Source: Allacma fusca (Eukaryota; Arthropoda; Collembola; Symphypleona; Sminthuridae). Taken from it: DNA of 64,000 nt. The notes under the pieces are model-generated. The model saw only the letters and a program-made list of their open reading frames with translations, was not told the origin of the DNA and made no database searches. The stretch covers positions 32,063,378 to 32,127,377 of the forward strand of contig OX359248.1 in the NCBI GenBank assembly GCA_947179485.1, in the 5' to 3' direction. The position numbers and the translations under genes are program-made. Shown here in pieces: positions 1 to 64,000 of this stretch (within the stretch, counting starts at the first letter, position 1; every line of letters begins with the position of its first letter).

Positions 1-46
1 CTTTGACACTCACCATATATGTAGATATATGTATGTATTTAAATAG

Positions 47-157
47 GATAGCTTCCCAGCACGCTTTAAGGAATTCCATCTAGTGAACCAACCCTACATC
101 TTCAACCTGTTGTTTGCAGTGGTCAAGCCATTCTTGGAGGAAAAAATTCGCAATCGA
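47..157 (+). CDS. clavesin-like exon a
   Basis: 37 codons of CRAL-TRIO domain, phase 0 at both ends. The acceptor follows a short AT-rich tract (aaatag) and the donor is gtaagt. It contains the FPARFK...NQP motif typical of the second half of the lipid-binding fold. Confidence 0.85.
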
Positions 158-1325
158 GTAAGTAAAGTACCTATCTACACATATCCATATAATAAAAGTC
201 GTTCAGGCTAAAAGTTTATCTTTTATGGGTGGGTTGTGTGCGAGAAGAGGATTTAATTTTGACATGTTACAGATAACCGGCTATCGCTATCACAGAGCAG
301 CTATCACCAGATACAAATGTAAAACTGCACAGGGATAAATAGATATAGATATGTAGATAGAGCAAAGTCTACAAAAAAAAAAATTATTTGAGCAAGTTAC
401 ACAAAAATATTGATACAAAAAGATGAGCTCTTAGAAACGCGCATCTTATTTCGAGATTCAAATCTGTATAGATATACATAAGTAGATGTTTGTGAGTACA
501 TGTAGGGGTTATATGTATGTATGTAGGAGGTAGGCTGTTTCGATATAAATACATAGTATGTCACTATGCGGATGCAAAAACTCAAAATCAATAACAGATG
601 TTGAAAGCCTAGAGATTTTTTTTTTGCTAGACAAACAAGTAAATAATCCTGAATCCATTTATCTTTAAAAAGGATATTATTCGTTCTCATGAACAACCAA
701 ACCTTTGTTTACTGGAAACTCTCCAGCAGAAAAAAACATCAGATTTCAGTTTCGATGATAGCTTTTATCTAACTAGTTGGATTTCGATCGAGAAAATTCT
801 ATATAATATATAGCAAATGATATTATTCAAGACTCAATAGTGAGGAGGAGATGCCATAGAAAAAATAAATCAGGCCGACAGCAACTCAGGAGTAGCAGGA
901 TATCCTTCCATTTGTTTCTGCCGCTGTAAATGCCCTGCTATGTACATATAGATAGATATGTAAATACTATATTAGATCTACACTTACGTATTAGGTATCT
1001 CCACACACTGTATTCGTAGTAGAAGTATGTAGATGTGCCACCTACCCTCAACACATCCCTTCTAGTTATGGATGCACAGATAAAGAATAGATCTGAGAGA
1101 GAAAAGGAAAGCGAGCGACAAGGAAAGAGAGAAAGGAGAGAGGATAATGTATTGGAAATAAATCCAACATTTTTGTTCTTCTCCAGATACAATTCCATGG
1201 TTCGGATCTGGCCTCTCTGTACCGGTACATTAATCCCGAGATCCTACCTGAGAGTCTGGGCGGGAGCCTCTCACTCGATGATACTTTTATTAACAAGATG
1301 CTCCCTAGGAATGATCACTACAAAG
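47..1325 (+). CDS. clavesin-like CRAL-TRIO protein, C-terminal part (two exons)
   Basis: Partial gene; its 5' exons lie before the window. Exon 47-157 (phase 0 to 0, 37 codons) reads [16 protein letters not shown] and onwards, and exon 1187-1325 (46 codons plus 1 nt) reads [19 protein letters not shown] followed by ESLGG. This is the second half of a CRAL-TRIO lipid-binding domain, closest in my memory to clavesins and alpha-tocopherol-transfer-like proteins, which bind phosphoinositides or small lipophiles in the cytosol and on endosomal membranes. Both exons have AG acceptors and GT donors (gtaagt after 157, gtaagg after 1325). The domain ends with the second exon, so at most a short tail is missing. 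Reading through the last donor adds 16 residues and stops at 1372-1374; a downstream exon is equally possible. Family call is firm, subfamily less so. Confidence 0.85.
1187..1325 (+). CDS. clavesin-like exon b
   Basis: 46 codons plus one base. Acceptor ttctccag, donor gtaagg. It encodes the FHGSDLASL and [10 protein letters not shown] segments that close a CRAL-TRIO domain, then a polar tail ending NDHYK. Confidence 0.85.
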
Positions 1326-1498
1326 GTAAGGAAATGACCTTGTCGGTAGCCAATAAATTTACGCCTTCCCTTTAAAAAGTCTTGGGCGATAAGTATAAAA
1401 TACCATCTTCCCCACATACATACAAACATTAGTGCTTCAACCTTCAAATCCATATGCATTCTATAAATAAGAACTGTAGAAATTCCAAATCACACACA

Positions 1499-1502
<4 letters not shown>

Positions 1503-1538
<36 letters not shown>
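1503..1538. repeat. (CT)n microsatellite
   Basis: Uninterrupted CT dinucleotides, about 18 units, 180 bases after the last clavesin-like exon. Confidence 0.95.
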
Positions 1539-1540
<2 letters not shown>

Positions 1541-2240
1541 CCTCTCGCAATGAAACCCCAAGCTCCTGTAATAATGCCAACATTTTTCACTTAAACTCAT
1601 CGCAAAGGAAAGAAAATCCATTCCATTGGCAATTCCTTGGAAAAGACTGAATTTACAGTCTCGCCAACTCGTCTAAATCAGAGCTTTGGTTATCTATAGG
1701 AAATAAATTAATGCTCCCTTTACTCTTTGCATATAGCCAACAGGTCTGGCTAATATCATTAAAGATTAAGAAAATGCACTATCGACCAGATGAGAACAGT
1801 ATAGGAATTATGATTTGAGTCGGGACTGATCCCCGGTAATACAATCATTTCATAGGATATCGTGAGAAGAGTCCTTCTTAAACAAACCAAATGGAGAGTT
1901 TCCTTTTATAATGTAATCCCTAAAAGAAATATTGATTGGTTGACGGATTCTGTATGAAGTACTACAATATTTGAGATTCGGGAAAATCCAACATGGATCA
2001 TATCCTATCTGTTGAAGTTGACTTTTACTCTCCTCGTCCTTCTACTCCTTCAAGTGCGGGTATCATGTGTAACATGAGGCAAATCTGCAAAAGATCCCTC
2101 CAAATATAGAGCTCAAGGCTCAATCCTCCCATGACTTTTATCATCTCATCGTAAATACTTTTATTGCCTCGGAACCATATACAAACCAAGATGGTATATT
2201 ATTGTGAGAGAGAAAGAACATGAGTATCTGTATTCCACAG

Positions 2241-2278
2241 GAGAGAGAGAGGCAGAGAGAGAGAGAGAGAGAGAGAGG
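2241..2278. repeat. (GA)n microsatellite
   Basis: GA dinucleotides with a GGCAGA interruption. Confidence 0.95.
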
Positions 2279-5200
2279 CAGAGACTTTTTATATGTAGCT
2301 GCGAAAAAAGAGACAAAAAATTAAAAATTGTCTGGAGAAAAAAGCCCTCGAGTCGATACTATACAGTACACATCCCTGAGCTCTACGGCTCTACATATAC
2401 ATATAGAACACACATACAGTTTCATACTTTAAACATCCACACATACATACATCTAGTGTTACATGCATAAATAAACTCTGGGATACGTGTAAAAAAAGCA
2501 TAAAGGAAAGCTCACGAGATTGAGGGGGGGAAAGGCAAAAGTGCAATCCCTAATTTCACTTGAACTTCACAATCCTCAGAGTAAATATAAGGAATGAAGT
2601 AAATTGAAACCCACAGCAATAAATCCTAATACCATCTTATAAATCAAAAGGGATTTAGCATTATGGACAACAAATATTAGGTGAACCACTCTCCCATCCT
2701 GGGGATGCATACTATAAATAAATACGTTCTTTCCCACTATGCATCTAAATACATGACCTATCTCTCCCACCTAACCTCCGACAGCTGCCTTACCGAGGTA
2801 AAACAAAATGGAGAATACAAATACTATTGTGGCACGAACTCATGCATCAATTCTGTTCCCAAGCAAAACAATAAAATACAGTGAGGTACATACATACACT
2901 AAATCCAACTTACATGTGGGTACATAATTACTACAAGAAATTATTATAGGCACTCGTTCTAAGCTAGGAAAGATCCGGTAATCTTCAGAGCTCAAAGCTT
3001 TCGTAAGAGTAGGATCATTTCCGGGGTCACATAAATTATTATATACTTAAGATCCTCTCCGTGTAGACACACTCCGCAGTACTCTAGTCCTTCCCGAGAT
3101 TGAAATAATCAAATTTTTCCCTACAGGAATCTCTACACGCTTGTCTGCTTTTATCTTATAGGTGCTTCTTTCTAAGCAGAGTAAATGTAATCACGCTTAC
3201 AGCAATACAGACATGCTCATATGGCTCATTCAGACACACATCATTTTCAGTTTACTAAACCTTGATTTTGTATTAATATTAATTATAGATATGCTCAAAT
3301 TCGGATACTCCAAATCTTAAGTGAGAACGTCACCCGAAACGGTCTTGACACTTGTAATTAAGCACTTATCCATTCCAGCAGAGCCAGCTGGAATCTCCGT
3401 GAGTCCCATTCCTTTCCAGTTCGACAGTGTCAGCTACAACTTATTAGAGCTGACAAGACCTGACAGTAGCTATGAATCTAACCTTCCACTCAAAAAAACA
3501 ATGTACATACCTATAGGATACCTATCTATAGATAATGTGAGCAAGTTAAAATAATTTTAGAATCGTTTGTAATTATTATTTTGGATCACAAAAGGTCACT
3601 GACATATTTGTGACAGTGTCCTGACAACGACAACGCAGGCGTCATACATTCCGGTGATATACCAAAGTATTAAAAATACTTACTCTACCTATATGTATGT
3701 ATGTAATTACATATAAGGCAAAACAAGAAATAGTTATTTAAGATATGTTCCGCCAGATTTGTTAGCCAATTGTGAGTATATTCTTTATATGTGACTAATT
3801 CCTGGAAATCTTTATATCCTGTTAGCGTAATTATCTATCAGTAAATTAAAAAAAAAATCAAGTAAATATTAAATTCTTTGAGTACATCCTGTACTATATA
3901 TCTGTAATTATTTACGAGAAAAATTGAATAAAAACTTTGACGGTTGACTACAATATAGGAAGACAATATTGCAAGACATGCACTTAGGATCGGGGAAACT
4001 TCCACCCTTGATTTCCATTGGAGGATAATAAAAAAAAATCCGGGATTCTTGACCCGAATATTGAATTGTGGTTGAATTGATGACACACACGGAGCGACGG
4101 GTTCCAAAGCGTCCGGAATAATAAAGAATGTCATAATGTCATGCTCTGAACGTCTATCTAAATATTCACACAGAATAAGATTAAACACGTGACTAAACTT
4201 GATTTCACTATAGTAGAATGGAGAGTCCCCCATAAGAAAAATCAACCTTATATGAACAACATGCCCGTTACCCGCATATGTGTAATTATGTATGTATGTA
4301 TGTGGATCCTCCAACTCCAACAAATGCCCACATAAAGCCTTCCATAGAAGAGAACTTCCGTAGGAAAAAAAATCGATCTTTTCTGCATACACACGTGTAG
4401 TTTATAGATATCTAACTTACTATGTATAAAACGTCTAGGTACAGAAGCCATAGATACATGAAACTAGGAGTGAAAAGTTGTCCCAACCAACGACAACTAG
4501 CCTGCACTTAAGGAACTTGACGTGCTTGATAGACATAGACACTAAACATGTATCGTCTACTCTCACAAACGCCCATACCGATTCAAACCAATGAACCACA
4601 GACGCTCCCGTTATGTAAAACAAATTTTTCTTGAGATTTTTTTTTTATCTTACAAAACATACACACAAAATCTACAGACCTTCAATTCCTACCAAAGAAT
4701 ATACAGTACATGCACCAGGAAGAAAAAGAAGAAGAAGAAGTAGAAGAAGCGTCTCAAGACTCGACGACAGTCATCCAGTTCATAGTCAGAGACTTTAAAT
4801 CAGTCATTTTATTGTTCCCACTGGTGACACCATATTGGTAAATTTTTTATTCAAGTTATATACCCCTCCAATCATGCTCTATCCAATCCTGAAAATATCT
4901 ACCACAGAAGACTCCTCCAGCCGCACATAGTAACAATAAACTTGAGGGAAAAGAACTCAGAAAGAAGTATACTGATATGACAGAAAAAAAGGTTCCTAAC
5001 CGATTCTTTTACAATCAGTCTTGTACTAATAATACAACCACAACCCCACATATACCACACTGCATGGAGTCATAATATTCGAGGTAGTATCTAAAATAAC
5101 GGGGAAAAACTTTCTCCCAATGAAGGACAACATGAGAAATGTGTAGATGTATAAAAATATATAAAACATATGGGAAACCATGGATACTACATTTCCCTTC

Positions 5201-6246
5201 TGACGACAAGCATAATACTTAACATATGCATTAGTCCTAAGGGCTTGGGAAAGTATACTTGAAATAACTGTTAGATCTTGAACAAGTTTACATATTTGTG
5301 TAATACTTTCGATGGTGAATAAAATGGCTGGGAGCACACTACAAGATATATACATACATACATATATATATATCCATATGCTATGCTCCTTGAGCATGCA
5401 CATAACTATATGTACATGGAATGGAAGACCCCCCCAAAAAAAGAGCTACGTGTACAAAGCCTCCGAGTCATTCTTCCTTTTTCTTGAGACTTTGCATGGC
5501 AACGGTAAAATATATGAGTAGTATATGTAAATAGTTATGTACTTGTAAGGGGAAGTTTCACTCCTGTTCCTTTCCTTGGAACATCCTTTCAAGTAGAATC
5601 TATATATAAGTAAATACATAAGTTGCATAGGGGGAGAGAAAAAGCAGAGCAATTCTGGACGTGATCACTCCATTCCCTGATCTAGTACAGGGATATAGTA
5701 TGAGGGAGGAAAGGAAACCCTGTACATATGACTGCCGAACCTGAGAGTACTTTCCCTCCTACTAAATTCATAAGTACCGTACTTCTATTATCAAGTCTCT
5801 ATGGCGCATTATTTAATGAAGCATTTTATATTTATTTCTTGTCTACCTCTTCGTCCCTGCCTGAGTATGAAGTCTCCAGTCTCCATGCGTACAAGAATAG
5901 TCATAGTAATAATAATTATATCAATGCGCTACGTCCCAGTGTCTATACAATACAGGTCCAAGATAATAAAAACCCTTAAGGAATATTGGATTTGATAACA
6001 TGCTATAAATCCGAAGACGAGACTCCACGAAAGGAAAGGGGAAAAAAACCTTTAGGAATGCAAGAGAACTCGTGAATATTACTTTCCCCCTTATGACATA
6101 CATAAATAAATAGGAGGGTATAAATTAAAGGCGATTTCTCTAATGGAAACGAAAATCATAACAGTACGGACATTAACGTATGCAAGGGCGTATGCATGGA
6201 AGTAGTAAATAGTGAGATAAAATTGGTTATAGTCTTGCTAAATATA

Positions 6247-6320
6247 AAGAGAGTGAAAGAGAGAGAGAGTGAGAGAGTGAGAGAGAGAGAGGGAGAGAGG
6301 GAGGGAGAGAGAGAGAGAGA
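6247..6320. repeat. interrupted (GA)n tract
   Basis: About 75 bases of purine-only GA repeat broken by GTGA and GGGA variants. It creates spurious open frames on both strands. Confidence 0.95.
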
Positions 6321-6818
6321 AATACATAGTAGCCCGAACTTCATTTTATCCTCATTAAGGCCAGTCATAGACTTCAGAGCAATTTTCTCCTGAGACTGAG
6401 ATGCAGTCATGAATATTTAATTCCTTATAAGATACTTCCACTTATCGGATATGGATGTATATACCTTCAAAGATCCTACATGCATCTTCTGGACGTAGCC
6501 CCCAGTTTGCATACAGATTTCTATGAGAACTTAACTCCCGTCTTTGTAAATTGTGTAATCCCGAAGCCACATATACAGATCCGACCTTGATTTATGCATT
6601 TGTACTGCTCAGCCTTATCACATTAATGGTAGCCAGAACTTAATAATGATACAATGAAATGGCATAGGCCTCTCCCAGCCTCAAGTATAAGTATCTATAT
6701 ACATAATTATATTTATTATCAAAATATATGACACCAGTAGTCTCCGTGCTCTCGATCTTCTCCGTCTTTATAGAATTGTGGTACAGCTCCGAGAAATAAT
6801 GCATAGGAGGCGGAAGAA

Positions 6819-6837
6819 AGAGAGAGAGAGAGAGCGG

Positions 6838-6874
<37 letters not shown>
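6819..6874. repeat. (GA)n microsatellite
   Basis: GA dinucleotides with one GCGGGGG interruption. Confidence 0.95.
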
Positions 6875-6879
<5 letters not shown>

Positions 6880-7116
6880 TTCTGAAACTTTTACTAGTTC
6901 GAGTACTAGACCAGGAATTACAAACATAAGTTCAAATTTCCATTCCTCCTTGCTTATTGCCACTAGTACTTGCTCTTAATGCAGATAAATTATCTCCTCA
7001 ATGTCCTTCCAGTGTACAAATACCTCAAATGCACAATTCCAAATGAACTCTTGTTAAATTATTTACTGTCATATAAGTATAACCATGTAACTAGACAATT
7101 TCAAGCAATTCTCATC

Positions 7117-7118
<2 letters not shown>

Positions 7119-7147
<29 letters not shown>
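7119..7147. repeat. (CT)n microsatellite
   Basis: About 14 CT units, in opposite orientation to the GA tract 250 bases upstream. Confidence 0.95.
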
Positions 7148-7151
<4 letters not shown>

Positions 7152-7822
7152 CATTTCAAGAATTAAATTACGTTTGGAAAAGTGAAGTTGAAGCTAATAT
7201 AAGACCAGCACTTTACAAACACACTAAATTATAGGAACTATTAGTAACGTTACGTTTCGAAACGAATGGGTTCATGTTTACTGACAAAATATTTGCAAAA
7301 TAATAATTATTTGATACACGGGAGAAAATAGGTAATGTAAATAATCCAAAATTCTTGTGAAAGGAATTGTGAAATATAAACTACTATGTAAATACTATTT
7401 TGTAATAATATAGATATATATAATTATATACCCTATATGTATATACCTGCACGTGCATACACAAGTCCAGAAAAATGAGGACAAAATTCCGAAGGCCACG
7501 AGAAGTTGAAAGCCTGTAGGAAAACAGGAGCTGGGCAATATAACAATGTATTGAAAATAGCGGGAAAGGACGGGATGATAAAGTAACTTCAGGAGCAAAA
7601 GTGAATGTATCTATGTAGATACAAGAAAAGAATGAAAACTCGCCGAAAAAGTCGATTGACTTGCATAACATGAGGAAAATGAAAGACGATCAGGTTGAAT
7701 GCAAGGTAGCTCATGTATATGTATACAGATTGATAGAAATTGATGGGATGAAGAAGAGCCATCGGCAGAGGCAAGATGCTGGGGAGTTCAGAACCAAGAA
7801 AAAACCAACAGAAAAAATCACA

Positions 7823-7890
7823 AGAGAGAGAGAGAGAACTGAAAGAGTGAGAGCGAAAGAGAGAGAGCGAAAAAGAGAGAGAGAGAGAGA
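7823..7890. repeat. interrupted (GA)n tract
   Basis: Purine-rich GA repeat with AACTGAAAG and GCGAAA interruptions. Confidence 0.9.
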
Positions 7891-10097
7891 GTGGAAAGAG
7901 AAGAAAATGCAAGTCAAGTACTAACGAACCATTACTGAACCACTTCTTGGTGTATAAATACCCCAGCGTACATATGTATGCATGTATACATCCTACCCTA
8001 AATATTAGTCTCACAGACTCTTTTCAAGGGAAATTCTCTCCAAAGAGATATCTATAGATATATAGATATAGGAATTATAGTGAGCATGGGAGTACATGCA
8101 TATGTATATATGCATGCATGTACAGAAGCTAAAAAAGAAGATTCGGCTCTTACTTGGGAAATTTCTCCAGCGCAGACAACTACACAACGACGAGGCACAC
8201 TATGAAGACCAGGAGAAGAACCAAGGGACAGACAGCTATAAGGCTATTACTTTTACACTAGTGCTTCCATTCTGTCTCAATCCCAGCACAACTCCCGAGG
8301 ATCTCAATTCTCAAACGAGTCCAATTTTAAACCAACTGACTGACATAACCCCGCTACATTTTAGGCTCCTGCCTCCAATCTTACAATATTAGGTTAAGCC
8401 TCCTTTTAAAACCGACCTTGCCTTTCAACACTGCTCCTCCAACTAATATAAAGAGTGAGCGAGTAGAGCAATGCGGGTGGACGCGAGGAAAATATTTTCC
8501 CCAAATTCGACTACCTATATAAGCTATGTATATCACCTCTGCATCAAAAACTTGCAGAGTTACCAAAAAATCTCTCGGTGCATTTCATACACTTACCCAG
8601 GTATCTACCTATAGCTAGATACATACTTACAATATTAAATTCACCAATGCACACATCTGTACATGCTTACACTTGAGAGCCCTCCTCAATGCACCCGAAG
8701 TTATACAGTCGTACAAAAACATTTTTAGTCAAAGAGCTCCATGCATATACATATACATAATTACACATATATAGAGTCCCACACTTTAAAAACCACTCTG
8801 GAATTTCTTTTCATATCTGTAACAATTACACAGTTATATTAATCCAGCCAAAGGAAATTATTTCAAAAAAATGAAACTTTTACATTTACCCTATCTTTAT
8901 ACACATTTTGCTGAAGAAAAAACGCAACCTATCTCAAGTATTTTATTATTACCACACCGACAACTCTCTCACATAAAATTCTAAAATTCCACACTTAAAT
9001 TTAAGATTCCGTGTAACTACATGCTCCTCAACATTTCCCCATATGGTCCAATGTACCAGCTAACGAGCTATTTCAATTCCCAAAAGGTAGGACCAAATCC
9101 CTGAACCACTTTACAATCTCATGAAAGGCAATTATTATCTCCCTGACAGAGCGAAACCTACGAGTGAAATCTCATCCGGTACATTCATAAATTTAAACCA
9201 AGCAAAAATGGTGGTTCCTTCGAGAAAACGACTTTCACTCTACTCCTGTACCTATATGCCTACATATACCGTGTCTCTATAAAAAAAAATTGGGTCCCAC
9301 GTACATACATAATTACAGATACATGTGGGTGCGTATAATTTCATCCGTCTAAATACATACGTACATATATGTACAGGTATAGATAATATAATTACATGTA
9401 TAGAAATTTCTGCCACACAAAGAAAAAAAAATCCATTCGGACTTCGGACTTCGGACCCATATGAAAATTCCCGAAACCACTAATAAACTCCCAATGCCAT
9501 GACTTCTCCTGTCTACCCAAGGTTGATGGTCGTAATGCAGTTAAACTCATTTAAATTTCGGATAGGTCCTGCAGGTTATGTAATATATAGACAGATCCAG
9601 TTATTTACCCCGCAACGATCGCATGCCCCTATAAATAAACCTGTTTTGCATGAGACAATCCAACCTAACCCTATAGGAACCGTAGCTCCACCAACCAAAT
9701 TTGACTGCAGGGGCCGGAGAAACTAGCAAATCCCCTTAAAATGTGCACATTGAAATTTAATTAATTACTCACTGCATCTCAGTAACAGGGGAAACTTCGT
9801 AATTAAATTAAAAATGATAAAAACCAAAACATGCCTGAGGAGATTAAGATGCTTGTAGAGGAAATCAAAGCATTATAACATTGTAGAACGACAGTAATTA
9901 TTCTTAATCATGGGAAGTAATTCACTTTGTATAAGTAATTATTATAGAATGACTATGACTACATATGGATATACCCCAGAAGCACGGAAATGTTATGGGA
10001 GTACTGGAGAGTAATTATTACTGAGGTAGGCTTTGTTATCTAATGGTACATTACTAGTGATTCCAATGACTCCAAGCAACGTATCGGTTTGAATGCT

Positions 10098-10100
<3 letters not shown>

Positions 10101-10135
<35 letters not shown>
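10101..10135. repeat. (GA)n microsatellite
   Basis: About 17 uninterrupted GA units. Confidence 0.95.
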
Positions 10136-10137
<2 letters not shown>

Positions 10138-10465
10138 AAATCTGTGGATAGCTACGTACTGGGAGGTTTTTTAAAAGGAGAAAGTCGTTACTCGCAACTG
10201 GTAACACATACCCTATGTACGGGGCCTGTATACATATCTAGTATATATATCTAATTATATATGTGGCACATTGGAAAATATCTATACAGTTTCACGGATA
10301 TGATATTGGTAGGATTTTGCCGGGATGGTAAAAGTGAGTGAGAGCTAAAAAGAGAGAAAGAGGGAGAAATTTTAGGGAAAGCGGTATGCTTTCACAACCC
10401 CAGCTCCTACTACTTCTGCTCCCAGTTGCCTTTTCCTCGCTCAAACTCTATACTGCAGGGAGGGA

Positions 10466-10467
10466 GA

Positions 10468-10501
<34 letters not shown>
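10466..10501. repeat. (GA)n microsatellite
   Basis: GA units after an imperfect GGGAGAAAGAGAAA lead-in. Confidence 0.9.
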
Positions 10502-10881
10502 ACGACGGACTTTGAGTACCTATATGTAGATATGGGACTCTGTCAGTAGTGTGGGAAAACTGAGAACGAGAAAGGCTCCTGTGAAAGTCAAGTCAGAGAA
10601 AATGAGAAAGGAAAGGACCGCAACTGGGTATTGATCGGAGAGCACACCAACCAACTCTCCTTACACTTGGAGCCACGCCGAAAAACTACATGCAGCCAGC
10701 CCCATACTTATAGTATTTATCCCTATGTAGACCCAAAATCCCTTACAATCTATCCCTACAAACTACACATGCCAACTATCAAATTTATATATAGGAATAC
10801 TAAAAACCAATCTATTCCTTATGTATACGTACTTCGGTATGTACTGTCCCATATGTAATTCAAAAACTTAAACACATACAT

Positions 10882-10888
10882 ACACACA

Positions 10889-10926
<38 letters not shown>
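10882..10926. repeat. (CA)n microsatellite
   Basis: About 20 CA units with one AA interruption. Confidence 0.95.
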
Positions 10927-10929
<3 letters not shown>

Positions 10930-11260
10930 TAAACATTGAAACACTTGGTGCTCATACTTACATTCGTCATGCACTAGTCACATACTGGGCCTGGATTTGT
11001 CTATACGATTCTATATGTCATCATGACCCTATTACACAGAAGACATACACTTTTTTTCTATGCACTGTAAGTGTTCATAACCACCCTGCTCAGCTCCCTC
11101 CTATCCTCAGAGTCTCTACAGTACACTTCTGCACATACATATCCAGAGGTGTTACACGTATTCATGTTCCTACAGAGAGCTGTTCCCTTGTCGTTCCTGG
11201 CTTCGTCTCTTCCTATAACTCTCTGAAAGTTGTATGGCTCAGGCTTGGGGACAGAATTGC

Positions 11261-11279
11261 GCCGCCGCGCCCGCCGCCA
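11261..11279. other. GC-rich patch beside a CT tract
   Basis: A short run made of GCCGCCGCGCC and CCGCCGCC in otherwise AT-rich DNA, immediately followed by a CT tract (11281-11314). It could mark a promoter region, but no transcription start can be seen from sequence alone. Confidence 0.4.
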
Positions 11280-11280
11280 A

Positions 11281-11314
11281 CTCTCTCTCTCTCTCTCTCT
11301 CCCTCTCTCTCTCT
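11281..11314. repeat. (CT)n microsatellite
   Basis: CT units with one CCCT interruption. Confidence 0.95.
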
Positions 11315-11941
11315 CTTCTCCTTTCTATCCTTGCAGATCCGGATCAGCATTCAACATAGAACAGAGCTGCATGTCCGTAGAGTGAGAACTGTGTGCGGAA
11401 AGAACAGCCTATGTTGTATCTATAGTTTACTTCCCAAACTACATCTACATATTCCTTGGGTACGCTCAATGAGGAACAGAGACTCCGTCATAGCCACACT
11501 ATAGTAGTTTCCATACACAATACCCTGTTAATGCACACTGAGTTTCCCACACTGAGCCCAATGTAGACCCATACATAGCACATCCACTGGCTTTGTACCT
11601 ACATATATCTGGTTTCAGAAGGAAAGCTCCTCCAATGCACTCTTTCGTATACACATCTCAAACGCAGGCCCATGTATTTTAAAGGTATGCATCTCAAATA
11701 TTATACTTTATACATGCAGACACATACAGAACTGCACGGGAAGAAAAAAAAAGATTTATAAGGCTATTCTATAATTACATACATACCTCCATCCTTCCCA
11801 AAAGCCTGCTGAGGAATACATACGCATAGTAGGGAAAACTCCACCACATTTTGGATGCATACTCCACATCCCAGTACGAATACCAACGACTACACAAGCT
11901 TATGTGTAAGCAGTATGTACAAACATTGGGTATATGGCCCA

Positions 11942-11942
<1 letters not shown>

Positions 11943-11978
<36 letters not shown>

Positions 11979-11980
11979 AG
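11943..11980. repeat. (GA)n microsatellite, left partner of an inverted pair
   Basis: GA units with one AAAG interruption. An antiparallel CT tract lies about 200 bases downstream at 12184-12213, so the two could pair in RNA or single-stranded DNA. Confidence 0.9.
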
Positions 11981-12179
11981 AGAGGAGCATAGCACGTGTT
12001 TATACAGCTCGTACATTCCGAATGTTGGGATACAGAATACGAGAAGCACGAGCGAGTGTGCCCGCATATTCCGAGGATATATTTGAGCTGTTGAGAATCC
12101 TCCGAGCTAGCAGTGTGTGAGCGAGTGCTCTCATCGTGTGTATTACTCTTACCCGTTTCACCCGAGAGAGCGTCTGGTC

Positions 12180-12183
<4 letters not shown>

Positions 12184-12213
<30 letters not shown>
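12184..12213. repeat. (CT)n microsatellite, right partner of an inverted pair
   Basis: 15 uninterrupted CT units, complementary to the GA tract at 11943-11980. Confidence 0.95.
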
Positions 12214-12216
<3 letters not shown>

Positions 12217-13475
12217 CACGTAGTCTATATACAGTTGGTATTGGACCGTGCTTTCGATTACTCCTTACAAACCCCTCACCTCCCCCCGTGCCTCATCAAC
12301 AAATTCCAGTTACTTTCCCCAATATTCAAATTTTTCGCCGCTACATCATCTACTAATATCATTGTGAAAATTCTTCCCTTTATCCAAGGAAAAATTTGTG
12401 TGTGTGTATGTGTACACCCGTCAACTGACAAGGTCTTGCTGTCAAAGTCCTCCATGCTTAATCAAGAGCTGGGAATCAGAAGATCAAGAGGAAAAGTTCA
12501 AGTGATGATTCAAGAGTTGATTTTAAAGAAAATCTATTATTTAAAAAAATTGTGCTGAGATTGTGTTGTTGATAAAAATAAAAAAAAAAGAAGGCGAGAA
12601 AAAAAATATATCCACGTGAAAGTGACGCTATACTGTTACAACTTCTTGGGAAAACAACAAGGGGGAAAAATTCCGAGGGATTTCAATATAAGTACGAGAG
12701 TAGTGAAGCAGTGACTACAGTTTAGGGAAGTGAGGATTTTTTCTTTCAGAAAATCCACAATAAAGCCAACTTTTTCCTCCTCCGGACGATCTCGCCGATG
12801 GCTCCCTTTCCACCCGGAACACTATCATCAGCAGTGGAAGTAGTGGAAGAGGGAGTAGGAAAAGAAACTTCGGGTCTGAGGAGAGAAGCCCAGCAGACCA
12901 GCAAAAGAACAAGAACGGATGGACATGAACAAGGTTTGCCAGCTCAATTTTCTCTTGTTCCTCTCTTCCTTCCATTTCATAATAGTAGATACCTCACGCT
13001 ACTACTGTAGTACATACATATACATACATACGTACATCCAAAAGGAAGGGTGTACGGTAAAATAAAATACCAGAGTATCTTCTCCTCCGTGAAAATTCAC
13101 ACGTCAGAATCAAATGCTCCATCAAGTGGGACGACTATAGCGATTCATTCTAATCATGCAAGTGCTGGACAACAGACAACAGCCATAAGTATTGGAAACA
13201 AGCACCCAAATAAATACAGAGAAGATAAAACATGTAATAATTACACAGTTACTTAATAAATAGGGGATTTATTCAGAAATAACGTCCAACCTGACACAGT
13301 GAATTCCTCCCTTCCTCCCGCAAGTATACACAGATAATTACTATAAAATAGTTCAAACTGTAAATCATTAAACTCTAGAGAGAGAGTTAGGAATCTGTTG
13401 TTCCTATTTTCTTTTTGTGTGTGTGTACAAATTGGTGTTGTTATCAATGACTCACTGTGACTCAAGAGGACACAT

Positions 13476-13496
13476 GCACACACACACACACACACA
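13476..13496. repeat. (CA)n microsatellite
   Basis: About ten CA units; a short TG run lies about 60 bases upstream. Confidence 0.9.
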
Positions 13497-14561
13497 TTGG
13501 AAACAGGGACCCAGGGAGGTAAAAGTGTAACACAGTGGAAATACTACCACGGGAATTTCATTACATAAAGGACCCATAGTCACAAATGGAAGAAAATTCA
13601 GCTCCCTTTTTGTATCATTCTTCTCACCTCCCTGCCTTTTCCTCTCTGGATCTTTGGCTAGCGATAGTCTTTCTCCCGACAGATACACTCTTATACAATT
13701 CTTACACTTTCACCATATAATCATTCCACATCATTTGTGTGTATGTAGATACATACATATATAGGATAAGGAGGAGAGCTGAGAGCTAAACCCATTCCTA
13801 TAGGGTTTCTCTCCTATCGGATCTTGCATCTTTATGCTGATAGCTCTGTAGTTTTAGTTATTGTGACTGAGCGAGAGAGAAGGGAAAAGCTCCTTAATCC
13901 GTCTCTCGCTCGTTCCTCTGCCTAATCGTTTAGACGTATCAAATAAAGATAAACCTAGTGTAATATCTCGTGTTTATTTCAGATATCCTTTACACATCTC
14001 CTTACACTAACACTACAAGTTTCTATTTCCTAGGACTATAGTCTTGCCTCAGGGATTCCTGTCCCTCTCCTCCCTTCCCTAAAAAAAAGAACTCAATTCA
14101 TGTAAAATTAAATCCAAAGCTGAGCCATAATATAGGGATGAATTAAAAATAGCCCTAGAATGGGACTACTATAACAATAGTGTCAGTGGGACTCTTTGAT
14201 CAGTCGTAACAATCACCAGTCAGCTAGTTCTATATTTTATTTCAGCCATGGATAGCCCTATACATCTCTTCTTTAAATACCAATGACATCCTACAAATAG
14301 AATAATATCCCAATATCCAGAGCACACCCATTAATCAGTGTACATCCTAGGAGTAGATAGGTAAATTGTACCCGTGATCAAATAAAAAATGAGATAACCT
14401 ACAACGAAAAGTGTCCCCACACATAATAACGTTGATAATGACAAGAATTATTTTTATAATCCCTGTACAGATAACTCCAGTGACAATGTCCTCGACGAAA
14501 TAAACATTCCAAGTGAACGGCAGTGCTAACCTGAGCGGAGTCAAAAGTAAGTAAGACGATA

Positions 14562-14907
14562 ATGGATCCTGAGTCGGGTCCACCTATAAGGTGTGACTCC
14601 ACTCTGAGTGTAATCAGAATCCAGCCGGCCACCCGGAGCACACGAGGGAATTTCGGTGTGGTCACGCCAAAATTTAGTGATCCTGAGATTGAAGAACTTT
14701 ATCAGCTCCACTCCACCAACCGAAAAAGAACTGAGCTCTTTCGATGTTTCCTCTACGCAGTCCTCTTCTACTGTATCGCTCAAATTATTGTTCATTCCTT
14801 GTGGGTAGCCCATAAACATCATGGGAATCCTTACCGCTACAATCATGGAAGGTCAACTGTTCCAACATACTACACCCCAGATCATTCTTCTATACTGGAG
14901 CCTCATG
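14562..14907 (+). CDS. Ac3: Ac3 exon 1: N-terminus and TM1
   Basis: Residues 1-115 plus one base; donor gtaaga. An FGVVTPKF...ELYQ segment precedes TM1, as in type 3 cyclases. The tail after TM1 is His/Tyr-rich and leads into the long loop. Confidence 0.9.
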
Positions 14908-17900
14908 GTAAGACCAATTAATGATTACATTCCTATCCCCCTCAAACACACTCCCGCAATGAGCTTATGTAATTATATTTGCGGAACAAACAATAGTCAA
15001 ATTATCCCTGTCCTTGTCCAACAACTACTCCACACAGGTAGATACGAAAACTCAAGTAATTGTCAAACAGCCGGAGTAAAATTATAATACAGACTTTCCG
15101 TATGACACATTTCTCAAAAGTACACATTCTACATATGTATGTACATTTTAATAAGTGCGACGAACCGGAGTAAGTTTTGACACTTAAAGTCAAACATGAT
15201 TCTAGTTTGAATAAGTTACTTAGTAAGTGACCTACTGTACGAGCATACTCTATATAGACTCTAGCTCTCAACTAAAACTTTCAAATTTATTATTCAAGAT
15301 GCTCCTATCAACACAAATGGGGCAAAAAGTATCAAATGGCTCGTAAATCGATCATCGACCTCCAAGTACAGAAACATTTCCAAGTGTATTGATCAGACAT
15401 AGTAGTTGGTTGAAGGGAAGGGAGTAATATTCCCAGAGTATATACATAATTATGTATATGTACATATATGTAGATATACACGTACAGTAGTATTACTCCT
15501 TTCCCAATGAAGACTTTGACTACCAGTTCCAGGCAAAACCCACATTTTTTTAGACAAGACTCACTCACAATGAGAGCTGTCTATAAATACAGAATGTGGG
15601 ATCCACATACATACATAATTATACAGTCACCCCTGGAGTCATACGGGTTGGAAACTTCCAATCAGTTGACAAGCATAAATAAATACAATGACAGCCATAC
15701 ATACAACCAACTTAACAAGCAGTCACTCATACCCCCACTAATTACACTAATAAACGAACAACAAGCAAGTCAACATACAATTTATACATCAGCAACTACA
15801 GACACTACCACCACTACTCACTCACAAAACTAGGAACATGAGCTCTTCTTGTACTGTCACTATGAATTAACAAAGGACAATACTCCGAAAACAGGAGCAA
15901 CATGAAATATGTAAAAGCACACAAGGAAGAAAGAAAAAAACTAATGAAGCCCGCAAACATATAAGTAGAAAGTCCGGGGGTTCCTCGTTCCTCCTCAATA
16001 ACGATAGCAACACCTACACATGAATAGGGGACTTAATTGGAATTCAATGTTTGAATAGGATCAAACCTAAACAAGGAATATCATTGTGGACATTGTAAGT
16101 ACTGTCATGATTTTACCAAACAAACAAAAAAGTTAGGCTTCAGGGAGAAAAAAAAAGTTGGGCTTGGAACTCAGTCAGGCTTCACGTCTCAAGTCTATTC
16201 ACCTCCCAGTGTAGTATGTAGTAGATTATGGAGAAACTCCATTTACTCTCTGCCCTTGATTGTCACAGGGAGTTTCAGACTAAACGTGTAGATAGAAACT
16301 CAGTGATAGAGCTGATTGTGAGAAGAATCCAATAATTTCAAACTTATGTATACTGTATCTACATGGAGTAAAAAAAAGTATGGAAACAGTTTCAACAAAA
16401 AAAAAAGTCATATAGGATGAATGTGTCCGTCAATATGTAATAGAAGGGAGTCCTGTATTGACAATGAGGGAAAAGACGGCATTGGAAATAAACCTTTGCC
16501 TTAAACCATGACCAATGAAAAGGTGGAGCAGTGAATACGCAAGTAAATGTTGTCCTGATCTTATCAATTGCATTCAAAGTATTGTAACAGAAATAATAAG
16601 ACGAGACCGGGGAAAAAGACATTTCTCCCTTCCTATATAAGTACATACTTGATGTGTACACTCTTATAATTACAAGGTTCCCGGTCCTGGTCCTCCACTT
16701 CCTAGGGATGGTTCAAAAGGCTGAGTGCTTCAATTTAAACAGAAAATTCAATGTGAAGGAATACAATGCCGGGGAGCACGGGAAAGAAAGTGTAGGAAAT
16801 GTTCTATACTTAAGAGATCCCTGCCTGTCTTGAACTCTCCCTTTCATTCTCAGGAACTGTATATACTGTTGTCGTAGTATAGATAGGTATATCTATCTAT
16901 AGATAAATCTATAGATACAAGTAGACAAAATATATGGGAAAAGTTACAGTAAAAAGACCTAAACACACACAACAAATGTTTCAAGCTTTCAAGAGCTCCT
17001 GCTGATCAATGATGATCGGAAATGGTGCCAGTGAGCTGCTTCTAGCTTGATTAAGAAAATTTCATTTAAGGCTCAAGAAAACACTTGTACTTGTACTTAC
17101 ATCATTCAAGGGGAGGGGAAAGCAGGATTAAATATTCGATGACAATGAATGTCATGTACAAGACTCTCAATTACTCCTGACTTAATTGAAGTGTGTGTAC
17201 GTCGTTATAATTATTACTTATCGTCGCTGAAGAGGCAAAATGGAATACATGCATTTTGGATTAAAATCAAAATGGTCTACATGCAGTTTTACTAAATGCA
17301 AAATGGAATAGATGCATCAAGTTTTAAAAGCAAAATGGAATAAGTGCAATTTCGTCTAAAAGCAAAATGGTCTACATACATTATGAAAGTATACACGCAT
17401 GTAGACCATTTTGCTTTTAGTGAAAACTGCATGTAGTTCATTTTGCTTTCAGGAAAGCTTGCAACTATTCCGTTTTGCCTTTAAGGAAAAAGGCATGTAG
17501 ACCATTTTGCTTCTATTCGAAATTGCACTTAGTCCATTTTGCCTCTTCAGCGACGTTATGCTCATGTTCAATCGTAATAATCAGGAATTATCGTAGTAGG
17601 GTAGTTACATTATTTCTAGTCATTAGATTCGATTCGAAACTACATCATATATATATATATAGGGATCGATGGGAAACATCACATATCACATAGGAAAGTA
17701 TATTTTATTTTATTATAAGAAGAAGATGTGAGCATGTAAATACTTCCTGTAAATCTTTTATCATCTACGAGATAGGCCACGTCTTCGACTCGGCCGGCCC
17801 TAATCAAACTAAATGATTCCGGCTGAAGGAAATTGCAGGTGAAATTCACGTTGCTAAATAAATATTACAATTACCGCCATCATCCATTGCAGCCCTGCCT

Positions 17901-20900
17901 TTCGCAAGCTGAAAGTGGGCAATGGGTATCTCATCATACTGAAGTACTAGTACTGTGGGGATATATACGGAATCCCGAATTTGGTGTCTACAAACAAACC
18001 TGTATGTATCTACATATGTACGTTCGGATCCTAACCTTAGAGAACAAATTCCGCCAGCATGGGAAAATTCGTCATGTACATATGTAGATGTACAGATGTA
18101 GAGAGTAGGTGTGGATTTAGATATCCACAATCATTGGAAACCCCATCAACTTCAAATGCTTTCCATGCTGTTTTCCTTCCCCCCCCCACCCCCCCCAAAA
18201 AAAAACTGGCCACACGCTAACAGAACCATTGGAAATATTTTTAAGGAAGGAAAACTCCTACCTCAGGAAATAATTCCAGGGGATGATAGCCCAACTCCAG
18301 GAGCTAATATAACCTGGAGTCCATAATTATTGAGCTAACAATTGGTATGTAAGCAAAAGTTCAATGACCATAATCGATTCTGCAAGGAAAATTGGCGAAA
18401 CATCACTACAGCATTCATTCTAAGTGCACTTATCTTTAGATTGAGAACATTCTTAGTAGCCACACGGCTCCACTATTACTTGATATGTACAAGCATGTAG
18501 GGAGACTCTCTCCGTGAAAATGAAAGCCAGGAATGAGTTTTCAGACGGGATTAATAATTAATGCACCTTTTATGGTAACACGATTCTGCAGGGTATGGTG
18601 GCAGCTTTTCAATTATTAACATGTCGGTGCTATTACTAGGGGACACATTACAGTTCCATGTGTAGGTATACCCCTCACCTGGAGAAAAGTCAGCCCTACC
18701 TTTGGAGAATGCCTTTTGTGACTTTGGAGTATATCTATCTAATACTCCAGCAATAAGCAGTTAGACGAAAGAGTCAGTTCAGGGAGAAAACAATAAGTGA
18801 CGCATTTTATGTACACACCATTTTTGTTTCTGACGGGACTGACACGTCTTGCTCCGAAATGTATCCTATGTATATATAAGAGATGTGATTATTTATTTAC
18901 TCCATGCTGACGCTGACAATTACTCCCTACATATCTGCACTCTATACTCTTCCTTTGAAAAAAAAAATCCCTACATATGGAAACAAACAGATAAAATTCG
19001 CAGAAAAAAAAGATTGAGATGTTTCTTTTTTTTTGGGGGCACTTTTGCAAAAAAAAAAAAAAAAATACAAAACAAAACAGCAGAGCACCATCAACACCAC
19101 GAGACGAGCTTCCGAGACGGAAGTGGGCAGGAACATGGTCCTCATCACCACCACCATCAACACCAGTATCATCCAGATACCCATGGTCGGAACACCACCG
19201 GCAAATCATACCCAATCCATCCCATGTCCGGATTTGCCATGCACCAGTCTCCCATGTCTGGGCCGGCTCTCAACTCCACTCAAAATCAGCCGGACTTACA
19301 TCCAATCTATCTGAACAATCAACAATTATCGGGGGATGGCTACGACGCTTCAAGTGGTAGTAATTCCGAGAATACTATCTTTCTATCCGAGAACCCTCGA
19401 CCAGGGAAACATCCCTACTTCCGTTCAACACTTCGTAATCACAATAGTAATAATAATAATTCTAGCAGCAGCAGCAGCAGCAGTAGTAGTAGCAGTAGTA
19501 GTAGTAGTAGTAGTCATAGCTCCTTCTCCCGATCCCGTAAACGAAGAAGATCCAATACACTCCTCCCTCCTGAGTTTCCCCGGCCACTGGTGGACTGGAG
19601 AGCACAGCAAAATAAAGTCATTGTTCTGGATCCGGATGTCAACGACAATACCGTGTACGTCGTCTGTACTTATGTCATCCTCGTACTCACGACCATCATG
19701 ATCCTTTTTATGCTCCTACCCATCCGATTCTGTCAACGAAATCCTCACATACCCGTGCTCCTCTGGTCCCTCTCTATCCTCCTACCCATAGCTCTCCGCT
19801 CGGATAAGTCCCTGCCCCTAAGGATGGGGCTGGGATGGGTTTTGCTGGAAACATTCCTCATCTGGGTTACACTCCCCATTCGTCTTCGGACAGCTTCTTT
19901 TTATTCTATACTCCTTGCCGGGGCTCACACTGGCCTGGTTATGTACCGAGGGAAGACTCAAAATCACATGGGCAAGCAGGTCAGTTTTTTTATAAGATTT
20001 CTCTATACATTGACCCAATTCATCACTATTGAATTAATAATTAACTAGAGGAAAGGGAAAAAAGGGAAATAAAAGAACAGAACTATGCCAGCAATAATTG
20101 ATGCAAAAAAAACACATTGAAAGGAACACACTGCACAATAAAAAAAATGCGCTTCTTATAAATTTGTTATTGCTTCATGAAATCCTGCAGTGTACTTATA
20201 CGTCGACGTATGTATGTATGTCCTGTACCTAGGACCATGTACATGTATATGGAAGTCATAGCTATGTATGTATATTTACTAAAACACTACCCCTATTCTT
20301 CCCTACTTCCACAAGTACTTTACTATTTCCCTGTAAGAAGAGGCACTACATACCCTATGTATGTACGTACAGGAGAAAAAACTTTAAATTCCTTCCCTTC
20401 GAACTTCTGTAGGATCCACGGGAATAGTTTTACATATTAGTCATACAAAAATATAAAAAAAAATGAAAGAAAAGAAATAGTTTTGGCATTGTATTTGCTT
20501 CAAGTGTAGCAGCTGTATGACGGTAGCTGCAAATATGAGCCATAGCTATATCTACATATGCACATATATAGGAATAGATACTACTATAGTACTACAATAG
20601 CTGAGAAAAAAAAAGAATTCCGACACGGGTCTCAACACAAGGACAGTGATACTTGGGAACAGCACTGGAGAAATAACAGAAAAAAGGAAGGAGAACTAGA
20701 GTTTTCTCAAAATACCATTTGGAAAACATTGCACATCAGGACTACAATAGTTCATAATGATGGAAACAGGGGGGGGGGGAGAAGCAAACTTTTCTCATTT
20801 TCAAATAACTCACACAAGTGAATTTTTTCCTTAACTTTTCCGTTTATATAGAGTACCCATAGTCCCTCTCCCGCTCTCTCACTCTTTCTCTATACAGAGA

Positions 20901-23900
20901 GATGCAACAATACAAGGCCCAACATTACTTCCACTCTGACTTTTCCTACATGTGTAGATACGTTAACACGTATATAGTTAAGACCCATCCAGTTCTGGTA
21001 TTATCTCACAGTATTATTTCTTGTAACCTATAAGTTCCTTCAGAGGAAACCTCTTGAGACTGAACCTTGTACTACTCTGTTTTTATAAGGGAAATTTTGT
21101 TATAAAAGCACATATTGGAAGACAACGTTCCCCTACCAATACCTGCGTACATACATAGGATGAATTATTATAGACAGATTGTGTAATACGATATGAGCAT
21201 ACTGGAATCCCGATGATGACACTTAATTAAAAACATAATTTCCCTATGTTTTGAAAACAGTTGGGAGCAAACTTGATTCTACTGGTTGCAACCAATCTTT
21301 TGGGGCTACTTTCATTTTACCTGAGTGACAAGAAACAGAGACGGGCTTTCATCGACACGAGACAATCCCTTGAAATGAAACTGGTCATAGAGGAGCAAGC
21401 CAAAGAACAGGTTAGCAAGTGGGACCTCTCCTGTCCATTTGTTTACTCTGTAAATATTCCTTTTTACATACTTTCTGCACATAAGCCATCTATGTATGTG
21501 TCAACCCTCCCTGTTGTTGGTATTAGTAATGTGCCCAGATTTACTGTAACATGTAACCGATCAGCCCCATTCTCCATATAAGCAAATGACATGCAAACTA
21601 ACAGGGCAACTAAAATCCTCCTGCGTTGACTCTACACCAATGTATCTATTTCTATTTGCATATTCCAATATCTATAGGTACTTATGCGTTCCCATGTAAG
21701 TTGGTATGTATCTATGTATGTATATCACAGCAATTCCTTTCCTATCCCTACAGGAACGTCTTTTGCTGTCAGTATTACCGGAACACTTGGCGTTAAAAAT
21801 GAGGCAAGATTTGGGCGCTGCAGTGGACGGCCAATTTAAGAAGATTTATATGAGTAGACATGAGAACGTTAGGTAAGAAGACCATTTGTTCTTATTATAC
21901 ATTTACCAGCTCTCTCTCTCTCTTTGAGTGCATAACATTTCATTGCCAGCTTCATTTCTAAATTTACGTCCACTTCCATAAATCAGTAACTAGTATTACA
22001 ATGTATGTATGTATGTATGTATGTACATTTACAATTCACACATACTGACATATGCTGACTAACTACCTTCACTATAGAAGTTATAGTCGAAAATCCTTCA
22101 ACTCTAAAAAATAGTAACAAAAGATAAGGAGGTAGTTCCCAACTTCAAGGAGCCATGTCTCGGCTGAACCTTGATTTTCAATAATAATTATTTTAAGGCA
22201 ACCAGGAAGACTAATATTTAACGTTTCTCATCAAAAGATACAAAGGCGGTTGCTATTATTAGCCTTGTAAAGTGCCTAGCATACATTTGATGGAACTTTA
22301 AAAAAAAATATAGAAGCTTACAGCTTGTTTAATATCACTCCCCATACTTACCACTACCACGCTCCGGAACTCTTTCCGTAATTTCCGACGATCGTCCGTG
22401 AACAAGGCCCTTTTTATAAGGGGGTATCTATGCAACGGATGTACATAATTAATATGAGCCACAACACCACGGCAACAAATTGATACTTACGTTTCTCTTT
22501 CAGCATTCTGTACGCAGATATAGTGGGATTTACAGCAATTTCCTCAACATACTCCGCTTCGGAATTAGTCAAGATACTCAACGAGCTTTTTGCTAGATTC
22601 GACCGACTTGCAGACGTAAGTGTGTCAAGAATTATTAAAGCTTGATTTATCCTCATAATTGCTTTACTATTCTCCAAGGAGAGCACCCGCCTCAAGATCA
22701 AATCCTGTAATAACTTTCAAAACTTACGTAGTAGTCGTAGTAGTAATTAGTCGTAGCCTAACCTATGAGTATTCCCAGCATGCAAATTATTTACAAGCCT
22801 ACACACACTTACTTACGGGGCCGTCTCACATACTTATAATTACAGATATGAACATAATTGATGGTCACAAACCAGGACATGAGAACCCTCCCGAGATGTT
22901 TAGTATTTACTACAATCGGGATTACATTTTTACTCCTGTATGTTATGTACATACTCTAAAAGCCCTTTGATACACTATACATGTGTACGCACAACTAGGA
23001 AGCCAGTATTAATCATTTTAATGAAAATTGGAGCAAAGATTCTAATAATAACTTTATACGCTCAGAAACATCACATACATGCTAACAACTACATTAGCAC
23101 GTGGTTCAATATTTGCGGTACATGAAATAAAAGTAAATATATACAATGTAACTCATAAATATACCTACGGGATGTGTGCTACTGTAGTGTGTTAACATGA
23201 AGAATCTGAATGCGTAGGTTGAGGAGGATTAAATCTTATATTGTATCTGTCATTACAAATTTATTACACATGGAAAATATGCCCCAACCTATGTTCTCTG
23301 TCTCTACAGAAATATCATCAAATTCGTATCAAGATTCTGGGTGACTGCTACTACTGCATTTGTGGGGCTCCTGAAGAACGCCGTGATCATGGAGTTCTAT
23401 GCGTCCACATGGGTCTTTCCATGGTCAAAGCTATCAAGTAAGTTTTTTTTTCTTCTATTTCGAAATCATCATCATCATCATCACCATCACCATCAACAGT
23501 TGAACCATGGAAACACATTCAATTTCCCACGTTCCACATAAAAGTCCAAAGTATCTATGTTCAATATTACATACAAAAACTAAATATAACTCTAGGCACC
23601 TACATATTTTTCTACATGAGAAAAACCAAAACGTGTCCGGATCGTCCTACAGTATTTCAAACTCGCATTGGACAGAAGTAGGCAGGTTGGGAGCCGTACT
23701 CACAAACGTGGACGTATTTGTATTTCTAAAGGTCAAAGAGGAAAAAGAATTACGGGCCAAAATTGCCAAGAGTATTCCCTTGGAAATGTGATTCATTACA
23801 GTAGACCTGATGCTCCGCTATAATTATTACAATACTGTAATGAAGATTGAAAATGCTATTTACTTATAAAAAAAGGCTTTTGGCAAACAAAATAATGCGT

Positions 23901-26118
23901 GTGCCATGTATTGGGTACATATGGCCCCATGTCAACGCTACATGATCACATCCAAAATCCTTAAAGGAGCTTGACAACGCAATAGAACGACAGTTGACTG
24001 ATGATAGCATTTGTAACATGAGAAACATATGTGTGTGTATCTTGATAAACGGGAGATCTCGTCGGGAATCAAGAGCGATGTGTATATAATTACATACATA
24101 TACTTATTACCCAGTATCTTTGCGGATCTAGGAATATCTTGAAGATCCATATCTTTAAAAGTATCCATCCACATGTGTCCTATGTATCTCTATACATGTA
24201 TCTCTATACATGGACATACATATCTATCTACAAACTGAATTAAGTAAATTTAATAGCGCCCCACACATATGCAATATGTATCTACACTTCTGTACATCCA
24301 CACAGAGCAAGACACACTCCGCAACCTCTCGGACCTGGAAAAGTATCTACAATTTGATTTAATTTAATCGAGGTTCGAGGACCTCATGTCAAATTCAATC
24401 ATATTACCTAAAATCTAATTTAAAGGGATCCATCCTTTTAAATATGTGGAAACTCACATACGGACTAAACCAGAGAGGGTGAGACCGAGCGGGAAGTAAA
24501 TCGATCAAGAGTGGTGTAGTAACCGTGCTACAGTACATCTTGGCATAAATTCTGCTAACACTCTTTCGTTAACGTAGTTTTCTTTCGCTTGAGAACCTCT
24601 CTCACACAACGACTCCTACAAATACAGTACAACCGTATACCAATGAACTACAGGCTCCAAAGAATAGAGCGATATTCCAACTGCTTGATTGAGTTATTCG
24701 GCCACAGTATCTATGTATGTGTTCCTTCTTAAATTTAATTAACCGCCATCATTTTATCTACCGTGAATGATATCAAGTTACTTCAAAGATAGTACTTCCC
24801 CACATTCGTATATCAATCGTATCAAAGGGCATATGTGTTGTTTTCTAAATGAGGATGTCAACAACAACACAAAACCTACTTTAATTTTCTATGCCAGTAA
24901 TCATAGAATATGTATGTGCACAAGGCCTGGTCTTAATACCCAATGAAAATAAATACCCAACTTTTGACATCCCATGTACATAATATATTATGCATAGCCT
25001 GAAGGGGAATTACGTAGGCAGAAAATGGGATGGAAGATTTTAGTTAAAACCCTTTCATCCACTAAATCCACTCAGTTAAGCACGAGTATATGAGCCCCAC
25101 AATTTCCCAATTGGGATCATCCCCAACCTGGCGAGGACACGGACAGCCACATTCAAAAATATATTCCTGATAGAAGAATTTCAGAGTGGATTTTTATAAC
25201 ATAATCATCACAATCTTCTAGCTGGAGGGGAAGTATTTTAAATTAAAATATCCAAACACACATGTAGGATTTATGAGGATATGTTCAAGTCATCAAATAA
25301 ATAAAAGGAGAAAAGGGGCAAAGATACATACTACGTTGCTAGTTACTACTACTTCAAAACACTTGCAAAATACAAACTGTACAAAGTGTAATAACACATG
25401 AAATGGTTCACTCGAAAAATAACTTGAAACCGATTCGAAGGTCAAATATTTAATTACATTTTACATTGACTCGTACCTCGGTATCTATGTATATACTATC
25501 TACCCTTTCATTAAAACCCATAGGTACGTCCGGGAGACAACAAATTCTCCAGTGGATATGCGAGTGGGGATCCATACAGGTGCTATTCTTGCTGGGGTTT
25601 TGGGTCAACGTCAATGGCAGTTTGATATCTACTCCAAAGACGTTGAACTCGCTAATAAAATGGAGAGCAGCGGCATGCCCGGGTGAGAAAACAAAGTTTG
25701 ACTTGATTATTTCTGCATGTAACTGAGCCGTTCCTGACACATTATATTCCAAAATACTCTCATAATAACTAGAACGCTACAGCCTACCCAGGAGTAGCTC
25801 CTCCCTTACCCCAACACGTCTGTGAGTATAAGTATTTATAAGAGCTATGGACTGTGGAGTTTAGATACAGATAGATAATTATACGATTTGAATTCCCTCA
25901 TACAAGAGTTAAACATCTTCTCACAAATTCCCTTGAAATAAATAATAACATAGGGACTAAACATTGCCTTGAGCCATGAAAGCCTTATCTCTGGAATTTA
26001 AATTAAAAGCATAACCTTGCAGAGCATCTCAAAATTCTCAACGCATAGGGACAACACAGTAGTAAGATTCGCACGGTAATTTTCAAATCCTAAATACAGT
26101 CGGATTTACTGGGTTAGT

Positions 26119-26161
<43 letters not shown>

Positions 26162-29100
26162 CACACAGTAGCGATGGTGGGAATTAATGTAGGGTTCCTT
26201 TTAGACATACCCAAGGGAAAAAAACAAGTGTAGAGAAAACAATCAATTTTTATGACCGCGTTGTATTTTATTTATCCCGTGCCTTGAGCCCACTTATTGG
26301 CCCGGACAGAGTAAGACTGCAGTTCATACGTGTCCATAGATGGTACAGGATTCAATGTGACAATAACAACTCATTGTCTTTTCCATTCTAACTTAAGCGG
26401 CAATTGAGGGGAAATAAGTGCTAGTCAATACAAGGGGCCCGGCATTCTCATCAATTTCATTCGCGGGTGCCAATTACTTCAGGAATGGGCACGGGCATTG
26501 GTCAGACTTTCTCCTAGTATATAGAACAAAAGAAACTGTAGGTATGTACAGTAGATACCCCATAACTATAGCAGCACTATATACATAAACAGGCAGTATA
26601 AAAACCAGCATACCAGTAAATCCGGAACAACCAACATCAAACCAAAATGATTATCAGGGGCAGAAATATATTTAACAGGGTGTCCTTTAACGATGATTGT
26701 CCAATGCTTATTTGACCAACGATAACCAATTCCCGAATGTATTTCCACCCAGTCACAAGCTCCCCGAACAAAAACTATAGTGTAGTTGTAAGGAGTAGCT
26801 TAAAACATATGGACAGGGGCAATAATAACAATCCCAAAAAGAATTAAGAGGATGTCCTTCCCACTTTGAACCCATACTACTCCCAGCCTCCTTTAATTTT
26901 ATGACCCAAGGAACCTATATAAAAGATAAGATGATTGTGTGACACTACGGCTTTCAACGCCGTAGTGTAATCCTAAATTTTATCCTTGCGTCAGAACTAC
27001 CGACCCTACAGAGAGTAGACACTGAATTAAATTAATTACCAGAATCATATTATCGACTCACAATTTAATTACAGTCGAGTTCACATCTCCGAGAAAACGC
27101 TGAGTTTCCTCCACGATGAGTTCGAAGTGGAGCCGGGTCATGGAGAGAAACGTGAAGAAATTCTGAAGATTGCAGGCATTAAGACCTACTTTATTGTGCG
27201 GGTCAAAATTCCGGTATGTTTTTTTTTACTATTATTACAGAACATTTGATTTCCTGCATGACAGCATATTTGCATCATTATACCACTTAACTACTAGGAC
27301 TGTTGTGAAAACCCCGAGCAGTCCTAAGACTTGATATACTAGGTAAGATGTAATAAATACTAGTCATATAATACCCCCACCATACGGAAGCACAGAGTAA
27401 TATATAGGGAGAAGGACGGACCTCCTAAATGTTAGCATTTGTTCGGTTTCACTTTGTCCAAGACGGGATAAAAGGCCGCAACAACATGCAACAGCCTGGT
27501 GGAAAAACCTGATTAAGAACAACCCGTAAATATTTTTACTCCTTTGAATAATCCTTCGGCACAACTAGGACTATTAAAATATTAATAGACCACACCACTG
27601 TACCCTACCTTTCCCTACAAAATACACCACACACACACACACACTCACTCACTCACTCACTCCAAAGGCACAACTTTCAAATTCCGTTCTTTACCTCCCA
27701 CATTAGGTTAAGGTCGGCCGAAAATAAACATGAGAATGTAATCTCCTGTTTATGGGGTAATAGTTCATAAATTCAAAAGCTCCAGTATCAGCCATTCATT
27801 GTAACGTGAAGGGCCGAGCTCTCCAGCTCTCTGTTCTACACATGTACATATGTATGTACCTATTTGTACTCCCATATGACTCATACAACCCCTAGTTACA
27901 TTCCCATACTAATTTCATCTCAGTCACATTCTACTGTTTAATTCCTTCAAGCCCGGAAAAAAGCCTTCCAACCTTGCCCCCGACAACATATGTTCCTCAA
28001 GTAAAATAAGAATTTAAAATGTACTCGCGTCAATTTCCTAAGAGTTTCTCCTGCATTGTGACCTCAAGCAATACGATGTATCTGTACACACAGAGTATTC
28101 CAAGAACAAGTTAAATGCCGGTGGATAACTCCTATGGCTCCATTTTTTGAGCATAAGTTTTCCTTAATATTATAAAACAAACTTATTTTAAATTTAATCT
28201 CAAGTAGATACTAGCGTAGAGTCCAAAATTATTCATAACCTCTCAATTAATTTTCCAGATTTGTAGATTTTGCTTCCCTCCTGACAAACACTATAAACCT
28301 CCTTTCTTAGTAGTGTTGATTGAAGTATTAACTACAGGAGACAAGTTAAAAACAATAATAATTATTATAGACTGAGAGCATGGAGATAGAGGTAGACTCT
28401 ATAAAAAAAAAACTTGAAGTATCTTGTACATGTAAGCACCAAGCGGGTGTGGAGTGTTTATAAAAACTACAAGTTAAATAAACAAGTTCCTCATCTTTGG
28501 ATCCCGCAAAGTCAGCCCAAATAGAATAGACGGTAGTTCCGAGGGATGTAATACAACAGCACTTCACACAGATGATGTAATGTAGCTACGGTCCTGCGTA
28601 CATACGGGCATGGTACTATAGCAAGTATGTACATACGTGCATACGTACATACATAGCTTCAGCTACCGCTCAGCTTTATAAACTATGGGTTAAAGTTTGT
28701 TCCACAAACAAAAGTGGGAAAAATTTAATGAAAGAATAACGGAGGTAGAGAATAAAATGAAGTGTCACTCTCCATCAAGTTGGTGAGTGAGAGTGGGGAA
28801 AGTGTCTGTGTGTAGGAGCGCCTACTATATATAATTATGTACATAGAGTTACACTTGGTAACAGTAGTCCCTACCTCTATACTATACGGGAGTAGCCACA
28901 ACCAACTATAAGAATCTGATGACTTTCCCTTAACTTTCTTAAGTTTCGACCAAGCACAGCCTCCGTGACCGAGAATGGAGAGCTTCAGCCTGACGACCTC
29001 GTCACGAAAGACCTTCCCTCAGAACTCTACTCCACATATGCGGAGGACTCCAATGTAAGTTCTATTTTATCACCATAACAATCACCCTCTATCACATCAA

Positions 29101-32100
29101 ATCATCTCTCGCTTTGTTTACTCCGAACAGGAAAATAGTAGTTCCCTACCGTGACACACCGTTAGACAATCTCATAGTAGGAGCAACCATCGGAATAGAA
29201 AATCACAGGGTGGAATCTTTCACTCCCATCATACAATCCAATGCTAATCGATTAGATCCTACCGAATCAACCATAGTCTTCCAGAGACTTAACTTCAAAA
29301 AAAAAAACAACTCGCAAACTAGTTCACTAGTATCAAGCCATGTAAAGTCCAGAATAATATTAGATACTGTAGGATACTCACAATTATATTTTTCTCTCCT
29401 CTCCTACAGTAATTACATACAGCCATCATCATGACAAACTGGAACTTTTTTTTTCCCCAATGATTTAATTTTTAATAAATTCAATGCGACAAGGAAAGTT
29501 CCGAGATCAAACTCTTCCTCTGAATACTCCATTTATGTATGTATACAAACAAATCCCATCGTTTTCTGCACAAAACCAAAACAATAGATAATAATTGTCC
29601 AGTCATTGTTTTCAGCATTCAAATTTGCAATCCTTTCAGTGCACTCCACAAAAGGACCCGGAGCAGGGAAACTAGGAAAGTCCATTGGAAACTTAATTTA
29701 ATTTTAGCCTCCAGTACTTGATAACACATACGTGCAAATAGTTCAGACTGCATAAATTCCACTTAAAATACATAATCACAGGGATACTCATACATAGATG
29801 TAGATACATACATAATTACATACATAGTGCCTTGTTACAACATTTGAAAACTTCAGTGCAGGCACTCTCTCCAACCCGCAGCACAGTGAGCTACTAAACT
29901 GTAACAAGTTCCTCACCCGAGAACTCGGGTTAAATTTTAACCTACTTCTCCCCACCATATATGTAGACACTTGAGATTGGGTTGATTTTCATTGGACAAC
30001 TTCTTTGTCCTATGTAGGAGTGAGTCATGGTGGGATAGTCACGGGAATGTCGGAAATAATATTGGGTAGTTAAATAGGACAGACCACAGAAAATAATAAA
30101 AGATTGGTAGGATTTGCAGCTCTGGTGAACAAATGTGAGGAGAGCGGTATCAATAATAATTGTATAATGGTTACGTGCATGCATATGTATGTACATAGGC
30201 ACTTGGGGCATTTAGCGGAACTCCTACTGCTCTAGTACTATGTATGTATGTTATGTACTTATAATTGTTATATAAGTATATAGGACAGAGTGGCACTGAT
30301 ACAATTACTGAAGGGAGAAAATCCCTCAGGATGACCTCAAATCAGCTCTCTCATTTATAGAATTGTTCCCTTTTCCATTACAGAGCAACGTGGAAGAGAA
30401 TCAAGCTCCGAGAAACCAATCAGAGTTAGACAGCTACCGACAAAGACTCAAAGAGGAACTTATATCTCGGGATGGGTACAGGTGAGCAGACATTTTACCT
30501 TTTGACTCTTCTTGACATTCTAGATTGATATCTATTCCTAATTCTATATAAGTATCTATCTATAGTTTTCACAGCTTCCTCCGAATCTATAATACCATGG
30601 GGTTTACACAAGTATCCTTAGGATTTTATACATACATACCTCAAAGGAATATTTTTGTATGTACATATGTGATGAAGCCCTGGCCCCAAATTAAAATTCT
30701 CCATTATCTTCAAATGCCTCTCACAAATGACACTGACTAAATGGCTTACAAAATCCATAAAGTCTTTTGGCGGATGAAACTTAAATAAAGGATTTTTGTC
30801 CTTGCGATATTAATCTGTCCCGCTCCTTCCCAATTTCAAAGGGAGTTGGAAATAGCACATTTAAAAGACTATATAGATAGATAGATATATGTAGGTGTAT
30901 TTTATGTCTCCAGGGACCGAGCCTGATGTTAATTTAGATTCACGGGCTTGAAATTTACACACCTTTCAAAAAATAAACAGAATATTTTTATGAATGATAC
31001 TAAATATAAGTACAGATAGTATACCGTATGCTATCTCCTGGGCTTGTAAATATCCCATGGGATTTAGAAATCCAGTGATGTCTTACAAGTTTAAAAAAAG
31101 ACAAAATCTAGATATTTGAACTAATACATTTCGGAAAGGGATGACTACCCAGGGGGGAACTTAGCCTTGGATTAAATTTCATAAAATACTTGAAAGAATC
31201 CGAACAGATGTAGATAGCAGAGTGTACTGTATGTATAAAGATAATAAATTACAGAAATGTAGGACCTGAGCATGGGCATACCTATACATACTTAGGATTG
31301 ATAGCAGTAGATAAGTACGAAATAAGTACATTTGAAAATAGTACTATGTATGTATGTACATAATTATGTAAGAACGTCCCTAATACTTATCTAATGTGTG
31401 CTTTTATGTAGGGATTTATCCCGTCAGACTCAATGGTTTACTCTACGATTCCAAGATGAAGCCAAGGAGTCAGGATTTCTAATACACAAGGAACCATATG
31501 CTGGAATTACATCCCTAGCCTGTCCCTCAGCCCTGGCATCATTCTCTCTGGCATCCATGTTTGTCATTTCTTGCACCTTTGTCGGTCTCCTCACGGCGAC
31601 ATTAGTTCTCTTGATCCTGTTTTTCATCAGTGCCGTTTCAGCCTGTGAAACGTCTCCACTAAAATCCCGCCTAAAGGTAATAAGTATACACTTGGTTTTT
31701 ACTCACTCTCTCAAAGTATCCCGACGTGTGTTTTGCAAAAAAAAAAAAAAAAGAAGAAGAAGAAACTTTCTAGTTTCTCCTTTTTCTCGGCCGTGCAAAG
31801 ATACTAGTACTTTGTACTTAAGTACAGATCAGTCATGATACCGGTTGCTGCAGAAATCATTGAAAGAGAAATATAATACACGCAACTCCAGGAGCACTTT
31901 CCCACTTCTCCCATCTTTCCTCACCCACATCATTATAAACACTTAAAAAGAGTCGCACGCTTTATAGAGTACAATATTGTACTCTGTATATTGCAAAAAA
32001 AAAACCTTGAATGAATTACACCCGACCTTATATATAAACTACAAAGAAAATAATAATAATAATACAGTATTATAAAAAAAATAACCCTCATCCTCAATAT

Positions 32101-33853
32101 GCATAGAAAATTCATACAGGATGTTGATGATCATTGTCTCCTTTCATTCCCTCTCCAACACAATCCTTGTCCTTTTGAAATTCTATTATTACAATATTCC
32201 AAAACAGCCTGGAAGTTTACGATGAATATTTCTATAACCTGACAAAATTCTTGTAATAAAATGCATTGCAGAAAGTATCATCCAGCTTAAGCTCCTTATG
32301 CTCCATGGAATCGAAACTCTGGGTGCGGCGTCTCCTCTCCATTTTTGCAATACTTTTGCTCACCACGTGTAATGCTGTTTTTATGGTACGTTTAAGATAT
32401 CAAGTCCTTAAAGCCTCTTTTATCATCCACAGTTCTTACGTCGACATTTATGCAGTAGCTAGTATAGTATAAAACGTAACTAATGGGTATCACCCGAACC
32501 CTCATGTTCTCACATAAGATTCTCAAATTGAATATTCTCATATAACGTATCCACACGAGTCAAAAAACACAAGGGAATAGGAAGAAATTGTTTTAAAAAT
32601 GTCTATCATCACACATGGGGGAGAATGAAACTTTGAAGAAACAACTCACAAATACAGCATCAAAACTGACACATACACGTACACACACAAACACACACAA
32701 ACACACACACACACACACATACACACCTACGAACCTACACAAAGTACTCCTCCCAAAAAACAAATTCAATTTCATACCGAGAGAGTCCAACTTTTATCTC
32801 TTCACAGTCACAAGTACATACTCACCCAGGGAGCGGCAAGGCTTTAAACGAACCAAACATTTATTGAATACAAATGAAAAACAAGAATAACCCACACAAT
32901 CACACAGCCTTCCCCCAGATGAACTTTCCCACATGTGTAAGGACCTATACCTAAAATTACGTACGTACATACATCAGTTATCTTTCAAAGGAATACCATA
33001 TTCCAGTCTTTGCTAAAATATCAAAACAAAAAATTAAATCCGTAAAAATAAACGACTAGAATATTTTACACTCACAGCTGTCACAACAATACTGTAATTC
33101 ATGTACAGTACATAGGTAAGATAATACACACTACTAAAGAACAATTCACAGGAATCACAGTGTATGTAATTCCATACGCATACAAGGAAGCATCCATAAC
33201 AAAAACAAGGATAGTAAGATGAATCAAGCCTCATAGATCCATGTCATTCCTGGAATGGAGTATCTACTCTGAAAAACAAATAGGAATTGGAGCAGGCCAA
33301 AGTAAGAAAATGACGGTAATTCGGGAATTTCCTGGAACCTGATACAATCTACATAGTAGTACTACTACTACTACTAGTGTTGAGGGAAGGTAGAAGAGAA
33401 GCATCACATCTCATCGTTAGTACACTGCAGTTAATAACATAAAAGTTTTCTTCCCAGTTTGATTGGTCTTGTTAAAAGAAACTGCGAGGGCTTTCCCTCG
33501 TCTTTGTGACCGGAGGAGTAACTAATCTCAAGTATGTGAGCACCCGAGTGAGTCTGTAGTTTCACGTAGAGCCTTTAATATATAGTTAGTAGGTTGAGGG
33601 AGAAGAAGGGAAAAAAACCGCCAATATTATTTTCCCCTCACTCTCTCTCTCTCTCTCTCTTGCATGCTCTCATAATGACATGTAGTGGCAGTAACTCGGC
33701 CAAAAGGAGTGAGTTCTATGTATTTGTAATATAATTATATAATTATTACAAATAGAGAGTCCGCTCCGGAGCTACACGATACTACTATTACACTATATCC
33801 AGAGAGAAATCCTGGGCTCACTCACACATGGGAGAGAAAATGAGGGAGGAGGT

Positions 33854-33903
<50 letters not shown>

Positions 33904-34255
33904 GTACTTTACAGGAAAGTAGGGTTTCAGCTCAAATTTCAGATTCGTCAGTAAGGGTAACAAGATATGAGGCTGGTTAGAGGTTGTTATATACTTGAAT
34001 GACTTGATCATCTAAATGCCTACGTACAATGCCTACGTATGTAGATAGATATACATATGTAATTACACATAACTCTTCATAAAGCTCACTTGTTATAATC
34101 TCCAAAATGATCATACGGACGTCATCAAAAGCATACATAAAAACGAATCAACATGAGTACCTCCTTCAGATCCTATTGGGAACTGACTGCACGTTTAGCT
34201 TTCTCTGAGCAGTCAAATTGAGCTTACTTATCATTACCAACATCGCAGTGAAGAT

Positions 34256-34287
<32 letters not shown>

Positions 34288-37200
34288 CTAAGCATTTGCT
34301 TTTGTACTGATAAAGTGACGGATTCTATAATATGGACTGTGTGTTTCTGTCATATATGGTAATATAATAACATATAGAGTACATCTGAAGTCTGGTCCTG
34401 GTCCGATCTCTACTTTCCCTTTCACCAACTCCCTGTAGGCACCCATTCACAAAAGGAATTATAAAATACCCATAGGTGAACACATAATTACTACACATTC
34501 GGATGACTATCATAACATGACGCTTCAAAACAAAATGCATCATAAACAAGCATCTATAATATTACTACTGGATTGGAGCTTTCCGAGCTCCAGTTCTCAT
34601 CCGAGAATTTTCTCCGTAGTTACTTACAATTAGAAGTACATGCATAGGTACATAAAACACGGATTCCTACGAAAAAAACAACAGCATCGTCAGATATCCT
34701 CCCGCTATTTCTCTAGCAATGCCGCCTGTTGAAATGTTCCTCATTCTCATACACATAATTACATATTACATACATAGGTAATTATGTATGTATGTATGTA
34801 TGTATGGGACGGGACAACATAAAGAATTTCTAATATTAGGAAAACACAGCCATTTAATATTTTCCATGACTGCGCATACTACAATTAGTCCGGGGAAACA
34901 TAATTATGAGTAGAAAAACTGGGGGGAGCGTTACGTTACACATCTCAGAGTTGTTATCGAAGAATATACATAGAATTGTATAAAAAAAAATTAAGTATAG
35001 AATGTACCTTTGTATGTATGTAATAATTATATATGAGAGTATGTCTATATAGGACAGTAATATAGCAAAGTAAACCTGGATGGTAGTGTATGATTTAGTA
35101 TTAACCAAAAAAGAAAACTCTCACAAATGGAGTGTCGTTAAAAGTTGGAGTTTAAGTAAAAGCATTTATTTTTATGGAGGGAAATATAATTCATATGGCA
35201 AATGAAACATATTGTGCAGATTCCGTGCATGGAAGCTGGGACTGTGTGTCCAAATAACACCCTTGAACATGACTCGGATCCGCTCATCGATCCACCTCCA
35301 CCCTTAGTCTTGCCTAGTAGTATAAGGCCATTCGCGAATCTCGGTTGTCTCTTCCCAGCCTATCTGGTTATATTCTGTGCATTCTATCTCCTCTCTGTGA
35401 CTCTCCTCTCCCAACCGGGATCCTGGTTGAAATCCTTTGCCATCCTCTCAGTTCTCACAGCCCATGCAGTCATCTTTAACTTGAGTCCACTCAAAGAAGC
35501 AGTGGATTGTTCGGAGGAGTACAGCTTCCCCAGCCACGGAGAGTAAGTTATCAGATGGAATGAAAATTATGATCCCGATGACAACTCCGATGACTCCTAC
35601 TGCCCACTCCCATACCTTCTACTAATACTACTACTACTAAACACCATCAACATTTTATACCTATCCCTCACGTCCCCTTCAATAACTGAGCCTATACAGA
35701 ATATGGTAGAGAGACCTGATCTGTACACTTTCACCATGTGACTAGCCTCTCACCATTACCATTCCTAGTACTTCTCTGGTACAAATTTCCTCTACTGTTA
35801 TAACCCTCAGTCCTTAAAAATAAATATGTACCAACATCCTATAACTCCTGTACATTCCACATCTCCCAAATACATAATATGAACCTGTTATAAGTAAAAT
35901 AGATTCTGTAGATATATACCCCCACAGTCCGCTCAAGTATTTCTTGGATGAAATTAAAACAACCTTAAGAGTCCTTAGGATTCGTCTCACATAATCTTCT
36001 CACCTTCCTAGACCATACTGACTGTACTTCCCTTTTTACGGAAATGCTATTAGACGAGTAGTAATCTCAACACCATAACAATAATAATAACCAGGGAATT
36101 TTTCCGTCTTATTGCAGTCTCATTCCAGAGTCATGGTACCTCGGGATTTTTGCGGGTGTTGTTGTCCTCGTCCTGTTCTCTCTCAACCGAAGGGTAAGTG
36201 CAATCAAATGTATTTATTACTCACAGACACACATATGGTCAAGTACACACATTATAAACAGTAAACCTGACTTACCGTCATAATTACATATTTCGAGTGT
36301 TAATGGGAGCGTTCAGAAAAATAGCGTGCCCCCACAACAGTAGAGACACCGATTTGGAGTAGCACCCAGTTATGCCCTACTTGTTGCCGAGTATTACAAC
36401 TTAAGTAGGAATAATGCCCAATACTCTATAATGTGTTAGTTGCTAATAATAACAGTAATACAGAGTCGGGAAAATGAAGCGGGGTAATTCATTACGGAAA
36501 AAGGACCTCGTCGTCCTCGGTCGGATTAGGAATTTTCAGGGTTGTGAAACACAAGCTCTCTTTATTATAATAATACATACATAGATAATTACCTTGTACA
36601 TATGTACATATGTACAAGAAGAAGCTGTGAAGCTGTATAGCTGTAGATATGAGGGCTCGTTAAAACTCCGTGAATGTAGTATCATAATGAGGTATTACCG
36701 TGTGTGTGGTTAGTTCGAAAAAGCGATAATTGCTCCATGTAAAAATGGCATGCATGCGTGTCAAAGTAAAATACGCCGAAAGAGGTAAGGCCAATGCAAC
36801 AATTTCAATGTAATTTCCAAATTGGACAGAAGCGACATCCTTATAATTCGTACGTGTAGTTGTTGCTGCTAGCCATGGTGAGTGGTTTGGGGAGTGAGTG
36901 ACTACAAATATATGGGACACGAACCTCATCATAAACCGTTACTCACATCCAAGAGTAGTAGTATTAGTTTTATTTGAAGTACAAGATGAGTAGATAGGAT
37001 ATATTACAAGGATCTACGTATGTACATATATGCTCTCATCAAGAGCAATATCCAACTCAGTAAAGTTCTGATCGGATGACTGATCCAAACAAGAAAAAGT
37101 AATTTCATTAATGAAAGTTGTTTTATTTAATCTCTCTAGTATTCTCTAAAGGATTTATATCAATGTGTATCATTTGCATTGTATTTCAGCTCGAGAAGTC

Positions 37201-40200
37201 CTCCAGAGTATTGTTTCTGTGGAAAACAGAGGTGGAACAACAGCGGGAACGAGCGACTCAACTTCGTCAAAAGAATGAAGCACTGGTAAGTTGACACAAT
37301 CCCTTAGTTGTTGACAATTAGTTTGTGATACAAGTTGTTCCCATGAAATATGAGAGGTTCAAGGAAATCAAGATAGGCTTATCTCGTATAGTAGGAACTG
37401 CATCTCAAACATATTTATATGCAGACCGTGAAAGCTCATTATTGTGAGCTCAGATATTTTAGTTTATAGTACAACAGGCTGGAGTTATATGTGCAGATAG
37501 ATATGTAGATATGTACATAGTACGTAATAATTATTATAAGTGTACTATGTAGACTCCTTATAATTTACTCCTTGGTTATGGTGTCGATTATGCACCGGAT
37601 TATGGTTCCTGTCAATGTTCCAACTTTTCCGGGACTATGCAAATACAAACTGGAGATCAAAGGTCATACCAATCAGTGTCCCTCTATATAATGAGCGTGC
37701 AAATATGCATAAGGAAACCCCTGAGTATCCGTTCCGCTTGGAAGATTCAAGGAATTAATTCCTTACCCCGTTATAGTAGTATTTGTAGTAGTTTTCCCTT
37801 GATTCCGTCCCTATCACCAATTCCCGTGTGACTGTACCATTTGATTTACATATATGAGGTAATATTATTAGGGGCACAAGTGTGACAGACGGTGGCAAAT
37901 ACAAAGCTTTTTATTCCCTCACTTACCGGATTTACACAGAGAGGGGAAAGTACATTATAGAATTTATTGAGGTAATACCATACCTCGATGAACATGAATC
38001 GTTCTACTCTGAGCAATAACTCCTTCAATAACGGCATGACAATAATGCTCCAAGTGACTCAGCTATTTACACAGAGGGAGAGTCACACCAGAGTCAGAGT
38101 CAGAGAGAGAGGGAGAGAGAGAGAGAGAGAGATAAGAAAAACTCATATTTCGGTTACCTTGATAGTCCTGCTGAATAGATGTGTGCGTATCTGTCTATGT
38201 AAATCCAGCCAACGTAATTCCGAATCCAATGTTTATGATCATCTGATATTCCACGGAAGTTGTTTTGTCAAGTCTTTTCTGGAAGGATAAATAAATAGAG
38301 TGGATTTACATATCTATAATTAGGTATAAGTATCAAAGAAAAATAACTCGATACAATCAAATTACTACAAGGGAAGGGAAACTTATAACAGCGTATTTAT
38401 GTAGACTTTATGGGAATTAGTATCACTTCATATTAGGCACGAGCATGAGTTACTCAAAGCACCCCATATTTTGTCCATTGCTCAATTCTGTCAGGATTAT
38501 CTACACCAAGGCTCCAGACAAGACACAAACGTTACAAATGAGATTCTCACCGAATCCTGACATTTTAGCAACGCAGCAATTGTGTGGCTATGAAGAAGTG
38601 GGGAGGGGATGCCTTATCAAATCCATTTCTCCTATATTCCCCCCTAAATCAGAAATCTGCAAGGTTGCACTCCTCTCCTGCTTCATTACCACTGAAAGAA
38701 ACATTTAGATTGAGAAGCTCAATACCACAAATACTAGATCTCTAGCACAAGTGCCAGAAAATCCTTCACTTAACCGTCCCTCCATACAAATCGTGAGAAA
38801 GTTGTAACAGTTTCTCCAGTTACTCATCCATGTGTACACACACCTGATGAGTCTGAGAAATCACATCATGTCCATATTACAACTACTGGAGAAACTCTAG
38901 TGGGATTTTTTTGTAATTACTCACTCAGCTTTCCCCACCACCCCCCCCCCCTCCTCCCTCTCCTTCCTCCCAAATGCATACAAACACAGACCCAATTTCA
39001 CCTTCCTAATCAGCAAAGTTTGGAGAATTCTAACTCTTCCATAGTACCCTCTCCCCATTTTTATTTCCTCAAAACTGAAGAGTATGAACGATACCCTGAG
39101 AATAAAGTAGTAGGCTTCTTTCTTAAGTGCGAAAGTAATAAATGCATCGATGCCATCCTGCAGTTTACCTTCACTTGAGGAGTAGCTAATGCTTTACTTA
39201 TACATACGTAGTTACGACTCGGAGAGTGAGTAAGCTACTAAAATAAAAACATACAAAGTTTAGCAGTTTCCCGAGACTCCCTGTCTAAAGTTTATTAGCT
39301 GGAATTAGTAATGCACTAGATTAAGTTCAGATTCATTCCATTTTCGAAACAAGTTCTTCCGCCAGCCTAGTATACAAGTGCTTGTTTAATCTCGAACATG
39401 GAAACTTTTCTCACATATGTGGAATGTATTCTCCTCACCCACAAAATGCTCATGTTTTCACCCCTGTGAAAATTGAAACAAGACAGTTACGGCTCCTTGT
39501 GGTTGATAATAATAGCAGATTGTAGGGAAGTGTTTGTTGTTGCCTTTGTAGGCTATATGGTTTATTCCCCATACGTATATATATAATTATATATAATTAC
39601 ATACATACATATAGAAAATGAGAGAGGAGAAAGACCTTTCGTAGATTGTGTAATATGTAGATACTTACACAAAAATATCAATGGATAATGAAATACGGAC
39701 TCCTCGAGACATAATGCAGAGTATCGGTATGATAGGGAGACCTGAAGGAGGAAAAAAAAAGAGTAAATAACGCACAAATTTCTAGCTTGAGAGCCCTACT
39801 GGGCTTTTATTTGGAAGACTTGGAGAGTCACAAGGAATATGTCCCTCATTGTCAGACACACTAGGTCACTACTTAACGTTCCAAAAATGACACTTTGGTG
39901 ACGTTTAGAGAATTCGGGCCTTATCAAGTACTTCCCTCGTTTCCCTTCAGTGTCTGTATATCCCCATCATGTGGTAACTTGAGTGTTGGAAATAGGTCAT
40001 AGCCCATAACAAATATACACTATGGCTGAGATGTATGCATGTACAGTATGCACGTGTATACATACTTATAGCAGCTCTCAAAACAGGTTTCTGGAGTCAA
40101 GTGCCAAGTTTATGAGGAAACTTGAGAAAGAATCGATTTATTAAATCAATGCTACATTGCTCCTGCTGTCGTCTCGCATGCCATGTGGACTTTCCAGACG

Positions 40201-43200
40201 TTTTCCCTCCTTTATTTATCTACAGGCCAGACTCGATGTGGTCTATATAGCTTGACTAAATTGAATCTTTGTACTATACTCAAACTCAAATCTTTTCAAT
40301 GTTACTATTTTTAACTCTGTTGTGTCCTCTTACGCACACAGTCCATGTTCCAAGTATCTACGTCCTAAGTGCATATGTTTATTATTTTTTTAAATACATT
40401 TTCCAACTCATAGCATTTCTATACTTCAAAAATAATTTTAAAAAATACACATTCCTGCAGTATCCGTGTCAGTATTTAAAATGCAAACTACGTCAAAAAT
40501 GTAAAGGGCCAATTTCCTTCAATTTTTTTTAATAAGATCGGTATGACATCTACAAAATTGTAAATAATGTAAGTACACAATTTATTTTACAGGTATACAA
40601 CATTTTACCACAACACGTGGCAACTCATTTCCTTGGCTCAAGACGACGAAAACATGAGGAATTGTACAGCCAGAGTTACTCGGAAGTTGGAATTTTATTT
40701 GCTTCCATGCCCAACTTCTCAGGTTAGAAATAAATTTACTTCCAATCAGTATGCATAAGTACGTGTGTACAAGTGTATGTACATAGGCTAACAACACGGA
40801 AATAATTTTCTAAATCAATTTTACCATGTCTATACACGCGCCCTACATACTCTGAACTTCAACCGGTAAATCGGAAATGAAAATCAGATTATGTCGGACA
40901 AGATTGTAGATAGCGAAATGGCTACAGCTAATCAAACTTGGTAACCCAAGTACCCCGTGCCTCGAGACAAGAACACACACACACACACACTCACACTCAC
41001 ACACACACACACACACACAAACTCACGTACGCCTAAATATACATAAATGCAATTACACGTAACTATGGATATCTCCTACTTTATAATTATATACAATTAC
41101 ATATCTATCACCCTACATTTTTTTCCCCGATAGGATTTTCTCAGCTCTGCGCACACACACATAAGATACATAAATAATATTTATGCAAATGTGAAATATT
41201 TTTCATGTGCTGATGCATAATTAAGAGAAATCTTGACAGAATAATGGGCGTTACAGCCCTGAAGTAAGACTTACATTAGGTCCATACATGTATGTAGTCA
41301 TTTGATGTAAACATGCATGTTTTTATAATTTATTAGATTTCTACTCGGAAGAAACAGTGAACAATCAAGGCCTTGAATGTTTACGATTCCTCAACGAAGT
41401 TATTTCGGATTTTGATGCGGTAAGTAAATCAATATTTACCCTCCCCGACGCTCACTAGCTATTTTATAGTGTATGAGACGCGGAGACTTGTCTGGAGCTA
41501 TGTATGTATGTATACCATAGAGATTTCTCGGTGAGTAGTTCTGTAGTATTGTGCCGCCAACTAATCCCCCTTCTACGGATATTTACACTCCAATATCCCA
41601 AAGAGTCAAGTCAATGTAAATTATATTCAAAATTTGACTCAATTTTCTTTAACATAGATGACTACACACAGTGTGTACTACACAGAGCGAGAAATATTAC
41701 AAATGAATAATTACGTACGTTTGAGTTCGATTCGAACATAACTTTTCAACATGGAATGAATAATGAAGGAAATTTGTTTTATTTCTTCCCATAAAGTTAC
41801 TGGAATTGCCCAGATTTGCTGACAACATCATTAAAATTAAAACCATTAGTTCGACTTACATGGCTGCTAGTGGATTGAGTCCTTTGAAACAAGCAAAGGT
41901 AAACATTGGATTCAAAAAAACAAAGCTTTCCTCCAAGCATCCTCAGTCTCTCCTACTTTAAACGTTCCGGACCCATGGGTCATGGGTTTCTTGAGAATTT
42001 TGTAAAAGAGTCTGCTTTCACGCACACCCCCCTCCAGTACACATTTAGATATAGAGATCTACCTCCAATAAGAACAATGCTCCCGTACGCTGTACTGAAC
42101 AGGTAAATATAGAGTTAAGGGACTGGAGTAGGGACGAGAGTTGGAAGAACTTTACAAAGTAATAAGTTCAGTAGTAGTAAAAGCATTCAACCTGGAGAGT
42201 TTCAAAATGTATAAATAATTACAACATATATGTATGTTTTGTGGTGTGAAGACCTTGTGTCCATCAGGGCTCACGCACCCTATCAGAGAACATGCAAGGG
42301 AACACTGTAGTTGATACAGTTTCAAAACTACTAGTTGTACATGGACACGTAAGTGGAGAAAGCAGACTTATGAGGGGGGAAAGTTTCCAAAGGAAAAATG
42401 AGAAGATGCTTGAAGGAAGTTTTGTTTGCACTAAGGGATATTTGTAATGCAAATAATTAATTAACATAAAACATGGAATTTAATTGACAAACAGCCGGAG
42501 GATCCCTTGAAAATCCGTTGGAATCATCTATCCCTACTCGTCGAGTTTGCATTTGAGTTGAAGAGAGCACTGACTAGTATCAACGAACAAAGTTTCAATC
42601 ACTTTGTTCTCAAGATGGGTAAGAAAGAAAATATTGATTTTCTTTGTAAGTACATGTAGAAGTGTATACATGTATATATGTATATAAATATATAGATATG
42701 CGTTTGTGTATTTATAACTGCCCAATCTGGGCCTCCCATTTTAGTACCTTAATATTCCGTACCCATCTCGGGATCTTTCCCTTCCCTTGCCCCTCATGAA
42801 GATTTCAACCAAAACCAGAGGAAAATCTTCAACTTGAACTCCAATGATACATTTTTCTTTTTACATACACTCCTCCTCTGACCTTACCTTACTCCAAATA
42901 CATTGATTATTTTAGGTATTTATGGTGCTAGAAAGAGCGAGAAGGCCGATAAATTTTTTCTGCCCGACAACCGCACGGCCATTATAATTTCCTTTCCTCT
43001 CCCCTATACGTGCGTACATATCCTTCCAGTACACACACTACATATAGATCTATCTCTATAGATCCCCAATTTGTAGTAGTAGCTAAACGAAATCGAACCA
43101 AAATCCTACAGACGTGAATGCTCTCGCAAACTTTCCCCACCAAAAATCCAATTGTGTGAACATTCCCCTAACACATAGCTAGTAGTCCTCATTTTTGTAC

Positions 43201-44155
43201 ACAGTCTGTAGTACAGTAGAGGTTTTTGCAAATATGTACATATGATCATGACCATTCTGCACATGTACTAGGAATAGGAAAATGAAAACAGAGAAGGTTT
43301 TGTATCTCCATGTATACAAAAACTTGTTCTGCCATGTCTCAACACAGGGCATGATATGTAGTAGTGATGTGTACATGTGTGGTAACCCTATTATTTCAAG
43401 ATGGAGTAGCCGTAGTAGTGCCAACTTGATGCATTTTGGGGGATAATACTGGAAAATCTTGTGATCGTTCCTTACAGGAATCAACCATGGGCCAATCACA
43501 GCGGGCGTGATTGGAGCTAGGAAACCACACTACGACATTTGGGGCAATTCCGTCAATGTCGCGTCGAGGATGGAAAGTACTGGGAAGGCTGGTTGCATTC
43601 AGGTATCATTTCCTTTTGGATTCGAACGTTACATACATACATATCTATAATAACATTGGTGAGATGAATCAAGTGAAGGAAGTACGCACCCATATGTGCA
43701 TTCCACATTTATCCTGTGAGTTGGCTCAGGGCGGAAAAATTTCTTTTTGTTGGAAGGGTGTAAGGCACAGAGCGAGCGGGTTTCTTTTTTTTTGTCAGGA
43801 GCTCAAAACTGACAACTTTATTGTTGATCGGTGTGGTTGGATGTAGAGGGAAGATTGGAGATTCGTAAAGACTTTTATATTGAAAGGGATAAGAAAGAAC
43901 GGGTGATAAAATAAATAACTTTGATTGTAGGTGACAGATGAGACCTACAAAATCCTCCTCCTGTACGGCTACCTATTTGAGCAACGTGGTCTGGTCAATG
44001 TGAAAGGCAAAGGACAATTAATGACTTATTATCTGGTGGGACGGGGTCCGGAACTCACTGATGAACAAGTGCAAAAACTTTTGGATGAGCAAGCAGCTCT
44101 TGAGGAGTCACAACAGAATTGCCAGCCTCTCGGCTCTACTTTGGAATCTCATTAA
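14562..44155 (+). CDS. Ac3: membrane adenylyl cyclase, type 3-like, 21 exons
   Basis: Makes cAMP from ATP at the plasma membrane (or cilium in vertebrate type 3). Exons join in frame to 3924 nt, 1307 residues (human ADCY3 is about 1144). Order: cytosolic N-terminus; TM1 (about 58-81); a loop of about 220 residues; TM2-TM6 (306-436); C1 domain with metal-binding Asp510 (in YADIVGF) and Asp554 (in ILGDCYYC); C1b linker (685-754); TM7-TM12 (795-1010) with an N-glycosylation sequon at Asn892; C2 domain with Lys1131 (KIKTI), Asp1211 (DIWG), Asn1218 and Arg1222 (VNVASRM), and VKGKG near 1257-1261. Both half-sites look catalytically competent. Segments flanking TM6 and around [19 protein letters not shown] match type 3 better than other types I remember. 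The start is chosen because TGA lies in frame at 14532-14534; 5' noncoding exons are not located. Confidence 0.95.
17222..17555. mobile_element. 334-bp foldback element with 32-nt periodic arms
   Basis: Lies in Ac3 intron 1. The ends are a perfect 22-bp inverted repeat (17222-17243 and 17534-17555, starting CGTCGCTGAAGAGG). A unit starting RCAAAATGG and continuing to (A)CATGCA occurs at 17235, 17267, 17298, 17330 and 17362. Its inverse, (Y)CATTTTGC or close, occurs at 17406, 17438, 17470, 17502 and 17534. The period is 31-32 nt throughout, and the two arms mirror each other about 17388. A direct TTAT flanks both sides (17218-17221 and 17556-17559), as a target-site duplication would. No ORF, so it is non-autonomous (MITE-like) or an expanded foldback. 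The transcribed intron could fold into a long imperfect hairpin. A minimal relative is at 59359-59435. Confidence 0.8.
19081..19979 (+). CDS. Ac3: Ac3 exon 2: long loop and TM2-TM5
   Basis: Residues 116-415; acceptor aaaacag, donor gtcagt. The first part is low complexity: His-rich (about 118-155), Ser/Asn/Gly-rich, then Asn plus an 18-Ser run (about 237-260) and an RSRKRRR cluster (266-272). TM2-TM5 follow. It joins exon 1 at phase 1 and exon 3 at phase 0. Confidence 0.9.
19459..19514 (+). repeat. AGC/AGT trinucleotide run coding poly-Ser
   Basis: Mixed AGC and AGT codons give a run of 18 serines, preceded by AAT codons giving asparagine. The mixed codons suggest an older, partly decayed microsatellite inside the coding exon. 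Confidence 0.9.
21261..21410 (+). CDS. Ac3: Ac3 exon 3: TM6 and coiled linker
   Basis: Residues 416-465, phase 0 at both ends; acceptor aaaacag, donor gttagc. TM6 is followed by [13 protein letters not shown] and the helical segment that leads into C1. Confidence 0.95.
21754..21872 (+). CDS. Ac3: Ac3 exon 4: start of C1
   Basis: Residues 466-504 plus two bases; acceptor ctacag, donor gtaaga. Contains [11 protein letters not shown] and ends YMSRHENV, just before the first catalytic strand. Confidence 0.95.
22504..22615 (+). CDS. Ac3: Ac3 exon 5: C1 metal site
   Basis: Residues 505-542; acceptor tttcag, donor gtaagt. ILYADIVGF carries metal-binding Asp510, followed by LNELFARFD. Confidence 0.97.
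23310..23437 (+). CDS. Ac3: Ac3 exon 6: C1 second Asp
   Basis: Residues 543-584 plus two bases; acceptor ctacag, donor gtaagt. [11 protein letters not shown] carries Asp554, the second metal ligand. Confidence 0.97.
25524..25682 (+). CDS. Ac3: Ac3 exon 7: C1 core
   Basis: Residues 585-637 plus two bases; acceptor catag, donor gtgaga. [14 protein letters not shown] and [18 protein letters not shown] are the conserved cyclase core. Confidence 0.97.
26120..26155. repeat. (CA)n microsatellite
   Basis: About 18 CA units in Ac3 intron 7. Confidence 0.95.
27075..27213 (+). CDS. Ac3: Ac3 exon 8: end of C1a
   Basis: Residues 638-684; acceptor ttacag, donor gtatgt. RVHISEKTL...FEVEPG and KTYFIV close the C1a domain. 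Confidence 0.97.
27625..27661. repeat. (CA)n/(CACT)n compound microsatellite
   Basis: CA units followed by CACT tetramers, in Ac3 intron 8. Confidence 0.9.
28944..29054 (+). CDS. Ac3: Ac3 exon 9: C1b linker
   Basis: Residues 685-721; acceptor ttaag, donor gtaagt. Polar, poorly conserved linker. A pyrimidine-rich 76-nt candidate intron follows it (see findings). Confidence 0.88.
30384..30481 (+). CDS. Ac3: Ac3 exon 10: C1b linker
   Basis: Residues 722-753 plus two bases; acceptor ttacag, donor gtgagc. Charged linker ending [10 protein letters not shown]. The frame is confirmed by both neighbours. Confidence 0.88.
31412..31676 (+). CDS. Ac3: Ac3 exon 11: TM7 and TM8
   Basis: Residues 754-842; acceptor atgtag, donor gtaata. 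[11 protein letters not shown] precedes a long hydrophobic stretch (about 795-831) that fits two helices. Confidence 0.95.
32272..32385 (+). CDS. Ac3: Ac3 exon 12: TM9
   Basis: Residues 843-880, phase 0 at both ends; acceptor ttgcag, donor gtacgt. [15 protein letters not shown] is the TM9 start. Confidence 0.93.
32673..32720. repeat. imperfect (CA)n tract
   Basis: CACACAAACACACA-type repeat in Ac3 intron 12. Confidence 0.9.
33855..33902. repeat. (GA)n microsatellite
   Basis: About 23 uninterrupted GA units in Ac3 intron 12. A CT tract lies about 200 bases upstream (33637-33660), making an inverted pair. Confidence 0.95.
34259..34286. repeat. (CA)n microsatellite
   Basis: About 14 CA units in Ac3 intron 12. 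Confidence 0.95.
35220..35542 (+). CDS. Ac3: Ac3 exon 13: extracellular loop, TM10, TM11
   Basis: Residues 881-987 plus two bases; acceptor gtgcag, donor gtaagt. NNT at 892-894 is a glycosylation sequon in the TM9-TM10 loop, where membrane cyclases are commonly glycosylated. Two helices follow. Confidence 0.95.
36118..36193 (+). CDS. Ac3: Ac3 exon 14: TM12
   Basis: Residues 988-1013; acceptor ttgcag, donor gtaagt. The last membrane helix, ending LNRR. Confidence 0.95.
37190..37285 (+). CDS. Ac3: Ac3 exon 15: helix leading into C2
   Basis: Residues 1014-1045, phase 0 at both ends; acceptor tttcag, donor gtaagt. A charged, coiled-coil-like helix ending RQKNEAL, as before C2 in type 3. Confidence 0.95.
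38100..38131. repeat. (GA)n microsatellite
   Basis: GA units with a GGGA interruption, in Ac3 intron 15. Confidence 0.9.
40593..40722 (+). CDS. Ac3: Ac3 exon 16: start of C2
   Basis: Residues 1046-1088 plus one base; acceptor ttacag, donor gttaga. [13 protein letters not shown] and [11 protein letters not shown] open the C2 domain. Confidence 0.97.
40972..41019. repeat. (CA)n microsatellite with CACT interruptions
   Basis: CA units broken by CTCACACTCA, in Ac3 intron 16, 250 bases after exon 16. Confidence 0.95.
41337..41419 (+). CDS. Ac3: Ac3 exon 17: C2
   Basis: Residues 1089-1116; acceptor attag, donor gtaagt. Contains [19 protein letters not shown]. Confidence 0.97.
41797..41898 (+). 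CDS. Ac3: Ac3 exon 18: C2 ATP-site lysine
   Basis: Residues 1117-1150, phase 0 at both ends; acceptor taaag, donor gtaaac. KIKTI carries Lys1131. The usual Gly two residues after this motif's Thr-Ile start is Ser1134 here ([10 protein letters not shown]). Confidence 0.97.
42495..42618 (+). CDS. Ac3: Ac3 exon 19: C2
   Basis: Residues 1151-1191 plus one base; acceptor aacag, donor gtaaga. [12 protein letters not shown] and [14 protein letters not shown]. Confidence 0.97.
43478..43602 (+). CDS. Ac3: Ac3 exon 20: C2 catalytic residues
   Basis: Residues 1192-1233; acceptor ttacag, donor gtatca. [15 protein letters not shown] has Asp1211 (adenine recognition); VNVASRM has Asn1218 and Arg1222 (catalysis). 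Confidence 0.97.
43931..44155 (+). CDS. Ac3: Ac3 exon 21: C2 end and stop
   Basis: Residues 1234-1307 and TAA; acceptor tgtag. [13 protein letters not shown] closes C2, followed by a short polar tail of about 40 residues. Confidence 0.97.
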   Translation: MTDETYKILLLYGYLFEQRGLVNVKGKGQLMTYYLVGRGPELTDEQVQKLLDEQAALEESQQNCQPLGSTLESH

Positions 44156-44292
44156 AAACACACATACAGTGACTTTCAGGATTTTCGAGAAAATTGAACA
44201 TGAGGGAGAAAGATGCAAATAATTACACGCAATTCCCATATACTTGTAGTCTTCACACAACCAAGTACATACAGACGGAAGGACTACGGAAG

Positions 44293-44298
44293 AATAAA
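44293..44298 (+). terminator. candidate Ac3 poly(A) signal
   Basis: AATAAA 138 bases after the Ac3 stop codon. The position is right for a 3' end; use is not proven. Confidence 0.5.
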
Positions 44299-45723
44299 CT
44301 GGAAATAGATTAAGGCTCTCTGCAAGCCTTTTAATATGATAATATAATATACAAGGCTTGAAAACTTTTGCATCCCTCAGCAAGTTTTAATTTACCGATG
44401 AATATGTTTGTACTTACTTAAGTCAATATAGAACACTTACACACTACACACACATAACATATGTATGTACATGTGTACATAAGGATAATACCCACTACTA
44501 ACCAATATATGTATCTACTAAACGTTGTAAGATACCCATAATAGAATTTTCCTATCGTATTCTCTATACCTATGCAAACGACAAGTTGTACATGTTTAAA
44601 TCTGAAACTAAACACTGAGAAAAGCTACCCCCATTAACTCTGACTTGAACACTTGAGTAAGTAATTATATAGATATATATATTGGATAGGAATTTGTATG
44701 TGTGTACCAACACCTCAGATCATCCGTTTAGTTGTAAGTATATAGCCTTTTCTAATTCACAACATGACTTCCGCCTACATATTTACATATAATAGAATAC
44801 TTTCCCCCTGTCTACAAGTGACTCAGCGTAATTGCAAAATATTCTAATATACCTAATGTAACAATATGACTGCGCGACCTTTCCAGCCCACAAGTATTCA
44901 AAGCCCCAGATGATCACACATTTTTGCACAAAACGATTCAAGCACTGAAACTTTTCGATTTTTCGCCAAAACTTTAAGGAATATTAAAGAATTTCCAACG
45001 CCCTGCTACATTTTTAAGCTATCCAGAAGTCCTGATGAAACTTAGCTGTTACTCCAGTACATGGGTTAGGCCCATTTTCTACAGTTGGACTAAATATATG
45101 CATATAATATCATATGTGTAGAAACATTAATATTGGATTTAAGCTTACTTTAGGCACCTTGTGATGACACTGTTACAGTGAGGTTTTTTCCAACCATAGC
45201 CTACTGCAGAAGATTTAATCTAAAGTTCTCAAGTTTGACCTTTAAATAATTTAAACTTTCGTAGAGAGGACTGATACTTGCCAGACCGTCAATTTCGATG
45301 TTAAACCTGTAAATTTCTCACGCTTTCCTCCATTGACAAAAAAGTGTGTACCTCTGAAATTGTGGGCATTTCATGGATCTGTGAGATACAGTTTCTGCAT
45401 TTATTTAAAATAGAGTACCCACGATTTTGAAGTCCAACTTTTTAAAATACATTGCTAAATTATGGCAAACCTAAAAATAATATTGCTACGGTCCAACACA
45501 AATCCGATCCCTGGCAGATTCCCGAGAAATATTACCCGCTCTTTTGTATTTCTTTGAGGTCATAAACGTGCCATATGTCACATACTATGCTTGAAGTATG
45601 TAAAAGTAATAAGTTACACGTCAAAAAGGTGTACCAATGGTAAAATCAGTATTGACATCACGCACATTTTGTGCAATATACCTACCCAACAAGGTATATT
45701 TCCTCGGAAATAAACATATGTAG
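44299..45723. other. no gene recognised
   Basis: AT-rich stretch between the Ac3 3' end and the next candidate gene. I see only short open frames and TGTATGTA-type runs. Confidence 0.5.
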
Positions 45724-46261
45724 CTTATCACCTATCATAGAAAATACCTCACATACATAAGTAGTGAAACAGCAAATTTTGTCTCGGGCGGAAACTATGA
45801 CAATGAAAAATGGCAAGATAAATTATTGAAGATATATTCCGTGAAAGATTGGATGTTAGAAAGATGTTTATGCATGGGTGGGCACGCCAAGCGTGACTAT
45901 GGAATTTGTCGATCTACAAAGAGAATAAGTGTTAAACTTAACCTGTTGTTTCCTTTGCTTTGTAAATGTATCTACTCGGGTAAAAGAGTGGGGTGAGGTG
46001 GAGCTACGAGGGGGGAAAATAGGAAATTATTTTCAAAGAGAAGTTTTATATTTATTCCGTTGACGTACTGGCCCAGAGAGTTTTTAATAATTTGATAACG
46101 CGTAAGCGTTCCTGTTCTAGTGAACCTGGGAAAAATGAAGGTAATAATTTACCTATAGAACATTTTCTGTATGCAATGCATGTATGTACATATGTGTGTC
46201 TGAATAAATCTACGAAGATATAATTCGAATATGAATTTATAATACAAGGATTGGGTTACCA

Positions 46262-46960
46262 ATGGATATACTAAGGAAACGTGAGGATATTTTAAAAAAT
46301 GGTGAAAGTTTCACCGTGAAACACGAAGACGACGATATAAAAGTAATGCAATGAATTCCAGTTCTCAAGTTTTAAACTCCCCAAGGCTTCCCTAGTTATA
46401 AGTACTTACTTAACTAGAAATAATACGATATTGTTGAGATATACTGTAAATACAGTACATTATAAATCTTTTACCACATGTAGCTGTAAAAGTATGATTT
46501 CTCCAATATAGTGTGTAGGTAAAGGTAAGCTTACCCACATATTAGGCTGATAGAATATTAAAATTACTTTAGGGCGATATCTTACAGATAAATCAAGTTG
46601 CAGATGAAAGAGCAATGAAACGAATGCTTCTTAAAGTATGGATTTGCTACAGTTTGAAACGTACCTTGGTAACTTGGATACGATTTTTTCGTGCAGTTAC
46701 ATAAATTATAGTCAATAGTGACTAATTAATGTCATTAATCTTCATTAATGTATCTACGTAATATACCGTAAAAATACAAGACATGAGTGGATTACAAATT
46801 TAAGCTTCGTAAATATTAAGTTAAACTACAATATGTTATTAAACAGGTCAAAAGAAAGTTCGGTTTCCTAGGGGAGAAGAAGATGCGAAATCAAGACCCG
46901 ACAAACACAACTGTGAAACGATTGATAAAAGCATTTAGCTTTACAATAAATACAAATTAA
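46262..46960 (+). CDS. small candidate gene, three exons, 85 residues, unknown
   Basis: Exons 46262-46342 (27 codons), 46573-46635 (21) and 46847-46960 (37 plus TAA), all phase 0, with donors gtaatg and gtatgg and acceptors actttag and aaacag. The product is short, charged and Lys-rich, with no signal peptide, membrane helix or domain that I recognise. It includes VKHEDDDIK, NQVADERAMKRMLLK and FGFLGEKKM. The start ATG has the context ACCAATGG. A phase-compatible upstream exon (45864-45892, ATG to a weak gtgact donor, joining an acceptor before 46249) would extend the N-terminus by about 14 residues. The frame stays open across three exons with acceptable splice sites, and the gene ends tail-to-tail with MED30. 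Function is unknown; a chance alignment of short open frames cannot be excluded. Confidence 0.5.
46945..46950 (+). terminator. candidate poly(A) signal of the small gene
   Basis: AATAAA just before the stop codon of the small candidate gene, which would give a very short 3' UTR. Confidence 0.3.
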
Positions 46961-47036
46961 GTTTAATATGTAAATATCCAAGCATTAGCTGCTACCAATG
47001 TAGATACAATCTAAATTACATACTGTAATGACAAAT

Positions 47037-47042
47037 TTTATT
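47037..47042 (-). terminator. candidate MED30 poly(A) signal
   Basis: AATAAA on the minus strand, about 224 bases after the MED30 stop. Confidence 0.5.
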
Positions 47043-47265
47043 GTTGACAGCTTGTATATTCCTTACAATATTGAAATATTGACAAAAGTATAAAAAATAT
47101 ATACAACTTTCAACGTGTGTAATACAAAGCCTGACAGCAATCATCAACGGTACAGATCCTCAATAATAATTCTTAAAGAGTAACAGTGTAGTCATGTCCA
47201 CATGATTGCCCCAGTTGTCGGCTTGTAGTTAGAGTGAGAGTCTTATTTCCTCCCTTCCTTGTTTC

Positions 47266-47364
47266 CTACTCTTTTCTCATGGCAAGCATAGTGTTGATGT
47301 CCCAAATGATATGGCGTAAATGATCCACTGTTTCTTTTAAGTGTCGATTCCTCAATACAAGTTG
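47266..47364 (-). CDS. MED30: MED30 exon 6 and stop
   Basis: Residues 267-298 and TAG; acceptor aacag. LRHIIWDINTMLAMRKE is the conserved C-terminus. Confidence 0.97.
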   Translation of the reverse strand, partial: QLVLRNRHLKETVDHLRHIIWDINTMLAMRKE

Positions 47365-49378
47365 CTGTTAAACAAATGCATAAAATTTCTTCAATTAATT
47401 ACAGAACAACTTAAGTTATATAAATCTCAAAAATATGAATCATAATGCTGAAGCAACGAGGAGGCAGTGGTGGAGCTTTCCTAGTGAAACACTTTCACTA
47501 CCCTTCATGAAGGTTTTCCTCATTACAATAAAAGGGTTTATGAAAAGGAATCATGGTTTACTAAGTAAGCTGGCTGCACTGTCTTCTAATACTCAGTAAT
47601 ATAAGACATGGTGATTAAATAGGATTTAGAAATTGTAACATAATTTTAAATACTAATTACATATTATTTTATTCCTAGTAAGCTTTGAAATGTGGCCGGA
47701 TGATAGATTGATAGATATTTACTGACTTAGAATGAATGTGAAAGATATAAATAACCTTTTTATATCAAACAATTGAAAAGATCTGTGCAAAACATAAAAT
47801 TAAACTTTCAAATCAATTATTATTGTAGGAAATTAAACTACTTCTTTCTGTTAATTACCACAAGTTTTAGATATAAATATGTTATTATAATAACTTAATT
47901 CATTGAAGGTATTTAAAACATACAAAAATAATATTCCTTTTTAAGTCCTCCAAGGGAAAAGTTTGTCATTTTGGTTGAACAAGAAGCTATATTTCAACTC
48001 AGTATACATATAAAAACATTATGATACGTAATAATCATACAAAATGGCTAAAATTTTCAATGTTGTAATAAAACTGTGATGTTTCCTCTAATCTTAGACA
48101 TAAAAAGCACGTGAAGAGGATCACTAGGATTACCATATTTACGCCAAAACACGTTTTGCATTTTATATTCATGAATATTAAAATTCATCTAAAGTATAAC
48201 TCTTACCTCAATCATATCTCGGTATTCTTCTAGGGCAACGCGATAAGCTTCAGTATTTTTCTTTTCATCCAGAACGGTAATTTCATTTCCATCCTTGAAT
48301 GGCAATGAGTCCTACAAAAAATACCAGTAGCTACGTCAAAGTTCGTGTCATTTTAACTTTTACGGTAGCATAACAAAGTTTCAAAATTAAAACAAAACAC
48401 GGCAGAAAGAACAAGTACCTCAAAGTAAGTGTCTTCACTGGCAGGAAAACTTTCTTCGATTTTTTCATAAATCACCCTGAGTCTTTTAAATAATGCACGT
48501 ATAGTTTTTAGTGTTTCTTGGAATTTCGACTTGCGGTCGATTCCAGGATAAGTTTTTCCGTCCGGAGGCTATCAGAAATATATAATTATGTACATAAATT
48601 TGTTGAAACAAGCATTTGCAAACTGTGCCAGATAATTTAAAGCTTAAAACATGAAAGCAGTACATGTCTTGAAGAACAGTACCTGAGCAGTTCTCAGAGT
48701 TTGGAAAACCTCTTGTGTCCGGGATACAATTTCCTGCACTGTCTCCTGGCCGAAACGGCACAAAGATGCAGCATTTAATTCTTTCGAAGACATTTGTTGA
48801 TTGGACTGTTGAGACTGCTGAAGCGGTTGATTGTGTACTGGAGCAGGATTTCCTTGTGTGCTGCCACTCTCTGAAGAAACTTGCGTTGCTGATCGAGGAC
48901 CGGGTGGCACAAGAGGACTATGATGTTGTTGCGATTGTTGTTGTTGAATTTGGGATGGATGATTCATCTGGGTTATGCCGGGTTGGTTGAAACCAGAGCC
49001 CATGCCAGACATTCCAGTCTGGGGTGATGGGGTTGAGAACTGCATTCCCTGTTTGATAGACACCATATGAAAACCTTTCTAACTGATTATAGTATTTATT
49101 TGCAAACAAAATAATAGCCATGTACTTACTCCACTTCCTACGTTTGTAGGCCCGGTCGACATTTGATTCATACTTCCATAGCTAGGATTACCATGTTGCT
49201 GTTGTTGTTGCTGTTGCTGCTGCTGTCCCATTTGTGATGGAGAATTCATAAACCCCACTACATATTCATAAAAAGGTCAAATGTAGGTAAAATCCGAATA
49301 TAAATAATTTACGATTATATTTTGCTTACTTTGGTGCATCATTCCTAGGGGAAGATTGGGATTGTTATAATTAGCCAT
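47266..49378 (-). CDS. MED30: Mediator complex subunit 30, six exons
   Basis: A Mediator subunit linking transcription factors to RNA polymerase II in the nucleus. Exons on the minus strand: 49378-49330, 49257-49130, 49048-48683, 48568-48419, 48311-48207 and 47364-47266; 897 nt, 298 residues, every junction in frame with GT-AG sites. The conserved core begins at about residue 149 with ELNAASLCRFGQETVQEIV, continues through PPDGKTYPG and FKRLRVIYEKIEES, and ends with WDINTMLAMRKE, all characteristic of metazoan MED30. The N-terminal 148 residues are Met/Gln/Pro/Ser-rich, with a nine-Gln run coded by mixed CAG/CAA; the human protein is about 178 residues, so this half is an extension. The ATG opens MANYNNPNLP with a purine at -3. 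The gene is convergent with the small + strand candidate. Confidence 0.95.
48207..48311 (-). CDS. MED30: MED30 exon 5
   Basis: Residues 232-266; acceptor ttgtag, donor gtaaga. Ends ALEEYRDMIE. Confidence 0.95.
48419..48568 (-). CDS. MED30: MED30 exon 4
   Basis: Residues 182-231; acceptor tgatag, donor gtactt. Conserved helix ALFKRLRVIYEKI. Confidence 0.95.
48683..49048 (-). CDS. MED30: MED30 exon 3: Q/P/S-rich region and start of core
   Basis: Residues 60-181, phase 0 at both ends; acceptor aaacag, donor gtactg. Ends with the conserved helix VQEIVSRTQEVFQTLRTAQ. Confidence 0.95.
49130..49257 (-). CDS. MED30: MED30 exon 2: Gln run
   Basis: Residues 17-59 with the nine-Gln run; acceptor atgtag, donor gtaagt. 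Confidence 0.9.
49330..49378 (-). CDS. MED30: MED30 exon 1
   Basis: Start codon and 16 residues plus one base; donor gtaagc. Confidence 0.88.
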
Positions 49379-50931
49379 TTCCTTCCGTTTTCTCTAACGA
49401 GTACAAGACGAACAGTTGCAGTTGCTCTGTCATTCAACTGCAATTAATCACACCCACGAGAAATCTTTAATCACTGGACAAAATCATTTCCCATGTTTGA
49501 ACAGCAACAGCTACGTTTCGTTTCATCTTTTCAAGATTCCATCCTTGTCATGCACAAGCGCATGCACTGATTAATGCAAATTTGTAAAAGATCATTTACA
49601 CGCCGGCCCATATGGATAATAGCGAACCATTTTTAAATAAGAGTGTCAGTAACAATGTACTGCTTGTGCTTACAAGAAAAAACGTACTTGCAATCGTTCA
49701 GAGAATACGTACGTTGTACGCTTACAACTTAATTAATATTTAATGAATGAAGAGAAATGGAATTCATCTATCTCAGTTTGAATTTAATATCAGCAATATT
49801 AATTAATGTATTTACGGCTTGCATCAACTAACTTTTGAACAGCCGTAAAGACTGCTAACTACAAACATAGATGTGAAGCCATAAATGCCAGTAATAATCA
49901 GTGTGTAAAGATGAGAACAATAAAATCGAACTTATCCATTACGTAAACAAAAATAATGCACGATTGTAGTGTCGTGAGTCATACCCCTAAAATAAATCGA
50001 AATCCAACATTAATTTTTACATAAGGAAATCATTAAACGAATTTTTATGCATTTCAGTTGAAATTTTTCCTAATACAGTAAAGGTGTGCAGAATTAGCAA
50101 TAGGACAGTGATGTCAGTGAGATTTTACCATCAATTCCTAAACATTTATGCTACACACCTTCGTGGTCATTTTTTAAGTCCAACAAACAGGTTTATCTCA
50201 TTAAACACTAGCAACAGTACATGACAACATCCTGAACATGTATTAGACAAAGTGTAAGTAAAAATCATAGGCCTTGACTTAACTGCTAAAATTTTTTAAT
50301 GGATGCAAAACCGATAAAACTCTCACAGTCCTTTAAAACTCCACAAAAAACGGTTCCGATGTGAACGGAAATAGTCGACGGTCACTGTCAGCATAAATGA
50401 GTAATTGGTCGTTTTTCTCATGACATTTAACTGACATTGAGACTGATTCCAATTAACCCTCAAATCTATAATTGTAAAGGCACACACACACCATACACAC
50501 ACCATACATACATACGTCACCATTTGTTCACACACACAACACACACGATAATCTCCCTCAAACACTTAACGTCCGTATGTATTCACGATTTACCACAAGT
50601 TACTATTGTGAACACGATGAGCGCGGAGAACCACAAAGGTTTTTTCCAACATACTGAGTAAACTTTCAGATTATAATATCATTACATTAATTCTAGTACA
50701 TTACTACATTTACACATGGTCCCATTTCCATCCCAATATTACGAAATTATATGATTTGACACGGACACAAGCACCCGGTTCCGCCACTTCCGTCCAAGTG
50801 TGCTCAAGTCCCGCACAATATTAATTCTTTCAAAGGACACACACTAAAACCGAGCAAATGCTCTAATCTATTCTAAATTAATTATTCATACCAACTTAAT
50901 TAACAATATCATCAGCATTTCTTACCTTCAA
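49379..50931. other. MED30 upstream region, no coding exon recognised
   Basis: Holds an acceptor-like attaattgcag (minus strand) about 70 bases upstream of the MED30 ATG, a CACACACC-rich stretch near 50480-50545, and otherwise plain AT-rich sequence. Confidence 0.5.
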
Positions 50932-51129
50932 AGAAGTACAGAGCCAAATGTCACTGTAGGTATGACCAGTCCACAAATCTTAACGTGAAAGTGTTGATAT
51001 CGTCTTGACACAATATTCCGTCTTGCCAGGAAGTTTCCTTATTTAAATTCACTTGGTGATCTCAACCGCAATTCAATAAAATTACGGATAACTCAACATC
51101 AACTCACATCCAGCCTTTGAGCCGCTCCT
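50932..51129 (-). other. candidate noncoding exon, minus strand
   Basis: Bounded by an acceptor (tttttccag before GAGCGGCTC) and a strong donor (GAAG then gtaaga). All frames contain stops. By strand and position it could be a 5' UTR exon of MED30; this is inference only. Confidence 0.3.
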
Positions 51130-51471
51130 GGAAAAATAATTGTTAATTTACACCGATTAAAACCCACAAATAGAACTCGCACAATAAGTCTGATTACATT
51201 ACACTAAACAACCGTCCATTTATTGACAAGACCTTCCTCTAACTAACTTGGATTTAATGCCGCAGAAAATTTTTATACTAGCTCGTTTAACTCCACGCAC
51301 GTATTTATAACACACATCGTCAGCAGTAACCTCCTGCAAAATCATGTACCATATACTCAGGGCTAACAACTTCCTCTAGCTTTTAACTAAATAAAGACCG
51401 ACTATATATAATTATGTATTTCACTTCTAAGGGAAAATATAGTCAAGGTTTAATCACGACAGTTAACTCAC

Positions 51472-51570
51472 CTTTTTTTACAGTTGTTTTGTAATGTCCT
51501 TATTTTTGATATTCACTTCGGAAAATATCCACACTCCATATGACTCCGTCAGTTCACAGGAGTTTTTATC
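51472..51570 (-). other. candidate noncoding exon, minus strand
   Basis: Bounded by a pyrimidine-rich acceptor (cctttttttag) and a donor gtgagt. It lies upstream of the candidate noncoding exon at 50932-51129 on the same strand. Possible 5' UTR exon of MED30 or of an unannotated transcript. Confidence 0.28.
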
Positions 51571-53256
51571 CTAAAAAAAGGATTTAAAAAATAATTTCAC
51601 TTCAAAAATGCGAACATGCAAACTCTAATAATAAGTACTCTTGGAGATACACGTCGAATGTCGATTAAATATTTTTATTTGTATTTTTACATGCAGATTG
51701 CATGGCTTGGTTGGGATATTGCGATCATATGCACTCGGTCTGTTGCTCCACTGCCACTTGATCGAGCCTTAGACAGAGCCTTTATGTACAGCATAGCGTA
51801 GTATAGCACAATGCAGTATGCAGCCAAGCATACATGTGACGTGCCAATCATACAACCATAGAGCTTCACTCTGCAAGACTCCCCGCCAAAACTCAAGTTT
51901 GAATGAATTTATTTACAATGCCGATCGCCTGCTCTGCATAGCATGTATGTACATGCATGCTGGATCAACGCATGGTCCAATATCGAAATCTAAAGTATTA
52001 ACACAATTTGTGAATCCTTGTTCTCTGACTGACACAAGAGTGACAGTGAACTTGTTATATTATAAATAGAATTACTGAAGATTGTAATTTGTAATAATTA
52101 AGAGTTTGTACAACTGTTTGGAGACTCCTTGTAAGTACATTAATTTTTGAAGAATTGAAAGGATTATAACTGATTTTTTATTATTTTTGGAGTGTCAAAG
52201 ATTCCTTGAAATACTACAATAATTTCATTGAATATTTCTTGTACTTATAGAGTTCGTTATTAGACATAATGGAAATATTTATGTCCGTAAAGTTGTAATC
52301 TTGGAACCTAACGAGTAAGAAGTAAATCCAAATTATATAAGGGGTCGTAACAGTGCTGGATCGTGCGGAATCAAAACTGTCAAAATACCGGTGAGTAGTA
52401 AAAAACTTATTAGTAATAATAAATTGTAATGTAATAATAATAAATCATATTGTAAATAAATATATGTCAACAAAGGATATGCTAGTAATTAATGAGTTGA
52501 ATGTTTGATGGGATTCATATGATGTATGAGAATTGATGGATGTTGCTGATTAATGAGTACGAATGATAGACAGTCAGCATTGTCTTTGCATTGAATGATG
52601 AAATCAAAAATGTACTTTTGCGAATTTTGTAAGGAGCTTTTGAGATTTTTGTGATCTTATCATGATTAAACTTGTGAGTTGGGGGGAATGAATTATTTGG
52701 AGGCGGTGGTTGTTTCAGGTATTGGGGATTAGTGTCTGTGGCGGGTTGTAATGGCTGTAAGATGGAAAGATAATGGGCGCTGGATTGGAGACCAAACAGA
52801 TTGATTTCAACAGAGCCACAAATGAGCGTAATAATTTAATAATAATTTTGATATTACACAAAATAAATTACTAAGTTTGTCTTCATCTGTTTCTTCGTGC
52901 GTTTCCCGTATATAAAATAATATCTTGGAGGTAATGATGGCGTCAGAAGCAGTAGTTTTCAATCTATTGCTTTGACACTTTTTTTACGCATCAGGTTGTA
53001 GTACTTATATCCTTCCATCACCAGAATCCTTGCTGCTTCCACGGTGCATCGTGGCAAATCAGTGAAGGTCAAAACTTCGTATAAAAATGTATTGGAACGA
53101 ACTATGACGACTAACTATGTGTTTTTTTACATATAAAATACAAATTCCATTTCACTATATAAAATTCTACTATTTGGAAACAGTGGACATATACTGTTTA
53201 AATTGTCATAAAATATCTAAGTTTTAACTAGTAGTGAGACTTGTTCAGTCCGTTGA
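51571..53256. other. no gene recognised
   Basis: Holds short overlapping open frames on both strands near 51.6-51.9 kb and two donor-like sites on the plus strand (near 52130 and 52390). No coding signal that I trust. Confidence 0.45.
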
Positions 53257-53300
53257 TTAGCTGCTGCTTACTGGTCCTTGGCGTCTCCTCGACATCAAAG
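53257..53300 (-). CDS. candidate alternative last exon of the mucin-like gene
   Basis: A strong acceptor (attcctttgcag) precedes a phase-1 continuation, A LMSRRRQGPVSSS and TAA. With 53351-53396 it would give a 1422-residue product and a different C-terminus. Confidence 0.3.
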
Positions 53301-53350
53301 CTGCAAAGGAATTTCTAAATTAAACATATTTTCAAGAAATCATAGCGAAC

Positions 53351-53396
53351 CCTTGAGTTTTGTATAGGGCCTCGGTTGAGATTGATCACCCTGCTC
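53351..53396 (-). CDS. candidate alternative exon of the mucin-like gene
   Basis: If the big exon is cut at a GTTAAA donor after codon 1393 (53517), this 46-nt segment after acceptor aatacag adds EQGDQSQPRPYTKLK and one base. The downstream donor gttcgc is weak. Without splicing, the frame ends at 53457. Confidence 0.3.
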
Positions 53397-53456
53397 CTGT
53401 ATTTTATGAGCACAGATAATTATGTATATAAATAGCTTTATAATAAATTAAAGGAA

Positions 53457-56400
53457 TTAAAGAGGGGAATTAGAGGAGCTGGGTTCCGTGACGTGACGGG
53501 ACGCTTCTCGTTTAACCTTAATGAAGTAGTCTTTGGATCCTAATTTGGGTCGGAGACCAGCTTGAGGATTAGTGGGATTGTCCCCCATGAATGCGTTCAA
53601 ATCCACCCAGTAGTACAAGCCATTTGGTTTTTGAGGTTTTGGTGTGAATTGGTTCGCTAAGATATGAAATATATTGGATTCCGATGGAGACACTTCCGGT
53701 TTCGGACTTGTTGCTGTATTCAGCCAGTTTTGAGCTAGTATTGACTGAATGTCCAAGGCTGGTTGTTGCTGGACTTGCTGCGGGGGTTTCTGCTGCGCTG
53801 ACTGAAAAAGTTGCTGTAGAGATTGAATGTGCTGGGATTGTGGAACTTCCTTATTAATCCTCACAGAATCGGGTTTTGAGCTATCTTGGACAACTTGCCC
53901 CAAATTTAAGAGTTGGGATAGGAAATCAAGTTGTGCAGCTGTGGTTTGGGGAGTGGAAGTTGTAGGTATTGGTTTGGGGGGTACAGCTACAGGGGCTATG
54001 GGCAATACGCTTTTACTTGAAGTTTTGTTAGCTTCTGCGGTGAGTATTTGAAGAATCAAGTCTTCGTTGCTTAAAGTCTGTGGTTTCGGGGAAGTTGATA
54101 GAGGGTTGTATATTGGGGCAGCAGAGTTATCCTGGAGTACCCCTGGGGATGCTGTGGATTTAGAAGGATCAGTTATTCCAAACATGTTGAGCATATTACG
54201 AAAGATTGGCATTAAAGTTGTTGTGCTCCCAGGAGTTGTCGGAGCAGGTGTGGTTGCAGATACCGGTTCAGTGCTACTACTAGTGCTTGATAGTGTTTCT
54301 TTTGTTGTTGTCACTGGCTCTGGAGCCCCTGTCACCGGAGGATTTTTTATTTTATTATCGGACACATTCGTGGAAACTTCTGTGGTAGAAGATCCCAATT
54401 GCTGCTGATCAATTAAAGCATAAATAGATTTCAAATCAGCATCACTCAATCCACTTTCTGGTGTAGCTACTTGTGTGTTGACACTGGAAGCCTGGGAAGC
54501 AAATATATTATTATTGGGCTTCAGTCCCAATGATTCTAATAAAGCTTGTTGAACCAGTGTTTCCAGTTCATTCTGTGAGGTCGTCGGAGCTGTGTTTTGA
54601 GGACGGGCAGTTGGCTGAACTGGATTTGACGGTTGTTGGAATAAGTTCAAGAGACTGAGTAAATCATTCGCAGCGGGAGCTGGAGTCGTGGGTGGAGGAG
54701 TTGGCCGACGTGTGGTAGTAGTAGGTGGAGGAGCTCTTGTGGGTTGTGTAAATAAATTAAATATATTGAATAAGTCATTATTAGCTGGGGCCGGAGTTGT
54801 AGCACTGGGCTGTTGAAACAGATTAAATAAGTTGAAAATGTCATTGTTAGCAGGAGCAGGTGCTGCTGGTCTGGGAGCAGGTGTAGTGGGCTGGAACAAA
54901 TTGAGAAGATTGAACAAGTCATTAGATGCCGTAGTTTGAGCTGGTCTTTGAACTGCCGGGGGATTTGTTTGCGGTCCAAATAAATTAAACAAATTAAACA
55001 GATCTGCTTGTGTCGTTGGGGGAGCTGGAGTTGTCCTTACGGTTGGTCTCGGTGTCGTTGTTGTTGGTCTTCTTGTTGTAGTTGTTCTCTTTGTAGTTGT
55101 TGTGGTAGTTGTGCTCGCAGTTGTAGTTGGGATTGGGGTAGTTGATGTTGTAGTAGTGCTCGTAGTTGTAGTTGGACGTGTAGTAGTTGTTGTTGGACTT
55201 GGGGTAGTTGACGTCGTAGTGGTCCTCGTAGTTGTAGTTGGACGTTGGGTAGTTGTTGTAGAAGCAGCAAATGTGGAAATCCCTAAATCTTCATTAAAAA
55301 TTCCGAGTAATTGTTGTAATAGTAATGTCTCATCAAGTAAAGGCTGGGTGACTTGAAGTATGGGATTAGGAGTTGTTAAAGTAATAGGCGGCTCATCTTT
55401 TTCCCCTGTGAACGGTGGCATGAGAATTAGAGGAGGGTCTTTATTTATTTGGATCTTCATGTTTGGTCTCCTGGTAGTTGTTATTTCTTTGGTCTCAGCT
55501 ACAATGGTGACTGCGGGAGTCCAATTGTTCTTACCAGACTGCTCATCAATATTGTCTAAGAAAGTGTTGATTTGGTCAATATTGGCTCTCGTTGGGCTAG
55601 CTGAGGTAGTAGTGGTAATTGGGACCATCGTTGTCCTGCTCATTGTTATGACTGGTTTCTTCGTTGTCTCTGCCATTACTATAAACGGGCCCTTTGTGGT
55701 CCTGGCCGTCACCGTTATTGGGGCATTTGTGGATGGTTTTGGACGTAAAGTGAATGGAATTTTTGCATTTTGCTTTAAAGTTGTTGGTATAGGAGTTGCG
55801 TCTTGGGTTGACGAAGTAGCTATTATTGGGACGATTGTCGTTGCTACTGCTGTTTTCCCTCTCGTTTGGGTTTCGACATCGCTCGTTGAAGCAGTAGGAA
55901 GTTTATCGTGCAGAGATGACGAACCGGCTTTGAACATCATTGTAGACAAACTAGGTTTATACGTTGTTACTGTGCTCATGTCAGTTGTAACTTTCAGTGG
56001 AGGCTGAGTAGTGTATTTCATTGTAGGAACAGTGTACTTCATAGTAGTAGTAGTCGCTTCAGTTGTTGTACGTGGCTTGCTCGTTGTCAATGGTCGAGGT
56101 GAGGTAAATGTGAGTCCAAGAATCTCAAAGATATTTGGAGCTAACGTCGTTGTAGTTGTAGATGTGCTTGTTGGTGAGTAGCGGGTCGTTGCTTTGGCTG
56201 TGGACGTGCTAATAATAGGAGAGGGCTGTGTGGTTGGTAATGGGACTAATGACAGAGATGGTAATTTTTCTGTCACAACATTACTTGGCATCTGAGTCGT
56301 TCGTAATGGTTTGATAGTAGTACTGATATGCTGATTATTTCCTCCTGGCCTCTTTTGTTGACTCATAGATGATGAAGATGACACAGTGGTGCTCGTGCTC

Positions 56401-57695
56401 ATTGACACAGAGTGTTTGACTTCAATACGTGGTCGACTCTTGTAAATTTGACGTTGATAATCTGATGAGATAATGGCGTCATGGTTGAGAAAATGATTCT
56501 TGTCAAATTCCTCATGAAGATCTGGTGCAACTCTGACACTCACCGGAGAGTCATTCAACTTGTGCTTAATCCCAATGGTTTTATTCTCAGGGATTTTGGA
56601 AATGTCCTTGAGACTTGTGTCAGAGTTGAAGAGGGGATGAAGAAGATCCAAATTAAAATGAAGGGAATTCCTCAAATCATTGGATATTGGGACAGAAGCA
56701 TTGAGATACGGATTGAAACTTTCACTTAAATGCAGATCAGGTTCATTTTCCTTTGCTGTATCTGGTTTTTTCCTTCTTCTGACAACATTTTTGTTGATTT
56801 CTTTGGAGTGGTTTGGTGGGGCTCTCATGTTGGTGGCAGCTCCACGTTGGTAAATCACTATTTGCTTTGGTGTAGTGGGTTCAGAAGAGGTAGGTAATGC
56901 ATCAGGTGTATCTGATAACTCACGGACTGTGTCTCTTGGATTGTCCGGGTAGTCCGCAATGGGAGAAGGCGATGGCCAGAACTTTTTATTGTCATATGAC
57001 TCGTAACCAAAACCAACGACATGTTCTAAAGGCTCGATTGAACTGACCCTATTGCCTGGGTCAGATTCTCCCTGTAGTACAGGTCCCGGGCGGAAGTACT
57101 GATCTCTCGGTTTTTTCCGTCGTGTAAGTCGCCGTCTTCGGGTCTTCCGACTAGGATTTAAACCCGCATATTCATTTTCTTCAGCCAAAGGAGAACTGAC
57201 TGGCCAGGGTGGGACGACTATGGGACTCAGTGTCGGAGCTGGAACATGTTGGGCAGTATTAATATGTTTAATTCTTCTACGTCTCTTCCTCGTGCGATTT
57301 TGATTAGGATTAAGTATTTCCTGGGTAGGAAATTGTGATATAGGGTAGGAGTAATAATTTGGTAGGTTTCTTAAATAATTGGGATTGTAAATATTGTAGT
57401 CATTAATCAAGTCACTGTTTTGTAACACTCGGGACACAGTGGCAGGGTCAGTTTGCGTTACGGACACCATCGGCGTAGTTACTTTTTCGGGATGGAAACT
57501 AATAATTGGAGGTGTTGGGGTGGTTCTCCTTGTGCGGTTTTTCCAGAATGGGTCATGGTACGCCGTGACACTACTCACAAAAGGGTGAGCTAATACCTTG
57601 TTGTGGTTAAGATAGCATGGCACGATGGAGAGTGTAAATAATACCGTTGGGACAAGCCAGGTTGCCCAACGGGAAGATGCCACTAAGGTATTCAT
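53457..57695 (-). CDS. secreted Thr/Pro-rich mucin-like protein, 1412 residues
   Basis: One uninterrupted 4239-nt frame. TAA lies in frame two codons before the ATG, supporting this start. Residues 1-36 form a signal peptide (hydrophobic WLVPTVLFTLSIVPC), so the product is probably secreted. It is mostly disordered. Basic clusters at about 136-143 (RKRRRRIK) and 183-196 (RKTRRRRLTRRKK) look like proprotein-convertase sites. Thr/Ser/Pro-rich segments dominate from about 450, with a dense TTTTT/TTSTT block at about 808-880 suited to O-glycosylation. Five repeats of the type DLFNLFNLF, separated by Pro/Thr/Ala linkers, lie at about 895-1020. YYWVDLNAFMGDN at about 1361 is a compact Trp/Tyr segment near the C-terminus. 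No chitin-binding or cysteine-rich domain is visible. Likely cuticle, gut-lining or matrix material; I do not recognise a named homologue. Confidence 0.85.
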   Translation of the reverse strand: MNTLVASSRWATWLVPTVLFTLSIVPCYLNHNKVLAHPFVSSVTAYHDPFWKNRTRRTTPTPPIISFHPEKVTTPMVSVTQTDPATVSRVLQNSDLINDYNIYNPNYLRNLPNYYSYPISQFPTQEILNPNQNRTRKRRRRIKHINTAQHVPAPTLSPIVVPPWPVSSPLAEENEYAGLNPSRKTRRRRLTRRKKPRDQYFRPGPVLQGESDPGNRVSSIEPLEHVVGFGYESYDNKKFWPSPSPIADYPDNPRDTVRELSDTPDALPTSSEPTTPKQIVIYQRGAATNMRAPPNHSKEINKNVVRRRKKPDTAKENEPDLHLSESFNPYLNASVPISNDLRNSLHFNLDLLHPLFNSDTSLKDISKIPENKTIGIKHKLNDSPVSVRVAPDLHEEFDKNHFLNHDAIISSDYQRQIYKSRPRIEVKHSVSMSTSTTVSSSSSMSQQKRPGGNNQHISTTIKPLRTTQMPSNVVTEKLPSLSLVPLPTTQPSPIISTSTAKATTRYSPTSTSTTTTTLAPNIFEILGLTFTSPRPLTTSKPRTTTEATTTTMKYTVPTMKYTTQPPLKVTTDMSTVTTYKPSLSTMMFKAGSSSLHDKLPTASTSDVETQTRGKTAVATTIVPIIATSSTQDATPIPTTLKQNAKIPFTLRPKPSTNAPITVTARTTKGPFIVMAETTKKPVITMSRTTMVPITTTTSASPTRANIDQINTFLDNIDEQSGKNNWTPAVTIVAETKEITTTRRPNMKIQINKDPPLILMPPFTGEKDEPPITLTTPNPILQVTQPLLDETLLLQQLLGIFNEDLGISTFAASTTTTQRPTTTTRTTTTSTTPSPTTTTTRPTTTTSTTTTSTTPIPTTTASTTTTTTTKRTTTTRRPTTTTPRPTVRTTPAPPTTQADLFNLFNLFGPQTNPPAVQRPAQTTASNDLFNLLNLFQPTTPAPRPAAPAPANNDIFNLFNLFQQPSATTPAPANNDLFNIFNLFTQPTRAPPPTTTTRRPTPPPTTPAPAANDLLSLLNLFQQPSNPVQPTARPQNTAPTTSQNELETLVQQALLESLGLKPNNNIFASQASSVNTQVATPESGLSDADLKSIYALIDQQQLGSSTTEVSTNVSDNKIKNPPVTGAPEPVTTTKETLSSTSSSTEPVSATTPAPTTPGSTTTLMPIFRNMLNMFGITDPSKSTASPGVLQDNSAAPIYNPLSTSPKPQTLSNEDLILQILTAEANKTSSKSVLPIAPVAVPPKPIPTTSTPQTTAAQLDFLSQLLNLGQVVQDSSKPDSVRINKEVPQSQHIQSLQQLFQSAQQKPPQQVQQQPALDIQSILAQNWLNTATSPKPEVSPSESNIFHILANQFTPKPQKPNGLYYWVDLNAFMGDNPTNPQAGLRPKLGSKDYFIKVKREASRHVTEPSSSNSPL
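54640..55010 (-). repeat. five protein-coding repeats of the DLFNLFNLF type
   Basis: Within the mucin-like gene, each copy has an Asn-Asp pair (or Gln-Ala-Asp) then an alternating Leu/Phe/Asn helix of about nine residues, followed by Gln/Pro/Thr/Ala linkers. Copies differ (NLLNLF, IFNLFNLF, IFNIFNLF, LLSLLNLF), so they are diverged tandem duplications. Confidence 0.85.
55060..55275 (-). repeat. Thr-codon low-complexity block
   Basis: Imperfect repeats of ACA/ACT/ACG codons with interspersed CGT/CCA/AGT give a Thr/Arg/Pro/Ser tract of about 70 residues. Antisense open frames here are artefacts of the repeat. Confidence 0.85.
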
Positions 57696-57862
57696 CAGTT
57701 ATCACTGGTTTTAGTTCAGTAGTTTGGACAAATGATTTACTATTGTCCGGGTCCAAGCTCTCATACCCTGATACATCACAGTGAATTAAAATATCACTTG
57801 GCTTTTGCAATAATAATAATAATTATTATTATAGTTGTTAAGATCACTCCACACTCTTTCAC

Positions 57863-57868
57863 TATATA
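57863..57868 (-). promoter_or_regulatory. possible TATA box of the mucin-like gene
   Basis: CCTATATAG on the minus strand, about 170 bases upstream of the ATG. The position is compatible with a TATA box and short 5' UTR; unproven. Confidence 0.28.
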
Positions 57869-57937
57869 GGTATGTATCACAGAAATGACGACTGGATTAT
57901 TTTTCTGCTACATTTCAAACGGATATTTGTGACTCAG

Positions 57938-58131
57938 TTTTCGTTATGTGGACACTGGGAAATTACAGAAGCTTTTTGCCAGAACAGGGCTAAAGGGACT
58001 GAGATTAAATAATGATTCCATTTTTATAACGGGTGGTGGTAGTCTTTTGGTCGTATTTGATAGGAAAAAAATTAAACTATTATACACCGATTTCCGCGTA
58101 AAAAACAGTTGTCAAATCACTGTATGCCCCA
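57938..58131 (+). other. unassigned open frame with plausible splice sites
   Basis: After acceptor gtgactcag, a frame of about 64 codons runs to a strong donor (CCCAG then gtgaga), phase 2 to 2. It includes GKLQKLFARTGLKGLRL and SLLVVFDRKKIKLLYTDF. The residue mix looks protein-like, but I recognise no family and cannot find neighbouring exons. It could be chance. Confidence 0.25.
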
Positions 58132-59358
58132 GGTGAGACTATCACAAGTAGAACTGTTGTGTGGAGGAAATAAGTAGGTTGGCCATTTGAGCAGCAGCGT
58201 AGAGATTCCTTGTATACGTACACAACGTGTGAAATTTCCCTTTTCGCTCCTGATCCTCAAAGAATCTCCTCATGTGTATTCTCACTGACATCCAAATCTC
58301 GAATGTACAAGGTGGAATGAATCAGTTTGGAGTGAGTGTTTGTGTATAGTTGGTTGGTAAAACTACTGTAAGCTAACTTGAGAGTAAGATAGAGAGAGAG
58401 AGAGAGAGAGAGATGAAGCACACAGATTCAACTGTGACTAAGAAAATTTCTGTTCCTCACCTTTGCTTACGTCTGGGACGAGAGAGGCAAACAAGGAAAC
58501 TGCATATATCACTGGGGATATTGGTTTGGCATTTTAGTTCTCCATTGAGTTTGAGACTTTTGAGAGAGTGGTGGAGGTAGTGGAGTATAGTTTATATGGT
58601 TTGTAAGGCTTGCAAATTAAATGAATATATATGTATGTAACTAGAGTGAGTATAAATGGTTAAAGTAAAACTTTATGTGTGGTTTGTGAGGAGAGTTAAG
58701 GGCGTTTCGAATGATCTTTTAAGTAAGAATTTCTATGTACCCTTACCTATGCCTAGGTGACCATGCCGGTTATACTGCATGTGTGTTTATTATGTGTATG
58801 GAAAGACTTTCTCTTTTCTTCTGACTCTAAGGTAACCAACTCCTCGAAGGTATAAAATTCATAAATTCACATGGAAGCTACATACTAAATGTTAGCCATG
58901 TGATACAGAGCTGTTTACACGAATAGTAAGCCAAAGGCAATACACTACAGACACAGTAGTAGTAGCGTGTGACGGATCTCTTGGGTGCAGATAGATAGAA
59001 GATAAAAAGTAAAGTATAAGTCTTTGGGGAGATGAAGCTTCAGACGCTTACTACAAAAGACACGCATCTTATATCGTTATGTGTTCCTATGAGATAGGAT
59101 AGGAAAGAAGTATATCTCTCAAGCAGAGCATAATCTAAATCTGATTTTCTGCATGGGACTTTTAGCTCTCGTGCATACTATGCTGAGTCTTCTGGTCATA
59201 ATTGTGCTCTATGATAAATGAGAAGATCTCTGAGCGATACGTTCATGTTCATACAGTACTTATATTATTATCATTATAATTGCATTTCTATGACCAACAG
59301 CTGAAGCGACAGGGTTAGGGCAAGGTGGAAGGGTTAGGCTATTAGTATTGTTGTATAT
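58132..59358. other. no gene recognised
   Basis: AT-rich stretch upstream of the mucin-like gene. Besides a GA microsatellite at 58390-58413 I see nothing to annotate. Confidence 0.5.
58390..58413. repeat. (GA)n microsatellite
   Basis: About 12 GA units; the only long dinucleotide tract I noted in the last 6 kb. Confidence 0.95.
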
Positions 59359-59435
59359 CGTCGTTGAAGAGGCAAAATGATCTACATGCTATGGTTTTTG
59401 TACAGCATGTAGATCATTTTGCCTCTTCAACGACG
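59359..59435. mobile_element. 77-bp minimal foldback element
   Basis: Perfect 32-nt arms (59359-59390 and 59404-59435) around a 13-nt loop. The arms start CGTCGTTGAAGAGGCAAAAT, matching the ends of the 17.2-kb element except for one C/T difference in that stretch, then contain one CAAAATGATCTACATGC unit. ATAT flanks both sides (59355-59358 and 59436-59439), which also extends the pairing to 37 bp with one more base each side. A single-unit member of the same family, with no coding capacity. Confidence 0.8.
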
Positions 59436-59440
59436 ATATA

Positions 59441-62400
59441 TGTATGGTATTCACAGTCTCAACTACTGTAAAAGAACCGAGCAGACTGCGAGGTATGTAC
59501 TTACTCTGTTTCAGAACCAGTCTCGTTTCCCCCCATAGTTTAAGTAGGTTATTTTCTGTACTCACGTATTTATTAACACAAGTCAATTCTTTCTATATTG
59601 CAAATTGAAGAGAAGCTTGAATATATACTTGTAGTACTTGTTGGAGTCATATGCTCGTGTAAACCTTGGACATTCACAAATTCACACATGCTGGGATGCT
59701 TAATGTACAGTACTGAAGTATGTAATGAATATTTGTATTTGTTTTCCCTTGCCATTGAATTCCGCTTTTATCTATGTAATGTACATAATTCCTATACTGG
59801 AGCTATCGATAGGGAGGATCATAACACAACTCACTTTGTTTACAATGTATAATATTGATGGGGAGAATGGACTTCCTAATGCTCTTATGAGTATTTAACT
59901 ATTATGGACATATTGTCTATACGCGTAGCAGAGAAGCCTCTCATTATTTACCGTATATTTGCTCGATGAAGGGATGTAAAAAGGAGTGATTGATACTGAC
60001 AGTTGCGTGCTCGTGGTCAGGCTGTAATTAATCTAGTGGGTATAATTGAACGAGGGATCTGATAAATGTGAGAAAATCTAGTATCCTTTGGGAGGAAGGG
60101 CTCAGTGGTTCCTGTCTAAGCATCTGTAAAATAGCGTGTATTGATGGAAAGTATGTTCTGAAGTGAAAAGTATGTGTTTATCCGCCTGTAGCTCAGGAAT
60201 AATAATAATTGTAGGTTCTGAGATGCTCGGTACTTTGGGAAGATGATGGTGCTAGAATTGTATATCGTGACTTTTTGACTGTATTAATAATTCAGTCTGG
60301 GTGTGTGGTTTATCTGTAGCACAGAGCACAGCACAATAATTGAATTGTTTTATACGGAGCTGTAATGAAAGTAAAATGAAGTGAAACATTAGTCAACTCA
60401 AGCTCTCTCACATATGCAAGTGGACTGATATGGATGCAACACAGTTGCAGTATTTACGCATGTCGGAACTTACAATTAGTGTATTTATTTTATTGTGAGG
60501 CTGTGACTTCTGGTAGCGGTGCTTCCTTTGAATACAAATTATATGTGTATGTAATGTGTGTATGTATCTACCTATACAAGAGGTTAAGAGATTAGGATTA
60601 TTCATGCTGTGTAATCGGCCGTGTACTAGTGGGATTTTCTCTAACACACAGTTATGGAATTACAATGAATCTCATTCTCTATTCAGGGATCTCACATCTT
60701 TCACTATTATGCTGTTTTCGCTAGAAACGTTTTCTTCTCTTTATGGGGTCAGGTAGTTGAGCAGAGTTCGTTCTTAATTTCTAACATGCACATAATATAG
60801 GATAGGACTAAAGGAACAATTAGAATTTTATGGGAAGAGCCGCCTTTGGTAAGCGCTTGCCATTACAAATAAGTATAATTATATACGTGCGTACTCAAAG
60901 CTTGAAGGGAGAAAATGCTTTATGTGTGGAAACATTTCCTTTGACTACTTAAGGAATAAGAGTATGAGTTAAAGCAGGATTAATTTGTTAAGGGAAGTCA
61001 GCTTAATTGTCTCAACTCAGACACGTGCAGTTACCAGTGGTTTCAATGCCAGAACTGGGACACATGCTATTGATTCGCATTAATTACCGGTCTAATAACT
61101 ACCAGGATGCCATTTACGCATTTCCATGTGATTTCGGTTCGGCTTTGCAAAACCAACTATTTAAAATTAATATGACTCGCATTGTGCTCCCTATATTTTA
61201 GGGTTGGAATGTTAGTAATAATTAAATGTATTAATTAGATTGGAATTTCCATATTCCGTAATCACTTCAAGCAAGTAAAGATAAAGGAACTGAAGCAGTA
61301 AGATTTATTTCATTCCAACAAGGAAAATAATCCTGTGTTACAAGGAAGAAAATAGAAATTTAATTTGAGATTAGAATTGAGGACTATTTTCTGATTATTT
61401 GCATGTCTCTGAGCTGAGTGGCGTGTGTGTGAGTTGTGTGTGTAGAGAATCGAATCAGAATTTGTGTTAACTTGTATCTCTGCTAAATTATTTACACGCT
61501 ATAGCCTCTTTCTTGTTGCATGTATTCTATTCATTGGAGAGGAACTATGTATGTGTAAAATAGTTATTGCTTTGATTATGATGGTAGTGCAGAAAGTTTT
61601 GGTTGAAAATGCCGATTTCACAGATCGTTCTAGATTTTGAAGGTGATGTCAGATGAGAGCAGCGGTAGGTGTAATAATAATTTTCACTGTATGTACTGTG
61701 TACATGCCTTCTGTACCTGAAAAATCAGAGAGCTTTCATAAAATCTTGATTGATTCTAGGGCTGCGTGTTTACATTTTTTATACAGATCATCATTATGGT
61801 TTTTTGTCAGATAAACTCTTTTATTTACGTTTGTTTTACAGTTAGATCGTAGTGTCACGTCTCCATCACTTTGTATCAGTACATCATAATTTTTGCTGAC
61901 AGGGGACGAAAGTTAATGCTTGTACGGATGCCAAATTATATCTTTTTACACGATCCGAAATATGTCAAGTGTCGTTCATTCACTTTTGATTATCTGATTA
62001 ATGGCCACCTCGGGATACTTTCTAAGTCACATGCATTTTTTGTTTTAACTTCCTGTAACACTTCTATCATTTTTAATGTATAATTGATTTATTTTGTTAA
62101 GTGAGGTTGATTTTTTTGTAGCAACATCAAATGAAGAGCATTATGAATACTCTTCAAATTTTTTGTATCTTCTTTTTTTTTGTCTTTAGGGCAAAAGAGA
62201 TTTCTTTATTTTTCATTTACTTTTTAGAGATTTATAGCATGTGAATCATTTAATCTATGTATATGAGGTATGTCTTTCTTGCTCTTACCAGTGCTGGTTA
62301 ATAGCAAAATCTTTTGTTTACTTAAAAGCAAACTATGTGCATACAAATAATTACATCCATTATGCATATGTACATGCATGTTCAAGTTGCTTTTAAGTTG

Positions 62401-64000
62401 TCGAAATTTAAGGGGGTTAGTGCCTATATGCATTACATTGGACATTCTCAGGAATTTAAAAATGGTAAGAGCATTTCCATTCGTATGACTGCTATTACAT
62501 GCAGTCAGTAATTGCATCTGCAGATACGTGGCTGTAGATACTAGATTAATGATTTAAAGATTATTTGTAAAACTTAGTACGTGTAGTTTCAAATATCTTT
62601 GGGCATTCCGCTCAATGAAGAGTGAGTGGTAAAGCTTGTACTGTCGGAAAGTAGAGTAAACTTGGTAAAATATAGGAAAAGTTGTAATATAAACTATTCA
62701 CTTAATATGATTTCACACCAAGGTTTAAATTGCAAGCATTAAATATTTATGCTCTACTTTATTATTTTTGAGATGACTGTATTTACAAATGAGACATGAG
62801 ACCACTACAGAAACTGAATGGTGGACTTAGCGTCCGTACCGTATATAATGTAAATTTTTGTAAATAAATATGCAGGACACGAAGTGTATTCTTTTGTCTT
62901 CCTTTGAATGGTCACCTGCTTAAGTTAATGCTCAACCCCGGAGATGTGTAAGAGTATTAACACATATATAGATACACATGTAATTACGTACATTTTTTTG
63001 AGGCTGAAAGCGTTTGTTTTGGTGAGAATAACAATTAGTCTTGGAAGTTGTAGGCGTGAAGGCAAAAATAATGTACAGAAGTTCTCCTCAATAGCATAAA
63101 CACGGAACTCGCGTTCTTGTTGCTCGTATGAAATTAATGGAAAGAAGACATGTAGGACTGGATGGTGTTTTACATGTGATTAAGAAATTCAACAATTGTA
63201 TTGTAGTTAGAATTTGCAACTTATGAACAATTTAGTATCTGTATTTCGAAATCCCTCACTAATTTTATACAGGGCTGAACACACATAATACATATTATGT
63301 AGAGATCTCTACCATGTCCCTCGGTTATTTCATTCATGCGGATGCTAATATTTGACGTCCGTATTTTTGCACTCTTAAAGTTGGGCAAGAGATTTAGGTG
63401 AAGTGGTAGAGATAAGGATGCCTTCCGTGAAGGAGGTAATGAGATAATTTTAAAATGGGGAGTTTTACCATGTGGAGACAAAATTATGATTGTTATGATT
63501 TCGTTATGCATATGCAGGTAGTGGTCACGTAATCGAAAATTCAGATAAAACTATTAGAGCGTCTAAGCATAAGTTGCATAAACTAAAGTTCGTGCTTAAT
63601 AAAAAGGAGAGAAAATGATCATTAGAGACATATGACTGTGCTTGCGGATGCAAACCCAGAGTGGTCATACCTGCTTAAATAAAAAGTTGAAAGCTATTAC
63701 ATTGAGCACAGGGAGTGTGGATAAAAGTAGGTGCTCTGCATTGAATGAATCTTGCATAATATCTATCTACAGAATAAATCTTAAAGTTGCTTTTAATCTT
63801 CTGATGTGGTAAATAAATATAATGCATTGTTATCGTCACAAGTGAAGAGAGTTTTTGAGGTATGACTTGGATATCTACGTAGGATACGTCCACAGATTAG
63901 CTGTAGTATGACCAGGGGAATATGTGTAAGTGCTGGCACACATCAACAGCCTCGCGTTCAAAAAACGATACTTATATGAAGAAATCATGGTTGTGTATTA
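59441..64000. other. no gene recognised
   Basis: AT-rich sequence. Short frames near 61007, 61871, 62224 (minus) and 63221 (minus) lack splice-consistent neighbours or recognisable motifs. Confidence 0.5.

Follow-up and report, generated by a model that had tools for sequence, protein, structure and literature searches.

At positions 17222-17555 of the window, the 64,000-nt stretch of Allacma fusca DNA analysed here (contig OX359248.1), lies an inverted repeat, el1, with five copies of a short unit in each arm. The initial annotation proposed that this stem had grown by tandem duplication in both arms in register. The locus therefore raises two questions: what kind of element is it, and how did its two arms come to match? 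Our analysis indicates that el1 is very probably a young non-autonomous DNA transposon (a MITE) with foldback anatomy, carrying inherited arms and relying on a transposase supplied elsewhere. As a foldback-type MITE it is ordinary in kind, young and well resolved.

An inverted repeat with five units in each arm

The element is 334 bp long, with five 31-32-nt units per arm and a short loop (Table 1). Left-arm units start at 17235, 17267, 17298, 17330 and 17362, and the inverted units of the right arm start at 17542, 17510, 17478, 17446 and 17414. Unit 2 of the left array is 31 nt, and unit 5 extends into the central loop. Tandem Repeats Finder detected a 32-nt period in both arms, which together with the unit coordinates bears out the number and spacing of units first described. 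The perfect inverted repeat noted at the ends is also present, at a length of 23 bp and not 22, and the TTAT reported on both sides directly abuts the two ends. The left terminal repeat comprises an outer 13 bp, CGTCGCTGAAGAG, followed by the start of unit 1, and the ends of the element read CG..CG. Folding of the strand, a check suggested at the outset, gave an end-to-end structure of -168.7 kcal/mol with a z-score of -19.9, equaled by 0 of 100 shuffles.

The window holds one relative. A search of the window with the 22-bp end, tolerating at most 3 mismatches, gave four matches, two in el1 and two at the ends of a 77-bp element, el2, while shuffled sequence gave a mean of 0.00 matches (100 shuffles). 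These two elements also stood alone in an inverted-repeat scan of the window, in which spans of up to 800 bp were considered and low-complexity arms were left out; the next, unrelated matches had 14-bp arms. The ends of el2 are as in el1, and its 32-bp perfect arms enclose a 13-bp loop. The two elements differ at 2 of the first 22 letters, with each variant present in both arms. The el2 strand folds at -55.7 kcal/mol (z -17.2) and resembles a very stable short hairpin RNA.

Table 1. Positions in the window of el1, its relative el2 and the gene downstream of el1.
Feature	Positions	Strand	Basis or remark
el1, non-autonomous foldback-type element	17222..17555	.	structure, fold and identical genome copies
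el1 target-site duplication, left (TTAT)	17218..17221	.	abuts end
el1 target-site duplication, right (TTAT)	17556..17559	.	abuts end
el1 perfect terminal inverted repeat, left, 23 bp	17222..17244	+	
el1 perfect terminal inverted repeat, right, 23 bp	17533..17555	-	
el1 left array, five units	17235..17387	+	order a-b-c-a-b
el1 right array, five 32-nt units	17389..17542	-	order as in left array
el2, 77-bp relative, one unit per arm	59359..59435	.	end matches, fold
el2 target-site duplication, left (ATAT)	59355..59358	.	
el2 target-site duplication, right (ATAT)	59436..59439	.	
Adenylyl cyclase catalytic-domain matches (PF00211), gene downstream of el1	22502..25683	+	

Identical copies are dispersed through the genome and flanked by 4-bp duplications

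We searched the genome (392.7 Mb, 91 contigs) with the 334-bp element. The query had 1212 candidates, of which the best 40 were scored, and 41 places were listed, each of which also appears as a weaker inverse match; 40 are identical over all 334 bases, el1 included, and one is nearly identical. An exact 4-bp direct repeat flanks 40 of the 40 identical copies and a 5-bp repeat flanks none, with one copy also matching at 6 bp within an AT run. The duplicated tetranucleotide is ATAT in 35 copies, AAAT in two, and ACAT, ATAC and TTAT in one each. Beyond it the flanks tend towards palindromic symmetry, with G, A/T, G, C/T before the element and A/G, C/T, T, C/G after it. The fetched loci contain 43 insertions of 334 bp, no two of which share a flank pair; these copies are therefore separate insertions.

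The family extends well beyond the identical copies, as the exact end CGTCGNTGAAGAGGCAAAATG occurs 895 times in forward and 887 times in reverse orientation, compared with 0 and 0 for a control pattern. The fetched loci contain 98 distinct insertions, more than half of them fetched for identity to el1 or to the interior of a larger class described below, so they are not a random sample. An exact 4-bp repeat flanks 90 of the 98, and the remaining eight, counted over all classes, show a one-letter mismatch. With strands merged, the 90 exact duplications are ATAT (80), AAAT/ATTT (6), TTAT (2), ACAT (1) and ATAC (1). These data support the first description of el1 as a non-autonomous mobile element with CGTCG ends, many copies and 4-bp duplications; the observations named in advance as contrary to it, an absence of further copies or copies lacking the CGTCG ends or 4-bp flanks, did not occur.

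Several individual loci deserve mention. At one locus (G000:C5:29828048-29829345), a 334-bp copy identical to el1 and another nearly identical to it face in opposite directions, separated by 130 bp. At another, a degenerate 79-bp one-unit copy (168-246 of locus L031) abuts a 334-bp copy and has ATAT in common with it, so the 334-bp copy probably inserted at the duplication of an older relative; the degenerate state of the shorter copy indicates that the one-unit form is not all recent. An exact end match in a bacterial MAG contig falls within a long reading frame and showed no inverted partner; by our own estimate such a match is close to chance expectation (0.2 expected). No match to the end or to the unit array turned up in scans of viral contigs, and a literature match to element sequences in a plant marker study was taken as chance.

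Size classes share five-unit arms

Ends were paired among the 100 that were listed, the first of the 1782 and all on one contig (C1), where 78 form 39 inverted pairs and 22 are single. Seven pairs span 334 bp, nine span 355-359 bp and two span 77 bp; 16 of the 39 have CGTCGG ends and span 364 to 846 bp, mostly 818-846; the remaining pairs measure 264, 398, 423, 425 and 1235 bp, one each. Copies of 825-850 bp (the 845 class) have a different end letter and an interior of about 500 bp between their five-unit arms. Such arms are common to the 334-bp, 355-359-bp and 845 classes, and every copy of these three classes among the 98 insertions carries five units in each arm (5/5).

A tally of units per arm alongside the flanks, as proposed with the first description, gave 81 of the 98 insertions as 5/5. 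The others are 1/1 (seven), 5/7 (three), 5/2 (two), 4/5 (two), and 4/4, 4/6 and 1/4 (one each, the last split by a nested insertion). When arms of the 334-bp class were compared with those of three 845-class copies, identity was 77.5-78.1% left to left and 78.8-79.4% right to right, against 72.3-77.4% crosswise, a left-left preference of a few percent only. One arm in each of these two classes has a second unit of 31 nt. Because five-unit arms are common to the three classes, and this shorter unit to two of them, the arms probably predate the split into 334-bp, 355-359-bp and 825-850-bp forms. We infer that the 334-bp form arose from a larger element by loss of the interior, with both arms retained; gain of an interior by the 334-bp form is less likely. 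At G000:C32:165091-168846, a single contig carries two equally scoring, like-oriented 845-class interiors separated by about 3.26 kb, representing either a tandem duplication or an assembly artefact.

Units follow a three-unit order in both arms

Each unit has the core GCAAAATG..TA..TGC, and in both arms of el1 the unit types follow the order given in Table 1. Units three apart have a mean identity of 0.80, within arms and across arms alike, compared with 0.67 for neighbors and 0.71 for units two apart. Units at the same position in the two arms are 0.77 identical (units 1, 2, 4 and 5; 0.75 for all five). The three-unit period was noticed first and tested afterwards, and none of 14400 arm permutations scores above the observed order; the 32 that equal it correspond to the number of symmetric relabelings of that order. 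Each unit in turn resembles a diverged 16-nt dimer, with a half-to-half identity of 0.51 versus 0.28 (sd 0.07), a value reached by 6 of 5000 column permutations when eight of the ten el1 units were used and the two fifth units left out. The arrays thus seem to have a nested 16-32-96 history that is common to both arms.

Conservation along the unit was measured on 16 units, the outer four of four arms from two classes. Positions 1-19 average 0.85 and positions 20-27 average 0.53, while positions 28-31 (TAAA) reach 0.94, level with the core, so the spacer cannot be regarded as simply unconstrained. Units at equivalent positions in the two classes are 0.78 identical in the core and 0.62 in the spacer, a moderate difference only. 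At 31-32 bp, the unit period approximates three turns of the DNA helix.

Duplication length and the search for an autonomous partner

Like MITEs, el1 is short, has terminal inverted repeats and target-site duplications, occurs in high copy number and contains no recognised transposase. Like foldback elements, it has long inverted repeats made of tandem repeats whose number varies between copies and between arms. All 40 identical copies have a 4-bp duplication, in contrast to the 8-10 bp of FB/Tetris/Tm1-like foldbacks. This duplication agrees with the AWWT duplication of Sola2 elements, 80 of the 90 exact duplications being ATAT and six AAAT/ATTT, with TTAT, ACAT and ATAC as departures. We treat Sola2 as a lead and not as membership, with a Sola2-type transposase being what this lead would predict.

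Other superfamilies fit less well. Duplication of TA, as by Tc1/mariner, fits both copies in the window after a one-base shift and is excluded by the AAAT (two) and ACAT (one) copies. Kolobok and Sola3 elements duplicate TTAA. The same holds for piggyBac (PMC5199201), and 0 of the 40 copies have TTAA. Ginger elements have TG..CA ends according to an excerpt of PMC10741241, which the CG..CG ends of el1 do not match. P and Galileo were set aside on duplication length, P duplications being 7-8 bp (PMC5199201).

No autonomous copy or transposase was found among the loci read. Longer copies were considered as autonomous candidates, namely L091/L092 (1678 bp) and L121 (2073 bp); no transposase frame was recognised in L091 or L121, and all three proved to be 845-class copies with nested insertions. 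L091 and L092 (487-2164) carry the same nested insertion of about 825 bp, whose ends are CAAAGGTGTCC and which is probably flanked by an 8-bp duplication, GTAAACAC. The two copies are 99.9% identical to each other at two sites, suggesting that the composite itself has moved. L121 (101-2173) is a diverged copy with an AAAT duplication and 87% identity to L067; its nested insertion is about 1.2 kb, rich in GTACCTG repeats, with a likely 8-bp duplication, TTATGTAC. We also inspected six 3-kb stretches inward of single ends (six of the 22 single ends among the first 100 listed). No transposase was recognised in these stretches, and partner ends appeared at 77 bp (two), 359 bp (two), 596 bp and 2073 bp. 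The 845 interior contains a 33-aa stretch that may be the remnant of a last exon; it matched no Pfam family.

Probable changes of unit number in single arms

The clearest gain of units is in a 398-bp copy (L074) with five units in one arm and seven in the other. Its seven-unit arm corresponds to the left arm carrying three consecutive, letter-identical copies of unit 3, and its five-unit arm is 98.8% identical to the right arm of el1. Counts of 5/7 also occur in two copies of 423 and 425 bp (L101 and L072), and two copies of 264 and 400 bp (L100 and L103) have 5/2 recognised units. The 5/7 and 5/2 copies appear to reflect ordinary gain or loss of tandem units in a single arm. The symmetric low-number copies give no support for one-sidedness; they comprise seven 1/1 copies of 77-83 bp and a single 4/4 copy of 300 bp.

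Could in-register growth of the two arms, through gene conversion or the copying of a hairpin intermediate, nevertheless have produced the stem, as originally proposed? The common unit order and the symmetric copies just mentioned are what such growth would produce. In addition, position 6 carries a letter that varies among subfamilies, and in 37 of 39 listed pairs the two arms agree there, suggesting arm-to-arm copying at some time. Against it, five-unit arms are present in classes with an interior of about 500 bp, unit changes in five copies are one-sided, one of them being the exact triplication in L074, and units at the same position are no closer than units three apart, which leaves whole-arm copying as the last step unsupported. 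We regard in-register growth as distinctly improbable. Symmetric hairpin arms need no such process, since a larger transposon can have passed them on as its ends, with changes falling on single arms.

Three further explanations concern what el1 is. It could be a foldback element of another superfamily (P/Galileo, MULE or hAT) with an atypical duplication length, and the closest described anatomies, long inverted repeats with tandem repeats, do belong to Galileo, Tetris and Tm1; the uniform 4 bp, set against 8-10 bp for Tetris and Tm1 and 7-8 bp for P, makes this unlikely. A functional hairpin RNA locus, a source of siRNA or miRNA kept for its transcript, would account for the very stable folds of the el1 (334-nt) and el2 (77-nt) strands; however, the presence of identical copies at 40 sites, each flanked by a 4-bp duplication, marks a mobile element, and the window has no Rfam match at the gathering threshold, so that we hold this to be very improbable. 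The units do form tandem arrays, as they would in a satellite-like or chance inverted repeat, but precise ends, 4-bp duplications and dispersed identical copies reduce the probability of that reading to almost nothing.

Comparison with known foldback and Sola2 elements

FB, the foldback element of Drosophila melanogaster, has inverted repeats of short direct repeats, including 31-bp repeats; it generates 9-bp duplications and is larger than el1. The comparisons that follow draw on excerpts of the cited papers. In Galileo, a Drosophila element of the P superfamily, tandem repeats in the long inverted repeats hold further transposase-binding sites (PMC3688188), and multiple binding sites seem to be a convergent trait according to the authors of PMC3573991. 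As in el1's family, the arms of a single Galileo copy can have unequal repeat numbers, and some copies are reduced to two arms (PMC3573991, PMC3688188). Unlike el1, Galileo has F repeats of about 210 bp in terminal inverted repeats (TIRs) of about 0.5-1.2 kb, P-type 7-8-bp duplications and a known transposase. The Tetris/DAIBAM foldback of Drosophila virilis shares a variable number of tandem repeats within its TIRs and is non-autonomous, its transposase-coding partner not having been found in the excerpted account; it differs in its repeats of about 220 bp, 8-10-bp duplications and much larger size (PMC4079207). Tm1, a Mutator/foldback family of root-knot nematodes, is similar in that each TIR consists of an end motif and variable short tandem repeats. 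These are 13-15 bp, their number differs between ends, and MITE-like members exist; unlike el1, Tm1 has 8-10-bp (mostly 9) duplications and asymmetric 7-bp terminal motifs (PMC3169594). Sola2 elements share the 4-bp AT-rich duplications AWWT (ATAT, AAAT, ATTT) (PMC3627910), and TIRs of up to 1124 bp are reported for Sola (PMC3627910, PMC10741241). Described Sola2 elements differ from el1 in having 12-21-bp TIRs and a transposase (PMC3627910, PMC10741241), whereas el1 has array arms of about 160 bp and no coding sequence found.

A model for transposition and arm structure

Each end consists of a 13-bp terminal motif and, internal to it, some five 32-bp units in an array. Building on the observed copies, duplications, shared arms and one-arm gain, we propose that a cut-and-paste transposase from elsewhere would have copied the element to many sites in trans, cutting at the CGTCG ends, binding the units, and duplicating 4 bp with a preference for ATAT in a roughly palindromic target. 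A larger family member would have lost its interior and kept both arms, yielding the 334-bp form. By analogy with Galileo, the conserved part of the unit is most likely a transposase-binding site. With sites spaced about every three helical turns, the transposase could load onto one face of each arm, and the arms could be paired. Unit number may shift by ordinary tandem duplication or loss, mostly in a single arm.

We further speculate, though with considerable doubt, that five sites per arm at three-turn spacing are a selected optimum and that foldback anatomy arose independently in a Sola2-like lineage. If so, the arms would be counted transposase-loading arrays, with 5/5 kept in two diverged subfamilies and one-arm changes rare, and the 77-bp copies with one site per arm would be the smallest transposable form. 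Foldback anatomy in a lineage with AT-rich 4-bp duplications would then be independent of the foldbacks with 7-10-bp duplications, and one genome would offer a natural dose series of site number versus transposition. Arms with 1, 2, 4, 5 and 7 recognised sites occur together in this genome, along with young, identical copies and a sharply defined 4-bp target, so the series provides a clean setting in which to ask what tandem repeats do in foldback arms.

Genomic setting of el1 and el2

Downstream of el1 lie three adenylyl cyclase catalytic matches (22502-22621, 23304-23453 and 25510-25683), the last being the strongest, with adenylate cyclase type 8 as its best solved relative. Weaker membrane-region matches occur at 21222-21401 (E 0.0005, below the curated cut-off) and at about 19.8-20.0 kb (E 0.87), and el1 is upstream of these as well. 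No exon upstream of el1 was confirmed, a candidate at 14.5 kb being unsupported. An intronic position of el1 is plausible because the catalytic exons lie downstream on the plus strand, though el1 may instead precede the gene. The shorter el2 sits upstream of a minus-strand open frame of 1413 aa (53457-57698) that is rich in threonine and proline and contains short repeats (tandem repeats at 55042-55259), with no Pfam match at E 0.001. A match to Mediator subunit 30 (PF11315) is found on the same strand at 48644-49078.
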